Below are positions 1 to 64,000 of a stretch of DNA of 64,000 nucleotides, piece by piece; position 1 is the first letter of the stretch; every line of letters starts with the position of its first letter. Made by a program: the position numbers and the translations under genes. The notes below the pieces were generated by a model, which did no database searches, was not told the origin of the DNA, and saw only the letters and a program-made list of their open reading frames with translations. Origin of the DNA: Persicimonas caeni (GTDB taxonomy: Bacteria; Myxococcota_A; Bradymonadia; Bradymonadales; Bradymonadaceae); NCBI RefSeq assembly GCF_006517175.1, contig NZ_CP041186.1, positions 7,219,074-7,283,073 of the forward strand, given 5' to 3'.

Positions 1-1863
1 GAGAAGGCGTGCATGCTCGCTGATATGGCCGGCTGTGGCGCGTTGGGGCGCTTTTACGCGCGTGGCCAAGTCGTCCCCAGGCAAACGGGCGTGGCGCGTA
101 AGCTCTTCGCCTGGGGCTGTGGGCCCGATAACACCGAGGCGTGCGTGGGGGCAGCCCGCATGCTCGCCGAGGGGCTCGGCGGCGAGCGCGACCCGCAGGC
201 TGCCGAGAAACTGTACTCGGCGGCTTGCGAAGGAGAGAGCGGTATCGCCTGCCGTGAACTCGCGTCGCTCTACAAGACCGCGATTGTTTTCCGGACCAAG
301 AGGGCTGAAATTGCCTCGTATTTTGGCAAGGGTTGTGAGCTTGGCGACGGCCCCGCGTGCGCCCATCGCGCCGAGATCGAGCTCGCCAAGAAGCCTCTGG
401 ACGAGCAGGCCGTTGCACGCGTGGAGTCGCTCTACCGAAGCGCATGCGACGCAAAGTTCGCCGATGGCTGCAAGCAAGGGGCTGACCGGTTTTACTTCGG
501 CAACGGAGTTCCCTCCAACGAGAAGGTCGCCATCGAGTTGGCTTCGAAAGCATGCGAGCTCGGGTCGGCCCTGCATTGCACGCGCGCGGCTGACGGCTAT
601 CGATTCGGACGCGGTGTCTCCGTCGACGACAAACGCGCCACCGAGCTCGTCGAACGAGGCATCGAGCTCCACAAAGATGCGTGCGGCGACGAGCAGGGGC
701 GCGGCTGTTTCTACGCCGCTCACGCCATCGCCCACGGCTTCCCGCGAGAGAAAAAGCTCGAGGAGGCGAGGGCGTTTCTCGAAAAGGCTTGTGAGGATGG
801 CGCCAAGGGGGCGTGTCGTGAGATCGCCTCGCAGTATGTCATCGGCGAAATTTATCCTCGTGAGCGCCAGCGGGGTATCGAGAAGCTGCGAAGCCTCTGT
901 GACAAAGGAGACAACGCCAGCTGCGACACCTTGGCCGACGAGTTGTCCTTCGGGCTGGGCGGGGAGAGCGAACTCGCCGATGGCCTCGACTATCACCGGC
1001 GTGGATGCTTCTGGTACTCGAACGACGCTGCGTGTGTGAAACTCGGATTGCACTATCTGCGCGGTCACGGCGCCCAGCGCGATGCGAAAAAGGCGTTCGA
1101 GTATGCCTTCCGAGCCTGCAGTGAAGACGGCGAGCGCCAAGGCTGCACCGGCGCCGGCGTGACGGTATTGCGCAGTCATCCAGAGAGCGATGACGAAAAG
1201 AGCATGCCCGATTTGCTGCAGCAGTATTGCGTCTATGACGGCAATGACTCCGTTTGTACGCCCCTCGCACGGATGTACGAAACCGGCTACAGCCTTCCCA
1301 GAGAACCCTACCGCGCCCTCAGCCTCTACGAACGTGTCTGCGACGCCGAAGTTGGCTTCAGCTCCGAAGCTTGCTCACGCGCCGAGTTGGTTCGCCTGGC
1401 GAAGAAGACTGATGACGACGCGGACAAGTCCCCCAAAGACCTCGACAAAGCTTGCAAAGCTGGCGACGCGGCGAGTTGTGTGCTCCTGGCGCGGCACCAC
1501 GAGTTCGGAACGACCGACACAAACCGGTTTCGCAAGGCGCTTCCCCACTACCGAAAGGCGTGCGAACTCGGCAGCGCGGACGCCTGCACGATCTATGTCA
1601 CGCTGTCCTTCGAAGAGGGCCAGCCGTGGGGCGCAAAATTCTACGAAGAACTCGCCTGGGCCTGTCAGAAGGGGACGGCGCTGATGTGCTACCAGTGGGG
1701 CAACTACATGGGCAGCCACAACTGGGACATCTTCGTGCGGATGAACCAGGCGGCCTGCGCCAAGGGCAACCAAGTGGCATGTCGCCTCTTGGAGCGCAAC
1801 TTGGAGCCGCTCGAGCTAGAAGCTGAGTCTTCGGCCAAAGCATCGTCCGCAGACAAGCGCTGA
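1..1863 (+). CDS. Sel1-repeat (Cys-rich tetratricopeptide-like) protein, 5' truncated by window edge
   Basis: The frame is open from base 1, and the first ATG (base 13) falls inside a repeat unit (EKACMLADMAGCGALGRFYA), so the true start lies upstream. At least 12 Sel1-like units of about 36 residues follow, most with the pattern KACELGS-x-C-x-x-L-A-x-x-Y-x-x-G and two Cys per unit, as in the Hcp-type cysteine-rich Sel1 proteins, where the Cys pairs lock each helical hairpin. No enzymatic motif is visible; a protein-protein scaffold is the family expectation. The Cys pattern suggests an exported, oxidised protein, but the signal peptide would be outside the window. Its stop is one base from the stop of the convergent comF gene. 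Confidence 0.85.
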   Translation, partial: EKACMLADMAGCGALGRFYARGQVVPRQTGVARKLFAWGCGPDNTEACVGAARMLAEGLGGERDPQAAEKLYSAACEGESGIACRELASLYKTAIVFRTKRAEIASYFGKGCELGDGPACAHRAEIELAKKPLDEQAVARVESLYRSACDAKFADGCKQGADRFYFGNGVPSNEKVAIELASKACELGSALHCTRAADGYRFGRGVSVDDKRATELVERGIELHKDACGDEQGRGCFYAAHAIAHGFPREKKLEEARAFLEKACEDGAKGACREIASQYVIGEIYPRERQRGIEKLRSLCDKGDNASCDTLADELSFGLGGESELADGLDYHRRGCFWYSNDAACVKLGLHYLRGHGAQRDAKKAFEYAFRACSEDGERQGCTGAGVTVLRSHPESDDEKSMPDLLQQYCVYDGNDSVCTPLARMYETGYSLPREPYRALSLYERVCDAEVGFSSEACSRAELVRLAKKTDDDADKSPKDLDKACKAGDAASCVLLARHHEFGTTDTNRFRKALPHYRKACELGSADACTIYVTLSFEEGQPWGAKFYEELAWACQKGTALMCYQWGNYMGSHNWDIFVRMNQAACAKGNQVACRLLERNLEPLELEAESSAKASSADKR

Positions 1864-1864
1864 G

Positions 1865-2620
1865 CTAGCTGGGTAGGGTGCGCGCGGCGGTCAACACGAC
1901 CACCTCGCGGGCACCGGCACCTCGGAGCACGCGCGCCACTTCGTCGGCCGTCGCGCCGGTGGTCATCACGTCGTCGATGAGCACGACCTTGTTCCCCTCG
2001 ACTCGCTCAGAGTTCGTACACTCGAAGGCTCCCCGCAGGTTCGTCAGCCGCTCGTCGCGGCTCAATGCGGCCTGGGCACGAGTACGCACGGTCTTGCGCA
2101 CCAGGTCGCTCGCAACGTGTCGATGGGGCAATGCGAGGCGGGCGAGGAGATGAGCCGGGTTGAATCCACGAGCGCGCAAGTCTGCCGCGTGCATGGGCAC
2201 GGCCGTAATGACGCTATCGACCTCGTCGCTCGCCCGAGCGATGCGCTCGTCAATCCAGGGGCGCCACGCGCGTGCTAGACTGCGAAGCATCCACAAATGA
2301 CCCTGGTACTTGGCGCGCTGTAACGCTTCGGCGATGACGCCGGCATACTCCCACCGCGCCCGGGCGGTTTCGAAGCGCGGACGCCGCGCGAGACACCGGC
2401 CGCAGATTTCGTCGACGCCCGAGTACGTCCCCTCCACCTGAAGGCGGGGGGCTCCACAGACGAGACATTTGGGGCCCTCGATCGGGAACACGGCGTGCGC
2501 GCAGCGCCCGCAGGCGAGTTGGTCTTCAGTCAGGTAGTCGTCACAACTGACGCAGCGCGCCGGAAAGACTTGGCGAAGTGCAAAGCGTACGATCGTTCGG
2601 AGTCTTGGGGGCAGTTTCAT
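1865..2620 (-). CDS. comF: ComF family amidophosphoribosyltransferase-like protein
   Basis: 251 aa. The N-terminal third has two CxxC pairs (CVSC, CGRC, CLVC, CGRC) that form the ComF zinc-binding region. The C-terminal half is a type I phosphoribosyltransferase fold ending in the PRPP loop VVLIDDVMTTGATADE. The family includes competence protein ComFC and GntX-like proteins; the exact substrate is unknown. An in-frame extension up to 2989 exists but runs through rlmH on the other strand. The ATG at 2620 has AGAGGA just upstream and gives the normal family length, so it was chosen. The intergenic space to the divergent rlmH start is 135 bp. Confidence 0.88.
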   Translation of the reverse strand: MKLPPRLRTIVRFALRQVFPARCVSCDDYLTEDQLACGRCAHAVFPIEGPKCLVCGAPRLQVEGTYSGVDEICGRCLARRPRFETARARWEYAGVIAEALQRAKYQGHLWMLRSLARAWRPWIDERIARASDEVDSVITAVPMHAADLRARGFNPAHLLARLALPHRHVASDLVRKTVRTRAQAALSRDERLTNLRGAFECTNSERVEGNKVVLIDDVMTTGATADEVARVLRGAGAREVVVLTAARTLPS

Positions 2621-2755
2621 GTCGTCCTCTGTCGAAAACAGGTGCTTGGTGGTGGAGAGGCTCGTCGAGCCTCCCCTTTGGTTTTCGGCAGATCTATGGG
2701 ATTTGTTGCGTGGTTTTTTGAAAATCACGCCCCCACGGGCTTCACGAGGTGATTT

Positions 2756-3223
2756 GTGAAATTTGAAATTGTTGCGGTAGGGAAACTCAGAAATCAGCAT
2801 TTTCGGGCGTTGACCGACGACTACCTCGGACGACTGGAGCACTACACGCCGGTCGAGGAGTTGGAAGTGCGTGAGTCGCGGCTCACGGACCGAAATGTGT
2901 CGAAGGGGCTGGCCGAGGAGGCCGAGTCGCTGGAGAATGCGGCTTCGGAGGGGGCGGTGACGATCGCGCTGGACGAGCGAGGCAAGCACCTGACGAGCCG
3001 TGAGTTGGCCCGTTGGGTCGACGATTGGATGGTGACCGGCACGCGCTACGTCAGCTTCTTTATCGGTAGCGCCAACGGCCTCGACGCCAACTTTCGCAAA
3101 AGCTGCCGCCGACGCCTGTCGCTATCGAAGATGACGCTCCCGCACGAAATGGCACGCATGATGCTCGCCGAGCAACTCTACCGGGCGATGAGCATCATCC
3201 GCGGTGAGCCCTATCACCGCTAG
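2756..3223 (+). CDS. rlmH: 23S rRNA (pseudouridine1915-N3)-methyltransferase RlmH
   Basis: 155 aa, the typical RlmH length, a SPOUT-class SAM-dependent methyltransferase acting on m3-pseudouridine 1915 in helix 69 of 23S rRNA. The C-terminal signature LAEQLYRAMSIIRGEPYHR is intact and the SAM-loop region reads SFFIGSANGL. In most family members that loop has GGP/GGPxG, so S-A in place of G-P is a small departure. The start is GTG with AGGTGA seven bases upstream. It stands alone on the plus strand, although its usual partner rsfS lies just beyond it on the minus strand. Confidence 0.93.
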   Translation: MKFEIVAVGKLRNQHFRALTDDYLGRLEHYTPVEELEVRESRLTDRNVSKGLAEEAESLENAASEGAVTIALDERGKHLTSRELARWVDDWMVTGTRYVSFFIGSANGLDANFRKSCRRRLSLSKMTLPHEMARMMLAEQLYRAMSIIRGEPYHR

Positions 3224-3253
3224 CTTGGATAGCCGCGTACCGAAGGCGGCTGC

Positions 3254-3733
3254 TTAGAGCTTTTGCAGCTCGAAGTGGCCGTACAGGTCGTCAGGGCCGT
3301 CTTCGAGCTCCAAAAACGGCGCGTCGGGCCACATGCGCTCGAGGTCGTACTCGTCGCGCACCGAGCCGTTGAAGATGTGCAAAATGGCGTCACCGAAGTC
3401 GATGAGCGCCCACTGGCCCGACTCGACGCCTTCGATGCCCAGCGGCTTGTAGCCGGCTTCGGACAGGCTGTTTTGCACGTGCTTGGCGATCGCCTGGACG
3501 TGGCGGTCGGAGGTGGCCGTACACACGATCACAAAATCGGTGTAGCTGACCAGCCCTCGCAGGTCGATGGCCTTGGTGTTCAGCGCCTTGAGGTCCCAAG
3601 TCAGCCCGGCGATGTCGCGCGCGAGCGTCTCGGTATCCACCTCGTCGGCATTGAGCGCATAGATGTCGGAGTTGCCCCCATCGGAAGGCGTCTGGGGGGT
3701 CGAACCGGAGGGGAGTGGCGTGTCGTTACTCAT
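3254..3733 (-). CDS. rsfS: ribosomal silencing factor RsfS
   Basis: 159 aa. Residues 35-150 match the RsfS/YbeB/Iojap family: LKALNTKAIDLRGL, SYTDFVIVCTATSDRHVQAI, and the closing GQWALIDFGDAILHIF then YDLERMWPDAP. RsfS binds ribosomal protein L14 and blocks subunit joining when nutrients are short. The first 30 residues are Ser/Pro/Thr-rich and not conserved. It lies 60 bp after proA on the same strand, so the two are probably cotranscribed; in many bacteria proA, nadD, rsfS and rlmH are neighbours. nadD is not visible here. Confidence 0.93.
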   Translation of the reverse strand: MSNDTPLPSGSTPQTPSDGGNSDIYALNADEVDTETLARDIAGLTWDLKALNTKAIDLRGLVSYTDFVIVCTATSDRHVQAIAKHVQNSLSEAGYKPLGIEGVESGQWALIDFGDAILHIFNGSVRDEYDLERMWPDAPFLELEDGPDDLYGHFELQKL

Positions 3734-3793
3734 TCGTCTCCTGCGTGGATGTTACCGCGCTACCTGTTGGTGTTCGAGCGCCCGTTCTGGCGC

Positions 3794-5098
3794 TCACTGT
3801 CGAATTTGCCCGTCTCCGAGCACTACAAATTTGGTGGTCGTCAACTCGTCGATGCCCATCGGGCCATACGCGTGCATCTTGGTGGTGCTGATGCCAATTT
3901 CGGCACCCAGTCCGAGCTGGTTGCCATCGCTAAAGCGAGTTGATGCGTTGATCATGACTACCGAACTGTCAACCTCGCGCTGAAAACGCTCGCTCTGAGA
4001 GTAGTCCTCCGTCAGCAGAGACTCGGTGTGGTGCGAGCCGTATTCGTTAATGTGCCCAATGGCCTCGCTCAGGTCCTCGACCACGCGCACGGCGAGCTCC
4101 AGCGACAAAAACTCGGTGCGGTAATGTTCGGCGGTGGCGTGGTCGTAGGTGTTGGCGTCCAAGCCGCTCTGCTCGGCGACCTCGAAAGCACGTTCGCAAA
4201 GGTGGAGCTTGACGCCGGCGTCGGCCAGGCGGTCGAGCGCGCGCCCCAAGTGTGTCTTGACGGCGTTGTCGAGCACGAGCAGCGTCTCCATGGCGTTGCA
4301 CACCCCGGGGCGTTGAGTCTTGGCGTTGAGTACGATCGGATCGACGACCTCGCGGCGCGCCGAGCCGTCGATGACCACGTGGCAGACGCCTTCGTCGTGC
4401 TTGATCACCGGGATACGCGAGTGCTCGGTCACGAATCGGATAAGCCCTTTGCCTCCGCGCGGGATGATCACGTCGATGTCGTCGGAGAGCCTGAGCATCT
4501 CTTGGACGGCGCCGCGGTCGGTGGTGTCGACAAAGCCTACCGCGTGGCGTGCGCCCTCGGGCAGGGCGCTCGCCTCGAGGCCCGCCAGAATGGCCTTGTA
4601 GACCGCGCGGTTCGACGCGAAAGCGTCCGAGCCGCCCTTGAGCAACACTCCGTTGCCGCTCTTGATGCACAGCGCCGCGGCATCGCTGGTCACGTTGGGG
4701 CGCGACTCGTAAATGATGCCGATCACCCCCAGCGGGATGCGCCGGCGCCCCACGCGCAAGCCATTCGGGCGTACCCAGGTTGATTCGACGCGACCGACGG
4801 GATCGCCCAGTGCGATGATCTCCTCGACGTCGGACGCCATTTTGTCGATACGTGCCGGGGTCAACTCGAGCCGGTCCAAAAACGCCTCGTCGAGCCCCTT
4901 GGCGCGCCCGTTGGCCAGGTCCTGGCGATTGGCTTCCAAGATCGCCTCGGTCTGATCGCGCAGTGCAGTGGCGATCTTCGACAGCGCGTCGTTCTTGGCA
5001 CTGGAGGGCTGGAAGGCGAGGAGACGAGCCGACTGGCGAACCCGTCGGGCGGTGGAGTGCAATTTCTCGAAACGGACAGACTTAGTCGCGTCAGGCAT
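3794..5098 (-). CDS. proA: gamma-glutamyl phosphate reductase ProA
   Basis: 434 aa. NADPH-dependent reduction of gamma-glutamyl phosphate to glutamate semialdehyde, second step of proline synthesis. Aldehyde-dehydrogenase fold with the catalytic Cys in TQRPGVCNAMETLLV, the family signature VGRRRIPLGVIGIIYESRPN and the C-terminal GLGAEIGISTTKMHAYGPMG. The frame extends upstream to 5338, but family similarity begins near MPDATKSVRFEKLH, and the ATG at 5098 is the last start before it (AAAGG about ten bases upstream). rsfS follows 60 bp downstream. proB is not in the window. Confidence 0.94.
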   Translation of the reverse strand: MPDATKSVRFEKLHSTARRVRQSARLLAFQPSSAKNDALSKIATALRDQTEAILEANRQDLANGRAKGLDEAFLDRLELTPARIDKMASDVEEIIALGDPVGRVESTWVRPNGLRVGRRRIPLGVIGIIYESRPNVTSDAAALCIKSGNGVLLKGGSDAFASNRAVYKAILAGLEASALPEGARHAVGFVDTTDRGAVQEMLRLSDDIDVIIPRGGKGLIRFVTEHSRIPVIKHDEGVCHVVIDGSARREVVDPIVLNAKTQRPGVCNAMETLLVLDNAVKTHLGRALDRLADAGVKLHLCERAFEVAEQSGLDANTYDHATAEHYRTEFLSLELAVRVVEDLSEAIGHINEYGSHHTESLLTEDYSQSERFQREVDSSVVMINASTRFSDGNQLGLGAEIGISTTKMHAYGPMGIDELTTTKFVVLGDGQIRQ

Positions 5099-5440
5099 GG
5101 ACGGCCTTTTAACTTCTCTTGTGGATTCGAAATACAGCCATGACAAACCGAACGGGGGAACTGGGTTTGTATGGTGCGGGCTGTGTAGCCCACACAGGTT
5201 GATCATAGTGCCCCCCATTTCCCAGTCAAGAGGGGTCGGGCCGGCCGACAAAAGGAGGAAGCGCAAAAAAGTGCGCCCGTCGGCTTGACCTCTTTGAGAT
5301 CGTGTTAAGAGTTGGTCGCCGATCAGATTGTGACCCATGGCTCGGCCCCGCGCGGCGCCACTTTCGCCGCCGCGCTCGGTTCACCAACGCCAGTCTCACG
5401 GGCCGAGTTTCATCGCTGAGAAAATCTTGCGCTTTACGCC
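5099..5440. other. intergenic region between proA and groES promoter
   Basis: About 340 bp between the proA start (minus) and the groESL promoter (plus). Open frames here are short and lack family similarity or a convincing ribosome-binding site. It must hold the proA promoter, but I cannot pick out a clear one. Confidence 0.5.
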
Positions 5441-5468
5441 TTGACTTTCAGAGGAGGGTCACTATAAA
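5441..5468 (+). promoter_or_regulatory. sigma70-type promoter of groESL
   Basis: TTGACT at 5441-5446 and TATAAA at 5463-5468, 16 bp apart. The expected start of transcription falls directly before or in the CIRCE element at 5479, the usual layout for HrcA repression. Confidence 0.75.
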
Positions 5469-5478
5469 TCCGACGCAG

Positions 5479-5505
5479 TTAGCACTCTCGGAAGCAGAGT
5501 GCTAA
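5479..5505 (+). promoter_or_regulatory. CIRCE operator (HrcA binding site)
   Basis: Perfect match to the consensus inverted repeat TTAGCACTC-N9-GAGTGCTAA: left arm 5479-5487, 9-base spacer, right arm 5497-5505. It overlaps or directly follows the predicted transcription start and lies 122 bp before groES. HrcA repression of groESL, relieved by heat shock, is the known role. hrcA is not in the window. Confidence 0.97.
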
Positions 5506-5627
5506 TGCGGGCTTCGGAGGAGCGCGCTCCCATCGTGTCGCGCCCCTCCGGGCCGAGCAACTTCTTTAAATTTATATTGGTAGCAAGTCCGTTCCCTTTT
5601 GTTGAAAACCTTACGGAGGACAGTCTC

Positions 5628-5918
5628 ATGAACGTCAAGCCGCTTTATGACCGCGTCCTGGTCCAGCGAGTCCAGAGTGATGAGAAGAGTGCCGGTGGAA
5701 TCATCATCCCCGAGACCGCCAAAGAGAAGCCCCTCGAGGGCATCGTGCGCTCGGTCGGACCGGGCAAGCTCACCGACTCGGGTGAGAACGCTCCCATGCA
5801 GGTCCAAGAGGGCGACAAGATCCTCTTCGGCAAGTACTCGGGCACCGAGATCACCATCCAGGGCGAAGAGCACCTCATCCTGCGTGAGGACGAGATCCTG
5901 GCGGTCATCGAAGACTGA
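5628..5918 (+). CDS. groES: co-chaperonin GroES
   Basis: 96 aa, the standard length for the 10 kDa chaperonin that caps GroEL. N-terminus MNVKPLYDRVLVQRV, the mobile loop region around SAGGIIIPETAKEKP and the C-terminal EEHLILREDEILAVIED are all typical. The frame is open further upstream, but the ATG at 5628 has GGAGGA seven bases before it. First gene of the CIRCE-controlled operon; groEL follows after 83 bp. Confidence 0.97.
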   Translation: MNVKPLYDRVLVQRVQSDEKSAGGIIIPETAKEKPLEGIVRSVGPGKLTDSGENAPMQVQEGDKILFGKYSGTEITIQGEEHLILREDEILAVIED

Positions 5919-6001
5919 ATCGTCGGAGCGAACGCCCAGTCGGGCATTCAACTCCAACTGCTCAATCGATAGCAATACATACGATCTGAAGGAGTTCAGA
6001 C

Positions 6002-7675
<1,674 letters not shown>

Positions 7676-7740
7676 GCCCCCGACTCCGATGCGGCTCGAG
7701 GCCCGGTGAGTTGTCACCGGCGCCTCCCGCCGAATCTAGA

Positions 7741-7778
7741 AGCCCCGCGCACTCTTTGGGTGCGCGGGGCTTTTTTTT
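7741..7778 (+). terminator. intrinsic terminator of groESL
   Basis: Perfect 11-bp stem (AGCCCCGCGCA with TGCGCGGGGCT), a 9-base loop and an 8-T run. Confidence 0.95.
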
Positions 7779-7878
7779 GTGCGGCGAACGCGAGTTGAAG
7801 CAGACACGACCGGGGTGCTAAGCTCACCTCGGTCAACGCATTTCACTCGCCGCAACACGAGTCTCTAGCGAGCTTCTG

Positions 7879-9549
<1,671 letters not shown>

Positions 9550-9563
9550 TCGACCTCGGCTCC

Positions 9564-11135
9564 ATGTCGCAACCTGGCAATACACTGCGCGATTATATCC
9601 ACATCGGCGATGCGCTGGTCGGTCGGTACTTCATCGAAGATACGGTCGGCGCCGGAGCTTTTGGGGCTATTTACAGCGCCATCGACCAGCAGACCGGGGA
9701 GCGGGTGGCGGTCAAGGCGTTGCCGCCGCAAGGTGAGGCAGCCAGCGACACTGCGCTGGCGCGTTTTCGCCGTGAGATGAAGGTGATCAGCAACCTGATT
9801 CACCGCAACATCATCGGGCTGTATGACTTCGGGCAGACCGACGAGGACGTCTTTTTCATGATCCTCGAGTACGTCGACGGCAAGCCGCTCGACCGGGTCG
9901 TGTACCGCTCTCCGCTGGAGCCCCAGGACGTCATCGATGTGTGCGAGCAGATCGCCTCGGCGCTCAACCTCGCTCACCACCGCGGGGTGATCCATCGCGA
10001 TCTGAAGCCCGCCAACATCATGCTCACCCGCGAGGCGGACGGCTACGACGTCAAAGTGCTCGACTTTGGCATGGCGAAGCTTCTGTCGCGTATCGATGAC
10101 GACTCCATCCCCCAGCTTACCCGCGAGGGAATGGCGGTGGGTACGCCTCGCTACATTGCGCCCGAGCAGGCGCGCGGGGAGCAGGTAGGGCCTTGGACTG
10201 ATTTGTATGCGTTGGGCCTGTTGGTGTACGAGATGCTCACCGGCGCGCGGGCGGTCAAGGCCGACGACGTCGAGGGGGCTGTGAGCGCCCATGTGTCACG
10301 AAAGCCGCTCGACCTCCAAGAACTCGACCAGGTCCCCGAGACGTTTCGCCCGGTGCTCTTTCGGCTCATCGAGAAGGACCCGCAGAAGCGTTACCGTTCG
10401 GCCGAAGAACTCATGGCCGACCTCGACGCGCTGCGCTACGAGACCGGCGTGGGAATCGGCGCCCCGGATCGACCGCAATTCGACCCGCTAAAGGGACGCG
10501 TCGAAGGCGGGCCCGCGGCAGGCGCCACATCGCAAGCGGCTGCACCGGTCAGCCGGGTTCCCCAAGAGCGACGAAAACAAGCTCAGCGCATCGCCGCCGA
10601 GGCACGCCAGGAGCAGGAGCTCGACCTCGATTGGGAGGCGTACGATCAGCACGGTTCCAGACAGCGCGATCCCGCGCTCAAGAAACGCGAGAAAGATGAT
10701 GCGTACGTTTTGTTTCGAGGCCCGGATCGGCCCATCGAGTGGGTCGAGGCGTGCGTTGCGCCGCTTCTGGGCTTCTTTGCGTTCGTGCTGTTGACGGCGC
10801 AGCTTCGCTCGTTCGACTACGGCATACGCTTGGCGGTGGGGTTGGTGCCGGTGGTCATCGCGCTGGCTTGGTCGGTCGGGTCGGGCCGAGGCAGCTGGCG
10901 TTATAGTTTCTTTCGGCTGTGGAACCTTTTTTCGATCGCGGCCGCCTTTGTGGCCCATGCTCTGGGCCCAGCCAAACTCATCACCGAATTGTACCGTCAC
11001 CCCACCTGGTTTCTCGCCCCCGTTCGGGACCTGCCCGGAATGGATGCGACAGAGGGCGTGTTGACGTGGGTGATGCGGCGCTATGCCGTCGTCTTGTCGA
11101 CGCTGCTCGATTCCGGCGGCCATCTCATCAACTGA
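9564..11135 (+). CDS. eukaryotic-type Ser/Thr protein kinase with C-terminal membrane domain (kinase 2)
   Basis: 523 aa from the ATG at 9564 (an upstream in-frame ATG at 9489 lies inside kinase 1). Kinase domain about residues 14-275: VGAGAFGAIYSA, VAVKALPP, VIHRDLKPANIM, VLDFGMAKLL, VGTPRYIAPEQARGE. A linker of about 110 residues includes an acidic LDLDWEAYD patch. The C-terminal 130 residues have about four hydrophobic helices and the motif HPTWFLAP. It has the same architecture as kinase 1, consistent with tandem duplication followed by divergence. Target unknown. Confidence 0.93.
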   Translation: MSQPGNTLRDYIHIGDALVGRYFIEDTVGAGAFGAIYSAIDQQTGERVAVKALPPQGEAASDTALARFRREMKVISNLIHRNIIGLYDFGQTDEDVFFMILEYVDGKPLDRVVYRSPLEPQDVIDVCEQIASALNLAHHRGVIHRDLKPANIMLTREADGYDVKVLDFGMAKLLSRIDDDSIPQLTREGMAVGTPRYIAPEQARGEQVGPWTDLYALGLLVYEMLTGARAVKADDVEGAVSAHVSRKPLDLQELDQVPETFRPVLFRLIEKDPQKRYRSAEELMADLDALRYETGVGIGAPDRPQFDPLKGRVEGGPAAGATSQAAAPVSRVPQERRKQAQRIAAEARQEQELDLDWEAYDQHGSRQRDPALKKREKDDAYVLFRGPDRPIEWVEACVAPLLGFFAFVLLTAQLRSFDYGIRLAVGLVPVVIALAWSVGSGRGSWRYSFFRLWNLFSIAAAFVAHALGPAKLITELYRHPTWFLAPVRDLPGMDATEGVLTWVMRRYAVVLSTLLDSGGHLIN

Positions 11136-11185
11136 CAAACCGACGACAAAATCTCCCTACATTCGTTCTTGACGCGCTGGCGAGC

Positions 11186-11213
11186 TTGACACTTTGGACC
11201 GCCAGATTGTAGG
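11186..11213 (+). promoter_or_regulatory. possible promoter of the PpiC-like lipoprotein gene
   Basis: TTGACA at 11186-11191 followed 16 bp later by a poor -10 (TGTAGG). The -35 is consensus and well placed, but the -10 is weak, so this is a candidate only. Confidence 0.35.
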
Positions 11214-11256
11214 CGTCATGCACTTGCGAACTTGTGAACAACGACAAGGAGCCTTC

Positions 11257-12519
11257 ATGGATCGCTGCAAAATGTTACTTCTGGCGCTGGCCGCCATCGT
11301 GGGACTGGGTCTCGCGACCGGCTGTGACCAGAAGGTCAAAGATGATGCCAAAGAAGAGAAAGCCGAGGCCAAAGCGGCCGAGGACGACAAGAAAGAAGAC
11401 GGAGCCAAAGAGCAGGCCAAGACCGACGGTCCGCCGCTCGAGGCGACCGGTCCTGTGGCCGTGGTCGACGGCACCGAGATCACCGCTGAGCGCTTCAATG
11501 AAGCTGTCGAGCGTCGCACCAAGGCGATGGGCGGGCGGATGCCCCCTCCGATGGCCAACATGATGAAGAAGCGCACCGTCGATCGCCTCATCGACGAGCA
11601 CCTCATCGACCAGAAGCTCGAAGGGGCCAAGGTCGAAGTCGAGCCGAAGGAAGTCGACGAGGAGTTCAACAAATTCAAAGAGCGCTTCCCCAACGAGAAG
11701 GCCTTTGAATCTTTCCTGACTCGTAACGGCATCACCGCCGACAAGATGAAGGAAAACCTCCAGAAAGACCTCAAGCTGCGCAAGTTGCTCGAGGACAAGT
11801 ACGGCATCGAGGTCACCGAGAAGGACGCCAAAGACTACTACGAGAAGAACGAGGCTCGCTTCGAGCAGCCCGAGCAGGTCAAAGCGCGTCACATTCTCAT
11901 CAAAACCGAGAAGGGCGCCGACCAGGCTGCGCTCGACAAAGCCAAGAAGCGCGCCGAGGACCTCGCCAAGGAAGCCAAGAAGTCGGGCACCGACTTCGCC
12001 AAGCTCGCCGAAGAGAAGTCCGAGGGCCCCTCGGCTTCGCGCGGTGGTGACCTGGGCTTCTTTACCCGTCGTCGCATGGTCCCCGAGTTCTCCGAGGCTG
12101 CCTTCAACATGAAGCCCGGCGAGATCTCCGACCCCGTCAAGACCCAGTTCGGCTACCACGTGATCAAGGTCGAAGAGAAAAAGGAAGCCGGCAAGGTTCC
12201 TTACGACGAGGCCAAAGAGAAGATCATGATGCAGCTCGAGCGTCAGAAGTTCCGCAAGGCGATGAAGCAGTTCCTCGCCGAGCTGAAGAAGGACGTCAAA
12301 ATCGAGCGCAAGGAAGACAACATCAAGGTCAACGTCAGCGCCGATGCCGCGCAGGGCGGCCCGGGTATGATGGGCGGTGGCAAGATGCAGCAAATGCAGC
12401 TGCAAAAGGCCCTGCAGAAGAAGCTGCAGCAACAGCAGCAGCAAAAGCAGCAAGGCGGCGACTCGAAAGGGTCGGACCCGACCAAGCTGAAGCTTCAGGA
12501 GCCCAATCTCGGCAAGTAA
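11257..12519 (+). CDS. PpiC/SurA-type peptidyl-prolyl isomerase lipoprotein
   Basis: 420 aa. Signal peptide with lipobox LATGC (Cys near residue 23), then a charged Lys/Glu/Ala linker. The SurA-N-like chaperone region covers roughly residues 65-205. A parvulin rotamase domain at about residues 205-305 begins VKARHILIKTEKG, contains SRGGDLGFFTRRRMVPEF and ends TQFGYHVIKVEEK. The C-terminus is low-complexity with a Gln run (QLQKALQKKLQQQQQQKQQ). The likely role is folding or transport of outer-membrane proteins across the periplasm. The start was set at the ATG at 11257 (AAGGA nearby, signal peptide begins at once) rather than the longer frame from 11194. Confidence 0.92.
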   Translation: MDRCKMLLLALAAIVGLGLATGCDQKVKDDAKEEKAEAKAAEDDKKEDGAKEQAKTDGPPLEATGPVAVVDGTEITAERFNEAVERRTKAMGGRMPPPMANMMKKRTVDRLIDEHLIDQKLEGAKVEVEPKEVDEEFNKFKERFPNEKAFESFLTRNGITADKMKENLQKDLKLRKLLEDKYGIEVTEKDAKDYYEKNEARFEQPEQVKARHILIKTEKGADQAALDKAKKRAEDLAKEAKKSGTDFAKLAEEKSEGPSASRGGDLGFFTRRRMVPEFSEAAFNMKPGEISDPVKTQFGYHVIKVEEKKEAGKVPYDEAKEKIMMQLERQKFRKAMKQFLAELKKDVKIERKEDNIKVNVSADAAQGGPGMMGGGKMQQMQLQKALQKKLQQQQQQKQQGGDSKGSDPTKLKLQEPNLGK

Positions 12520-12544
12520 GTTGAGGTTGGTCTGCTAGCAAACG

Positions 12545-12579
12545 AAAGCCGGCTGCGCGAACGCGCAGCCGGCTTTTTT
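12545..12579 (+). terminator. intrinsic terminator after the PpiC-like gene
   Basis: GC-rich stem built from AGCCGGCTGCG and CGCAGCCGGCT around a short loop, then six T. Short A-runs on the left side could let it also serve the convergent kinase gene. Confidence 0.9.
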
Positions 12580-12629
12580 GTGTCAGCTCGGTGTGTGTCG
12601 GTCCGGCAGTGGTGCCAAAGGCGATAAGC

Positions 12630-14711
12630 CTACCACTCGATGTATTCGTCGTCCTTCGACTTGCCAGGCGCCTTCGAGTCAGAAGATGGTGAGGTGGTCG
12701 GTCGAGTCCCAGTCCGCTTATCCTGAGCCGGCTCGGCCTCTAGGGCCTTCTGTTGCTGCTTGCGCTGCTTGGCCTGCGTCGACGGGCGCGTCGGCGCGGG
12801 CGGCTCGGCGATCGTAGGCTTCATTCGCTTGGGACTCGCGGTCGTATCGGCGTGGGTCTTCCCCTCGTAGATGCCGATAGCGCTCGTCGCCTCCTCGACC
12901 ACCTGGGCCAGGCCCAGCGACACCTTGGCGTTGAACTCACCGAAAGCCGAGTGGCGCTGCGAATCGGTCATAAACCAGTTGGGAAATTTCCGCAGTTCGT
13001 AGACGACGGCGCCCGACATGGCCAACGCACAGATGACGGCGGTGCCGAACGAGAAGATCGCGGTCCCCACGAAGACGCGCACGATCCGGTCGTACGGGTT
13101 CTCGACGACCTCGAAGCGCTCGCGCTTGCTGTTTTCGCCCAACGCGGTCAACACCGGGATTGCCGCCGCCAGAATCAGCGAGGCGATGAGCTTGAGCTGG
13201 CCCGACAGGAAATGCCCGAAGATGGTGCTCACGACCAAGAAGGCGAGGTAGAGCCCAACCGCGGCGACGAGGCCAAAGATGGCGAGCCGCAAAAACTCGA
13301 GCACGAAGATCGTCGTCTCTTCGTCCTTCGCGTCTGCTCGGTTGGGCGTGGGCTTTTCTGCAGAACGCGCCGACGGGTTGGGCACCGCAAATTGATTGGT
13401 GTCCGAGGGCGGTGGCGGCAAATCCTCGTCGAGCTCATCGTCTTCGATGTACTCGTGGATGGCGTTACCCGTGAAGGGGCCGGCGCGGCCGTGGTCGCTG
13501 GGCTGTTGTTGCGCTTGTTGCGACGGTTGCCCGAAACGCTGTTGCTGCTGCTGATGTTGCGGCAGCGCAGCCTGCGTCGGATTGGTCTCGGCGTTCTCGG
13601 AAATGCCGGCGCCGAACGGAGCGCCCATCTGTTGCATGCCGCTCGGTTGCATCCCACCGTGCTGTTTCTCACCACCGCCATTCGGACCCGGCTGGGCGCC
13701 GAAGCGGCCGGTCTGGTAGGCCGGCTGTGGCGTGCTCTGGTTGTTGAACTGTCCGGATCGGTCGACGACGTTGAAGCGGCCCGATTGGCGCGCGCTGGCC
13801 GTTCCCACCGGCGGCCCGCCGACGCTGGCGAGCGCCTGGTCGACCGCGTCGCCGAATGTCTCGGCGTCGGGAAATCGCCGTGACAGGTTTTTGGAGGTCG
13901 ACCGCCGAATGATCTGGGAGACCTGCGGAGGCAGCGCACGCAAGCCGTCGAGTCGCAGTGGCTCGGGGCTGATCTGCTGGCTGATGAGCGCCATGGTCGT
14001 GTCGCCCTGCACGGCCGGCTGGCCCACCAACATCTCGTAGAGGATGAGGCCGACGCTGTAGACGTCGCTGGCCGGGCCCAGCGATTCGCCGCGCACCTGC
14101 TCGGGGCTCATGTAGCGCGGCGTGCCGATGAGCTCGCGCTCGCCTTCGGGGAGCCCGACGCTGGTCAGGTCGCGCTCGTCGGTGCGAAGTAGGCGGGCGA
14201 TGCCAAAATCGAGGACCTTGACGAAGTCTTTCTCCGTCTCCAGGTCCATGATCATGATATTGGCAGGCTTGAGATCCCGGTGGATGACCCCGTGACGGTG
14301 CGCTTCGGCCAGCGACCGTGCGATTTGCCCCGTCAGTGCAAGCGCGCGTTGGGCCGGCTGAGCTCCCTCGCGCTTGAGGATCTGCTTGACGGTCTCGCCC
14401 TCGATAAACTCGAGGACCATGTAGAGCAAACCGTTGGCAGTCTCGCCAAAGTCGTGGATGGTGACCGTGTTCGGGTGGCGAAGCTTGCTGATGATTTTGA
14501 CTTCGCGTAAAAAGCGCTCCTTGGCGCTTCGGTGCAGCTCACCGATGCCCGACTTGAGCACCTTGATGGCCACGTGGCGGTCCATCTGCTCTTGATAGGC
14601 CAGATAGACCATGCCGAAGCCGCCGCGGCCAAGCTCGCGCACAATGCGATACTTGCCCTCGAAGATCGCCCCTTTGTCGAGGAAGTTGGTTTGGCGTTGT
14701 CTTCCGGCCAC
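12630..14711 (-). CDS. eukaryotic-type Ser/Thr protein kinase with C-terminal membrane domain (kinase 3)
   Basis: 693 aa from a GTG at 14711, which has GAGGGA nine bases upstream. The frame continues to an ATG at 14915, but that would overlap the start of the divergent helicase gene; the start is therefore a judgement. Kinase domain: LGRGGFGMVYLA, VAIKVLKSG, VIHRDLKPANIM, VLDFGIARLL, LIGTPRYMSPEQVRGE. It is followed by about 200 residues rich in Gln, Gly, Pro and Asn (including QQQQQRFGQ) with an acidic DDELDEDLP patch, then four hydrophobic segments with the motif FPNWFMTD, and a Pro/Thr/Lys tail ending DDEYIEW. It converges on the PpiC lipoprotein gene. Confidence 0.9.
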   Translation of the reverse strand: MAGRQRQTNFLDKGAIFEGKYRIVRELGRGGFGMVYLAYQEQMDRHVAIKVLKSGIGELHRSAKERFLREVKIISKLRHPNTVTIHDFGETANGLLYMVLEFIEGETVKQILKREGAQPAQRALALTGQIARSLAEAHRHGVIHRDLKPANIMIMDLETEKDFVKVLDFGIARLLRTDERDLTSVGLPEGERELIGTPRYMSPEQVRGESLGPASDVYSVGLILYEMLVGQPAVQGDTTMALISQQISPEPLRLDGLRALPPQVSQIIRRSTSKNLSRRFPDAETFGDAVDQALASVGGPPVGTASARQSGRFNVVDRSGQFNNQSTPQPAYQTGRFGAQPGPNGGGEKQHGGMQPSGMQQMGAPFGAGISENAETNPTQAALPQHQQQQQRFGQPSQQAQQQPSDHGRAGPFTGNAIHEYIEDDELDEDLPPPPSDTNQFAVPNPSARSAEKPTPNRADAKDEETTIFVLEFLRLAIFGLVAAVGLYLAFLVVSTIFGHFLSGQLKLIASLILAAAIPVLTALGENSKRERFEVVENPYDRIVRVFVGTAIFSFGTAVICALAMSGAVVYELRKFPNWFMTDSQRHSAFGEFNAKVSLGLAQVVEEATSAIGIYEGKTHADTTASPKRMKPTIAEPPAPTRPSTQAKQRKQQQKALEAEPAQDKRTGTRPTTSPSSDSKAPGKSKDDEYIEW

Positions 14712-14898
14712 GTCGAAGGATCCCTCGTCAGCTTGGCGCGCCCTTAAGCTCGGCACGCTCAAGGGCAGTCCCGCTGCCCGTTTGGAGTGGATGGAGCCAA
14801 GCGTCAGGCTATCAGTGCAATTCTGGGAGATCAATTGCGGAGTTGGGGTCGACGCCTGCGAATTGCTATAGTCACGTGGACTTTGCGCGGACGGACTC

Positions 14899-16320
14899 AT
14901 GGACGAACAACTCACACTCAGGCTCGACGGGGCTCCTCAAAGGCCCGACGCCGAGCCGCTCGAGCTTCGCTTCGAGGCCGGCACGCTGGTGATCGACGGT
15001 CTGGCCAAAGGCGACGAACCGCTGCCCGATGAGCTTACGTGGGACGACCGAATCGAGCGCTATCGCGGCGAGGCCATCGACTACCGGCTCGTCTTGGCCA
15101 AGCTGCTTCGAGTCGGCCACACCGTAGTCGACCGCGCCCGCGAGTACGTCGAGTGCGACTTCACCATCGAGGAGCGCCTCGAGCCCTACGAGCACCAGCG
15201 TGAGGCGCTCGAGGCGTGGCATCGCGCCGGAAAACGCGGTTTGGTCGTGCTGCCCACGGGCGCCGGAAAGACCTACGTCGCCCAGATGGCCATCGAGTCG
15301 GTCGCCCGCAGCACGCTTGTGGTCGTGCCGACCATCGACCTGATGAACCAGTGGTCGGGCGTGCTCGAGGAGGCCTTCGGGTGCAAGGTCGGCCTGCTCG
15401 GCGGCGGCTACCACGAGATCGAGGACCTGACGGTGACTACCTACGACTCGGCGGCCATCCACATGGAGCGTATTGGTGGGCAATTTGGCCTCGTGGTGTT
15501 CGACGAGGCGCATCATCTCCCGGGCGAGGTCTACCGGCAGGCAGCCGACTGTAGCATCGCGCCGTTCCGGCTGGGGCTGACCGCCACGCCCGAGCGCGCC
15601 GACGGCAAAGAGGCGATGCTCGACGAACTCATCGGCCCCATTGTGTATCGCAAGTCGATCAAAGAGCTCTCCGGCGACATCCTCGCCGACTACGAGGTGC
15701 GCACGGTGCCGGTGGCGATGACCGACGATGACTTCCAGGTCTATTCAGCGGCGCGCAAGTTCTACCGCGATTTTGTCGAAGCGCGCGGGATTCGGATGTC
15801 GTCGCGAAGCGGCTGGCCGCGATTCTTGGCGGCCACAAACCAGTCCGAGAAGGGCAGGCGGGCGCTCAAAGCCTACCAACTCCAGAAGCGTCTGGCGCTG
15901 GTGCACGAGGCGAAGATGCACAAGCTCTACGAGCTGCTCGAGCGCCACCACGACGACCGCGTCCTCGTCTTCACCAACGACAACGACAGCGTCTACGAAA
16001 TCAGCGAGAAGGCGCTCGTGCCCGCGATCACCCACCAGACCAAGATCAAAGAGCGCAAGGAGATCCTGGCGCGCTTCAACGAGGGCACCTACCGCGTCGT
16101 GGTCACCAGCAAGGTGCTCAACGAGGGCGTCGATGTGCCCAAGGCGGCCATCGCGGTCATTCTGTCGGGCTCCGGTTCGGTGCGAGAGCATGTCCAGCGC
16201 CTGGGGCGTATCTTGCGCCGCGCCGAGGACAAACGCGCAGTGCTCTACGAGTTGGTGACCGAGAATTCCGTCGAGACGTACGTCAGCGAGCGACGAAGGA
16301 AGCACGATGCTTACGACTGA
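14899..16320 (+). CDS. XPB/Rad25-type superfamily 2 DNA helicase
   Basis: 473 aa. N-terminal damage-recognition-like region (residues 1-95), then helicase motifs: Q/0 region YEHQREALEAW, Walker A PTGAGKT, TTYDSA (Ib region), DEAH box VVFDEAHHLPG, motif III GLTATPERADG, motif IV RVLVFTNDND, V VLNEGVDVPKA and VI QRLGRILRR. This matches archaeal-type XPB rather than UvrB or RecG. The archaeal protein unwinds DNA together with the nuclease Bax1. Here the downstream gene overlaps by 14 bp and is of the Bax1 family, which supports the call. A repair or bubble-cleavage role is inferred. Confidence 0.9.
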   Translation: MDEQLTLRLDGAPQRPDAEPLELRFEAGTLVIDGLAKGDEPLPDELTWDDRIERYRGEAIDYRLVLAKLLRVGHTVVDRAREYVECDFTIEERLEPYEHQREALEAWHRAGKRGLVVLPTGAGKTYVAQMAIESVARSTLVVVPTIDLMNQWSGVLEEAFGCKVGLLGGGYHEIEDLTVTTYDSAAIHMERIGGQFGLVVFDEAHHLPGEVYRQAADCSIAPFRLGLTATPERADGKEAMLDELIGPIVYRKSIKELSGDILADYEVRTVPVAMTDDDFQVYSAARKFYRDFVEARGIRMSSRSGWPRFLAATNQSEKGRRALKAYQLQKRLALVHEAKMHKLYELLERHHDDRVLVFTNDNDSVYEISEKALVPAITHQTKIKERKEILARFNEGTYRVVVTSKVLNEGVDVPKAAIAVILSGSGSVREHVQRLGRILRRAEDKRAVLYELVTENSVETYVSERRRKHDAYD

Positions 16321-17503
16321 TCTGGTCCGCACGCGCGTCAAGAAGGGCCGCGTCACTCCCCAATACCTCGACACCGACTCCGAAGAGGCGCGTGCGAAGG
16401 CCGAGGAGCTCATCGACATCTTCGAGCGGCACGCTGGCGGTATGCGCGGCGACGTCGACGAGGCGGTCGACGAGGCCATCGGCCACGGCACCGACTTCCT
16501 GATCTGGCGCGGTTTGGCCAAGCTCCTGTACGACCGCAGCGAGTTCGAGACGGTCGCCTCGGTCGATCCCCAGGACATTCGACGCGCGGTCTTCGAGGCC
16601 TCTGGCGAACTCGGCCCGGTGACCGGCGCCGAGGCGCGCGGCGCCGTGCTCGACAGAGCAGGGCAGGCGCTCGAACTCGCCCCTGAAGAGATCGAGGAGA
16701 GCCTGTACGCCGACCTCGAAGAGCGCCAGCGCCTCGTCGAGTTCAAAGCCCTCGAGCCCCTCGAACTCCTGCACCGTTACAACCTCGCCCTCGCTCAGGC
16801 CGTGCTCTACAAGGCCACTCGTCTGACGATTGACCTGGGCGAGACCGACTCGAATATGCTGCGCTACCTGTTCCAGGCGCTCAAGTTCAACCGGCTGATG
16901 CACCGAGCCGAGCGCATCGACGGCGGTTATCGCCTCGAGGTCGACGGCCCGGCAAGTCTGTTCAAGCGCAGCCGCAAATACGGTCTTCAGATGGCGACCT
17001 TTTTGCCCGCGCTCTTGCTCGCCGACGAATGGGCGATGCGCGCGGAACTCGACTGGGAGGGCAAGGGCAAACAGCACGAGATGGTGCTCTCCCACGAAGA
17101 TGGGCTGGTCTCGCACTACAAAGCGCGCGGCCAGTGGGTCGCCGAAGAGGAGCGCTACTTCGAGAAGCGCTTCGCCGAAACCGAGACCGACTGGCAGCTC
17201 GAGCGCCAGGGATCCATCGTCGACCTCGACGACAACGTCGTCATCATCCCCGACTACGTGCTCACGCACCCCGACGGCCGGCAGGTCTACCTGGAGGTCG
17301 TCGGCTTCTGGCGGCTCGCCTACCTCGAGCGACGCATCGAGATGCTCGTCGACTCGTGTGACGTGCCATTGGTGCTGGTGGTCAGTGAACGCCTCAAGAC
17401 GGGGCGTGCAGAGCTGGCTGAGGCGCCGGCGGAAGTGGTCTTTTTCAAGGGCGTCATCCTCGTCGACAAGGTCCTCGAGGCCGCTGAGGCGGCGAGCAAC
17501 TAG
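16307..17503 (+). CDS. Bax1-like (DUF790) nuclease, XPB partner
   Basis: 398 aa. Starts MLTTDLVRTRVKKGRVTPQYL, as expected for the DUF790/Bax1 family, and begins inside the 3' end of the XPB gene, implying coupled translation. The C-terminal region (about residues 285-385) contains VIIPDYVLTHPDGRQVYLEV with VGFWRLAYLERRIE, a PD-(D/E)xK-like nuclease core with candidate residues PDY, E-V and K. In archaea Bax1 is a structure-specific endonuclease that binds XPB and cuts the 3' side of bubbles. Its stop codon lies in a CTAG that is also the stop of the convergent protease gene. Confidence 0.85.
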   Translation: MLTTDLVRTRVKKGRVTPQYLDTDSEEARAKAEELIDIFERHAGGMRGDVDEAVDEAIGHGTDFLIWRGLAKLLYDRSEFETVASVDPQDIRRAVFEASGELGPVTGAEARGAVLDRAGQALELAPEEIEESLYADLEERQRLVEFKALEPLELLHRYNLALAQAVLYKATRLTIDLGETDSNMLRYLFQALKFNRLMHRAERIDGGYRLEVDGPASLFKRSRKYGLQMATFLPALLLADEWAMRAELDWEGKGKQHEMVLSHEDGLVSHYKARGQWVAEEERYFEKRFAETETDWQLERQGSIVDLDDNVVIIPDYVLTHPDGRQVYLEVVGFWRLAYLERRIEMLVDSCDVPLVLVVSERLKTGRAELAEAPAEVVFFKGVILVDKVLEAAEAASN

Positions 17504-18804
17504 TTCCGATGCACTCCCAGGCGCCATGCGTGTATGGACTCCGGATTGACTCCTTTGAGGCGCAACGTCCAACGTCCCGCCACCTCGGCGCCGTATAGCG
17601 ACGCCACAGCCGACTCGCCGCCGAGGTCGACGCGCCCGTGATACATTCGCGTCAGATCGACCACGCGGTCGTCGACTTCTAAGATGACACGTGCGTCGCC
17701 CGGCAACGCGACGTCCGTGTCGACGTCGACTGTCACGAAGTCGACCGAGCCGGACGCGTCGACCTCGACGGTGCTCGTCCACTCGTCGCCGTGCGCTTCG
17801 AAGCCATGCCCCTCGGCGCGTACCCATCCCGCGGACCCCGCCGGCGGCGCAATCCACGGTCGAAACTGCCCTACGCGCACGGCCGAGTTGCCTCCGCAGC
17901 CGTCGTCGCCGACCTCTTCGCAAACCCGCGAGACCGAGCAGCCGGCTTCGGTGTCGACGAAGTCCCTGGTGCCGCGCACATGAATCCCCTCGACCGCGCC
18001 GGTGATCATGTTGACCACCGGCGAGCCGGAGTTTCCGCCGTAGCTGTCGAGGTCGGACGAAAAGTAGACGTCGCTTGAGACATCGAAGACGCGCCCTCCC
18101 GGGGCGATTTTGAGCGGGAGTCCCGAGGGATGGCCGACCAAGCCGACCCAATCGCCTTCGCCGAGCACGCCGCGGTCACGAAGACTCACCGGCGCGCGGT
18201 CGTCGACCGTGCGGTCGAGGCGCACCAACGCCCAGTCGGTGCCGATGTCTCGGCCAATCTGGTCGTCATGCTGGCGGGCGAGCAGGGACGCGCAGCTATA
18301 GATATCGTCGGCGTCGACCAGAGTCGGGTCGTCGTCGGCCGACTCGTAGCGAAAGTCGAACACGAAGCGCGTGTTCTTGCAGTCGGCGAGGTCGTCGACG
18401 CAATGGGCGGCGGTGGCGAGGACATCCGGGGCGACGAGGAAGCCCGTACAGAAGCCGGGCGCACGCTGCTCTCGGTAGGGCTCGGAGGCGCACAGGTTCT
18501 TCTCTTCGGCGAAGGTGTCGTCGCGCAGGCGCCGCGTCTCGGGCGAGTCGCCGTCTTTGACGCGGAAGGGGCGCACGAGCACTGCAGTCGCGTCGGCCAC
18601 CTGCTTCAGCACTGGGTCGGCACTCTCGTAATAATCGTGTCGGTCGTCCTTGCCATAGATGTCCGCCTTGCCGCCTGCCGTCTGCGAGGACGCCGGTTTC
18701 TGGCCCTCGGGTGCGTCGGTGGCCGCCGCTTCGTGGCACGCCGCCAACGATGCGGCCAGTCCCAAAAGGCAAAGTGTCCAGAATAGCCTCGTCAGAGTCA
18801 TCAT
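17500..18804 (-). CDS. secreted trypsin-like serine protease lipoprotein with C-terminal P-domain-like module
   Basis: 434 aa from the ATG at 18804 (GGGGAGA upstream). Lipoprotein signal peptide with LAAC (Cys about residue 23). S1-family triad: His in VLATAAHCVDD, Asp in DWALVRLD, Ser in SYGGNSGSPVV. It resembles V8/Glu-endopeptidase-like proteases. Extra Cys residues (NLCASE, GFCTGF, EAGCSVSRVCEE, GDDGCGG) suggest disulfides. The last 110 residues resemble a pre-peptidase C-terminal or P/homo-B domain: DFVTVDVDTDVALPGDARV, then WTLRLKGVNPESIHAWRLGV. The longer frame up to 19062 was rejected because the signal peptide starts at 18804. Confidence 0.88.
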   Translation of the reverse strand: MMTLTRLFWTLCLLGLAASLAACHEAAATDAPEGQKPASSQTAGGKADIYGKDDRHDYYESADPVLKQVADATAVLVRPFRVKDGDSPETRRLRDDTFAEEKNLCASEPYREQRAPGFCTGFLVAPDVLATAAHCVDDLADCKNTRFVFDFRYESADDDPTLVDADDIYSCASLLARQHDDQIGRDIGTDWALVRLDRTVDDRAPVSLRDRGVLGEGDWVGLVGHPSGLPLKIAPGGRVFDVSSDVYFSSDLDSYGGNSGSPVVNMITGAVEGIHVRGTRDFVDTEAGCSVSRVCEEVGDDGCGGNSAVRVGQFRPWIAPPAGSAGWVRAEGHGFEAHGDEWTSTVEVDASGSVDFVTVDVDTDVALPGDARVILEVDDRVVDLTRMYHGRVDLGGESAVASLYGAEVAGRWTLRLKGVNPESIHAWRLGVHRN

Positions 18805-18848
18805 GGGTCTCTCCCCGCCTGTGAGTGTTCGCTCTGTGAGCGTTGCGT

Positions 18849-18872
18849 TGTACTTCGCGTTGCCGAAGTACA
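18849..18872. repeat. 9-bp inverted repeat upstream of the protease gene
   Basis: TGTACTTCG at 18849-18857 and CGAAGTACA at 18864-18872 with 6 bases between, 45 bp upstream of the protease start. It could be an operator or a leader hairpin; no T-run follows. Confidence 0.5.
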
Positions 18873-19098
18873 GAGCAAGGGCGGTGCCAGGCCGCCAAAC
18901 GGGCCAGACAGCGGGGGAATGAGGGTTTGGGGCAGGGAAGGGCGCGCGCGGTGAGGACTCTACACCCCAACTGGCAACTCCGGTTGGCAGCATGCTGTTG
19001 CTGCATCTCGACGCCCCGGTTGAACCACATCGACCCTGTGCTGACCTTTTGACCGACAGCACCCGCGCGGCACATGTCCCACCCGAACAGGACCTACG

Positions 19099-19797
19099 AT
19101 GAAGAGCACTGATTTTAGTTGGAAGCGAGAGCGAATGGTCGAGGAGCAGATCAAGCGACGCGGCGTCGAGCAGAAGGCGGTGCTCGAGGCGATGGCCGAG
19201 GTGCCTCGCGAGGAGTTCGTGCCCGACAAGTACAAGACGACCGCCTACAGCGACCGCCCGCTTCCCATCGGCGAGGGACAGACGATCTCGCAGCCGTATA
19301 TGGTGGCGATGATGACCGAGTCGCTGCAGCTAGGACCCGAGGACAAGGTGCTCGAAATCGGCGCCGGCTCGGGTTACGCGGCGGCCATCTTGAGCCGGGT
19401 CGCAGGTGAGGTCTACACCGTCGAGCGCCATCGCTCGTTGGCGGAGCAAGCACGTGAGCGCTTCGAGAAGCTCGGCTACGATAATATCCACGTGCGCCAC
19501 GCCGACGGCACCAAGGGCTGGGCCGAAGAGGCCCCCTTCGACGCCATCGTCGCCGCCGCCGCCGGCCCCACGGTGCCCGAGTCCCTCAAACACCAACTCG
19601 CCCAGGGCGGCCGCCTGGTCATCCCCGTGGGCCAGCGCATGGGCGCTCAGACCCTGATGCGCGTGACCCGCGCCCAACAAAACGGCGATTTCAAAGAAGA
19701 GAACTTGGGCGCGGTGCGCTTCGTGCCGCTCATCGGCAGCGAGGGCTTCGAGGAGCCCGGCGGGCCCAGCCCGGGTTCGCGTTTTTTGGAAGGATAG
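19099..19797 (+). CDS. pcm: protein-L-isoaspartate O-methyltransferase
   Basis: 232 aa. SAM-dependent repair of isoaspartyl residues in damaged proteins. Family signatures: VPREEFVPDKYKTTAYSDR near the N-terminus, PLPIGEGQTISQPYMVAMM, and the SAM-binding VLEIGAGSGYAAAILSR. The C-terminus reads GRLVIPVGQRMGAQTLM. The last 20 residues are Gly/Pro-rich. An inverted repeat that can act as terminator follows, shared with convergent hemL. Confidence 0.95.
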   Translation: MKSTDFSWKRERMVEEQIKRRGVEQKAVLEAMAEVPREEFVPDKYKTTAYSDRPLPIGEGQTISQPYMVAMMTESLQLGPEDKVLEIGAGSGYAAAILSRVAGEVYTVERHRSLAEQARERFEKLGYDNIHVRHADGTKGWAEEAPFDAIVAAAAGPTVPESLKHQLAQGGRLVIPVGQRMGAQTLMRVTRAQQNGDFKEENLGAVRFVPLIGSEGFEEPGGPSPGSRFLEG

Positions 19798-19812
19798 ACG
19801 GGAAGGAAGACT

Positions 19813-19883
19813 CACCACGGGGACACGGGGCTCACGGGGAACAGCTTCTTTCTTTTCTCCGTGTTCCCAGTGTCCCCGTGGTG
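19813..19883. repeat. large intergenic inverted repeat between pcm and hemL
   Basis: Perfect 14-base arms CACCACGGGGACAC (19813-19826) and GTGTCCCCGTGGTG (19870-19883), with inner arms GGGAACA and TGTTCCC. The loop has CT-rich and T-rich stretches. It lies between two convergent genes and can form the same hairpin on both strands. The composition resembles short interspersed palindromic elements seen between genes in many bacteria. Confidence 0.85.
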
Positions 19884-19894
19884 AATGCCGGCGG

Positions 19895-21211
19895 CTAGAA
19901 GACTTCTGCGAGCGACTCTTCTGCCTTCTCGAGCACTTCGTCGATGATCGCCTCGGTGTGGGCCGTGGCGAGGAAACCGGCCTCGAATTGGCTCGGGGCG
20001 AGGTAGACGCCGCGGTCGAGCATGGCGTGGAAGAACTTGTTGAAGCGCGGGATGTCGCACTTCTTGACGTCCTCGTGGTCGCGAATCGGCCCCTCACTAA
20101 AGAACAGCGAGAACATCGAGCCGACCCGGTGCTGGAACAGCGGGTAGTCGTGCTCGTCGATGATGCTCTGCATGCCCTCTTGGAGCTGCTGGCCGCGGGC
20201 TTCGAGGGCCTCGTAGACCGAGTCGTCGAGCTGCTCGAGCTGGGCGGTGCCGGCGGCGACGGCGACCGGGTTTCCGCTGAGCGTTCCGGCCTGGTAGACC
20301 GGCCCGTCGGGGGCCACGAAGCTCATCATCTCTTCGGTGCCGCCGTAGGCCGCCAGCGGGAATCCGCCGCCGATGACCTTTCCGAAACAGTAGATATCCG
20401 CCTGCACGTCGTACAGCTGGGCGGCGCCGCCGCGCGAGACGCGAAAGCCGGTCATCACCTCGTCAATGATGAGCGCGACGTCGTGCTCGTCGCACAGCTC
20501 GCGAAGCTTGGTCAAAAAGCCGTCGAGCGGCGGGATGCAGCCGGTGTTGCCGCAGATGGGCTCGAGGATCACCGCGGCGACCTCGTCTTTGTTGGCCTCC
20601 ATGAGCTCGCGCACCGAGTCGATATTGTTGAACTCGGCCAGGAGCGTGTCCTTGGCGGTGCCCTCAGTGACGCCCGGGGAGTTCGGGACGCCCAGGGTGA
20701 GCGCGCCGGAGCCGGCGGCGATGAGGAACGAGTCGGCGTGGCCGTGGTAGCAGCCCTCGAACTTGATGATCTTGTCGCGGCCTTTGGCGCCGCGGGCCAC
20801 GCGGATGGCCGACATGCACGCCTCGGTGCCGCTGTTGACCAGGCGCACCCGGTCGAGGCCGGGGACGCGCTCGACGATCATCTCGGCCATGTTGACTTCG
20901 CGCGCGGTGGGCGCGCCGAACGACGACCCCAGCGCGACGGCCTCTTGCGCGGCTTGGACGACCTTGGGGTTGGCGTGGCCCAAGATGGCCGGGCCCCAGG
21001 TCAGCACGAAGTCGATGTAGCGGTTGTCGTCTTCGTCGAAGATATACGCCCCTTCGGCCTTCTTGATGAACGGCGGGGTGCCGCCCACGCTGTTGAAGGC
21101 GCGTACCGGCGAGTTGACCCCGCCGGGGATGGTTTTGCGGGCGCGTTCGAGGAGTTTCTGGCTTTTTTCGAGCATGTGTTGTTCAGGGTTGGGGGATGAC
21201 TGGGTGCTCAT
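19895..21211 (-). CDS. hemL: glutamate-1-semialdehyde 2,1-aminomutase
   Basis: 438 aa. PLP enzyme converting glutamate-1-semialdehyde to 5-aminolevulinate (C5 pathway). The PLP lysine is in FGKVIGGGFPLAAYGG; other signatures are GGVNSPVRAFNSVGGTP, YHGHADSFLIAAGSG and IIDEVMTGFRVS. If the ATG at 21211 is used the gene overlaps hemH by 29 bp; an internal ATG at 21175 would abolish the overlap and still keep the whole conserved domain. Last gene of the hemE-G-B-H-L block, and works directly after HemA, which is encoded 17 kb away. Confidence 0.95.
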   Translation of the reverse strand: MSTQSSPNPEQHMLEKSQKLLERARKTIPGGVNSPVRAFNSVGGTPPFIKKAEGAYIFDEDDNRYIDFVLTWGPAILGHANPKVVQAAQEAVALGSSFGAPTAREVNMAEMIVERVPGLDRVRLVNSGTEACMSAIRVARGAKGRDKIIKFEGCYHGHADSFLIAAGSGALTLGVPNSPGVTEGTAKDTLLAEFNNIDSVRELMEANKDEVAAVILEPICGNTGCIPPLDGFLTKLRELCDEHDVALIIDEVMTGFRVSRGGAAQLYDVQADIYCFGKVIGGGFPLAAYGGTEEMMSFVAPDGPVYQAGTLSGNPVAVAAGTAQLEQLDDSVYEALEARGQQLQEGMQSIIDEHDYPLFQHRVGSMFSLFFSEGPIRDHEDVKKCDIPRFNKFFHAMLDRGVYLAPSQFEAGFLATAHTEAIIDEVLEKAEESLAEVF

Positions 21212-22268
21212 CTACGAGGGCACCTTCTTCGAATTCACGAACGAATTTCTCGAGCACGTCGATCCACTTGGGGTGGTCGTTGAGGCAGGGTACGAGGTGG
21301 AACTCCTCGCCGCCGGCCTCCAAAAAGTCCTCGCGTCCTTCCATGCCGAGCTCCTCGATGGTCTCGAGGCAGTCGGAGACGAACGCAGGGGACATGACCA
21401 CGAGCTTTTTGATGCCTTTGGACGGCATGCGCTCGAGGGTTTTGTCGGTGTAGGGCGTCAGCCACGGGTCACGGCCGAGCCGCGACTGGAACGTCAGGCT
21501 GTATTTCTCTGGCGGGATGCCCGCCTTGTCGGCGAACGCCCAGGTCGTGGCGTGGACCTGGTGGCGATAGCACATGCCGTGCACCGGGTTCTTCTTTCTG
21601 CAGCAGTCGGCGGTCTGCAGACAATAGCATCCCGACGGGTCGCCCTTCTTGATGTGCCGCTCGGGCACGCCGTGGTAGCTGAACAGCACGTGGTCGTAGT
21701 CCTGCTCGAGGTACTCCTTGGCGCTGTCGACGAGCGCGTCGATATACGCCGGGTCGTCGTAGAAGGGCGGCTGGAACGTCAGATCCATGCGGAACGGCAG
21801 CTTGGCCAGCTCGTCTTTGACCTTGGCGACCGCCGTCTCGTAGCTCGACATGGCGTAGTGCGGGTACAGCGGGATGACGAACAGGTCGTCGACTCCCATC
21901 GAGGCGAGCTTGCGAAGCGCCGATTTGACCGACGGGTTGCCGTAGCGCATGGCCAGCTCGACGGGCACGTCGACGCGCTCTCGCAGAAGCTCGGTCACCC
22001 GCTCGCTGATGACGATCAGCGGGGAACCCTCTTCGGTCCAGATCTTCTCGTAGGCCTCCGCCGAATCTTTGGGGCGGCTGGGCAAGATGAACAGGTTGAC
22101 CACCGCGTGGCGGATGGGCGCCGGGTTGTCGAGGACGCGCGGGTCGGTCAAAAACTCACGCAGGTAGGTGCGCACGTCGCCGACGTCGGTCGATTCGGGG
22201 GAGCCCAGGTTGACGAGGAGAACGCCTCGGGTGCGTTGTTTGTTGGGATTGGACATATCGTTGGTCAT
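21183..22268 (-). CDS. hemH: ferrochelatase
   Basis: 361 aa. Inserts Fe(II) into protoporphyrin IX. Typical N-terminus RGVLLVNLGSPESTDVGDV, the FSYHGVPERHIKKGD segment with the metal-site His, and the C-terminal FVSDCLETIEELGMEGRE containing the conserved Glu. A Cys-rich stretch CYCLQTADCCRKK lies mid-protein, where some ferrochelatases carry a [2Fe-2S] cluster or similar cysteines; whether one is bound here is unknown. A second in-frame ATG at 22256 could be the true start. The palindromic element at 22282-22426 lies just upstream. Confidence 0.95.
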   Translation of the reverse strand: MTNDMSNPNKQRTRGVLLVNLGSPESTDVGDVRTYLREFLTDPRVLDNPAPIRHAVVNLFILPSRPKDSAEAYEKIWTEEGSPLIVISERVTELLRERVDVPVELAMRYGNPSVKSALRKLASMGVDDLFVIPLYPHYAMSSYETAVAKVKDELAKLPFRMDLTFQPPFYDDPAYIDALVDSAKEYLEQDYDHVLFSYHGVPERHIKKGDPSGCYCLQTADCCRKKNPVHGMCYRHQVHATTWAFADKAGIPPEKYSLTFQSRLGRDPWLTPYTDKTLERMPSKGIKKLVVMSPAFVSDCLETIEELGMEGREDFLEAGGEEFHLVPCLNDHPKWIDVLEKFVREFEEGALVDEHPVIPQP

Positions 22269-22281
22269 TCGGAAATCGGAA

Positions 22282-22426
22282 CGCCCTCTATTTGGGCAAT
22301 TAATGATTTTAGGGCTGCGAGTCGGCGGAGGACGAGCTTCGCGTCCAAAAGAGTGGACGGGCCTCGCGCCAGACCATGTCGCCGTTTCGCAACCCGCGTG
22401 TCCTTAGATGCTCATGTAGAGGGCGC
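22282..22426. repeat. palindromic element A between hemB and hemH
   Basis: Imperfect inverted repeat: left arm 22282-22321 (begins CGCCCTCTATTTGGGCAATT) and right arm about 22385-22425, whose reverse complement begins CGCCCTCTACATGAGCATCT. The arms enclose about 60 bp. The half-site is shared with element B at 23482-23577. Confidence 0.8.
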
Positions 22427-22459
22427 TGGTTCAACCAATCGCATCTCAAAAAGCCAAGC

Positions 22460-23443
22460 TCAACCGAGCATCGGCGCAAGATCGCGCGCGAAATACGTCA
22501 GAATGATGTCCGCCCCGGCGCGCTTCATCGACAGGAGCTTCTCGTAGGCCACGGCATCGCCGTCGATCCAGCCTTTCTCGGCCGCCGCTTTGACCATCGC
22601 GTACTCGCCCGAGACGTTGTAGGCGGCCACGGGCAGCTCGAAGCGCTCCCGCACTTTCTGGATGACGTCCATATACGACAGCGCCGGCTTGACCATCAGG
22701 ATGTCGGCGCCTTCCTCGACGTCGAGCGCCGCCTCGACCATTGCCTCGCGGGTATTCGGCGGATCCATCTGGTAGGCGCGCCGGTCGCCGAAGCGCGGGC
22801 TCGAGTCGACCGCGTCGCGGAACGGCCCGTAGAACGCCGAGGCGTACTTGACCGCGTAGCTCATGATCGGCATCTCGGCGTGCCCCGCCTCGTCGAGGCC
22901 GGTGCGCATCGCCTTGATCATGCCGTCGAGCATGCCCGACGGGGCGACCATGTCGGCGCCGGCCTCGGCGTGCGAGATCGCCTGCTTTTGCAGGTTCGCC
23001 AGTGTCGGGTCGTTGAGCAGGTTCCCCTCCTCATCGACCACGCCGCAGTGCCCGTGCGAGGTGTACTCGCAGAAGCACACGTCGGTGATGACGTACATCT
23101 CTGGGTGCTGCTTTTTGATGTGGCGCACCGCCTCTTGCATCACCCCGTGCTCGTGCCATGTATCCGAGCCGACCTCGTCTTTGGACTCGGGAATCCCGAA
23201 CAGAATCACCCGCGTGATCCCACGCTCGACGAGCGTCTCCAACTCTTCGTCGACCCGGTCGAGCGAGTACTGGTAGATGCCGGGCATCGACGAGATCTCG
23301 TTTTTGACGTTCTCCTCGGCGGTGATGAACACCGGCATGATGAGGTCGTCTTTGCTCAGGTGCGTCTCACGCACGAGGCTGCGGATATTCTCGTTGCGGC
23401 GAAGCCGCCGAGGGCGTCTGGGCAGGTCGAATCGTTCGGACAT
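22460..23443 (-). CDS. hemB: porphobilinogen synthase (delta-aminolevulinate dehydratase)
   Basis: 327 aa. Condenses two aminolevulinates to porphobilinogen. The Schiff-base lysine lies in [14 protein letters not shown] and a second conserved Lys in [17 protein letters not shown]. The triple-Cys zinc site is complete ([14 protein letters not shown]), so this is a zinc-dependent type. The start at 23443 has CGGAG upstream; the frame extends to 23545 through the palindromic element without similarity. Confidence 0.96.
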
Positions 23444-23481
23444 TGGAAACTCCGTATCGTGGGGGCGTTCAGAAATTGTGA

Positions 23482-23577
23482 CGCCTTCTATTTGGGCACT
23501 TAAGGATTTAGGGGCTGCGTGGCGACCATCCGTCTCGACTCGCAACCCACAAATCCTTAGTTGCCCAAATAGAGGGA
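23482..23577. repeat. palindromic element B between hemG and hemB
   Basis: Left arm 23482-23519 and right arm 23541-23577. Both arms contain TCTATTTGGGCA, then A/CTTAAGGATTT or its equivalent, then GGG-T/C-TGCG. Only about 20 bp separate the arms, so a long hairpin can form. It is clearly related to element A. Confidence 0.85.
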
Positions 23578-23606
23578 TTCTCTTGTCTGCAAGGCCGTCA
23601 TCTCGA

Positions 23607-24989
23607 TTAACTTATAAACTGGCTAATGCGCTCGGCTGCTTCGTAGCCGGCGGTGACGAGGTCGGGCACCGCGATGCCGTTTCGGAAGTTGCCCACCAAG
23701 AACAACCCCGGGTTGTCCGCTTCGAGGTCGTCCATGATCTCGTGGAAGCGGGCGTAGCCGACTTCGTATTGCGGGATGGCCTTCTTCCAGACGATATGCT
23801 CGGTGAATTGCGGCTGACCGCGCAGGCCGAGCAGGTCGTCGAGGTCGGCCAGGGCGCGCTCCACGAGGATGCTCTTGTCTTCGAGGGCGAGCTCGGGGTC
23901 GCGGGCGCCGCCGACAAAGCTCGTCAGCAGGACCTGTCCGTCGGGGGCGCGGCCCGGGAAGAGGGTGCTCATGAACAGCGTGCCCAGGATGCTGCGGCGC
24001 TCCTCGGCGGGGATGAGCATGCCGAAGCCGTCGAGCGGGTGCTCGACATCTTCGCAGCGAAAGCCCATCGCCAGGATCGACACCGGCGGGTAGTAGACGT
24101 CGTCGAGCGGGGCGAAGGGCTCCGCGCCGTCGAGCTCGACCTCGGCCAGGGCGTGGGTCGGGATGGTGGAGACCACCGCGTCGACGGTCTTTTGGCGGCG
24201 CTTGTCCGACTGGCGAAAGCGCACCAGCCAGCGCCCGTTGCTCTTCTTTTCGAGGCTGTAAACCCGCGACTCGCGCTCGATGTGGTCTTCGAGGCGCGTC
24301 TCCAACTCGCCGGTGAGCACCTGCGAGCCTTCGTCGAAGGAGATGAGCTTGGGGCGAGGGGTCTTCTTTTTGCCCTGCGGGTCCTTGCGGCCCTCGAACA
24401 CACGTGTGAGCAGGCCGCGCACAAGCGAGCCGTGCTCGCGCTCGAGGTTGAAGAGCTTGGGGAAGGCGTGCTTGACCGACAGCTTGCCCGGGTCGCCCGC
24501 AAACGTGCCGGCGACGAGCGGTCCCACGGCGAACTCGAGCGGCTCGGGGCCCAACCGGCGGGTCACGAAGTCGGCGAGGCTCTCGTCGGAGCGGTTGCCC
24601 GGCGGGATGAACGGCTCGACGAAGAGGCGCAGCTTGGCTAGAGGCGACAAGAGCTGGGTCTTCAGAAACGAGATCGGGTCCATCGGCGCGGCGTGCGGCT
24701 TGCCGTAGCGCACCAGGTAGCGCTTATTCGCCTCCGAATTTGCCTCGATCATCCGGCCTCGCAAGCCGAGCTCGTCGACGAGCGTCGGGAGCTTGTCGCG
24801 GCCGAGCAGGGTGTGCGGGCCGGTCTCGAGCAGGTAGCCGTCCTCGCGCTTGGTGCGAATCTGGCCGCCCACATGCCCCGACGCCTCGAAGATGACGACG
24901 TCGAAGCCGGCCTGGCGCAACTTGAAGGCGGTCGTCAGCCCGGTGATCCCGGCGCCGATTACAGCGATGGTTTTATCGGACGCAGCCAT
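23607..24989 (-). CDS. hemG: protoporphyrinogen oxidase (HemY/PPOX type)
   Basis: 460 aa. FAD enzyme oxidising protoporphyrinogen IX to protoporphyrin IX. N-terminal dinucleotide-binding motif [18 protein letters not shown] followed by [13 protein letters not shown]. The C-terminal end [20 protein letters not shown] is the second FAD-contact segment. The oxygen-dependent HemY-type enzyme implies the protoporphyrin route rather than the coproporphyrin route. The ATG at 24989 is preferred; a GTG at 25001 is also in frame. It lies about 15 bp after hemE, in the same operon. Confidence 0.9.
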
Positions 24990-25004
24990 GGGGTCACCCA
25001 CTCT

Positions 25005-26030
25005 CTATTTGAAATTGACGACCGTATCGACGAGCCGCTTGACGTTCTTCGGGTCGGCGCCCGGCGCGATGCCGTGGCCGAGGTTGAAGATGTGGCCATT
25101 CAGCCCACGCATGTCCTCGAGGATGCGCAGCGCCTCGCGCTCGACGGTCGCCTCGTTGGTCTCCAAAATGACCGGATCGAGGTTGCCCTGCACGCCGACG
25201 TTCTCGGGCAGGCTGCGGCGCACGTGCGACAGGCGGGTGTTCCAGTTGACGCCGATGACGTTGGCGCCGGTGCTCGCCATGATGTCGGGCAGGTGCGACA
25301 TGCCCTTGGAGAAGACGATGACGGGCACGTCGTCTTTGACAGCGTCGACGATCTTCTTCATCCAGAACGCCGAGGCCTCGGCGAACGCATCCGGGGAGAG
25401 CACGCCGCCCCAGCTGTCGAAGATCTGGACGGCGTCGACGCCGGCGACGATCTGCATCTTCAGGTAGCGCACCACGGCGCTGGTGATCTTGCGCATCAAC
25501 CGGTCGAACAGCGGCCGGTTGGTGTAGAAGAGTTTCTTGGCCTTGGTGTAGTGCTTCGAGCTCTTGCCCTCAATCATGTAGGTCGCCAGGGTCCACGGCG
25601 AGCCCGAAAACCCGATGAGCGCGCGCTCGCCGGCGAGTTCCTGCTTGATGAGGCGCAGCGATTTGGCCACGTAGTTGAGCTTTTGCTCGACGCGGTCGAC
25701 CTTGAGCGCGTCGACGTCCTCTTCGGTCTCGATGGCGAAGTCCATCTCGATGCCGCCGCCTTCGGGGAAGCCGTACGGCTGGCCCATCGCCTCGGGGATG
25801 ACCAAAATGTCCGAGAAGACGATCGCCGCGTCGACGTCGTAGCGACGAAGCGGCTGCATCGTCACCTCGAGGGCGAGCTCGGGCGTCTGGACCACGTCGT
25901 GAAAGCTGTGGTCGGCGCGCAACTCGCGGTACTCGGGCAGGTGGCGACCTGCCTGGCGCATGATCCAGATGGGGGGACGGTCGACCGGCTCACACCGGCA
26001 GGCTTTGAGGAATCGTTCTCGAGAGTTCAT
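25005..26030 (-). CDS. hemE: uroporphyrinogen decarboxylase
   Basis: 341 aa. Removes four carboxyls from uroporphyrinogen III. Both family signatures are present: PPIWIMRQAGRHLPEYR (with the substrate-binding Arg) and IGFSGSPWTLATYMIEG. The C-terminus VQGNLDPVILETNEATVE and FNLGHGIAPGADP is typical. The start at 26030 (MNSRERFLKACRCEP) was chosen because similarity begins there; the frame runs to 26069. First gene of the minus-strand heme block. Confidence 0.96.
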   Translation of the reverse strand: MNSRERFLKACRCEPVDRPPIWIMRQAGRHLPEYRELRADHSFHDVVQTPELALEVTMQPLRRYDVDAAIVFSDILVIPEAMGQPYGFPEGGGIEMDFAIETEEDVDALKVDRVEQKLNYVAKSLRLIKQELAGERALIGFSGSPWTLATYMIEGKSSKHYTKAKKLFYTNRPLFDRLMRKITSAVVRYLKMQIVAGVDAVQIFDSWGGVLSPDAFAEASAFWMKKIVDAVKDDVPVIVFSKGMSHLPDIMASTGANVIGVNWNTRLSHVRRSLPENVGVQGNLDPVILETNEATVEREALRILEDMRGLNGHIFNLGHGIAPGADPKNVKRLVDTVVNFK

Positions 26031-26178
26031 GGGCTTCACGCGGGCGCGGTAAATGGGGGCAATAAGCACAATTCAATCGCCCACCAACTTGCCCACTTGG
26101 CGCCAAATTGCAAGGGCAGAGGCAGGACCTGCAAAACGACCGCCTCGCGCAAACGTAGGTAGTTCCACCTCACTAGCT

Positions 26179-26211
26179 GGCGCATCAGTCCTGCAAGGCC
26201 ATCGAATCGAA
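26179..26211 (+). repeat. dispersed repeat copy 1, upstream of hemE
   Basis: 33 bases, 27 of them identical to 27779-27811, starting GGCGCATCA and ending TCGAATCGAA. Within it CCTGCAAGG (26190-26198) pairs with CCTTGCAGG (26220-26228), so this copy can form a 9-bp hairpin. Confidence 0.6.
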
Positions 26212-26253
26212 AGGGAACGCCTTGCAGGTGAGCAGCGTCTGCTATTGAGAGAG

Positions 26254-27486
26254 TTAAGATTGAGGGGCGGACGACTCGCGACGTTTGCGCGAGGCGGTGC
26301 GACACGCCAAAAGCCCCGCCAGCAGTGCAGCGAGTGCGAGACCGCGTCGTGGGCTGCGTCCCGCTTCGACGGACGTGCACGCGCAGCCTTCTTCGCTCGT
26401 GTTCGTGCTATTTTCGGCGTCACCAGTCGTGTCCGGCGTCGAGCCGGATGCGTCGGCTGGGGCTGGACCGGAATTAACGTCGGTCGAGCCGGCGTCGGTC
26501 GAGCTGGCGTCGGCAGGTATGCCGGCGTCAGGTTGGGGGCTCGGTGCGCAGTCGCCCGTGTAGCAGTATACCTGCGAGCAGTCGGGCTGCGCCGACCAGT
26601 CGATATCTTCGAAGTGCTCCCAGTCGTCACTCGACTGAAGGTCGGTCTCTGGCGGCGCACATCGGTCCGGCACGCAACTGGAGATGGTCGGGCCGCGCTG
26701 ACCGGCCCCGTCTATGGCGGTGACCTCGATGCACTCGGCCTTGAAAGGTGTTTGCGTCGCGATCCGCACGATGTCGCCGTCGATCTCTCCGAAGCCGTGG
26801 TAATCGTCCGCGGCGACGTCGTCGATGTAGATGAACCTGCGCGAGTCTATTGTGGACCCTTCGGTCCGTTCGATATCTCCGTCGAATGCGCCGACCGCCG
26901 TCAAACGCACCTGGTACATCAAGGAGCGTGGGTCATCTGAGGAGCGTGGGCGGGGAAAGGAGATGAGCGACTGCTGTTGGAAGTCATGATTGCAAGACCA
27001 GCGCGCCGGCTGCACGGAGTCGTAAACGCGGGTGAACCACTCGAGGGAGGCGATAGTCGGCGGCGTCGCGTAGTCGATGTCGTCGGACACCTCGAAGTTC
27101 GTCTCGGCCAGCACTTGGTTCGGATTGGCTAGCTGGATGGTGTAGGTCCCCGGGCTGAGCTGCTCAGACGGAGATACCGCATAGACCATCCGCTCGAAGG
27201 CTGCCTCGCCGAGGGCCTGCGTCGGTGCGGATGTGTCGAGCGCCACCTCCTCTCCATCGCTATCGAGGAGGCGAGGGCGATCATAGCTATCGAATGACAG
27301 CGGCCCAATCAGGGCGAGGTTGAGTAGCGTGTCAGGGGGGGCGACCTCGCCTTCAGCCGGCACGGTCCGAAAGCCGCTCGGACTCGGGCTGCAGCAGAGT
27401 GCTTCATCAGGCACGAGCAGGCCGACGCCGACGACCGTTACGGTGAAGACCAAACCAAAGAGTCGAATCGTGAGACGCGGTGTCAT
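26254..27486 (-). CDS. secreted protein with MYXO-CTERM-like sorting signal
   Basis: 410 aa from the ATG at 27486 (GGGGGA upstream). N-terminal signal peptide (IRLFGLVFTVTVVGVGLLVP), then a CCSPSP motif and an Ig-like or fibronectin-like beta region (residues 40-290) with Cys pairs. A low-complexity Asp/Ser/Thr/Pro linker follows (DAGSTDVNSGPAPADASG). The C-terminus has GCACTS, a hydrophobic helix (LALAALLAGLLAC) and a basic tail (RTASRKRRE), the tripartite pattern of MYXO-CTERM signals with an invariant Cys. Function unknown; surface display is inferred. It stands alone, with repeat copies on both sides. Confidence 0.8.
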   Translation of the reverse strand: MTPRLTIRLFGLVFTVTVVGVGLLVPDEALCCSPSPSGFRTVPAEGEVAPPDTLLNLALIGPLSFDSYDRPRLLDSDGEEVALDTSAPTQALGEAAFERMVYAVSPSEQLSPGTYTIQLANPNQVLAETNFEVSDDIDYATPPTIASLEWFTRVYDSVQPARWSCNHDFQQQSLISFPRPRSSDDPRSLMYQVRLTAVGAFDGDIERTEGSTIDSRRFIYIDDVAADDYHGFGEIDGDIVRIATQTPFKAECIEVTAIDGAGQRGPTISSCVPDRCAPPETDLQSSDDWEHFEDIDWSAQPDCSQVYCYTGDCAPSPQPDAGIPADASSTDAGSTDVNSGPAPADASGSTPDTTGDAENSTNTSEEGCACTSVEAGRSPRRGLALAALLAGLLACRTASRKRRESSAPQS

Positions 27487-27570
27487 GGAGTTCCCCCATT
27501 CGAGTCGTGCGAGTGTAGTCCGCAGACAGTAGCAGCCAGGGAGGCGCGAATCCAATATGTCGCAAGGGGG

Positions 27571-27612
27571 CGGTTACGGTCACGGCACCGGTCACGGTTA
27601 CGGCACCGGCTG
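27571..27612. repeat. short tandem repeat of GGTTACGG / GGTCACGG units
   Basis: Two 18-base halves, GGTTACGGTCACGGCACC and GGTCACGGTTACGGCACC, lie in direct succession, with a related 3-6 base partial unit after them. Confidence 0.7.
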
Positions 27613-27778
27613 ACCATCCCACCACAAATGGCGGAGGCGCACAATAGGGTCGGAGCGCGCGGGGGCGTCACCGCCCCAGCTTGCGTGTCATCTGGAAGGC
27701 ACGCGCCTTGCTCGAACAGGTGCGGGGCCCGAGACGGACTCCGGCGGCCGGGGACGACCGCGCCCCAACCGTCAATGC

Positions 27779-27811
27779 GGCGCATCAACCAAGCAGGGCC
27801 GTCGAATCGAA
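27779..27811 (+). repeat. dispersed repeat copy 2, upstream of the trp promoter
   Basis: 33 bases matching 26179-26211 at 27 positions (GGCGCATCA start, TCGAATCGAA end). Ends 28 bp before the -35 element of the trp operon. Confidence 0.6.
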
Positions 27812-27839
27812 GCGAGTCCGCGTTACGCTCGACGCCCCC

Positions 27840-27868
27840 TTGACACAACCCGCGATGCCCGTAACTAT
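27840..27868 (+). promoter_or_regulatory. predicted promoter of the aroF-trp operon
   Basis: Consensus -35 TTGACA at 27840-27845; a weak -10 AACTAT at 27863-27868 after 17 bp. It would give a 5' leader of about 50 bases before the trpL start. Confidence 0.55.
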
Positions 27869-27922
27869 TCAGAGGTCGCTAACGACGCTGCGCCCGACGG
27901 CGCGAACCGACGAAAGAACAGA

Positions 27923-28012
27923 ATGCTCAACTTGCTCAACAACCAGTGGTGGTGGCCCTCCTACTCGCATACCCGCGGTGGGTCGCTGGCTGGTTGTACA
28001 AGGACAGGCTAA
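27923..28012 (+). CDS. trpL: trp operon leader peptide (TrpL-like)
   Basis: 29-codon frame, MLNLLNNQWWWPSYSHTRGG then SLAGCTRTG and TAA. Three consecutive TGG codons at 27947-27955, in a region between a promoter and a terminator directly ahead of aroF-trpE, are the hallmark of a tryptophan attenuator leader. The ribosome-binding site is weak (GAAAGAACAG). The peptide has no known function of its own; what matters is where the ribosome pauses. Confidence 0.88.
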   Translation: MLNLLNNQWWWPSYSHTRGGSLAGCTRTG

Positions 28013-28066
28013 CTAGAAGCGACAGACGATTCGACGAGTCAACCCACCGGAAACGGTGGGTTTTTT
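27939..28066 (+). promoter_or_regulatory. tryptophan transcription attenuator
   Basis: Four segments can be read. Segment 1 (ACAACCAG, 27939-27946) pairs with CTGGTTGT (27990-27997) in segment 2. The left part of segment 2 (CGGTGGGT, 27976-27983) pairs with segment 3 (ACCCACCG, 28042-28049). Segment 3 pairs with segment 4 to give the terminator. A ribosome stalled on the Trp codons at 27947-27955 covers segment 1, leaving segment 2 free to trap segment 3 and allow read-through. All pairings are perfect 8-bp or longer helices. Confidence 0.88.
28041..28066 (+). terminator. attenuator terminator hairpin of the trp leader
   Basis: 9-bp stem AACCCACCG / CGGTGGGTT closed by a GAAA tetraloop and followed by a T-run to 28066. 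It lies 44 bp before the aroF start. Confidence 0.93.
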
Positions 28067-28109
28067 GATTTCTTGGGCCATTTTTTAGAGCCAATCGAAG
28101 GAGCCAGTC

Positions 28110-29123
28110 ATGATTATCGTGTTGAAGCCGCAGACCACAGAAGCCGTCGCCGCCGAGCTGCTCGGGCGTATCGAGATGTTGGGGCTCAAGCCGTTGCATA
28201 TGCCGGGGACCGAGCGCACCGTGCTGGGCGCCATCGGCGACGAGCGCGTGCTCGCCAAGCTCAACCTCGACAGCCATCCGGCCGTCGAGAAGGTCACGCC
28301 GGTGTTGAGCCCGTACAAGCTCGTCAGCCGCGAATTGCACCCGCACGACACCCTCGTCGACGTGGGCGGGACGGTTGTGGGCGGGAGTCGCTTTACGGTC
28401 ATCGCCGGGCCGTGCTCGGTGGAGAGCCACGCGCAGATGCTCGAGACGGCGAAGGCGGTCAAAGAGGCTGGCGCGGGCATCCTTCGGGGCGGGGCGTTCA
28501 AGCCGAGGACGAGCCCGTATAGCTTCCAGGGCCTGGGCGAGGAGGGGCTCGAGATTTTGAGCCGCGTGAGCGAGGAGGTCGGCCTGCCGGCGTTCACCGA
28601 AGTGATGGAGGCGCGCGACGTCGAGCTCGTGGCCGAGCATAGCGCGGGCTTCCAGATCGGCTCGCGCAACATGCAGAACTCGCGGCTGCTCAAGGCGGTC
28701 GGCCAGACCGACAAGCCGGTGCTGCTCAAGCGCGGCATGTCGGCGACCGTCGAGGAGCTTTTGTTGGCCGCCGAGTACATCGTCTCGGAGGGCAACGGCA
28801 ACGTCATCTTGTGCGAGCGTGGGATTTCGACCTTCGAGACGGCCACGCGCAACACCCTCGACCTGAACGCCGTGCCGGTGCTCAAGTCGAAGACCCACCT
28901 GCCCGTGGTGGTCGACCCGTCGCACGGAACCGGCGTGCGTGAGTACGTCGCGCCGATGGCGCTCGCCGCGGCGGCGAGCGGCGCCGACGGGATCATCGTC
29001 GAGGTGCACTGCGCGCCCGAAGAGGCGCTCTCCGACGGCCAGCAGCAGCTCTATCCGGAACAATTCGCCGAGCTGGTGGGGCGCCTTCGCCGCGTCGCCG
29101 CCGCGGTCGGGAGGGAAGTCTGA
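28110..29123 (+). CDS. aroF: 3-deoxy-7-phosphoheptulonate (DAHP) synthase, type I beta with ferredoxin-like N-terminus
   Basis: 337 aa. First step of the shikimate pathway. Residues 1-70 form the ACT-like/ferredoxin-like regulatory domain of the Thermotoga-type enzymes ([18 protein letters not shown]). The catalytic barrel has [44 protein letters not shown] and [10 protein letters not shown] with the metal-site Cys, His and Glu residues. GAAGGAG precedes the ATG. It is the first structural gene after the attenuator, so common aromatic precursor supply is tied to tryptophan. Its TGA overlaps the trpE ATG (TGATG). Confidence 0.95.
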
Positions 29124-30784
29124 TGCGAGGACCGAATCTGCAACAGGGGCAGGTGCTGCCCATCTCGCGACGCGTGCCAAAGGCGCCCGATCCGCTCGAG
29201 CTCTTCGCGCGGCTGACCGACGCCGGCGAGCGCGCCGACGCTGCGCTGCTCGAATCGGCCGACGGCGCCGAGGGGCGCCACTTGCGGAGCATGCTCGTGA
29301 CCAAGTGCGCCGTGCGGGCGACGTGTCGAGCGCGTGAGGTCATGTTCGAGGCGTTGTCGGCCAACGGCGAGTCGGCGCTCGAGCACGTCGCCGAGCGGCT
29401 CGGCGAGTTTGGCGAGGTGCGCGACGAGGCGGGCGCGCTTCGGTTTGTACCCGAGACGGCCACACGTGGCGGTAGCGAAGCGCATCGGCTGCGCGCGCCG
29501 TCGAGCCTCGACGCGCTGCGGGCGATGGCGTTCGGCTGGGAGCTCGTCTCCTCGCCGGGGCCGCTGTCGATGGTCTGCCCGGGCGTGTTCGCCTACGAGC
29601 TCATCGACGAGTTCGAGGCGCTCCCCGAGCCCCGTGGTGACGCTACCGAATACCCCGATTTCGTCTTCTGGTTGCCCGAGGAGACCGTCGTCATCGACCA
29701 CACGACTGGTGCGACGCGGGCGATTCGCCACGTCTACGCCGGCTCCCAGGCTCGCGCGAGCTACCACGACGCGATGAACGCGCTCGAAGGCCTCTGCGCG
29801 GCGGTCGAGGCGGCGCCGGCTGCAGCCAAGGCCGAGCGGGTGAAGGGCGCGCGTCTCGACGAGGAGCCGCAGGTCGAGGTCGACATCGACGAGGCGACCT
29901 TCGGCGGCGCAGTCGAAGAACTCAAAGGGCATATCGCCGCCGGCGATATCTTCCAGGCCGTGCCCTCGCGCACGTTTCGGGCGGCTTGCTCGGACCCGCT
30001 GGCCTCGTACCGGCGGCTGCGCGCCGAGAACCCCAGCCCGTACATGTTCTACGTGCGCCGCGAGGAAGACGTCTTGTTCGGCGCCTCGCCGGAGACGAGC
30101 GTCAAGGTGAGTCAATGTGGGCGAGGCGAGCCCAAAGAGGTCGAGATTCGACCGATCGCCGGGACACGTCCGCGCGGCTTCGACGCGCAGGGGCGTATCG
30201 ACGCCGATTTGGACGCCCGCATGGAGGCCGAGCTTCGCCTCGACACCAAGGAACTCGCCGAGCACATGATGCTCGTCGACCTGGCGCGAAATGACGTCGC
30301 GCGGGTGAGCCGGCCCGGCACCCGCGAGGTGAGCCGGCTGCTCGGCGTCGACCGCTACTCCCACGTCATGCACCTCGTCAGCCACGTGCGCGGCGAACTC
30401 GCCGACGGATTAGACGCGCTGCACGCCTATGCCGGTTCGATGAATATGGGGACGCTCGTGGGTGCGCCCAAGCTTCGCGCGGCCGAGTTGATTCGACGCT
30501 TCGAGGTCGATCGGCGCGGGCCCTACGGCGGGGCGGTGGGGTACCTGACGCCCGACGGCGAGATGGACACGGCGATCGTGATTCGCTCGGCGCTCGTGCG
30601 GGATGGCGTGGCTCATGTGCGGGCCGGGGCGGGGGTTGTTGCGGATTCCCAGCCTGCGTTGGAGGCCGATGAGACGCGTCGGAAGGCTCGAGCTGTGTTG
30701 AGGGCGCTGGGAGGGGCGGGTCGAACCGCAAAGGGCGCGAAGGGCGCGAAGGACGCAAAAGGAAAAAAGAAGGAGGGGCTATGA
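29123..30784 (+). CDS. trpE: anthranilate synthase component I
   Basis: 553 aa. Makes anthranilate from chorismate with ammonia from TrpG. The N-terminal region carries LLES (ALLESADGAEGRH), the Trp feedback site. The C-terminal chorismate-binding domain has IAAGDIFQAVPSRTF, FGASPETSVKV, EIRPIAGTRPRGF, LVDLARNDVARVSRPG, GTLVGAPKLRAAELI and YGGAVGYLTPDGEMDTAIVI. The last 20 residues (GRTAKGAKGAKDAKGKKKEG) lie beyond the usual family end and are coded by four 9-bp repeats; they also contain the trpG ribosome-binding site. It starts on the aroF stop. Confidence 0.95.
   Translation: MRGPNLQQGQVLPISRRVPKAPDPLELFARLTDAGERADAALLESADGAEGRHLRSMLVTKCAVRATCRAREVMFEALSANGESALEHVAERLGEFGEVRDEAGALRFVPETATRGGSEAHRLRAPSSLDALRAMAFGWELVSSPGPLSMVCPGVFAYELIDEFEALPEPRGDATEYPDFVFWLPEETVVIDHTTGATRAIRHVYAGSQARASYHDAMNALEGLCAAVEAAPAAAKAERVKGARLDEEPQVEVDIDEATFGGAVEELKGHIAAGDIFQAVPSRTFRAACSDPLASYRRLRAENPSPYMFYVRREEDVLFGASPETSVKVSQCGRGEPKEVEIRPIAGTRPRGFDAQGRIDADLDARMEAELRLDTKELAEHMMLVDLARNDVARVSRPGTREVSRLLGVDRYSHVMHLVSHVRGELADGLDALHAYAGSMNMGTLVGAPKLRAAELIRRFEVDRRGPYGGAVGYLTPDGEMDTAIVIRSALVRDGVAHVRAGAGVVADSQPALEADETRRKARAVLRALGGAGRTAKGAKGAKDAKGKKKEGL
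30727..30762 (+). repeat. four 9-bp tandem repeats at the 3' end of trpE
   Basis: CGCAAAGGG, CGCGAAGGG, CGCGAAGGA and CGCAAAAGG in direct succession, in frame, coding Ala-Lys-Gly triplets. The A/G-rich continuation supplies AAGGAGG for trpG. Confidence 0.8.
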
Positions 30785-31368
30785 GCGGTGATGGGTTGCG
30801 TGTGTTGTTGGTCGATAATTTTGATTCGTTTTCTTTCAACCTGGTCGACGAATTTGCGCGGCGGGGGGCGGCGGTGGAGGTGTATCGCAACGATACAAAC
30901 ATCGAGGAGGTGGTGGGGCTCGCCAGTGAGCGCGATCTGGTGGTGCTGTCGCCGGGGCCGGGGACGCCGCGTGAGTCGGGTTGCTGCCTGGAGTTGGTGC
31001 GTGCGGTGAGCGGGCGGGTGCCGGTGTTCGGGATCTGTCTGGGGCACCAGACGATCGTGGAGGCGTTCGGTGGGCGCGTGGGGCGGCATAGCGAGAGCGT
31101 GCACGGCAAGGCGACGGTGGTGGAGCACGCCGGCGAGGGGATCTTCGCCGGGCTGCCGCGGCCGATGAGCGTGGGGCGGTATCACTCGCTGGTTGCGCAG
31201 GAGGTGCCTGCGGAGCTGCGGGTGAGCGCACGGTTGGGTGAGGTGCCGATGGCCGTCGAGCACCGCGAGCACAAGGTGGCCGGGGTGCAGTTTCATCCCG
31301 AGTCGATCCTGACGCCGCACGGAGGGCGGTTGGTGGAGAACGTGATTCGGTGGGCGAAGGAGTCGTAG
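30781..31368 (+). CDS. trpG: anthranilate synthase component II (glutamine amidotransferase)
   Basis: 195 aa. Class I glutamine amidotransferase with the oxyanion strand VVLSPGPGTPRESG, the nucleophile in FGICLGHQTIVEAFGG, and the His-Glu pair in VQFHPESILTPHG. N-terminus LLVDNFDSFSFNLVDEF is typical. Overlaps the trpE stop by 4 bp (ATGA). A 111-bp gap with two repeat copies separates it from trpD, the only sizeable gap among the overlapping trp genes. Confidence 0.96.
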   Translation: MSGDGLRVLLVDNFDSFSFNLVDEFARRGAAVEVYRNDTNIEEVVGLASERDLVVLSPGPGTPRESGCCLELVRAVSGRVPVFGICLGHQTIVEAFGGRVGRHSESVHGKATVVEHAGEGIFAGLPRPMSVGRYHSLVAQEVPAELRVSARLGEVPMAVEHREHKVAGVQFHPESILTPHGGRLVENVIRWAKES

Positions 31369-31435
31369 ACGAGGGCAAGATATCCCCGCACCGATGAGGA
31401 GGCAGACGAGGGCAAGATGCCCCCGCACCGATGAG
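31369..31435 (+). repeat. two copies of the GAGGGCAAGAT repeat between trpG and trpD
   Basis: 30-base units at 31369-31398 and 31406-31435 differing at two positions (ATATCCCC versus ATGCCCCC). Core ACGAGGGCAAGATGCCCCCG can fold as a small hairpin. The same unit occurs twice more at 55243-55310. Confidence 0.85.
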
Positions 31436-31479
31436 ATCGCACCGAAAAATCAAGCTGACTCAAGATAGATGAGAGGACA

Positions 31480-32490
31480 ATGAAAGAGACACTCGAACAA
31501 ATCTGCAGCGGAAACGACCTAACACAGCAACAAGCCTTCGACACGTTCACCCGACTGCTCGCCGGCGAGCTGAGCGAGGTCGAGATCACCTCGCTCGTGA
31601 TCGCGCTCAAGGCCAAGGGCGAGGCGCCGCACGAGATCGCCGGCGCCGCTCAGGCGCTCCGGCAGGGCGCGGCCGAGTTTCCGCGGCCCGACTACGCGTT
31701 CGTCGACACGTGCGGCACGGGTGGTGACGGGGCTGGCACGGTCAATATCTCGACCGCCGTGGCGCTGGTGTGCGCCGGGCTGGGTATGCCGGTGGCCAAG
31801 CATGGCAATCGGTCGGTGTCGTCGAAGTGTGGCTCGGCCGACGTGCTCGAGCAACTCGGGGTGCGCCTCGACGCGGAGCCCGAAGCGGCCCGGCGTTGCC
31901 TCGACGAGACGGGGATCTGCTTTTTATACGCGCCGAAATATCACGCCGGGGTGCGCTTCGCGATGCCGGTGCGGCGGGCGCTGCGAACGCGCACGATCTT
32001 CAACCTGCTCGGGCCCTTGGTGAATCCGAGCCGTCCGGCGGTGCAGTTGATGGGCGTTTACGACCCAAAGCTGTGCGTGCCCATCGCCGAGACGCTGCGC
32101 CTGCTCGGTTGCGAGCGCGCCATGGTGGTGCACGGAAGCGGCCTCGACGAGGTGGCGGTCCACGGCACGACGAAGGCGGCGCTGCTTCGCGACGGGCACG
32201 TGCGCGAGCTCGAGATCTGCCCAGAGGAGGCCGGGCTCGAGCGCCACACGCTCGACGAGCTGGCCGGCGGCGAGCCCGAGGAGAACGCCGCGCACCTGCG
32301 CCGGCTGTTGAGCGGCGACGGCCCCCGCGCCCACAACGCGGCGGTGGCGATGAACGCCGGCGCGCTCGCCTGGATATCGGGCCGCGCCGAGACCTTGGCC
32401 GACGGTGCCGAGCAGGCGCTGGCGGTGCTTCGCTCCGGCGAGCTCATCGACCGCTTCGAGCGCTTCGCGGAGGTGTCCCATGGCGCTTGA
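31480..32490 (+). CDS. trpD: anthranilate phosphoribosyltransferase
   Basis: 336 aa. Transfers phosphoribose from PRPP to anthranilate. PRPP-binding loop DTCGTGGDGAGTVNISTAVA, the KHGNRSVSSKCGSADVLEQLG anthranilate/PRPP segment (18 of its residues match the family closely) and GPLVNPSRPAVQLMGVY. Stand-alone enzyme, not fused to TrpG. Its stop overlaps the start of trpC/F by 11 bp. Confidence 0.96.
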   Translation: MKETLEQICSGNDLTQQQAFDTFTRLLAGELSEVEITSLVIALKAKGEAPHEIAGAAQALRQGAAEFPRPDYAFVDTCGTGGDGAGTVNISTAVALVCAGLGMPVAKHGNRSVSSKCGSADVLEQLGVRLDAEPEAARRCLDETGICFLYAPKYHAGVRFAMPVRRALRTRTIFNLLGPLVNPSRPAVQLMGVYDPKLCVPIAETLRLLGCERAMVVHGSGLDEVAVHGTTKAALLRDGHVRELEICPEEAGLERHTLDELAGGEPEENAAHLRRLLSGDGPRAHNAAVAMNAGALAWISGRAETLADGAEQALAVLRSGELIDRFERFAEVSHGA

Positions 32491-33868
32491 AGAGATCTTG
32501 GAGCGAAAACGCGCCGATGTGGGGGAGCGCAAGGCGCGCCGGACCCTGGAGAGCTTCGTCGATGCATTGGAGCCGTCCGATCGCAGCCTTGAAGCTGCGT
32601 TGCGCGCGCCCCGCGCCGGGTTTATCTGCGAGTGCAAGCGCTCGTCGCCGTCGCAGGGACAGATCCGCGAGGACTTCGTGCCCGTCGACATCGCCCGGAG
32701 CTACGCGCCCTTCGCCGACGCGATCTCGGTGCTGACCGACGAGCCGTATTTCGGCGGGCGCTTCGAATACCTGCGCGAGGTGCGCGAGGCGGCCGACGTG
32801 CCGGTGTTGTGCAAAGACTTCGTGGTCGACCCGTATCAGGTCTACGAGGCGCGAGGGCACGGCGCCGACGCGATCTTGCTGATGCTGTCGGTCCTCGACG
32901 ACGAGGCGTACGGGCGCTGCTTCGAGGTTGCTCGGCGGCTCGGCATGGACGTGCTCACCGAAGTCCACGACGCGGCGGAACTCGATCGTGCGCTCGCTCA
33001 TCCGTGTGCGCCGCCGATTATCGGCATCAACAACCGCAACCTGAAGACGCTCGATGTCGACCTCGGCGTGACAGAAAGGCTCGCGCCGAAGGTGCCTGCC
33101 GACCGGGTCATCGTGTGCGAATCAGGTGTGAAGTCGCACCGCGATACGCTGCGGCTGCGTGGGCACTGCGATGCGTTCTTGGTGGGCACGGCGCTCATGG
33201 GCGCTCCGGACCTCGACCGTGCGGTGCGGGAGTTGGTCTTCGGCGAGGTGAAAGTGTGCGGGCTGACCCGTCCGGAGGACGCCAAGGCCGCGTTCGACGC
33301 CGGCGCGAGCCTGGGCGGGCTGATCTTCGCCGAGGAGTCTCCCCGGTGCGTCACCGAAGCGCAGGCGCGTGAGGTGCGCGAGGTGGGCGGGCTCGGCTTT
33401 GTGGGCGTCTTCGTCAACGCCGAGGTCGACGAAGTGGCCGGGAAGGCCGCGGCGTTGGGCTTGGCCGCCGTGCAGCTCCACGGCGACGAGGACGATGCCT
33501 ATGTGGACGAGCTTCGACAGAAGCTCCCCGGCGCGACGGCCATCTGGCAGGTCGGGCGGGTGGCAAACGTGCTGCCGGACGTCATGTCTGCGAAGGCCGA
33601 CCGGGTGTTGCTCGACACCTTCGCCGCCGGAAAGCGCGGCGGCACGGGCGAGCGCTTCGACTGGTCGTTGCTCGCCGGTCTCGAGGGGCTCGAAGAGCGC
33701 GTGGTGCTCAGCGGCGGGCTCGGACCCGACAACGCGGGGAAGGCCGACCGGGTGGGGGCGCGAGCCCTCGACGTGAACTCCGGGGTCGAGCAGGCGCCCG
33801 GCATCAAAGATAGCGGACGATTGGAGCAGTTTTTTGCGGCCCTGCGCGGCCGAGGGAGAAGAACATGA
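32480..33868 (+). CDS. trpCF: bifunctional indole-3-glycerol phosphate synthase / phosphoribosylanthranilate isomerase
   Basis: 462 aa from the ATG at 32480. Residues 1-250 are Trp[56 protein letters not shown] and [17 protein letters not shown]. Residues 255-455 are Trp[21 protein letters not shown] with the catalytic Cys, [30 protein letters not shown], and [20 protein letters not shown]. The fusion joins two consecutive barrels with almost no linker, in the same order as E. coli TrpC. It overlaps trpD and trpB (ATGA). Confidence 0.95.
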
Positions 33869-35043
33869 TTGGTGACGGAAGATTTGGTGAGTTCGGGGGC
33901 ACATTTGCCCCCGAGATACTCGTGCCGGCGCTCGAGGAGCTCGAGGCGGCGTTCCTGGAGGCGATGGACGACGCCGAGTTCTTGGCGGAGCTCGACGATT
34001 TGTTGCGTGACTACGCGGGGCGCCAGACGCCGCTGTACCGGTGTCGGAACCTGGCGGCCGGGACGGGCGCGAAGATCTACTTGAAGCGCGAGGACCTCGT
34101 GCACGGCGGGGCGCACAAAACGAACCAGGTGCTCGGCCAGGCGCTGCTCGCCAAGCGGCTTGGAAAGACGCGGCTCATCGCCGAGACGGGTGCCGGCCAG
34201 CACGGCGTGGCCACGGCGATCGTCGGCGCGCTGTTCGACATGGAGACGGTCATTTACATGGGCGAGCTCGACGCGGAGCGCCAGTTGCCGAACGTGCAAC
34301 GCATGGAGCTTCTGGGCGCGCGTGTCGAGACGGTCGACGCCGGAAGCCGCACGCTCAAAGACGCGATCAACGAGGCGATGCGCGACTGGGCGTCGTCTTA
34401 CGAGACAACCCACTACATGCTCGGCACGGTGGCCGGTCCGCACCCGTTCCCGACGATGGTGCGCGAGTTTCAGCGTGTCATCGGGCGCGAGGCCAGGGCG
34501 CAAATCTTGGAGGCCGAGGGGAGGCTGCCCGACGTCGCCATCGCGTGCGTGGGCGGTGGCTCGAACGCGATCGGCCTGTTCTACGACCTGCTCGAGGACG
34601 ACGTCGAGTTGGTTGGCGTCGAGCCGGCCGGCCAGGGGCTGCATGCACGGAAGCACGGCCTGACGTTGGGCCGAGGGCGCCCGGGGATCTTGCACGGCTC
34701 GCGCACGTTCGTGCTGCAGGACGAGCACGGCCAGATCGCCGAGTCGCACTCGCTTGCGGCGGGGCTCGACTACCCGGGCGTGGGCCCGGAGCACGCGCAT
34801 CTGCAGGATATCGGGCGGGTGGATTACGTCGGGGCGACCGACGACGAGGTCGTCGAGGCGTTTCGCGCGTTGTCTGGGGCCGAAGGGATCATCCCGGCCA
34901 TCGAATCGGCGCACGCCGTGGCGCATGCGTTGAAACTCGCACGAAAAGAAGGCGGCCCCGAGGTGATTTTGGTGAACCTGTCGGGTCGCGGCGACAAAGA
35001 TTTGGGCCGGATTGCCGGCGATGACCATCAGGAGACGGTATGA
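33865..35043 (+). CDS. trpB: tryptophan synthase beta chain
   Basis: 392 aa, TrpB1 type. N-terminal [23 protein letters not shown] lysine in [20 protein letters not shown], the catalytic Glu segment [16 protein letters not shown], the phosphate loop [10 protein letters not shown] and the C-terminal [13 protein letters not shown]. Makes Trp from serine and indole channelled from TrpA. It starts in the trpC/F stop and its stop overlaps trpA by 4 bp, so subunit ratios are likely set by coupling. Confidence 0.97.
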
Positions 35044-35852
35044 ATCGCTATGATCGCATGTTCGAACGTTTGGAAGAGGCCGGTGAAGGAGCGTTTATCC
35101 CGTTCGTCACGCTTGGAGATCCGACACCCGAGGTGAGCCTGGAGGTGGTGAGCTGCCTGGTGGAGGCGGGTGCGGATGCGCTCGAGCTCGGGATTCCGTT
35201 TTCGGATCCCATCGCCGACGGTCCTACGATCCAACGGGCGACCCGACGGGCGCTCGACGCCGGTACGACGCCGGGGACGTGCTGGGAGCTGTTGGCAGAG
35301 GTGCGCAAGCGCCATCCGGAGGTGCCTATCGGCCTGCTGGTGTATGCGAATTTGGTGGTGCAGGGATCAGTCGAGCAGTTCTACGAGCGCGCTGCCGAGG
35401 CGGGCGTCGACTCGGTGCTCGTCGCCGACGTGCCGACGCTCGAGGCCGAGGCGTTCGCGAAGGTTGCGCGTTCCAAGGGCGTCTGTCCGGTGATGATCGC
35501 GACGCCGAATGCCTCTCGTGAGAAGCTCGAGACGGTCGCTCGGTTGGGGGCGGGATACACCTACGTAGTGACGCGCTCGGGCGTGACCGGTGCGGAGGTC
35601 GACGCCGACACGACGCGAAGCGAGGTGCTCGACACGCTCGCTCGGCTGGACGCGCCGGCGTCTGTGGTCGGGTTTGGGATCTCGCGCCCCGAACAGGTCC
35701 GCGCAGCCCTCGAGGCCGCCGCCGCCGGTGCGATCAGCGGATCGGCGGTCGTGCGGCGCATCGAAGAGCACCGGGGCGACCGCGAGGCGATGCTCGAGGC
35801 GCTGAGCCGATTTGTGAGTGAGATGAAGGCGGCGACGCGCCCCTTGGCGTGA
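35040..35852 (+). CDS. trpA: tryptophan synthase alpha chain
   Basis: 270 aa. Cleaves indole-3-glycerol phosphate. Catalytic Glu in [39 protein letters not shown] (the Glu is in [10 protein letters not shown]) and Asp in [15 protein letters not shown]. The last strand region [20 protein letters not shown] is typical. Last gene of the operon. A 5-bp hairpin (GACAC/GTGTC) follows, but without a T-run, so termination is not clear. Confidence 0.96.
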
Positions 35853-35867
35853 CACTCGTGGTGTCGT

Positions 35868-36086
35868 TCAGTTTACCTTGTCGACCTCGGAGCTCAGCTT
35901 GAGGACGTGGTCGCCGTCGTCCTGCTCGATGTAGAGCGCCGGGTTGTCGGACGAGCCGTTGCGCACGATCTCGCTGCCTTTGATTGTGCGCGTCACGCGT
36001 TTCTCGAAGCTGCTCTTGACCGTGCCTTCGGCGTAGTCCGAGCCCCACTTCCAGCGTACGCGGTCTCCCTCGTGGATGGCCGGCAT
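35868..36086 (-). CDS. DUF2945 / hypervirulence-associated TUDOR-like small protein
   Basis: 72 aa. Begins MPAIHEGDRVRWKWGSDYAE and continues GTVKSSFEKRVTRTIKGSEI, the pattern of the DUF2945 family, a small SH3/Tudor-like barrel of unknown role. CAGGAG precedes the ATG. It converges on trpA with 15 bp between the stops. The function cannot be stated. Confidence 0.8.
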   Translation of the reverse strand: MPAIHEGDRVRWKWGSDYAEGTVKSSFEKRVTRTIKGSEIVRNGSSDNPALYIEQDDGDHVLKLSSEVDKVN

Positions 36087-36126
36087 GGTGTCTCCTGTTT
36101 GGCTGCGACTAGCTGCTTTGGCTGCT

Positions 36127-36474
36127 TTAGCTGCGCGCCGATGGCGGGCTGGTGGCTTCGACGGCGGTGAAGCTATCGAGGATCTCGTAGCAGTGCTCGA
36201 CGTCGGCCGGCACGAACCACGAGTCTCCCTTGGCTAGCTCGATCGTCTCGCCGCCGCAGTGCAGCTTGGCTTTGCCGTCGATGACGTAGCCGACCGTCTC
36301 GTACGGACTCGAGTGCATCTTGCTCTCTTTGTCGCCTGGCTTCTCGTCGACCCACATGCGCATGCCGACCTGGTCGCCGCTGGCGAGTTGGCGCAGGAAT
36401 TTGGGGCCAGAGGAGGGGGCTTCGCTGCTTTTTATCTTCTGGGGCGTCTTATTCTGGGGAGTCTGGGCTGCCAT
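36127..36474 (-). CDS. cupin-domain protein
   Basis: 115 aa. After an N-terminal Lys/Pro/Ser-rich stretch (residues 1-30) comes a single small cupin barrel: KMHSSPYETVGYVIDGKAKL (motif 1 region) and GDSWFVPADVEHCYEIL (motif 2). Metal-ligand candidates are His and Glu in motif 1 and His in motif 2. The ATG at 36474 has GAGG upstream; a TTG at 36510 is the alternative. Located between the DUF2945 gene and hemD with no evident functional link. Confidence 0.8.
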   Translation of the reverse strand: MAAQTPQNKTPQKIKSSEAPSSGPKFLRQLASGDQVGMRMWVDEKPGDKESKMHSSPYETVGYVIDGKAKLHCGGETIELAKGDSWFVPADVEHCYEILDSFTAVEATSPPSARS

Positions 36475-36569
36475 GGTCGCCTCGTCGTTCGGGAAATAGT
36501 CAACCGACAAGGCGAATGTAGGCAGATGTGGGGAGGTCTCAATGGAGCCTACTCAACAACCCGCCATCC

Positions 36570-37289
36570 TCAGAGCTGTAGAATCTTTTGCATCATCAGA
36601 TCCTTGTCCGGCGTCTCCATCACCAACGCCGGCTCGATGCCGGCTTCGTTCATGGCGTCGCCGGTCGTCGGACCGATCGCCGCAAATTTATAAGCATCGA
36701 GGTCGACGTGGGAGGCTTGGCTCAAAAAGGTCCGTACGCCGCGCGGGCTGGTGAACGCGATCCAATCGGCGTCGACTTCGGCGAGTTCGTCTCGGAGGCG
36801 TGGGTAGAGCTTCGCGCACGTGTGGTAGACGGGGACTTCGTGCACGTCGGTACGCCCGAGGCGGCGGGCGAGGTCGCGGGGCGATTCTTTGAGCGCAAAC
36901 GCGATGATGGGGGAGGACGGAGGGCTTTGGCGAAAGGTGGCCACGAGGCCGTCGAAGCGCTCATCGTCGGGGACGGAGGCGTCGATGCCGAGTCGCTCGC
37001 GCACGGTGGCGGCGGTCTTTTCGCCGACCGCCCAGGCGGTGTGGTGGCGCAGGTCGATATCGTCGAGCACGCCGGAGTCGGCGACCACTTTGACGCTGTT
37101 GGTGCTGTAAAAGACCAACGTGCACGGCTGGCGCACCAGAATTTTGACCTTCTTGCGGTCAAAATCGACCGCAGCGACCTCGAGCATCGGCAGGTGGTGG
37201 ATGCGAAGCGTCGGATCGCTGAAGCTCGGCCGGCGCGTGCCGGTGTAGACGACCGTGGTCGAGGCGTCTTGTGTGCAGGCGTCGCTCAT
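36570..37289 (-). CDS. hemD: uroporphyrinogen-III synthase
   Basis: 239 aa. Cyclises hydroxymethylbilane with inversion of ring D. The family is poorly conserved, but DWIAFTSPRGVRTFLSQ and FAAIGPTTGDAMNEAGIEP are the typical second-domain signatures, and VVYTGTRRPSFSD is the start of domain 1. It follows hemC after 9 bp on the same strand, which strongly supports the call. Confidence 0.88.
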   Translation of the reverse strand: MSDACTQDASTTVVYTGTRRPSFSDPTLRIHHLPMLEVAAVDFDRKKVKILVRQPCTLVFYSTNSVKVVADSGVLDDIDLRHHTAWAVGEKTAATVRERLGIDASVPDDERFDGLVATFRQSPPSSPIIAFALKESPRDLARRLGRTDVHEVPVYHTCAKLYPRLRDELAEVDADWIAFTSPRGVRTFLSQASHVDLDAYKFAAIGPTTGDAMNEAGIEPALVMETPDKDLMMQKILQL

Positions 37290-37298
37290 AATCGAGGA

Positions 37299-38234
37299 TT
37301 ATTCGTGGCCCAAAATGCTGCGCGCGCCCTTGTCGACGAGGGTGGCGACGGCTTCGTCGGCCATCGCGCGGGGATCGTCGCCGGTGAGGGTCTCGTGCAG
37401 CACGCGCTGGCCATCTTTGCTTCCGACCCAGGCGTCGAGGCGCCAGCCGCCGTCGTCGGTGCGCCGGCAGTGGGCGCCCAACGGGACCGAGCAGCCGCCC
37501 TCGAGGCGGTTCATCACCACGCGCTCGGCGGTGACGGCGGCGACCGTCTCTTCGTGCAAGATGGGGGCGAGCAATGCTTCGACGTCCTCGCGCCCCTCAC
37601 GAATCTCGATGCCGATAGCACCCTGGCCGACGGCCGGTACGTACTGGTCGGCGGGCAGCTCGCAGGTGATCGTGTCGTGCATTTCGAGGCGCTCGAGCGC
37701 AGCGGTCGCCATGACGATGGCGTCGAAGCCGTGCTTGTCGAGCTTCTCGAGGCGAGTGCCGATATTGCCGCGCAGGTCGCGGAACTCGAACGTGGGGTGG
37801 CGAGCCAAGAGCTCGGCGCGACGTCGGATGCTGCCGGTGGCGATGATCGCGTCCTCGGGCAACTCGTCGATGCAGCTCCACTTGGTCGAGATCAGGCTGT
37901 CGGTGGCGGTGGCGCGCTCGGGCGAGCCGGCATACTTGAGCCCTTCGGGCAGGTCGGTCGGCAGATCCTTGAGCGAGTGCACCGCCAGGTCGATGGCGTC
38001 GGACATCAGCGCCTGCTCCAGCTCGGCCGTAAAGATCCCCTTGCCGCCAATCTCGGGCAGCGACTTGTCGAGAATCTTGTCGCCCAGGGTGTCCATCGTC
38101 ACGATTTCGACGTCGAGGTCGTCGTGCGCTTCCTCCATGAGGGCGGCGACGTGGCGGGTCTGCCACAGGGCGAGCCGCGACTTTCGCGAGCCGATTTTGA
38201 TCGTTTTGGATTGGGCCTTACTCGGAGCCGTCAT
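37299..38234 (-). CDS. hemC: hydroxymethylbilane synthase (porphobilinogen deaminase)
   Basis: 311 aa. Polymerises four porphobilinogens. The dipyrromethane cofactor Cys is in RLEGGCSVPLGAHC. Other signatures: IGSRKSRLALWQTRHVA, the catalytic Asp region AVHSLKDLPTDLPEG, and GSIRRRAELLARHPTFEF with substrate-binding Arg residues. Overlaps hemA by 17 bp and precedes hemD, forming a tightly packed unit. Confidence 0.96.
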   Translation of the reverse strand: MTAPSKAQSKTIKIGSRKSRLALWQTRHVAALMEEAHDDLDVEIVTMDTLGDKILDKSLPEIGGKGIFTAELEQALMSDAIDLAVHSLKDLPTDLPEGLKYAGSPERATATDSLISTKWSCIDELPEDAIIATGSIRRRAELLARHPTFEFRDLRGNIGTRLEKLDKHGFDAIVMATAALERLEMHDTITCELPADQYVPAVGQGAIGIEIREGREDVEALLAPILHEETVAAVTAERVVMNRLEGGCSVPLGAHCRRTDDGGWRLDAWVGSKDGQRVLHETLTGDDPRAMADEAVATLVDKGARSILGHE

Positions 38235-39501
38235 CGAAATCCTCGAGGTTGTACAGCGAGCGTACCACGCGCAGATCCTCGGCGGTCAGGCTGTTGTTCT
38301 GGACCGAGGAGCGCAGGTACATGATTGGATGGTGCAAAAGCTTTTTGATGAGCCCTTTGGAGAACTCTTCGAGCATGACGCGGTCGTCGTCGTCGACGCT
38401 TCCGCCGTGACGATCGAGCTCCTGCTCGCGAACCGCGTCGAAGTACTTAGCCAATGTGGCAATGGTGGGGGTGACCTGCAGAGACTGCAGCCAGTTGTCC
38501 CACTCGCTGACGAAGTGCGCCACGATCTTTTCGGCGGCGGGGATTTCCTGGCGGCGCGCATCGAGGTTGTCGGCGACGACGCGCTGCAGGTTGTCCATGT
38601 TGTACAGATACACGCCGCTCATATCGCCCACGGCCGGGTCGATGTTGCGCGGGTTACTGATGTCGATGAGGAAGATGGAGCGCCGGTGGCGCTTCTTCAT
38701 CACCTTTTTGAACATCTTCTTGGTGACGAGGTAGTCCTGCGAGCCGGTGGCGACGAGGACGATGTCGGCGTCGATGCACGCCTCCGGGATATCCTCCAGG
38801 GGGCGGTAGCTGCCGCCGAGCTGATGGGCAAAGGCGCGGCCCTTGCCCTCGCTGCGGTTGACCACCACGAAATTCTTGGCGCCGGCCTCTTGGAAGTGAA
38901 TCGCCGCCTTCTCGGCGGTGTCGCCGGCGCCGATGAACAAAATCTGGCGCTTGGCGAAGTTGCCGAAGATCTTCTCGGCGAGCTGCACGGCGACCGAGCT
39001 GATGGAGACGGTGCCCTCGCACAGCGACGTCTCGGTGCGCACCTCTTTGCCGCAGCGCACCGCGTACTGGAAGAGTCGGTCGAGCGCCGGCGTCTTGACC
39101 GGCTGGCCGAGCAGGATTTCGTGCGCGTCTTTGACCTGGCCCAAGATCTGGTTTTCGCCGAGGGCCAGTGACTCCAGTGAGGCGGCCACGCGAAAGATAT
39201 GGGTGGCCGCGTCATTGCCGCTGAGGCCGTGAGGCTGCGGGATTTGGGAGACGCGCATGCCTTTGATATCAGCCACCAGCGCGCGCACCTGCTCCCAGCC
39301 CGCATTCGCCCGGGGGCCAAACACGTAGAACTCGGTGCGGTTGCACGTCGAGATGACGGCGCCTTCACCGTCGAGTTCATCGCGCACCCGTGCGACAAAC
39401 GTGGCCACGTTCTCCGAGGAGAAGGCCAGCGCGTCGCGGTCCTCCAGCGACGTGTTCTTGTAGCTGAAGGTGTAGGCTTTGAGTATGCTGCTCCGACTCA
39501 T
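38218..39501 (-). CDS. hemA: glutamyl-tRNA reductase
   Basis: 427 aa. Reduces glutamyl-tRNA to glutamate-1-semialdehyde, the entry to the C5 pathway. The catalytic Cys is in AVISTCNRTEFYVFG. NADPH domain: ILFIGAGDTAEKAAIHF. The dimerisation domain lies at the C-terminus. The segment FLIDISNPRNIDPAVGDM matches the family. The start codon is coupled to the stop of the ccsA-like gene (TAATG). Product goes to HemL, encoded in the other heme block. Confidence 0.96.
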   Translation of the reverse strand: MSRSSILKAYTFSYKNTSLEDRDALAFSSENVATFVARVRDELDGEGAVISTCNRTEFYVFGPRANAGWEQVRALVADIKGMRVSQIPQPHGLSGNDAATHIFRVAASLESLALGENQILGQVKDAHEILLGQPVKTPALDRLFQYAVRCGKEVRTETSLCEGTVSISSVAVQLAEKIFGNFAKRQILFIGAGDTAEKAAIHFQEAGAKNFVVVNRSEGKGRAFAHQLGGSYRPLEDIPEACIDADIVLVATGSQDYLVTKKMFKKVMKKRHRRSIFLIDISNPRNIDPAVGDMSGVYLYNMDNLQRVVADNLDARRQEIPAAEKIVAHFVSEWDNWLQSLQVTPTIATLAKYFDAVREQELDRHGGSVDDDDRVMLEEFSKGLIKKLLHHPIMYLRSSVQNNSLTAEDLRVVRSLYNLEDFDDGSE

Positions 39502-40325
39502 TACTGAAACGAGTGAAACGCCCCGGAGACGGTCATGATTACAAACACCGTGCCGATAAGCACGACGTAGCCAAATAGCGACAGATAGCCCATTCGAAGC
39601 CCCGAAAGCCCGCGCACCGAGGCGACGATCAATCCGAGGAAATAGGCCAGCCAGATCAAATCGGCGGCGATGATGATGGGATCGAGGCGGTACATCGGAA
39701 CGCCCTGGTCGAGGGCAACCCAGTGACCGAGCGCAAGCCCGACACCTAATAAGACGACGCCGGCAATTGATGCCAGCTTGCTCATGTCTTCCAGCGTGAC
39801 CAGCGGAGGCAGGCGTCGAAAGATGACGCCCAACTCACGTGACTTGAGCTGGCGTGACAGGAGCACATACATCAGCGCGTACAGTGCGCTGAGGCTCAAC
39901 GCGGCGAACCCGAAGACGGTAAAGAGCACGTGGACGCCAAATACGGGGTGACGCGTCTGGTCCGGGTAGTTGGCCATATCGCCGACGAGCACCGAGCTGG
40001 CGAGCTGGAACAGAAAGATCAGTCCGAGAAAGAAAATCCCGGTATTCGGATCTTTATGGCGCGATTCGACCAGCGTGTAGATGGCCGTAATGCTGACCGC
40101 CAGCAGCGACAAAAACTCGGCGCGGGTGGCGAACGGGAAGTGCTCGAGCATCACGCCGCGCAACACCAAATAGCCCACGTGGACAAACAGAGTCCCCTTG
40201 AGCAGATGGCTACCGAGGAAGTTCTTTTCGGTATCGGGATTCAAGAAGTGGCGGAAGTACAGCGCGAACGTCACCGCGTACAATGCCGGAAGCAAGAATT
40301 CCAGTATGTCTAAAACGCTCGTCAT
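39501..40325 (-). CDS. CcsA/HemX-like cytochrome c assembly membrane protein
   Basis: 274 aa, about eight hydrophobic helices. Similar to the CcmC/CcsA/HemX group by its position before hemA and by conserved residues such as HPVFGVHVLFTVFGFAALSL (His in an aromatic membrane context) and LGHWVALDQG. In many bacteria hemX/ccsA precedes hemA; the protein handles heme or affects HemA levels. The usual tryptophan-rich WWD loop is not obvious, so I favour a HemX-like role over a full heme lyase. Confidence 0.8.
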   Translation of the reverse strand: MTSVLDILEFLLPALYAVTFALYFRHFLNPDTEKNFLGSHLLKGTLFVHVGYLVLRGVMLEHFPFATRAEFLSLLAVSITAIYTLVESRHKDPNTGIFFLGLIFLFQLASSVLVGDMANYPDQTRHPVFGVHVLFTVFGFAALSLSALYALMYVLLSRQLKSRELGVIFRRLPPLVTLEDMSKLASIAGVVLLGVGLALGHWVALDQGVPMYRLDPIIIAADLIWLAYFLGLIVASVRGLSGLRMGYLSLFGYVVLIGTVFVIMTVSGAFHSFQ

Positions 40326-40460
40326 TTCTCACCCAGGTTCCGACGGGCTACCCGGCGCGACTCCAGATCAAACGAACAACGCTTGTGGCGCACCGCCCGG
40401 CTAACGCGCGGGGCGGGTCGAATCATCCGGAACGCCAAAAAAGCTTGGGATAGGGTTCGT

Positions 40461-41291
40461 TCACTTCTTCCGATCATCCGGCCCGACGCGCCGATGCGTC
40501 AGGCAGGGCATGCGCTGGCGTACGTCCTGTAGGTACTCGAAGTCAAGCTCCGCAGTCACAATACACTCCTTTTCTGGCGCGCACGCGAGCATGCGACCCC
40601 AGGGGTCGTAAATCGCGGAGTGACCGTACGAGCTGCGCTGGCCAAAGTGATTGCCCCACTGGTTGGGGGCGAGCACGTAGCACTGATTTTCGATGGCGCG
40701 TGCTTGCAAGAGCGGATGCCAGTGGTCGCGCCCGGTCTGCAAGGTGAAGGCCGACGGGACCGTCAACACACTGGCGCCGCGGGCGACCAACTTGCGGTAC
40801 AACTCGGGAAAGCGCAGGTCATAGCAGACCGACAGCCCCACGGTGTGATCGCCGTCGGGTGCCGCCACCGTCGCGGTCACCGGGGATTGCCCGGCCGCCA
40901 CCGAGTCGGATTCGCGGTAATTGCGACCGCCCTCGACGTCGACGTCGAAGAGGTGGATCTTCCGGTAGACCGCGCTTGTTTGCCCCGCGGGGTCGAGCAG
41001 AACCTGCGTGTTATAAGTACGCGAGGCGTCGGGGCTGATTTCCGGGAAGCTACCCAGGCCCACCCAACACCCCGTGTCGCGGGCGATCGCGCGGAACTGG
41101 TCGACGATCGTGCCGTCAATTGTCTCGGCGACGGCGAGTTTGTCGGCATCCTTGCCCAGAAAGGGCGCGTTTTCGGGGAACAAGATCCAGTCGGCGCCCT
41201 CGCCGGCGGCCTGTTCGGCCAGTTGACGACAGCGTGTGAGGTTGCGTTCGAGAGCTCGGGTCGAGCAGAGTTGCACAAGCGAGACTTTCAT
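40461..41291 (-). CDS. carbon-nitrogen hydrolase (nitrilase superfamily, Nit2/omega-amidase-like)
   Basis: 276 aa. Catalytic Glu in WILFPENAPFLG, Lys in YRKIHLFDVDV and Cys in GLSVCYDLRFPELYRKL. These residues and the length fit the Nit/omega-amidase branch, which deaminates alpha-ketoglutaramate or deaminated glutathione, rather than plant-type nitrilases. Substrate not settled by sequence. The ATG at 41291 has a very strong AGGAGG upstream, overriding the longer frame to 41330. Confidence 0.9.
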   Translation of the reverse strand: MKVSLVQLCSTRALERNLTRCRQLAEQAAGEGADWILFPENAPFLGKDADKLAVAETIDGTIVDQFRAIARDTGCWVGLGSFPEISPDASRTYNTQVLLDPAGQTSAVYRKIHLFDVDVEGGRNYRESDSVAAGQSPVTATVAAPDGDHTVGLSVCYDLRFPELYRKLVARGASVLTVPSAFTLQTGRDHWHPLLQARAIENQCYVLAPNQWGNHFGQRSSYGHSAIYDPWGRMLACAPEKECIVTAELDFEYLQDVRQRMPCLTHRRVGPDDRKK

Positions 41292-41645
41292 GGGGCCTCC
41301 TGACCACGAAGCGGGTCGCGAGAGGAGCAAACGGCTGCCAAGGTGGGGCCTGACGAGGGCGCTGTCAACGCAAATCGGCCCTGGGAATGTTGGGCATGGA
41401 AGGTCCGTTGACCCAGAGAATTGACGAGCGGCATGCGACGAGGTCCAGAATATGGCGCGCCGCGCCTTGGAGTCGCTGTCGTATGCTTGACTCGCTCGCT
41501 TAGTTTTTGTAAGCCTCCCTTGGCCCGAGACAGCGGAATTTCTTTAAGCTGCTCGGTCATGTGCCGTCGACGGTCCGCTGGACCGCCCACGGCGCGGGCG
41601 ACGCCGCCTTCGCAGGTGGTGTCACATTTTCGCAAGATTCATGCG
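41292..41645. other. intergenic region between the nitrilase and rimP genes
   Basis: About 350 bp with no convincing gene. It must contain the promoters of both divergent units. A weak candidate for the rimP operon is TTGACT at 41487 with TGTAAG 16 bp later. No tRNA was recognised, although metY occupies this position in some bacteria. A minus-strand frame (41288-41635) has no ribosome-binding site or recognisable similarity. Confidence 0.5.
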
Positions 41646-41672
41646 AAGTGGGCCCTAAAGCCCGCTTTTTTT
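41646..41672 (+). terminator. leader terminator/attenuator hairpin upstream of rimP
   Basis: GTGGGC and GCCCGC arms (6 bp, one G-U) around CCTAAA, then a run of seven T. It lies about 95 bp before the rimP start on the same strand, where a terminator can only reduce operon expression. A hairpin of this type precedes rimP in various Proteobacteria. Confidence 0.75.
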
Positions 41673-41765
41673 ATTAGGCGCACGCCCCAGTCGCAGAACG
41701 GCCGGAAGAGTCGAACACGACCGGACGAACACGACCAGACAAGAGCATCAGGTTAGGAGCAACAG

Positions 41766-42326
41766 TTGGCGCGACGGCGAAAAAAGAAACGGCAGTTCTT
41801 CGACGAGGACGAATCGGCGTCCAAGAAGGCGCCCAAATTTTCCCCGCAGGTCCAAGACCAGATCGAGGCATGGGCCGAAGAGGCTGCCCAAGCGCATGGT
41901 CTGGTGCTCTTCGATGTCGAGCTTTTGGTCAAAGGGCGCTGGATCATTCGCGTCTACGTCGACCACGAGGGCAAAGTCGAGCCTGGCAAAGGAGTCAACG
42001 TCGACGAGTGCGCCCAGGTCAGCCGCTACATCGAGGCGTATCTGGACGCCTCCGAGGCGATTCCAGAACGCTACGTCATCGAAGTCAGCAGCCCTGGCAT
42101 CGAGCGCGAGCTCAAAAAACCAAGACACCTGCAGCAGTCGGTGGGCGAAACGATCCAACTGGTCGTCCGCCAGCAAGTCGCAGGCAAGAATAAAGTCATC
42201 GGTGAACTCTTGGAGTACGAGGACGGCACGTTGACCGTGCAACTCGAAGACGACGAGGGTGAGCCCGTCGATATTGACTGGGCCAACGTCAAAGAAGCCC
42301 GGTTGAAATACGATTTCGATTTTTAG
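41766..42326 (+). CDS. rimP: ribosome maturation factor RimP
   Basis: 186 aa. Needed for 30S subunit maturation. Family signatures: [38 protein letters not shown] and the strongly conserved [20 protein letters not shown]. The start is TTG with AGGAG eight bases upstream; the first 25 residues are Lys/Arg-rich followed by an acidic patch and form an extension. First gene of the rimP-nusA-infB transcription/translation operon. Confidence 0.94.
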
Positions 42327-42337
42327 GAGTAACGTCC

Positions 42338-44146
42338 ATGGATCTGAACACCGTCATAGACCAGGTCGGTCGGGACAAGGGGATCGACCGCGAGACGCTC
42401 ATCGAGACGCTCGAGGCCGCGATTCTGACGGCTGCCCGGCGTACCTATGGGCCGCAGCGCGAGATCGAGGCGCAGTTCAACGAGGACAGCGGCGAGATCG
42501 AGCTGTTCCAGATCGTTACGGTCAACAACAACGTCGAAAACCCCTACCGCGAAGTATCGGTCGCGGAGGTCGAGACGGCCGGGTTCAGCGCCGAGCCGGG
42601 CGACGAGCTGCTCTTTCAGATCTTCTATCGTGAAGAGGACAAAGAGAAAGCCAAGGCCCAAGACGATCGCTTCGGCGAGTTGCTCAAGCTCGACTCGTAC
42701 AACTCGACGTTCGGTCGCATCGCTGCGCAGACCGCCAAACAGGTGATCATCCAGCGTGTGCGCGAAGCCGAGCGCGACATCATTTACAACGAGTACAAAG
42801 ACCGCGTCGGTGACATGGTCACCGGTATCGTGCGTCGCTTCGAGAAGGGCAATATCATCGTGGACCTGGGTCGCGCCGACGCCATTTTGCCGCGTCGCGA
42901 GCAGACTCCGCGAGAGAGCTATCGCCCCGGCGATCGCGTCCAGGCGATGATCAAGGAGATCCAGCGCTCGAGCCGAAGCCCCCAAGTGGTGCTCACTCGC
43001 GCCGATCCTCAGTTGCTCATCAACCTGTTCGAGCACGAAGTCCCCGAGATTTACGAGAATATCGTGCGCATCGTCGCCGTGGCCCGCGAGCCCGGCGTGC
43101 GTACCAAAGTGGCGGTTTACAGCCGTGACAGCGACGTCGATCCGGTCGGCGCGTGTGTCGGTATGCGCGGTTCTCGCGTCCAAGCGGTTGTACAAGAGCT
43201 TCATGGTGAGAAGATTGACATCGTGCCGTACGTCGAAGATCCGGCGCGCTTCGTTACCAACGCCATCAGCCCGGCCGAGGTGGCCAAAGTGCTCATCGAC
43301 GAGCACAACATGACCATGGAATTGATCGTTCCCGACGATCAACTCAGCCTGGCCATCGGGCGCGGCGGTCAGAACGTGCGTTTGGCTGCGCAGTTGACGG
43401 GCTGGAACCTCGATATTATCAGCGAGACGCGCCTCAAGAACATGATGAAGGAGGCGCGCGAGAACTTGCTCGAGTTCGAAGGTGTCAACGAAGACATGAT
43501 CGACTCGCTGTTCACGCTCGGCTACAACAAGCTCGAGCATATCGCGCACGCCAACATCGAGGAGCTCGCGCAGATCCCGGGGATCAACACCGAGGATGCC
43601 GAGGTGCTCGTGGCCGCCGCCGAGGAGATCTTGGCGCGTCCGGCGCCGGGCTCGCCCGAGGCGATGACGCCCGAAGATTACGAGCGCAAAGCCCTCGAAG
43701 AGGTGCGCGGTGTCGGCTCGAAGGTCGCCGCCAAGCTGTACGATGCCGGCTACAAGAAGGTCGAGCATATCGCGTTTGCAGAAGACACCGACGCGATGGC
43801 AGAGTCGGCGGGCATTCCGTCGAAGAAGGGCCGTCAGTTGTGGTACGCCGCGCGCGACCTCGTCAAACAAGAGCAAGGTCTCGAGAGCGACGAGGAACTC
43901 GAGGAGTACCAAGAGAAGTTCCTGGCCGAAGAAGCCGAGAAGGCTGCCGAGGCCGAGGAAGCTGAAGGCGCCGAAGCGGGCGCCGAGCAAGAAGAAGCTG
44001 GCGAGGCCGAAGAGGCCGAGAAAGCTGAAGAAGCCGCCGAAGCTGGAGAGGCTGAAGAGCCTGAAGAGGCCGAAGCGGGCGAGGAAGAAGCAGCTGAAGA
44101 GAAGCAAGAAGAGACTGATGAAGATCAAGCGGAGCGGGCGGAATAG
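42338..44146 (+). CDS. nusA: transcription termination/antitermination factor NusA
   Basis: 602 aa, longer than usual because of an acidic tail. N-terminal RNA-polymerase domain, S1 domain around [20 protein letters not shown] domains with [19 protein letters not shown] and [18 protein letters not shown], then two helix-hairpin-helix repeats (residues 375-510). From about residue 528 to the end the sequence is almost only Glu, Ala and Lys, similar to the repeat in IF2 two genes downstream. The gap to rimP is 11 bp. Confidence 0.95.
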
Positions 44147-44172
44147 TTAGCCGGTGTCGCTCCTTAGGAGAT

Positions 44173-44793
44173 GTGACGATTCACGACGCGACCAACAATG
44201 GCGTGTCGGGGTCGGCGGAGCATCAGCCCACACGAAAGTGTGTGGGCTGCCGCCAAAGTGCCCCGAAGGAAGACTTGGAACGGTTCATCTATCATGATGA
44301 GGCGGGACTCGTTTTCGACTTGCGTCGTAAGGCTCCGGGCCGCGGAGCTTACGTGCACGCCGCCCCCGATTGCATCCGCCAGGCCGTCGAAAGGGGAGGC
44401 TTTGCACGAGGCTTCAAACGCCGCGTGATTGCCGACGCCGAGGAATTGACGGCCGATGTGGCCGCAGGGATTCGGCGGCGCCTCGACGAGGCGCTTCGGG
44501 TCGCACTTCAGTCACAGAACTTAATTGTCGGCGCCCGGGCGGCTTCCGACGCATTCAAGCTCGACAACGTTGGGCTTGTGCTCTTGGCGGCAGATGCCGG
44601 CGAGAGTACGCGGACGAAATTTGCCACCAACGCCGATCGTAAGAACATTCCGGTGTGCGATGCGCTCACCGGCGAAGAACTAGGGGCTGTGGTCGGCGGC
44701 GATTATGTCGCCATCATGGCAGTAGCCCCATCGCGTCCCCTGGCCAAGATTCGCCAGGATCTCGACAAGCTCGCGCACATGGATGCGCTTTGA
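44173..44793 (+). CDS. YlxR (DUF448) - L7Ae-like (YlxQ) fusion RNA-binding protein
   Basis: 206 aa. Residues 20-90 are a YlxR domain (RKCVGCRQSAPKEDLERF, APGRGAYVHAAPDCI, GFARGFKR). Residues about 110-195 are a ribosomal L7Ae/L30e-like fold (LQSQNLIVGARAASDAFKL, GLVLLAADAGEST, NADRKNIPVCDALTGEELGA). In Bacillus these are two genes, ylxR and ylxQ, between nusA and infB; here they are fused. The GTG at 44173 lies only two bases after AGGAG, unusually close, so a GTG 11 codons downstream is a possible true start. Confidence 0.88.
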   Translation: MTIHDATNNGVSGSAEHQPTRKCVGCRQSAPKEDLERFIYHDEAGLVFDLRRKAPGRGAYVHAAPDCIRQAVERGGFARGFKRRVIADAEELTADVAAGIRRRLDEALRVALQSQNLIVGARAASDAFKLDNVGLVLLAADAGESTRTKFATNADRKNIPVCDALTGEELGAVVGGDYVAIMAVAPSRPLAKIRQDLDKLAHMDAL

Positions 44794-44971
44794 TAAACCA
44801 GTGCCAACTCGATGGATGAAGGTGTCGGGGTTGAATCTGGTCGCAAAGCACAGTATGCACGGGCCGTCGGTTGCAGGCGCGCCAACTGAAGGTATCATAG
44901 TAGCTTATTAGAAGGTTTCCTGTTCGCCGCCCATCTACGACAGGCACATCAGCGGACAGCGCGGAGAGCAC

Positions 44972-47860
44972 ATGCCGAGTCAACGAGTATACGAACTTGC
45001 CGAAGAGCTTGGGTTCAATCGCCAGGAGCTGGTCACCAAGATCAACAGTCTTGCGTTGGGCTTCCAGGTGAATAACTACATGACCAAGCTGAGCCCAGAA
45101 GAGGTCTCGGAGCTCAAAGATGCCCTCGATGAGGGCGGCGAGGGCGTCGAAAAAGCACAAAAGCCGGCCAGCGACGGTGAACAAGTCGAGGCTGCCGCCG
45201 ACGACGGCGGAGTGGCCGCACCGGTGGTGCGTCGACGCCGCAAAAAGTCTGCCGGGGAGGCCGAAGAGGCCGACGAATCCGGTGAGGCTGTCGCCCCGAC
45301 GGTGCGTCGTCGCCGCCGCAAGGTCGTGGCCGGCGCTGCCGAGGAAGCTGCTGAAGCCGAGGAGGCCGAAGAGGCTGCCGAGGTGGAAGAGGCCGAAGAG
45401 GCTGCCGAGGTCGAGGAAGTCGAAGAAGCCGAAGAGGCTGCTGAGGTCGAGGAAGCCGAAGAGGCTGCCGAGGTCGAGGAAGTCGAAGAGGCCGAAGAGG
45501 CTGCTGAGGTCGAGGAAGCCGAAGAGGCCGCCGAGGTCGAGGAAGCCGAAGAGGCTGCCGAAGCTGAAGAGGCCGAAGAGGCTGCTGAAGCCGAAGAGGC
45601 TGAAGAGGTTGCTGAAGCTGAGGAGGCCGAAGAGGCTGCCGAAGCCGAGGAAGTCGAGGAAGCCGAAGAGGCTGCTGAAGCCGAAGAGGCCAAAGAGGCC
45701 AAAGAGGCCGAGAAGAAGGCCGAGGCTGAGGAAAAGCCTGAGAAAAAGGCTGCCAAGTCTCCCGAGGCCGACAAGACCAAAAAACGGTCCGAGGGCTCGC
45801 GTCGCCGCCGCAAAAAGGAAAAGAGCAAAGGCGGAGCCCGCGTGCTCGGCCAGATCGACTCCAACGTCGTGCTCGACCGACTGTCGGCCGAAGGCAAAGA
45901 CTTTTCGCCGGGGCCGTCCAAGAAAAAGTCCTCCGGGCGCCGTGGGCGTTCGAGCAGTGGTCGAAGCCGCGGTCGCTCGCGCAAGCGCGTGGTCGAAGGG
46001 CGCGACCTGTACAAAGGTGGTCGTCGCAAGAAGCGTCGCAGCCGCAGCAAACAGCGGCAGCAGAAGACGCAGATCACCGAGGCTGCCGAGCACAAGCGTA
46101 ATATCCGCATCGAGGACGTCATCTCGGTCGGCGACCTGGCCCACCAGATGGGCGTCAAAGCCGGTGAAGTGGCCATGAAGCTCGTCGAATCGGGCATGAT
46201 GGCCACGGTCAACACGCTGCTCGACTTCGAGACCGCCGCATTGGTGGCCGACGAATTCGGCTACACCGTCGAGAACGTCGCCTTCGATATCACGAACTTC
46301 TACGACACCTCCCCCGATCCGGAGGAGAAGCAGAAGCCGCGTGCTCCGGTTGTCACCGTCATGGGTCACGTCGACCATGGTAAGACGTCGCTGCTCGACG
46401 CGATTCGAAAGAGCAACGTCACCGGCGGCGAGGCCGGCGGTATTACCCAGCACATCGGCGCGTACAAAGTTCGCACCGAAGAAGACAGCGAGATCACCTT
46501 CCTCGATACTCCCGGTCACGAGGCGTTCACTCAGCTTCGTGCTCGCGGCGCCAAGGCCACCGACATCGTCGTGCTGGTTATCGCGGCCGACGACGGCGTC
46601 ATGCCGCAGACTGTCGAGGCCATCAACCACGCCCGTGAAGCCGGCGTGCCGATCATCGTGGCCATCAACAAGGTCGACAAGCCGACGGCCAACCCCGACC
46701 GAATCAAGCAGGCTCTGACCGAGTACGAGCTGATTCCGGAAGAGTGGGGCGGCACGACGCTGTTCGCCGAGGTCAGCGCGCTCCAGCAACAGGGCATCGA
46801 CGAGCTGCTCGAAATGCTGGCGCTGCAGGCGGAAATCGAAGAACTCAAGGCCAACCCCGACCGCGATGCCCAGGGCCTCATCATCGAGGCCGAGCTCGAC
46901 ATCGGTCGAGGTCCCGTGGCCACCATCCTTGTCCAGCGTGGCTCGCTCAAGCAGGGCGACATCATCGTCAGCGGTCAGTATTACGGCCGTGTCCGTACGA
47001 TGCACAACGACAAGGCCCAGAACGTCGAGGAGGTCGGCCCGAGTACACCGGTCGAGATTACCGGTCTGAGCGGCATCCCCGAGGCCGGCGAGCCCTTCTT
47101 CGTCGTCGACGACGAGAAGGACGCCAAGCGCATCACCGATCACGTCGCCGAGCAGCGTCGTAAAGAGGTGATGGCCAGCCGCGCCAAAGAGGTCACCGGC
47201 AGCCTCGAAGATCTCTCCAAGATGATTCAGCAGGGCGAGATCAAAGAGCTCAAGGTCATCCTCAAGGGTGATGTGCAGGGCTCGGTCGAGGCGATTAAGG
47301 AAGCCTTCGGCAAGATCGGAAACGAGGAAGTGCGCGTCAAAGTCATCCACTCGGGTGTTGGTGGCATCACCGAGAACGACGTCAACCTGGCCGCCTCTTC
47401 GGAGACCGGTGCAGTCGTCGTCGGCTTCAACGTCCGACCCGATAATCGCGCCGCCGAGGTGGCCGAGCAGCACGGCGTCAAGATCTTGACCCACAGCGTC
47501 ATCTACGACGCCATCAACCAGATCAGTGGCATTCTCGAAGGTCTGCTCGAGCCGATCATCGAGGAAGAGGTCATCGGCCACGCCGAAGTGCGCGAGCTGT
47601 TCCAGACGCCGCGCTCGGGCATGGTCGCCGGTTGCTACGTCCAAGACGGCATTCTTCGCCGCAACGCCATGGCGCGTGTGGTGCGCGACGGCCGAGTCGT
47701 CTACGACTCGACCATCAGCTCGCTGCGCCGCTTCAAAGACGACGTGACCGAGGTCAAGCACGGCTTCGAGTGTGGTCTGTCGATTGAGAACTTCAACGAC
47801 ATCAAGCTCGGTGACATCATCGAGGTCTACAAGCACGTCGAAGTTGCCGCCACGCTTTGA
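44972..47860 (+). CDS. infB: translation initiation factor IF-2
   Basis: 962 aa. N-terminal IF2_N domain ([20 protein letters not shown]). A highly acidic repeat of about 130 residues (125-256) is made of [14 protein letters not shown]-like units, then a Lys/Arg-rich stretch. The second IF2 N domain lies near residue 370. GTPase domain from about residue 460: [36 protein letters not shown] and AINKVDKP. Domains II-IV follow, with the fMet-tRNA-binding C-terminus. It delivers initiator tRNA to the 30S subunit. A large antisense frame covers the gene but is only a shadow. Confidence 0.96.
45340..45730 (+). repeat. intragenic Glu/Ala-coding repeat array in infB
   Basis: Around 25-35 copies of GAGGCCGAAGAGGCTGCC-like units with silent and Val/Ala/Lys substitutions. 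Nearly identical blocks of 30 or more bases recur (for example around 45425 and 45485), as expected for slippage or unequal recombination. The repeat stays in frame. Confidence 0.85.
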
Positions 47861-47884
47861 CGGCCGGCCACATTTTGACTATCC

Positions 47885-47926
47885 AAGCGACGCCCGTAGG
47901 CTTTTCGAGCCACGGGCGTCGCTTTT
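47885..47926 (+). terminator. terminator after infB
   Basis: Perfect 13-bp stem AAGCGACGCCCGT / ACGGGCGTCGCTT with a 14-base loop and four T. It lies only 31 bp before rbfA, so rbfA either depends on read-through or has its own promoter. Confidence 0.88.
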
Positions 47927-47956
47927 GAGTATTTCTACAAGCCCCCCGGACCACCG

Positions 47957-48352
47957 ATGAGCAGACGATCGAAGAGAGGTTTTCGGCGAAGCGACCGCGT
48001 CGGCCAACAGTTGCACGAGGTGATCGCCACGCTGCTGTTGACCGAGGTCGACGACCCCCGCGTGCAGCAAGTGCAGGTCACCGACGTCGAGGTGACGCCT
48101 GATTTGCAGCACGCTCATGTGTATTACGTGCTGCTCGACCAGCGCGAGGAAGACCTCGGCGTCCAAGAGGGGTTGGAGCGCTCGGAAGGGTATATCAAGC
48201 ACGAGCTGAGCAATCGGCTCGAGCTTCGATACGTGCCCGAGCTGCATTTCAAGTACGATGAGTCGGTCGAGCGCGGCCGGCGCATGGACGAGTTGCTGTC
48301 CAACCTCGACACCGGCGCTGGTAACCTAGACAGCGACAATCAAGAAGAGTAA
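47957..48352 (+). CDS. rbfA: 30S ribosome-binding factor RbfA
   Basis: 131 aa. Cold-shock-linked 16S rRNA maturation factor with a KH-like fold. Family signatures: RVGQQLHEVIATLLLTEVDD, VQVTDVEVTPDLQHAHVYYV and LSNRLELRYVPELHFKYDES. The last 20 residues are Asn/Asp-rich. In the usual position after infB. Confidence 0.94.
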   Translation: MSRRSKRGFRRSDRVGQQLHEVIATLLLTEVDDPRVQQVQVTDVEVTPDLQHAHVYYVLLDQREEDLGVQEGLERSEGYIKHELSNRLELRYVPELHFKYDESVERGRRMDELLSNLDTGAGNLDSDNQEE

Positions 48353-48400
48353 GAACCGTGGGTCCGACTAGATGATCGAGCCCACCCCGCCGAAGAGTGA

Positions 48401-49435
48401 ATGCCCATGAATGCGTCAACGGGCGGCGACCCAGCTATTGAACTCGTGCCGACAACCGTGGAACTAGCCGACCAGATCGAGCGCTTTCTCGAAGTCATCG
48501 AGGAAAATGAGCGATTCCTGGTCGTCTCACACACGTCCCCCGACGGTGACGCGATCGGCTCGACGCTGAGCATGGGGCTTCTGCTCGAGGCCCTCGGAAA
48601 AGAGGTGGTCTTCTATAACCGCGACGCGGTGCCCTATAACTTCGGGTTTCTGGAGGGCGCCGACGCCATGGTCACCGAAGTGCCGGCCGACGCCGACATC
48701 GACGTCACCGTCGTGCTGGACTGCGCCGAGCCGGAGCGTATCGGTGAGGAGTTCCCCGAGCAGGGCTGGGGCGACACGATCGTGGTCGTCGACCACCACA
48801 AGACGTGGGATGCGGAGTTTGCCGACATCTACGTGCGCGATGTGGGCGCAGCCGCGACCGGTGAGCTCGTCTACCGTCTGGTGGTGGCCGCCGGGGTCAA
48901 GCTCGACAAGCCCATCGCCGAGGCGTTGTACTGCTGTGTGATGACTGACACGGGAAGCTTCCGCTACTCGAACACGTCGCGCACCACGTTCCGCATCGCA
49001 GGCGAGCTTATCGACGCAGGCGTCGAGCCGTGGCGGATGACCTCGCACATCTACGAGAGCAATCCGAAGGAGCGCCTCGAGCTGCTCGCCCTCGTTCTTA
49101 ACACGCTCGAGTTCTCCCACTGCGGCCGACTCGCCTTCTTGCGCATCGAAGACGAGATGTTCGAGTCGACCGGCACCGGGCCCGAACTCACCGACGGTTT
49201 CATCAACTACGCGCGCTCCATTCGGGGCGTCGAGGTTGCCACGCAGCTTCGAGAGGATGATGAAGATCTGTGGCGCGTGTCGTTTCGCTCGCGGGGCAAG
49301 GTCGACGTCTCCGAACTCGCCGCCAAGTTTGGCGGCGGCGGCCATCACAACGCCGCCGGCTGCCGGATCGAGGGGACGAGCGACGAAATCGTCGAGAAGT
49401 TGAGCCAGGCGCTCGTCGAGTTGCTCGACGAATAG
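48401..49435 (+). CDS. nrnA: DHH-family phosphoesterase, NrnA-like (oligoribonuclease / pAp phosphatase)
   Basis: 344 aa. DHH domain: HTSPDGDAIGSTLSMGLLLE, VVLDCAEPERIGEE, VVDHHKTWDAEFADI and MTDTGSFRYSNTS give the metal-binding Asp/His residues. DHHA1 domain ends in KFGGGGHHNAAGCRIEGTSD. The protein degrades nanoRNA or pAp in relatives. Such genes often sit between rbfA and truB, as here, which supports the assignment. Start assigned at ATG 48401 (GAAGAG upstream), with a second ATG two codons on. Confidence 0.92.
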   Translation: MPMNASTGGDPAIELVPTTVELADQIERFLEVIEENERFLVVSHTSPDGDAIGSTLSMGLLLEALGKEVVFYNRDAVPYNFGFLEGADAMVTEVPADADIDVTVVLDCAEPERIGEEFPEQGWGDTIVVVDHHKTWDAEFADIYVRDVGAAATGELVYRLVVAAGVKLDKPIAEALYCCVMTDTGSFRYSNTSRTTFRIAGELIDAGVEPWRMTSHIYESNPKERLELLALVLNTLEFSHCGRLAFLRIEDEMFESTGTGPELTDGFINYARSIRGVEVATQLREDDEDLWRVSFRSRGKVDVSELAAKFGGGGHHNAAGCRIEGTSDEIVEKLSQALVELLDE

Positions 49436-49507
49436 CAGGTAGCCTGCCTCACCTGCATCTCGAACCTGATTCCCAAATCTGATCTCACCTCATAGGGGCA
49501 GAGAACC

Positions 49508-50395
49508 ATGGATGGTCTATTGCTCGTCGACAAGCCGACCGGGATGACCAGCTTCGACGTCATCCGCAATATTCGGCGCGTGGCGAATACCCGCAAAATC
49601 GGACATACCGGCACGCTCGACCCACAGGCGAGCGGGCTGCTTCCGCTGGTGGTGGGCCGGTGCACCAAACTGGCCAACTTCTTGAGCCTCGACGTCAAAG
49701 AGTACGATTTCGAGATGGAACTCGGCGTCGAGACCGAAACGGGTGACGTCGAGGGCGAAGCCGTACGCGAGTGTCCGTGGGAGCACGTAAGCGAAGAGGC
49801 GATCCGCGAGGCCTGCGAGCAATTTATTGGTGAGATCGAGCAGGTGCCGCCGATCTATTCGGCAGTCAAGGTGAACGGCAAGCGCGCCTATGAACTCGCT
49901 CGCAAGGGCGAAGAGTTCGAACTCGAGCCGCGACCGGTGACCATCGAGTCGCTAAGCCTCGTGAGCTTCGAGCCCCCCCGAGCCAAGCTTCACACACGCT
50001 GCGGCTCGGGAACCTACGTGCGCGCCTTGGTGCGCGATCTCGGCGGCGCGCTCGGCTCGTGTGCGTACACCACGGCGATTCGCCGCACGGTGGTCGGGCG
50101 CTTTTCGCTCGACGAAGCGACGCCGCTTGCAGAGATTACCCCCGAGAACTTCTCCGATCTCTTGCTCCCTCCCATCGAGTTGATGCGCGAGTTTCCGACC
50201 TACACCGTCGACGAATCGATGTGTTTGGCGTTGGGCTACGGCCAAAATATCCAGCCCGAGCGGCTCGACGTCGACGTCGACAGCTTCGTCGCCGTCGCCA
50301 ATGAGGCCGGCGAACTAGTCGCGGTGACCGTGGCGCGTGAGACCGAAGAGGGCCTGGCGTTGCGACCCAAGCGCGTGCTCAAACCCCAGCATTGA
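49508..50395 (+). CDS. truB: tRNA pseudouridine(55) synthase TruB
   Basis: 295 aa. Makes pseudouridine 55 in the T-loop of tRNA. The catalytic Asp is in KIGHTGTLDPQASGLLPLVV. Further signatures are LLVDKPTGMTSFDVI, QVPPIYSAVKVNGKRAYELAR and CGSGTYVRALVRDLG. The C-terminus holds a PUA-like region (residues 240-295). Its stop is 14 bp from the next gene. Confidence 0.96.
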   Translation: MDGLLLVDKPTGMTSFDVIRNIRRVANTRKIGHTGTLDPQASGLLPLVVGRCTKLANFLSLDVKEYDFEMELGVETETGDVEGEAVRECPWEHVSEEAIREACEQFIGEIEQVPPIYSAVKVNGKRAYELARKGEEFELEPRPVTIESLSLVSFEPPRAKLHTRCGSGTYVRALVRDLGGALGSCAYTTAIRRTVVGRFSLDEATPLAEITPENFSDLLLPPIELMREFPTYTVDESMCLALGYGQNIQPERLDVDVDSFVAVANEAGELVAVTVARETEEGLALRPKRVLKPQH

Positions 50396-50409
50396 ACCGA
50401 GGACAGCCG

Positions 50410-51477
50410 ATGGAGTCTCCTGCAATCGTCGTTTATGGAGTCACTGGCTTCACTGGACGTCTGGTGGCTCGTGAACTCGCCCAGAAAGCGGTGCCGTTCG
50501 TGGCCTCGGCCAGGAACCGCACCAAGCTGGACAACCTCGTCGCCGCACTGCGGCGCGATCTCAACGCCGAGGTCGAGACGCGCCAGGCCAGTGTCGACCA
50601 GTCGCATTCGCTCGACGAGATGCTCCAAGGCGCCAAGGTGCTCATCAATTGCGCCGGGCCGTTTATGGATATCGGCGCGCCGGTCGTCGAGGCAGCCGTG
50701 CGTAACGGCGTGCATTATTTCGACACCACCGGCGAGCAGGGCTTTATGCGGTGGGTGCAGAGCGAACTCGCCGCCGAGGCGCACGAAAAAGGCGTCGTGC
50801 TGGCGCCTGGGTCGGCCTACGAGTACGCCACCGGCAATTTCGCCGCCAAACTCGCCGCCGCGAAGGGCGCGCGCAAGCTCGGGATCTGCTACGCCGTGCG
50901 CGGCATGGCCATGAGTCACGGCACGAAGAAGTCAATCGTGCGTGTCTTGTCGAGCGACGGCTACACCTTCGTCGGCGGTCACCTCGAGCGGCGCAAACCG
51001 GCGTACCGCCTGTTCGACGTGCCCCTCCCGAGCGGCCGCACCGTCAAGGGGGCGTGGTTTCCCGGTGGTGAATCCCTGACCGTGCCACTCTTTGCCAACG
51101 TCAAGCAGGTCGAGTCGTGTCTGGCCGTCGGCGAGACGGCTGGAAAGCTGCTCAAACTCGCCTCGCCGGTCATCGAAAAGCTCGCCGGCACGGTTGGCGG
51201 AGTCGCCGACCGCGTGATCGATTTCACCGGGGGCGACCCGCACAAAGCCGGCGCCGAGCCCGATTTTGTCGTCGCCGCTTTCGACCCCGACAACGCCCAT
51301 TTTTACGCCGCCATCACGGGCAAAGATCCCTACGATGTCACGGCGCGCGTCATCGTCGAGGCTGCTCGGCGCACCGCAGATACGCCGCCCGACGAGGGCG
51401 GGTTTACCTCATTGCCCGCGCTCTTTAACGTGCGCGAGTTTGTCGACGCCGTCGACCTCGACATCGTCGAACGTTAA
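50410..51477 (+). CDS. saccharopine dehydrogenase-like NAD(P)-binding reductase
   Basis: 355 aa. N-terminal Rossmann motif VVYGVTGFTGRLVARELAQ, then NCAGPFMDIGAPVVEAAVRN and HYFDTTGEQGFMRWV, the set found in saccharopine-dehydrogenase-like and trans-acting enoyl-reductase proteins. The substrate cannot be told; true saccharopine dehydrogenase activity is unlikely. The ATG at 50410 with CCGAGG upstream is preferred to a TTG at 50392. It is cotranscribed with truB by spacing. Confidence 0.85.
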   Translation: MESPAIVVYGVTGFTGRLVARELAQKAVPFVASARNRTKLDNLVAALRRDLNAEVETRQASVDQSHSLDEMLQGAKVLINCAGPFMDIGAPVVEAAVRNGVHYFDTTGEQGFMRWVQSELAAEAHEKGVVLAPGSAYEYATGNFAAKLAAAKGARKLGICYAVRGMAMSHGTKKSIVRVLSSDGYTFVGGHLERRKPAYRLFDVPLPSGRTVKGAWFPGGESLTVPLFANVKQVESCLAVGETAGKLLKLASPVIEKLAGTVGGVADRVIDFTGGDPHKAGAEPDFVVAAFDPDNAHFYAAITGKDPYDVTARVIVEAARRTADTPPDEGGFTSLPALFNVREFVDAVDLDIVER

Positions 51478-51515
51478 TTCCTTTCGTTTATCCCTGTCTT
51501 ATTGGCCATATCCGC

Positions 51516-53660
51516 ATGAGCAAGACCAACACGAAATCCATCGTCGAGCGTGTCGCGCGACAGCTCGGGATCAAGAATCACCAAGTCGAGGGGACGATGA
51601 GCCTCCTCGATGAGGGCAATACGGTTCCGTTCATCGCCCGCTACCGCAAAGAGGCGACCGGAAACCTCGACGAGGTGCAGATTCGTGACGTCGCCTCGAC
51701 CGTCGATGCGATTCGTCAGCTCGAGGACCGTCGCAAGACGATCTTAGCGAGCATCGAAGAGCAGGGCGCGCTGACCGCGGAGCTGCGCAAAAAGTTGCTG
51801 CAAGCCGACACGGTCGCTCGCCTCGAAGATCTGTACGCGCCATACCGCCCCAAGCGTCGCACCCGCGGCCAGAAGGCTCGCGAAGCAGGTCTCGAGCCCG
51901 TCGCCGAGACGATCTGGAAGGGCGGGGACATTCGCGCCGCTGCCAAGGCCCATGTGTGCGACGACTACCCGAGCGCCGACGACGTCATCGGCGGGGCTAA
52001 GGACATCATTGCCGAGGATATCTCGGACGACGCAGAGGTGCGCGACCGCGTGCGCCGCGAGGCGCGAAAGCGCGGCAAATTCGCGTGTAGACGCCGTCGT
52101 GGTGGGGATGAAGATCCGAACTTCAAGCTTTACTTTGAGTTTTCGACGTCGGTCCAGCACGCCAAACCTCATCAAGTACTTGCGATTCGTCGCGGGGAAA
52201 ACGAGAAGGTCTTGAGCGCGGGCATCGAGGTCGACGATGCGGCGATGTGCAGCTGGATTTCGAACCGCAAGAATGGCGCAAAGTCGGGCCAGGGCCGTAA
52301 GCTCGTCGACGAGGCGATCGAGGACGGATACAAGCGCTTGATCCACCCGTCCATCGAGCGAGACATTCGAGGAGAACTTGAAGAAATGGCCGAGGAACAC
52401 GCTATCGGCGTGTTCGCGCTCAACTTGAAGAACCTCTTGCTCCAGCCGCCTTTGCCCGGCCGGCGCATTCTGGGGATCGACCCGGGCTACCGCACCGGCT
52501 GCAAGATGGCGGTCATCTCGAAGTCGGGTGAGTTCGAGACGACCGACATGATCTACGTGCACGACGGGCGCCGAAACGAAGCCCCGCACAAGATCCGAAA
52601 GATGATCGATGGGCACGACATCGACGTGGTGGCCGTGGGCAACGGCACAGGCAGCCGAGAGACCGAGCAGGCCGTCGCTGACGCCATCAGCGCGATCGAC
52701 CGCGACGTGCAGTACGCCATCGTCGACGAAGCCGGCGCGAGCGTCTACAGCGCCTCGGACATCGCCCGGCGCGAGTTTCCCGACCTAGACGTCAGCGTGC
52801 GCGGCGCGATTTCGATCGCTCGCCGTCTGCAAGACCCGCTCGCCGAGCTCGTCAAGATCGACCCGAAGAGCATCGGCGTGGGCATGTACCAGCACGATGT
52901 GAACCAGACGCAGCTCCAAGAGTCGCTCGACGCGGTCGTCGAGGACGTGGTCAACGGCGTGGGCGTCGATCTGGGCTCGGCCTCCGAGCCTCTCCTGGCG
53001 CGCGTGGCCGGCATCGGGCCGACGCTCGCCCGGCGCATCGTCAAGCACCGGTCGCGAAGCGGCGGGATCAAGAGCCGCGAAGAACTCAAAGACGTACGCG
53101 GCGTAGGCGCGAAGACCTACGAGCAGTGCGCCGGATTCTTGCGTATCCGAAACGGAAAGGAGCCCCTCGACGGAACGGGCATCCACCCGGAGAACTACAA
53201 GATGGCGCGGGCGATCCTCAAGGAAGCGGGCGCCAAGCTCGGCGAGGACAACCTGCAGCAGCGCCTCAAGGGGCTGCGCTCGTCAGGTAAGCTCGGCCAA
53301 CTCGCCGACAAACACGGCGTCGGCCGCTATACGCTCGAGGATATCGTCGACGCGCTGCTTCGCCCCGGCCGCGATCCGCGCGAGGCGCTCGACCCGCCCC
53401 AGCTTCGCAGCGACGTTCTGAAGATGGAGGACCTGCGCGAGGGTATGAAGCTCACCGGCACGGTGCGCAACGTGGTCGACTTCGGCGCCTTCGTCGACAT
53501 CGGCGTCAAGCAAGACGGCTTGGTGCACGTGAGCGAGATGGCCGACCGCTACGTTAAAAATCCGCACGACTTCGTCAGCGTGGGTGACAAGATCGAAGTG
53601 ATGATTTTGTCGGTCGACAAGGACCGCGGTCGCATTGGTTTGTCGATGAAGCAGGCATAA
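51516..53660 (+). CDS. tex: Tex family RNA-binding transcription accessory protein
   Basis: 714 aa. Helical N-terminal region with TVPFIARYRKEATGNLDEVQ, the YqgF/RNase H-like core at ILGIDPGYRTGCKMAVI, helix-hairpin-helix motifs (GIGPTLARRIVKHR, VRGVGAKTYEQCAGFLRI) and a C-terminal S1 domain (LTGTVRNVVDFGAFVDIGVK, QDGLVHVSEMADRYV). Tex is the bacterial relative of Spt6. Family length is normal (about 720-780). A basic insertion near residue 190 (RRRRGGDED) is not typical. A terminator follows. Confidence 0.95.
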   Translation: MSKTNTKSIVERVARQLGIKNHQVEGTMSLLDEGNTVPFIARYRKEATGNLDEVQIRDVASTVDAIRQLEDRRKTILASIEEQGALTAELRKKLLQADTVARLEDLYAPYRPKRRTRGQKAREAGLEPVAETIWKGGDIRAAAKAHVCDDYPSADDVIGGAKDIIAEDISDDAEVRDRVRREARKRGKFACRRRRGGDEDPNFKLYFEFSTSVQHAKPHQVLAIRRGENEKVLSAGIEVDDAAMCSWISNRKNGAKSGQGRKLVDEAIEDGYKRLIHPSIERDIRGELEEMAEEHAIGVFALNLKNLLLQPPLPGRRILGIDPGYRTGCKMAVISKSGEFETTDMIYVHDGRRNEAPHKIRKMIDGHDIDVVAVGNGTGSRETEQAVADAISAIDRDVQYAIVDEAGASVYSASDIARREFPDLDVSVRGAISIARRLQDPLAELVKIDPKSIGVGMYQHDVNQTQLQESLDAVVEDVVNGVGVDLGSASEPLLARVAGIGPTLARRIVKHRSRSGGIKSREELKDVRGVGAKTYEQCAGFLRIRNGKEPLDGTGIHPENYKMARAILKEAGAKLGEDNLQQRLKGLRSSGKLGQLADKHGVGRYTLEDIVDALLRPGRDPREALDPPQLRSDVLKMEDLREGMKLTGTVRNVVDFGAFVDIGVKQDGLVHVSEMADRYVKNPHDFVSVGDKIEVMILSVDKDRGRIGLSMKQA

Positions 53661-53684
53661 CTACAAACACGGATGTGGTGTGCA

Positions 53685-53719
53685 CGAAAGGGCCGGGATG
53701 CTTTCCCGGCCCTTTCGTC
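53685..53719 (+). terminator. terminator after tex, shared with the ThrRS-fragment gene
   Basis: 14-bp perfect stem CGAAAGGGCCGGGA / TCCCGGCCCTTTCG with a 5-base loop. The T-run is short (TTT) on both strands, so it could work in either direction. Confidence 0.75.
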
Positions 53720-53754
53720 GTTCGAGACCGTCGGTCAATCGCATCGGTACGCGG

Positions 53755-54314
53755 TCACACCGGCGGGCTGGCCTCCGCGGCAAGCTCGGCGATGGCTTCG
53801 TCGCGCAGCTGATTTTGCTGTCCCTCCTGGTCGCGCACACTCACCGAACGACTCCCAACCTCTCGGTCGCCGACGATGAGCATCCACGGGATGCCCGTGT
53901 CGTGGGCTTCGGCGATGCGGCGTCCGACGCTCTCGTCGGGGGCCACGACGCGTCCTCGGATACCTCGCGCACCGAGCTCTCGAGCGAGGGCGTCGGCGTA
54001 GTCGACGTGGTCCTCCCCAATTGGCAACACATGCGCCTGAACGGGCGCGAGCCACGCCGGAAGCCTTCCTTTGTGGTGCTCGAGGAGCAAGCCCATGAAC
54101 CGCTCGAGACTTCCCAGATGGGGTGGCGCAGCAGATGGGGAGAGCGCACTTCCTCGTAGCCGTCGGCTCGCATGCGCCGGCGCGCGGCCTCCTCGAGCAG
54201 CCGGCACAACTTGACGCCCCTCGGGTTCCAGAACACCATGCCGGGCGCTTCGTCTTGGAAATGCAACAGGTCCATACGCTGGGCGATTTGTCTGTGGTCG
54301 TTTGCATCTAACAT
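53755..54314 (-). pseudogene. threonyl-tRNA synthetase (catalytic-core type) remnant with internal deletion and frameshift
   Basis: Two frames together give a shortened ThrRS. From the ATG at 54314 (AGGAGG upstream): DHRQIAQRMDLLHFQDEAPG, MVFWNPRGVKLCRLLEEAAR and RSPHLLRHPIWEVS, the start of the class II core including motif 1. At about 54115-54125 the sequence jumps, in another frame, to LGSLERFMGLLLEHHKGRLP, the motif 3 region. The anticodon-binding domain follows (WLAPVQAHVLPIGEDHVDYA, SVGRRIAEAHDTGIPWMLIV) to a stop at 53755. About 200 residues, including motif 2, are missing. The N-terminal TGS and editing domains were never part of this copy. A Thr-rich leader lies upstream. An intact housekeeping thrS is expected elsewhere. 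Confidence 0.88.
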
Positions 54315-54385
54315 CGTCTTTCCTCCTGAATCATCGCCCGGTCATCCGGAGGAGCGGCCGTCGAACGCGAGACAAGAAACGCGAA

Positions 54386-54416
54386 ACGCCCCGTCCGGGA
54401 AAACCGGGCAGGGCGT
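54386..54416 (-). terminator. attenuator-like hairpin before the ThrRS remnant
   Basis: On the minus strand ACGCCCTGCCCGG (54416-54404) pairs with CCGGACGGGGCGT (54398-54386) with one G-U and one mismatch; the loop is TTTTC. A T-rich but broken tract (TTCGCGTTTCTTGT) follows. It lies between the Thr-rich leader and the ThrRS start, as an attenuator terminator would. Confidence 0.65.
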
Positions 54417-54444
54417 GAGTTCGTGCGTTTCTGTGTCGGTCAGT

Positions 54445-54525
54445 TCACCGCATGCGCACCTCACCAGCCCCGCCGGTGCGGGTGGTGGTCGTGGTGGTGC
54501 GGGCTGTGGTGAACCGCGCGTTCAT
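54445..54525 (-). CDS. threonine-rich leader peptide (ThrL-like)
   Basis: 26-codon frame: MNARFTTARTTTTTTRTGGA then GEVRMR and TGA. Nine of 26 codons are Thr, with a block of six in a row (54498-54481, mostly ACC plus one ACG). A hairpin with a T-rich tail and then a threonyl-tRNA synthetase start follow. This is the classical design of Thr-codon-controlled attenuation. The ribosome-binding site is weak (GAGAAAG). Confidence 0.78.
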   Translation of the reverse strand: MNARFTTARTTTTTTRTGGAGEVRMR

Positions 54526-54579
54526 GGCGTCTTTCTCGTTTTCGTGCCGGCAACAGCGCCGGCAGCGTCTCCACAAGCG

Positions 54580-55182
54580 CTAGCAGTCCGATTCGGCGCT
54601 GGCAACAGAGCGTGAGCGTCGTCCGCGACGCACCTCGACGTCGCTCAGGTCATTGGAGCGAACCCGAAAGATGTCGAGATGAGTCCACTGCGGCTCGTAG
54701 AGCAGCGTCGAGTAGAGCTCTTTTCGCTGCTTCCAAGTCTTTGCTGCCCACCAGATGATCGAGTCGCGGCTGAGGAACGCACGCCGAAAGGTCGCGTGAT
54801 TTCCGGAATTCCAGAGATCGCACCTGCTGATGCAGCGGTCGAGCGTGCGCCCAAGCATTTGGGTCATGACGACGTGGAATGGGAGGTCGAGCCAGACGAT
54901 GGCCTGGGCGCGCCGCCAGGCGATGTCCCGCGCTTTCGAGTAGTTGCCGTCGACGACCCAGCGCTCGCCGGCGCAGGCGCTGGCGACTTGGGCGCGGAAG
55001 TCGTCGGTCTCGCGCATCTGCCAGTCGGGCAGCCAGAAGAGCCCGTCGAGCTCGATGTGGCGGTTGCTCGTGTGCCAGGCGAGGCGGTTGGCGAGCGTGG
55101 ACTTGCCCGAGCCGGAAGTGCCCACGACGACGTAGCGGTCGTGGGGCTCGCCGTGGCGGTTGTAGAGGTTTGTTAACTGCAT
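54580..55182 (-). CDS. FlaR-like P-loop kinase / AAA NTPase (adenylate-kinase-like)
   Basis: 200 aa. Walker A at VVVGTSGSGKSTLANRLAW, then HIELDGLFWLPDWQ and WVVDGNYSKARDIAW, the arrangement of the FlaR / topology-modulation group of small kinase-like proteins. WLDLPFHVVMTQMLGRTLDR is the Walker B region. The Arg-rich C-terminus (RRGRRSRS) is atypical. Substrate unknown. No ribosome-binding site is evident at the ATG at 55182, which lies 16 bp after the trxB terminator; a separate promoter would be needed. Confidence 0.82.
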   Translation of the reverse strand: MQLTNLYNRHGEPHDRYVVVGTSGSGKSTLANRLAWHTSNRHIELDGLFWLPDWQMRETDDFRAQVASACAGERWVVDGNYSKARDIAWRRAQAIVWLDLPFHVVMTQMLGRTLDRCISRCDLWNSGNHATFRRAFLSRDSIIWWAAKTWKQRKELYSTLLYEPQWTHLDIFRVRSNDLSDVEVRRGRRSRSVASAESDC

Positions 55183-55197
55183 AAGAGTGTGTGGGGC

Positions 55198-55234
55198 AAA
55201 AACAGAAAACGCGCGGCGTGTGATACGCCGCGCG
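55198..55234 (-). terminator. intrinsic terminator of trxB
   Basis: Perfect 10-bp stem CGCGCGGCGT / ACGCCGCGCG, 5-base loop, and TTTTCTGTTTTT on the minus strand. Confidence 0.9.
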
Positions 55235-55237
55235 CTT

Positions 55238-55310
55238 TGACTACGAGGGCAAGATGCCCCCGCACCGAAAAGCTGTGACTACGAGGGCAAGTTGCCCTCG
55301 CAGCGAAAAA
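55238..55310. repeat. two copies of the GAGGGCAAGAT repeat between trxB and the FlaR-like gene
   Basis: Units at 55243-55272 and 55281-55310, each preceded by TGACT. The first is close to the copies at 31369-31435. In the second, GAGGGCAAGTTGCCCTC is a near-perfect palindrome. Confidence 0.85.
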
Positions 55311-55315
55311 GGGGG

Positions 55316-56296
55316 TTAGTCCCATTCCTCGGTGCGGTGCTTCTCGATGTCGTGCGCCTCTTCGAGGTAGCGCTCGGCGTCGATGGCGCCTTTGCAGCCG
55401 CTGCCGGCGGCGGTGATGGCCTGACGGTAGGTCCAGTCTTGGACGTCGCCCACGGCGAACACGCCCGGCACGCTGGTGCGGCTCGAGTCGGGCTCGGTCA
55501 TGATGTAGCCGTGGTCGTTCATCTTGAGCTTACCCTTGAAGATCTCGGTGTTTGGGATGTGCCCGATGGCGATGAACAGGCCGTCGACGTCGAAGTCCTC
55601 GACGTCTTCGGTCTCGTTGTTCATCAGCTTGAGACCGGTCACGCCGTCGTCTTCGTTGCCGAGCACCTCGACGACCTCGCGGTTCCACAAGAATTCGATC
55701 TTGTCGTTGTTGAACGCGCGGTCCTGCATGATCTGCGAGGCGCGAAGCTCTTCGCGGCGGTGGATGACGGTGACCTTGCTGGCAAATTTGGTCAAGAAGA
55801 CCGCCTCTTCCATGGCCGAGTCGCCGCCGCCGACGATGGCGAGCTCCTGGTCGCGGAAGAAGAAACCGTCACAGGTGGCGCAGGTCGACACGCCGCGGCC
55901 CATCAGGCGCGACTCGCTGTCGAGGCCAAGTAGGCGAGCGCGAGCGCCCGAGGCGATGACGAACGTCTTTGTCTTATACTCGGTGCCGTCCTCGAGGGTG
56001 ACCGTGAAGGGGCGCTCCGACAGGTCGACCTTGGCGATGGAGGCCATGTGGGCCTCGGCGCCGAAACGAAGCGCCTGCTCGCGCATCTCGTTCATCAGGT
56101 CGGGGCCCATGATGCCATCGGAGAAGCCGGGGAAGTTCTCCACGTCGGTCGTGATGGTGAGCTGGCCGCCGGGCTGGGAGCCCTCGAAGACCACCGGCTC
56201 GAGGTTGGCGCGGGCGGTGTAGATCGCCGCGGTCAGGCCGGCAGGGCCCGAGCCCATGATGGTCACGTCGTACAAGTCTTTTTTCAGGTCAGTCAT
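55316..56296 (-). CDS. trxB: thioredoxin reductase
   Basis: 326 aa. NADPH-dependent flavoenzyme that reduces thioredoxin. FAD motif VTIMGSGPAGLTAAIYTARA, redox centre STCATCDGFFFRDQ (CxxC), NADPH motif VGGGDSAMEEAVFLTKFAS and the closing VFAVGDVQDWTYRQAITAAG. The length is normal. Followed by two repeats and a strong terminator. Confidence 0.97.
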   Translation of the reverse strand: MTDLKKDLYDVTIMGSGPAGLTAAIYTARANLEPVVFEGSQPGGQLTITTDVENFPGFSDGIMGPDLMNEMREQALRFGAEAHMASIAKVDLSERPFTVTLEDGTEYKTKTFVIASGARARLLGLDSESRLMGRGVSTCATCDGFFFRDQELAIVGGGDSAMEEAVFLTKFASKVTVIHRREELRASQIMQDRAFNNDKIEFLWNREVVEVLGNEDDGVTGLKLMNNETEDVEDFDVDGLFIAIGHIPNTEIFKGKLKMNDHGYIMTEPDSSRTSVPGVFAVGDVQDWTYRQAITAAGSGCKGAIDAERYLEEAHDIEKHRTEEWD

Positions 56297-56369
56297 TTAC
56301 TTCTCCAGAGCTGCTACAGGTGTGCTTAGGAATGTGCGCCTATTGCGATGCACAGATTCGATGAAGGTT

Positions 56370-56990
56370 TCACTTCGGTTGTGTCGGCGGCTCGCCTTCG
56401 TCGGCGGGCGACGGTGTTGAGGGCGCGGGGCTCGTAAATTTCCACCCCGACAGCAGGGCGTCGGTGGCGGCGATGAGCTGGTCTTCCTCTTCTTGAGGGC
56501 CCCAGGCGACGATCTGGTAGCCCCAGGGGCCGCGCGTGGCGTAGGTGGCGATGTACTGGACCGGATCGGTTTCGTACAGGCCTTCGGCGAAGATCGACAG
56601 CGCGGTCTGATCGCCGAGCTTGAGCGGGCCGGTGCGCTCGATCTCGAATTTGTCGATGCGCTCGCGCAGCAGCGCCAGGCTCGCGCGCTTGATCGCCTTG
56701 GCGTCGGGGGCGGCGACGCCCTCGTACTGCGGGAGTTCCTGAGGGATGACGATCAGGAAGTAGCTGTCGGCGAGGGTGACGGCCAAATCCGCGAAGTCGT
56801 TGAGCTCTCCGGAGTCGGTCTTCTGCCACTCTCCGGGAATCTCGATGGCGTAAGGGGCGGCCTCGCTTTGAAAACGCCAAGGCTGGGGCGGAGGGGCGTC
56901 GGCCGTGTCCTCATCACAACCGGCGCCGAGCGCGACAACGAGACACGTCACGAGGAGCAGGGCGGCGATGCGAAGAGGCGTGCGGACCAT
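56370..56990 (-). CDS. lipoprotein of unknown function
   Basis: 206 aa. Lipoprotein signal peptide with LGAGC (Cys near residue 25), then a compact domain of about 150 residues (WRFQSEAAPYAIEIPGEWQK, GLYETDPVQYIATYATRG) and a Pro/Thr-rich tail (PSPADEGEPPTQP). I do not recognise the family; the layout resembles small DUF1795/PsbP-like stress or binding lipoproteins, without firm support. It precedes trxB on the same strand with a 73-bp gap. Confidence 0.75.
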   Translation of the reverse strand: MVRTPLRIAALLLVTCLVVALGAGCDEDTADAPPPQPWRFQSEAAPYAIEIPGEWQKTDSGELNDFADLAVTLADSYFLIVIPQELPQYEGVAAPDAKAIKRASLALLRERIDKFEIERTGPLKLGDQTALSIFAEGLYETDPVQYIATYATRGPWGYQIVAWGPQEEEDQLIAATDALLSGWKFTSPAPSTPSPADEGEPPTQPK

Positions 56991-57048
56991 AGTTTGTCGT
57001 CAGGCTGAAGGGGACGAACCAAAACGGGTGATTGGCAAACGCCAGAGA

Positions 57049-57074
57049 GGGGCGCGGATAATCCGCGCCCCTTT
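57049..57074. terminator. terminator downstream of glnA
   Basis: 9-bp stem GGGGCGCGG / CCGCGCCCC with an ATAAT loop. T-tract weak on both strands (TTTC on plus), so moderate confidence. Confidence 0.6.
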
Positions 57075-57102
57075 CGGGCTCAACGCTCAGATGCGGCCAA
57101 AC

Positions 57103-58533
57103 TCAGATATCGAAGTACAGCTGGTACTCGAGCGGAGTCGGGCGCAGTCGGGTCGGGTCGACCTCGTTTTCGAGCTTGTAATCGACCCAGGTCTCGATGA
57201 CGTCTTCGGTGAAGACGTCGCCGCGAAGCAGGTACTCGTGGTCCTCGATGAGGGCTTCGAGCGCTTCTTCGAGGCTTCCCGGGGCGCTCGGGATCTTCTC
57301 TGCCTCGGCCGCGGGCAGGTTGTAGATATCCTTGTCGAGCGCGTCGCCCGGATCGAGCTGACGCTCGATGCCGTCGAGGCCGGCCATAAGCATGGCGGCG
57401 AAGGCGATGTAGCCGTTGCACGTCGGGTCCGGGGTGCGGAACTCGATGCGCTTGGCTTTGGGGCTCGAGGCGTACATCGGGATACGCACGGCGGCCGAGC
57501 GGTTGCGGCTCGAGTAGGCGAGCTTGACCGGCGCTTCGTAACCGGGGACCAGGCGCTTGTAGCTGTTGGTCGTCGGGTTGGTCAGCGAGATGAGCGAGCG
57601 GCCGTGCTCGATGATACCGCCGATGAAGTGCAGCGCCATGTCGCTCAGGCCGGCGTACTTCTCGCCGGCGAACAGCGGCTTGCCGTCCTTCCACAGGCTC
57701 ATGTGGGTGTGCATCCCCGAACCGTTGTCGCCGTAGAGCGGCTTGGGCATGAACGTGACCGTCTTGCCGTTGCGGCGCGCCACGTTCTTGACGATGTACT
57801 TGAACCACTGCAGCTCGTCGGCCATCGTCAGCATGTCGTTGAAACGGATGCCGATCTCGGACTGACCGCCGGTGGCCACCTCGTGGTGGTGGGCGTCGAC
57901 CTGAATGCCCATCGACTCGAGCACCAGCGAGATCTCGGTGCGTAGGTCGAAGAGGCTGTCGTGGGGCGGGCACGGGAAGTAGCCGCCCTTGTACGACGGC
58001 TTATAGCCGAGGTTCGGCCGCTCGTCGCGACCCGTATTCCAAGTGCCCTCTTGCGAGTCGACCGCGAAGAACGACGAGTGCGGGGTCAGGTCGTAGCGGA
58101 TGTCGTCAAAGACGAAGAACTCCGCCTCGGGGCCGAAGTAGGCCGTGTCGGCGATCCCGGTCTCTTTGAGGTGGTTGACCGCCTTTTGAGCCACGTAGCG
58201 CGGGTCGCGCGAGTAGGCCTGGCCGGTGATGGGGTCGAAGACGTTGCAGATGAAGCTGACCGTGGGCACGCTGGCGAACGGGTCCATGCGCGCGGTGGTC
58301 GGATCGGGGCGAATCTGCATGTCCGAGGCGTTGATGGGCTGCCAGCCGCGGATCGAGCTACCGTCGAAGCCTTGGCCTTCTTCGAAGAGGTCTTCGTCGA
58401 GGCGGTGGGCCGGAATGGTGACGTGCTGCCAAGTTCCCGGGAAATCCAAGAACTTCAGGTCGACCATTCGCGCCTCGTGCTCCTTGGCGTATTTGATCGC
58501 GTCTTTGACGGATGTGACGTTAGCGTTGGACAT
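57103..58533 (-). CDS. glnA: glutamine synthetase type I
   Basis: 476 aa. Makes glutamine from glutamate, ammonia and ATP. Signatures: [72 protein letters not shown] and [21 protein letters not shown] tyrosine in DKDIYNLP lies at the adenylylation-site position of the regulated (GSI-beta) form. Start at 58533 with GAGAGGAG upstream. It follows glnB on the same strand. Confidence 0.97.
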
Positions 58534-58580
58534 TCTGCTCCTCTCGAGATCAGCAAGTATTGATTGAGGCTGCAGGGGTT

Positions 58581-58651
58581 GAGCCACGAGGGCTCATCGA
58601 CGACTCCCGGGGGAGTCGCCTGACGGGGAACTGTTTGTTCACACAACAAAC
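58581..58651. repeat. three short inverted repeats in the glnB-glnA intergenic region
   Basis: GAGCC/GGCTC (58581-58595), CGACTCCC/GGGAGTCG (58601-58618, 2-base loop) and GTTTGTT/AACAAAC (58633-58651, 5-base spacer). Together they fill most of the 126-bp gap and would make a structured leader for glnA. Confidence 0.7.
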
Positions 58652-58659
58652 TTTCGCGT

Positions 58660-59004
58660 TCACGACAGCGCTTCGGGGCCGGTCTCACCGGTGCGGATGC
58701 GAAACGCCTCGTCGATCGACGAGACGAAGATCTTTCCGTCACCGACATGGCCGGTACGTGCGGCTTCCATGATCGCCTCGATGGCTGGATGCACCAGATC
58801 ATCGGGTACGACAATTTCGATTTTGATCTTGGGGACGAAATCGACGACGTACTCGGCACCCGGGTAGACAGGGGCCTTACCGCCGCCACGCCCAAAGCCT
58901 TTGACCTCGCTGACGGTCATGCCATGGACGCCGACTTCGTCGAGGCGGTCCTTGACGTCGTCGAGCTTGAAGGGTTTGACGATGGCTTCGATCTTCTTCA
59001 TCAA
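58660..59004 (-). CDS. glnB: nitrogen regulatory protein P-II
   Basis: 114 aa. [20 protein letters not shown] start, T-loop [20 protein letters not shown] with the Tyr at the uridylylation position (residue 52 counting the double Met), [16 protein letters not shown], and B-loop [14 protein letters not shown]. It senses ATP/ADP and 2-oxoglutarate and controls glutamine synthetase and other targets. The gene pairs with glnA, with a 126-bp structured gap. Confidence 0.96.
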
Positions 59005-59083
59005 TCACCACATTCCGCTCAAGTCGTCGTGTCCTATAACGTACGAGTTTCGTTTCGCCAACCGTGTTTCGAAAAGTTGCCGA

Positions 59084-59113
59084 AGATTACTCGTCGTCAG
59101 ATTACTCATCGTC
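59084..59113. repeat. 15-bp direct repeat at the stop codon of the RDD gene
   Basis: AGATTACTCGTCGTC followed at once by AGATTACTCATCGTC (14 of 15 identical). The second copy holds the stop codon of the RDD gene (minus strand), so the repeat duplicates the end of the gene, DDE and the stop. Confidence 0.75.
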
Positions 59114-59611
59114 GCGAATCACCAAGGTGCCGGCCAGATAGTCGTGCCAACCCCTGCGGTAGCTGCTCACGAAGATCCACAGGTAACCGAGGCCCAAACT
59201 GGCAACATTGAGCCCGGCACCGACACCTCGGAGGATTGCGCGAGTCGCAGATACTGTAAACGCGTCTCGGTCGACGACCAGCACCCCGGCCACTTGGCCT
59301 CCGGGGCTTCGGCCGCGAAGCGCCTCCCAGGCGGTGGTCCACGCGATGGCCAGCCCCAAAAAGAGCGCCACCGGCAAGATCAGCGCGGCGCGCTCATCGA
59401 GCCAGAATTTGAAGAGCCACTCGCTCCAAAACCAACCGTGCGGAGGCTGCAAGATTCGAGCGTCGAGCCAGCCAAATGCGAAGCTGAGCGCCACCACGAA
59501 AGCCGCCGGGGTGGCGTCGAGCACGAGCGCGAGTCCGCGGCGAGCGAGCCCGGCGGTCACGTGCTCGGAGGTCTTCGACTCGGTGGCTCGGCTTTCTGGC
59601 GCTGCCTTCAC
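59102..59611 (-). CDS. RDD family membrane protein
   Basis: 169 aa from a GTG at 59611 that overlaps the rsmE stop (GTGA), with GGAGA upstream. RDD-type pattern: RRGLALVLDATPAAFVVALS with the R and D of the first helix, about three hydrophobic segments, SPGGQVAGVLVVDRDA between helices, and GYLWIFVSSYRRGWHDYLAG near the end. The family is associated with transport or antiporter-like roles, poorly defined. The longer frame to 59767 lies inside rsmE. Confidence 0.85.
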   Translation of the reverse strand: MKAAPESRATESKTSEHVTAGLARRGLALVLDATPAAFVVALSFAFGWLDARILQPPHGWFWSEWLFKFWLDERAALILPVALFLGLAIAWTTAWEALRGRSPGGQVAGVLVVDRDAFTVSATRAILRGVGAGLNVASLGLGYLWIFVSSYRRGWHDYLAGTLVIRDDE

Positions 59612-60375
59612 GACAGGTCTCCCAAATAAGCCTGCATCAACGTGACCGCGACCAGGCCGGCGGTCTCGGCGCGCAGAATGCGCGGGCCCATATGAAAGCT
59701 GTCCACACCGGCCTCTTTGAGCGCGGCGACTTCGTCGTCGTCGAAGCCCCCCTCCGGGCCGATCCAAATAGCGGCCGCCTCCGGGCGCTCGTCGAGCAGG
59801 TTCGCCTCGTCGAGCAGCGCCTCGAGCGACGGCGAGTCGCCGCGGGTATGGGCGACAAACGAGGGGACGTCCGCCAGGGTTTCGAGCGCCTCGTCGAGGC
59901 TCATCGGCTCGGTGATCTCGGGGGTGATCGTCCGCTCACACTGCCGGGCCGCGGCGTTGACCACGCGCTCCCAGCGGTCGAGCTTTCGGTCGACTTTGGC
60001 GTCGCTGATATGCACCACCGTGCGCGTGGTCTCGAGCGGAATGACGCGGGCCACGCCGAGCTCGGTGGCCTTCTCGAGGACCATCTCCCAGCGCTTGCCT
60101 TTGGGGATGGCCTGCACGAGCGTGACCGCGCACGGGCTCTCGCCGCGTTCGGTGTAGCGGTCTAGTTGGACGTCAACGGCCACCTGGTCATTGGCGACGG
60201 CGGCGACTTCGGCCACGACGACGCGCCCCGAGCCGTCGAAAAGCTCGACGCGGTCCCCGACCTGCATGCGAAGGACGTCGCGCAGGTAGTGGGCGACGCG
60301 CTCGGGGAGTCGGAAGCGCTGGCCGACACGGCCTTCGGGGGGCATCTCTTCGGTTTCGAGCGGGGCGCGTCTCAT
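59608..60375 (-). CDS. rsmE: 16S rRNA (uracil1498-N3)-methyltransferase RsmE
   Basis: 255 aa. SPOUT methyltransferase acting on U1498. N-terminal PUA-like barrel (residues 20-75, HYLRDVLRMQVGDRVELFDG), then LVQAIPKGKRWEMVLEKATE, VIPLETTRTVVHI and the knot region IWIGPEGGFDDDEVAALKEA then MGPRILRAETAGLVAVTLM. The ATG at 60375 overlaps the prmA TGA by one base. Confidence 0.95.
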   Translation of the reverse strand: MRRAPLETEEMPPEGRVGQRFRLPERVAHYLRDVLRMQVGDRVELFDGSGRVVVAEVAAVANDQVAVDVQLDRYTERGESPCAVTLVQAIPKGKRWEMVLEKATELGVARVIPLETTRTVVHISDAKVDRKLDRWERVVNAAARQCERTITPEITEPMSLDEALETLADVPSFVAHTRGDSPSLEALLDEANLLDERPEAAAIWIGPEGGFDDDEVAALKEAGVDSFHMGPRILRAETAGLVAVTLMQAYLGDLS

Positions 60376-61295
60376 CACACCTCCCGTCGAAGCTCGAAGC
60401 AGACCCACTCGCCCTTTTGCTCGCAGCTCACCTCAACGAAGCCGTCGCCGACGAAGGCGTCGCGCAGCTCTTGCTCCTGGGCTTCGGTGATGCCGCTCAA
60501 GAGCAGAATACCCCCGGGTGCCACGCGCGGAAGAAGCCCCTCGCGAATGTGCAACAAGATGTGCGCCAAGATATTGGCGATGACGATGTCGTAGGTGCCC
60601 TCGACTTCGTCGACCGGCGTCGTCGATAGCTCGATTTCGCCGGCGAGGTCGTTGACCGCGAGGTTCGCTTCGGCGACCTCGAGTGCGGTCGCGTCGACGT
60701 CGATGCCCACCACAGGCTCGGCGCCGAGACGCTTGGCGATCATCGACAAAATGGCCGAGCCGCAGCCGACGTCGAGCACGCTCGGCGAGGCGTCGTTCTC
60801 GGCCAAGAGGCGGTCGAGCTTCTCGGCGCACAACTGCGTGGTTTCGTGCGTGCCGGTGCCGAAGGCCATCCCCGGCTCGATGACGATCTTCGTGCCGCCG
60901 TCGGGCGCCTCGAAGTCCTCCCACGGCGGGCCGACGATGGCACGCGGCGAGATGAGCGCCGGCTTGAAATAGTCCTTCCATGCCGTCTCCCAACTCTTAT
61001 CCGTGTAGGGGGCGCATTGCAGTGACAGCGTCACGATGTCGGCGTCACCCAACGCGGAGGTCAGGTCGCGCTCGAATTGAGCGGCAGCTCCCGGGGTCTC
61101 GAATTGGAAAAATGCGACCAGTCGATTGGTGCCTTCAGGCACCGGCGCAATCGTCTCGTCGTCGGCGTAAGTCTCGCGGTCCTGGATCTCGACGCCTGCT
61201 GCGTCGAACTCCCAGAGCAGCGAGGCTGCGTTGGTCGTGCCGCTCTCTTCGATGAGCAACTCGACGCGGTACCAGTTTTCGGCTTCTTGGGTCAT
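60375..61295 (-). CDS. prmA: ribosomal protein L11 methyltransferase
   Basis: 306 aa. Trimethylates L11. N-terminal substrate domain (residues 1-100), then MAFGTGTHETTQLCAEKLDR, the SAM motif VLDVGCGSAILSMIAKRLGA, VVGIDVDATALEVAEANLAV and DIVIANILAHILLHIREGLL. It is coupled to rsmE, its usual neighbour. Confidence 0.95.
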   Translation of the reverse strand: MTQEAENWYRVELLIEESGTTNAASLLWEFDAAGVEIQDRETYADDETIAPVPEGTNRLVAFFQFETPGAAAQFERDLTSALGDADIVTLSLQCAPYTDKSWETAWKDYFKPALISPRAIVGPPWEDFEAPDGGTKIVIEPGMAFGTGTHETTQLCAEKLDRLLAENDASPSVLDVGCGSAILSMIAKRLGAEPVVGIDVDATALEVAEANLAVNDLAGEIELSTTPVDEVEGTYDIVIANILAHILLHIREGLLPRVAPGGILLLSGITEAQEQELRDAFVGDGFVEVSCEQKGEWVCFELRREV

Positions 61296-61393
61296 TTGGG
61301 CTCCTCATATGTTGGCGCCCACAGTTGTAGTGACGCGAGGTCAGGCTGTCCAACGGAGAGCGTCGTTTGCAGCCAGGGCGAACACCGCCGCAG

Positions 61394-61427
61394 TTGACGA
61401 ACCTACTTTAAGTGAGTATTCACTAAC
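61394..61427 (+). promoter_or_regulatory. promoter of the enoyl-CoA hydratase gene with overlapping palindromic operator
   Basis: TTGACG (61394-61399), 17 bp, TATTCA (61417-61422). The -10 lies inside AGTGAGTATTCACT (61411-61424), an inverted repeat with TTA before it and AAC after it. TetR-family regulators of acyl-CoA metabolism bind similar sites. No regulator gene is nearby. Confidence 0.6.
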
Positions 61428-61469
61428 ATGTGTTCGATGCAGACCAATCATTTCAACGCGGAGGCAAAG

Positions 61470-62249
61470 ATGAGCGAAGAGATCCTGACTGAAATCGAAG
61501 ATGGCATCGCTACTATCACGATTAACCGGCCGAACAGGCGAAACGCGCTCTCTGGCGCAGTGGTGAGCGGGCTCACCGAGCGTTTTCGGGCGCTGTCGGA
61601 CAACGACGACGTCACCGTCATCGTGCTCACCGGGGCAGGGGACAAAGCCTTTTGCGCCGGCGGTGATTTGATGGACCAGCAGATGGGCGGCGGCGCGTTG
61701 GCGATGCACGAGGACCGCGGCGGGTTTGCCGAGATGCTACTGGCCATGAACGAGTGCACCAAGCCACTCATCGCACGGGTCAACGGTCACGCGCTCGGCG
61801 GTGGCTTCGGCTTGGCGCTCAATTGCGACATCGCCGTCGGTTCGACCAACGCCAGTTTCGGTACGCCCGAGATCAAGGTGGGTCTCTTCCCGATGATGAT
61901 CATGGCGGTGATTCAGCGCAATATCGGTCGAAAAAAGGCGATGGAGATGATGCTTACGGGCAAGCGTTTGAGCGCGCAGGAAGCCGAAGAGTACGGCATC
62001 ATCAACTATGCGGTCGAGCCGGACGAACTCGACGTGAAGGTCGGCGAGTTGGCCGAGCGTATCGCGGGATTCTCGCCGGCAATCCTCAAGCTCGGTCGTC
62101 GCGCCTTCTACAAAACCCAGGATATGGGCTTCGAGCAGGCGCTGCGGATGCTGCACAACGAGTTGACGATCAACACGCTCACCGAAGACGCCGCCGAGGG
62201 CATCATGGCGTTCATCGGCAAGCGCGACCCGGAATGGAAAGGGCAGTGA
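61470..62249 (+). CDS. enoyl-CoA hydratase/isomerase family protein
   Basis: 259 aa. Crotonase fold: INRPNRRNALSGAVVSGL, VIVLTGAGDKAFCAGGDL (oxyanion hole), LIARVNGHALGGGFGLALNC (second oxyanion residue), and a Glu in GTPEIKVGLFP at a catalytic position. The second catalytic Glu of classical hydratases is replaced around GRKKAMEMMLTGKRLSAQEA, so the reaction is uncertain. The ATG at 61470 has GGAGG upstream. It stands alone behind the palindromic promoter. Confidence 0.9.
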   Translation: MSEEILTEIEDGIATITINRPNRRNALSGAVVSGLTERFRALSDNDDVTVIVLTGAGDKAFCAGGDLMDQQMGGGALAMHEDRGGFAEMLLAMNECTKPLIARVNGHALGGGFGLALNCDIAVGSTNASFGTPEIKVGLFPMMIMAVIQRNIGRKKAMEMMLTGKRLSAQEAEEYGIINYAVEPDELDVKVGELAERIAGFSPAILKLGRRAFYKTQDMGFEQALRMLHNELTINTLTEDAAEGIMAFIGKRDPEWKGQ

Positions 62250-62256
62250 GGTAGCT

Positions 62257-62350
62257 AAGGAGCGAAAGAGTAAAAGAGCGAAGAAGCGAAAGAGTAAAAG
62301 AGCGAAGAAGCGAAAGAGTAAAAGAGCGAAGAAGCGAAAGAGTAAAAGAG
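62257..62350. repeat. 24-bp tandem repeat between the enoyl-CoA hydratase gene and dapB
   Basis: Three perfect copies of a 24-mer (GAGCGAAGAAGCGAAAGAGT plus AAAA) at 62276-62299, 62300-62323 and 62324-62347, with a partial copy before them. AGCGAAAGAG in the array is complementary to CTCTTTCGCT at 62377-62386, inside the 3' end of dapB. Confidence 0.92.
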
Positions 62351-62356
62351 TACTCG

Positions 62357-63178
62357 TTAGCTGTTTCGTTCGTTAGCTCTTTCGCTGTCCCCAAAAAGGA
62401 CGTCCTTCATGCTGTACCAGCCGGGGTGGCGTCCAGCCATCCACTGGGCAGCGCGAAGGGCGCCGCGGGCGAAGATGCCGCGATCGGTCGCACGGTGGGT
62501 GAGCTCGATGCGCTCGCCTTCGGCGGCGAGGTAGACGGTGTGCTCGCCGACGATGCTGCCGCCGCGAATGACCTGAAAGCCAATCTCTTCATCAGATCGC
62601 GCTCCGGTGTGGCCCTCGCGGCCGTGAACGGCGACATCGTCGAGGTCGACGTCGCGGGCACGGGCTGCTGCTCTTCCCAAGAAGAGCGCAGTTCCGCTCG
62701 GGGCGTCGACCTTTCGGCGGTGATGCGCCTCGCAGATCTCGATGTCGAAGCCTTCGCCGGCCGCCTTCACGCCCAACTCGACGAGCTGTTCGAGCACGTT
62801 GACGCCCACCGAGAAGTTGGCCGCCCACAATACGGCCGCATCGCTCGAGCGCCCCTTGAGTTCGGCGATTTGCGCCTCCGACAGACCCGTCGTCCCCGAT
62901 ACAAAGGGCGTTTCGAAGCGAGCGGCGCACTCTGCAGCTGCGAGGCACGCTTCGGGGGCCGAAAAGTCGATGACGACATCGGCGTTCTCGACCGCCGTGT
63001 CCATGTCGTCGGTGACTCTGACGCCCTCGGGCCCAATTACGCTACCCACGGACTCACTGCCTGGGCGCACTACCGCGTCGGTCACCGAAATGCCTTCCAT
63101 GAGCGAGACGTTGGCGAGCAATTCGGCGCCCATGCGGCCCTCGGCGCCGATGATTGTGACGAAGATTTCGCGATCCAT
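62357..63178 (-). CDS. dapB: 4-hydroxy-tetrahydrodipicolinate reductase
   Basis: 273 aa. Reduces the DapA product in lysine/diaminopimelate synthesis. Nucleotide-binding VTIIGAEGRMGAELLANV, VSGTTGLSEAQIAEL, and the catalytic ICEAHHRRKVDAPSGTALFL with the His pair and Lys. The ATG at 63178 has AAGG at good distance; an ATG at 63184 overlaps the dapA stop (ATGA) and is the alternative. The last 10 residues (GDSERANERNS) are coded next to the 24-bp repeat. Confidence 0.95.
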   Translation of the reverse strand: MDREIFVTIIGAEGRMGAELLANVSLMEGISVTDAVVRPGSESVGSVIGPEGVRVTDDMDTAVENADVVIDFSAPEACLAAAECAARFETPFVSGTTGLSEAQIAELKGRSSDAAVLWAANFSVGVNVLEQLVELGVKAAGEGFDIEICEAHHRRKVDAPSGTALFLGRAAARARDVDLDDVAVHGREGHTGARSDEEIGFQVIRGGSIVGEHTVYLAAEGERIELTHRATDRGIFARGALRAAQWMAGRHPGWYSMKDVLFGDSERANERNS

Positions 63179-63180
63179 GA

Positions 63181-64000
63181 TCATCCTTCGAATCCGTAGT
63201 CGCTTGCAACCTTCTCGAGTGTGGCGCGCACCTCGTCCGAGACGTCATAGAGCGGAGCGCGGACTTCGGGAGTACACCAACCGAGCTTAGACGCGATCGT
63301 CTTGGTGGGAACCGGGTTGGGCGCCGAGAAGAGGGCGCGGGCCAGCGGCTGAATCTTCATGTGCAGCCGGCGCGCGGTTTCGAAATCGCCCTCGAGGGTC
63401 GCTTCACACATTCGACTCATCGACGTCGGGTCGAGGTTCGACACGACGGAGACGCAACCGGTGCCTCCACATGCGACGAGCGGGAAGGTGGTGAAGTCGT
63501 CGCCCGACATGACGTTGATCTTGCCCTCGACGGCCTCGAGGACCTCGGTGTCGAAGGCCATGTCGCCGGTCGCCTCTTTGATGGCGATGATGTTGTCGTG
63601 ATCGGCGAGTCGGCCGACGGTCGCGGGCGTGAACGAGCGGACGGTGCGGCCGGGCACGTTGTAGAGGACCACGGGCAGCCCGCCCTCATCGGCGACCTGG
63701 GTGAAGTGGCGAAACAGTCCCTCTTGGTCGGGCTTGTTGTAGTATGGGACGACGACCAGCGCGGCGTCGACGCCGTCGATCTGGGCGACCTCACGGGTGA
63801 ACTCGACCGTTTTGCGTGTGTCGTTGCTGCCGGTGCCAGCGATGATAGGCACGCGGCCCTCAGCGGCGTCGACGACGGTGCGAATGACGAGGAGTTGCTC
63901 CTCGGCGGTCATCGTGGCCGCTTCGCCGGTGGTTCCGCAGGGGACCAAGCCGTCGATTCCACCGTCGATCTGGCGCTCGACCAGATCACGCAGGGCGTCG
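63181..64000 (-). CDS. dapA: 4-hydroxy-tetrahydrodipicolinate synthase, 5' end outside window
   Basis: The frame is open to the window edge: the last bases translate DALRDLVERQIDGGIDGLVP, directly preceding CGTTGEAATMTAEEQLLVI. The catalytic Lys is in IIAIKEATGDMAFD, and the Tyr in LPVVLYNVPGRTVRSF. About 273 codons are visible of the usual 290-300, so only the first 20 or so residues are missing. Aldol condensation of pyruvate with aspartate semialdehyde. Its stop overlaps dapB. Confidence 0.95.
   Translation of the reverse strand, partial: DALRDLVERQIDGGIDGLVPCGTTGEAATMTAEEQLLVIRTVVDAAEGRVPIIAGTGSNDTRKTVEFTREVAQIDGVDAALVVVPYYNKPDQEGLFRHFTQVADEGGLPVVLYNVPGRTVRSFTPATVGRLADHDNIIAIKEATGDMAFDTEVLEAVEGKINVMSGDDFTTFPLVACGGTGCVSVVSNLDPTSMSRMCEATLEGDFETARRLHMKIQPLARALFSAPNPVPTKTIASKLGWCTPEVRAPLYDVSDEVRATLEKVASDYGFEG

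Follow-up and report, generated by a model that had tools for sequence, protein, structure and literature searches.

Control of a tRNA synthetase by a leader peptide is established for pheST. In the E. coli thrL, trp, his and pheM-pheST attenuators a short ORF rich in the regulated amino acid is combined with mutually exclusive anti-terminator and terminator helices and with a downstream gene that acts on the same amino acid. B. subtilis thrZ encodes a second, full-length threonyl-tRNA synthetase (ThrRS) that is under T-box control, while ermC-type translational attenuation joins a resistance gene to a drug-stalled ribosome and a hairpin that closes the Shine-Dalgarno sequence (SD). To our knowledge, leader-peptide control of aminoacyl-tRNA synthetases is known in few cases only, namely pheST, some hisS genes and predictions in Streptomyces. 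For Streptomyces lividans a thrL-thrS leader has been proposed that contains two Thr codons, is leaderless and has no U-rich tail (PMC8079986). Histidine leaders of hisS and hisZ have been proposed in bacilli (PMC2965389), and actinobacterial ileS genes have been proposed to carry a translational T-box with a hairpin that occludes their SD (PMC1262725). Chains of RNA helices and their overlap with the ribosome-binding site (RBS) were discussed as variants of attenuation in a comparative study of 2010, as far as it is summarised in PMC4833913.

Here we describe a locus in a stretch of 64,000 nucleotides of the Persicimonas caeni genome (the window) that, judging from the DNA and its relatives, most probably carries a ribosome-mediated attenuator sensing threonine in front of a second, catalytic-core-only ThrRS. 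It shares with the E. coli attenuators the amino acid-rich short ORF, the exclusive helices and the matching target gene. In contrast to E. coli thrL, however, the target is a second ThrRS and not thrABC, and there is no Rfam match to the thr leader; moreover, most relatives of our locus have no U-tract, a hairpin covering the SD and a leader ORF that apparently starts at or near the RNA 5' end. The position of a leader peptide before an aminoacyl-tRNA synthetase gene is common to the S. lividans and bacillar systems, but the former has no demonstrated conservation, whereas here leaders with 5-11 Thr codons precede a core-only paralogue in 45 genomes. Like thrZ, our locus would provide a spare ThrRS induced as Thr-tRNA charging falls, although by a leader peptide and not a T-box, and with a core-only instead of a full-length enzyme. 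The SD-closing hairpin resembles those of ileS and ermC, with uncharged tRNA binding as the sensor in the first, a drug-stalled ribosome in the second and a Thr-codon leader peptide here. The principle of sensing is a known one. Novelty seems to lie in the target, a second ThrRS without proofreading, in how deeply the arrangement is conserved and in its double layer, although thrS leaders of other groups may have been mentioned earlier, possibly by Lopatovskaya et al. (2010).

The sequence-only reading of the window had pointed to a 26-codon frame on the minus strand with nine Thr codons, six of them consecutive, followed by a hairpin with a T-rich tail, a strong ribosome-binding site and a ThrRS start. 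All of this was confirmed (frame 54525..54445, 26 codons plus stop; ThrRS start ATG at 54314, after an AGGAGG). The features are:

54445..54525, minus strand: Thr-rich leader ORF with the putative regulatory codons, encoding MNARFTTARTTTTTTRTGGAGEVRMR and stop; an equivalent ORF lies before 45 of 45 short ThrRS genes
54481..54498, minus strand: region 1, the six-Thr run ACC ACC ACG ACC ACC ACC; orthologues keep Thr, with synonymous third positions
54467..54476, minus strand: region 2, CCGGCGGGGC, closing the leader ORF; its alternative partners are region 1 and, as anti-terminator, region 3
54386..54416, minus strand: regions 3 and 4, terminator-like hairpin ACGCCCUGCCCGGUUUUCCCGGACGGGGCGU; -21.4 kcal/mol, covariation in orthologues, cognate p 1e-4
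54374..54385, minus strand: U-rich tail UUCGCGUUUCUU of the 3:4 hairpin; 7 U of 12
54346..54356, minus strand: region 5, anti-Shine-Dalgarno stretch GCUCCUCCGG; pairs with the SD in the minimum free energy (MFE) fold
54322..54327, minus strand: region 6, the SD AGGAGG of the ThrRS gene
54108..54314, minus strand: 5' part of the short ThrRS gene, corresponding to residues 1-69 of an intact orthologue
53755..54117, minus strand: 3' part of the short ThrRS gene, in a different frame, with the anticodon-binding domain (PF03129) and a match to TIGR00418

Directly upstream of the leader (54580-55182, minus strand) lies a gene for a P-loop protein resembling 'DNA topology modulation' kinases, whose best NCBIfam match, PRK08118, scores under its cut-off.

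Runs of the form (ACN)6 also occur at a few dozen separate places across the organism's own 8.05-Mb genome, so the Thr run by itself is weak proof and conservation is the part that goes beyond chance. A search of 58 related genomes for intact short ThrRS genes yielded two (about 395 codons) in the same order as the window, each with its own Thr-rich leader of differing sequence (MPAPRPHTTTTTTTTTQQGRGCVVSAC and MFAHFNTTTGTTTTTTTRKGRSVRLCSRS). A scan of public genomes added Citreicoccus, two Myxococcus species and a Polyangiaceae MAG, again with a leader before each; Myxococcaceae are sampled by three loci. In one class (that of G374) the short ThrRS was found in 38 of 318 genomes, among which the Polyangiaceae MAG appears to be. 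Within the 450 nt upstream, 44 of 44 short-ThrRS loci (43 distinct) had an ORF with five or more Thr codons, three or more of them consecutive. With two further genes from a search with a leader model the total came to 45 of 45, comprising intact or contig-cut genes of bradymonad-type relatives, Polyangia-type bacteria and Myxococcaceae. The Thr-rich ORF that the sequence-only reading had proposed to look for upstream of intact orthologues was hence found before every one. Its stop codon mostly lies 84-153 nt before the ThrRS gene, with two outliers at 245 and 366. Leader Thr codons are ACC (172), ACG (100), ACT (31) and ACA (1), and in the alignment they hardly vary at the first two positions but are mixed at the third. 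Thr is kept although the third positions vary, which argues for selection on the amino acid and not for a microsatellite, an alternative against which the leader held up. We regard the leader ORF as conserved in its predicted coding capacity, rich in one amino acid and presumably translated.

The association with short ThrRS genes is specific in both directions, since a leader precedes all of them and strong hits of a leader covariance model occur only there. Among full-length ThrRS genes of the same genomes an ORF of this kind was seen in 2 of 21 cases, both long incidental ORFs, and a Thr leader before thrC (threonine synthase) in 0 of 15. Run over 284 genomes of the phylum, the covariance model recovered its training loci. 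Beyond these it gave only two strong hits (E 4e-9 and 3e-8), each of them immediately before a short ThrRS; L170 (G232), a locus already known, received E 7e-5. The remaining hits were weak (1e-5 to 1e-3), and the four inspected had no short ThrRS alongside. In an Rfam search no T-box, thr operon leader or other family reached threshold; there were only sub-threshold chance matches, and T-box and thr operon leader were absent among the matches listed up to E 5.

A separate observation concerns Burkholderiales and some Lysobacter-type bacteria, whose full-length thrS genes are preceded, at a distance of about 90-140 nt, by similar short Thr-containing ORFs of their own (loci L059, L073, L084, L090, L102, L115, L117, L125; L111, L123, L124, L127; L067, L085; L099, L112). 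Examples are MTPRTTTTLVFERR, MTPRTTTEVFERR, MFFPLARTTTRNFRPMSR, MTTTRTTTWPN and MSTTTYAHS. These ORFs may represent a Thr leader that the housekeeping thrS has acquired independently.

The leader RNA is strongly structured: the 219-nt region of the window folds better than 200 of 200 dinucleotide shuffles (z -4.7). In MFE folds of 44 leaders three hairpins recur, 1:2 over the Thr codons, 3:4 (terminator-like, across the family GCCCCGCC...GGACGGGGC) and 5:6 over the ThrRS SD. Region 2, the GGCGGG stretch with which the leader ORF closes, has region 3 as an alternative partner. This anti-terminator and 3:4 exclude each other and are about equally strong (duplex energies in the window -24.5 vs -21.4 kcal/mol). 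RNAalifold found no consensus pairs in the leader alignment, for which its gaps and uneven spacing are the probable cause; in its place we counted the named structures and compared duplex energies between cognate and non-cognate partners in 27 dissimilar leaders (17 at a stricter cut). Cognate partners won for 1:2, 2:3, 3:4 and 5:6 under every definition (p 1e-4 to 2e-3, indicative values because the sequences are related), with p at most 7e-4 for 2:3 in all variants. For 4:5 the advantage was clear under the loose definition (p 3e-4 to 6e-4, likewise indicative) and marginal (0.02 to 0.07) under the strict one, and among seven non-adjacent control pairings none showed it except, as a borderline case, 3:5. 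The alignment has compensatory changes in five of eight pairs of 3:4, a count reached in 1 of 500 shuffles, whereas the 2:3 core is complementary but nearly invariant and its aligned columns show no covariation. Family-wide the SD is closed more than with shuffled spacers (mean open probability 0.21 vs 0.39); in the window alone its sequestration was not better than in shuffles (p 0.54). With 2:3 and 3:4 the leader has the mutually exclusive pair of predicted helices by which an attenuator is recognized.

The downstream enzyme had been described as a second ThrRS reduced to its core, and this stood up as well. Short orthologues score 390-468 bits against TIGR00418 (curated cut-off 384), which identifies them as threonine--tRNA ligases; the complete proteins of 388-415 aa match this model only from about position 161-171 on and do not have the N-terminal TGS and editing domains of full-length bacterial ThrRS, and a full-length ThrRS was also present in 27 of 27 genomes checked. 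Zinc-ligand motifs occur in most of them. In a tree, the 41 short enzymes of sufficient length group in a single clade (support 100/100). It falls within proteobacterial full-length ThrRS and not with the Myxococcota full-length enzymes, which suggests an ancient transfer after which the N-terminal half was lost. By inspection, neighbourhoods were variable and no conserved gene partners were seen. In three Myxococcota of different families (L221 in G021, L222 in G178, L224 in G577) we noted very divergent full-length ThrRS that form one long-branched clade, possibly a transferred replacement of the housekeeping enzyme.

In the window itself the gene, which matches threonine--tRNA ligase from about residue 240 (E. 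coli numbering) on and lacks the TGS and editing domains, is broken. Its 3' fragment aligns from 54117 to 53801 with orthologue residues 279 to 372-384, so that about 210 codons are absent between the two fragments (an internal deletion). An overlap of about 10 nt between the two matches is what a single deletion between short repeats might leave. With 48 and 107 bits against TIGR00418 the fragments fall below the cut-off of 384, hence the gene is a pseudogene. The leader was said to have survived the loss of its gene, and indeed the window has an apparently intact switch before a recent-looking pseudogene.

The conserved leader, its conserved Thr codons, the exclusive and coevolving helices and the gene-specific association support the view that the leader is very likely a real switch, making the spare enzyme when charged Thr-tRNA is low. 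We infer that ribosome stalling would respond to Thr-tRNA in the following way. With charged Thr-tRNA plentiful, the ribosome would run through the leader and region 3 would pair with region 4; the ThrRS message would then end early (in the window's lineage, at the U-rich tail) and/or 5:6 would keep the RBS closed. With charged Thr-tRNA scarce, the ribosome would stall on the Thr run and block 1:2, region 2 would pair with region 3, and 3:4 could not form. Freed region 4 may then capture region 5, exposing the RBS so that the spare ThrRS is made. The short ThrRS would accordingly be an enzyme induced by threonine starvation.

The level of control may differ between lineages. At least six U within 12 nt after the hairpin were found at four loci (the window, L005, L006 and L153), whereas 40 of 44 have no strong U-tract. 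A good tract is present in the window, in the two relatives from its order and at a single further locus; elsewhere U is only about 2-fold enriched. The U frequency is 0.2-0.36 in the first 11 positions after 3:4 vs 0.13 in the rest of the leader. The attenuator-like hairpin of the sequence-only reading stands as a convincing intrinsic terminator only in the window's order and at one other locus, while the feature common to the family is the RBS hairpin. It might be possible that transcription attenuation is all there is, 3:4 being an intrinsic terminator and 2:3 an anti-terminator as in E. coli thr or pheST and the RBS hairpin being incidental. The U-rich tails, the U enrichment and the comparable, mutually exclusive 2:3 and 3:4 helices would agree with this; however, the lack of a strong tract at most loci, the closure of the SD above shuffles and the coevolution of 5:6 speak against it, and we give it a little less than an even chance. 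For the window's lineage we expect classical transcription attenuation. In most other relatives the missing U-tract suggests that control is probably translational, as well as or instead of termination.

A purely translational cascade of six regions (off: 1:2, 3:4, 5:6; on: 2:3, 4:5), comparable to an extended ermC system but set by an amino acid, is plausible though on balance rather doubtful. It would account for the coevolution of all five neighbouring pairings under the loose definition, for an SD closed by 5:6 in most sequences and for the many loci without a U-tract, but under the strict definition the cognate advantage of 4:5 is marginal (p 0.02-0.07) and the window's own order has a good terminator. 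Moreover, equilibrium folding opened the SD little: placing a ribosome on one codon after the other had no such effect, and sequestering region 3 opened it by more than 0.1 in only 7 of 44 leaders. The weak 4:5 and the closed SD count against our preferred attenuator as well, so that its switch would have to work kinetically, during transcription.

In most Polyangia-type and Myxococcaceae loci a sigma70-like promoter, TTGAC(A/G/C)-N17-(T/C)AtnnT, precedes the leader, with 6-10 nt between its end and the start codon (mean score 9.2 vs 7.1 for shuffles, p 2e-8). The leader ORF would accordingly start right at the RNA 5' end or no more than a few bases from it. The window and its two order relatives do not have this promoter-adjoining arrangement, and the two relatives carry an SD-like sequence before the leader.

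Another explanation is that the spare ThrRS serves as a resistance enzyme against ThrRS inhibitors such as borrelidin or obafluorin, the leader being a drug sensor since an inhibited ThrRS also empties Thr-tRNA. The patchy distribution (38 of 318 genomes in the class surveyed), the variable neighbourhoods, the single clade of proteobacterial affinity and the constant company of a full-length ThrRS would all be in line with it, and antibiotic producers do carry a second ThrRS, ObaO, in which obafluorin resistance comes from replacing Gly463 (E. coli ThrRS numbering) by Ser (PMC11252418). However, at this position 43 of 44 short enzymes have Gly, with the motif not found in one, so resistance via the ObaO residue was rejected, and no antibiotic gene cluster was evident beside the short ThrRS on inspection of neighbours. 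We consider the explanation unlikely, while resistance might still come about by a route other than the ObaO residue. Finally, a chance (GGT)n repeat that happens to read as Thr has a negligible probability: (ACN)6 does recur in the genome, partly in long tandem arrays, but the leader stands before all 45 orthologues and not before the controls, and uses mixed synonymous codons. The long tandem ACC-ACG arrays (G000:C1:457451-457578, 652302-652369 and 2150027-2150073) are true repeats, unlike the leader.

As to the benefit and physiological role of the proposed threonine-sensing switch, we tentatively suggest a horizontally spread, self-contained stress cassette. It would comprise a promoter, a leader ORF starting from the RNA 5' end and a six-region hairpin chain that responds to the charging of Thr-tRNA by switching transcription as well as the RBS of a small proofreading-free ThrRS, and it might serve as an inducible back-up if the housekeeping ThrRS fails or is poisoned. 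If the attenuator holds true, it would add a widely conserved threonine case, with a paralogue lacking the editing domain, to the leader-peptide control of tRNA synthetases. It raises the intriguing questions of why a proofreading-free back-up ThrRS would be kept that is made only when Thr-tRNA is short, and of how a single hairpin chain might govern termination in some bacteria and the start of translation in others.
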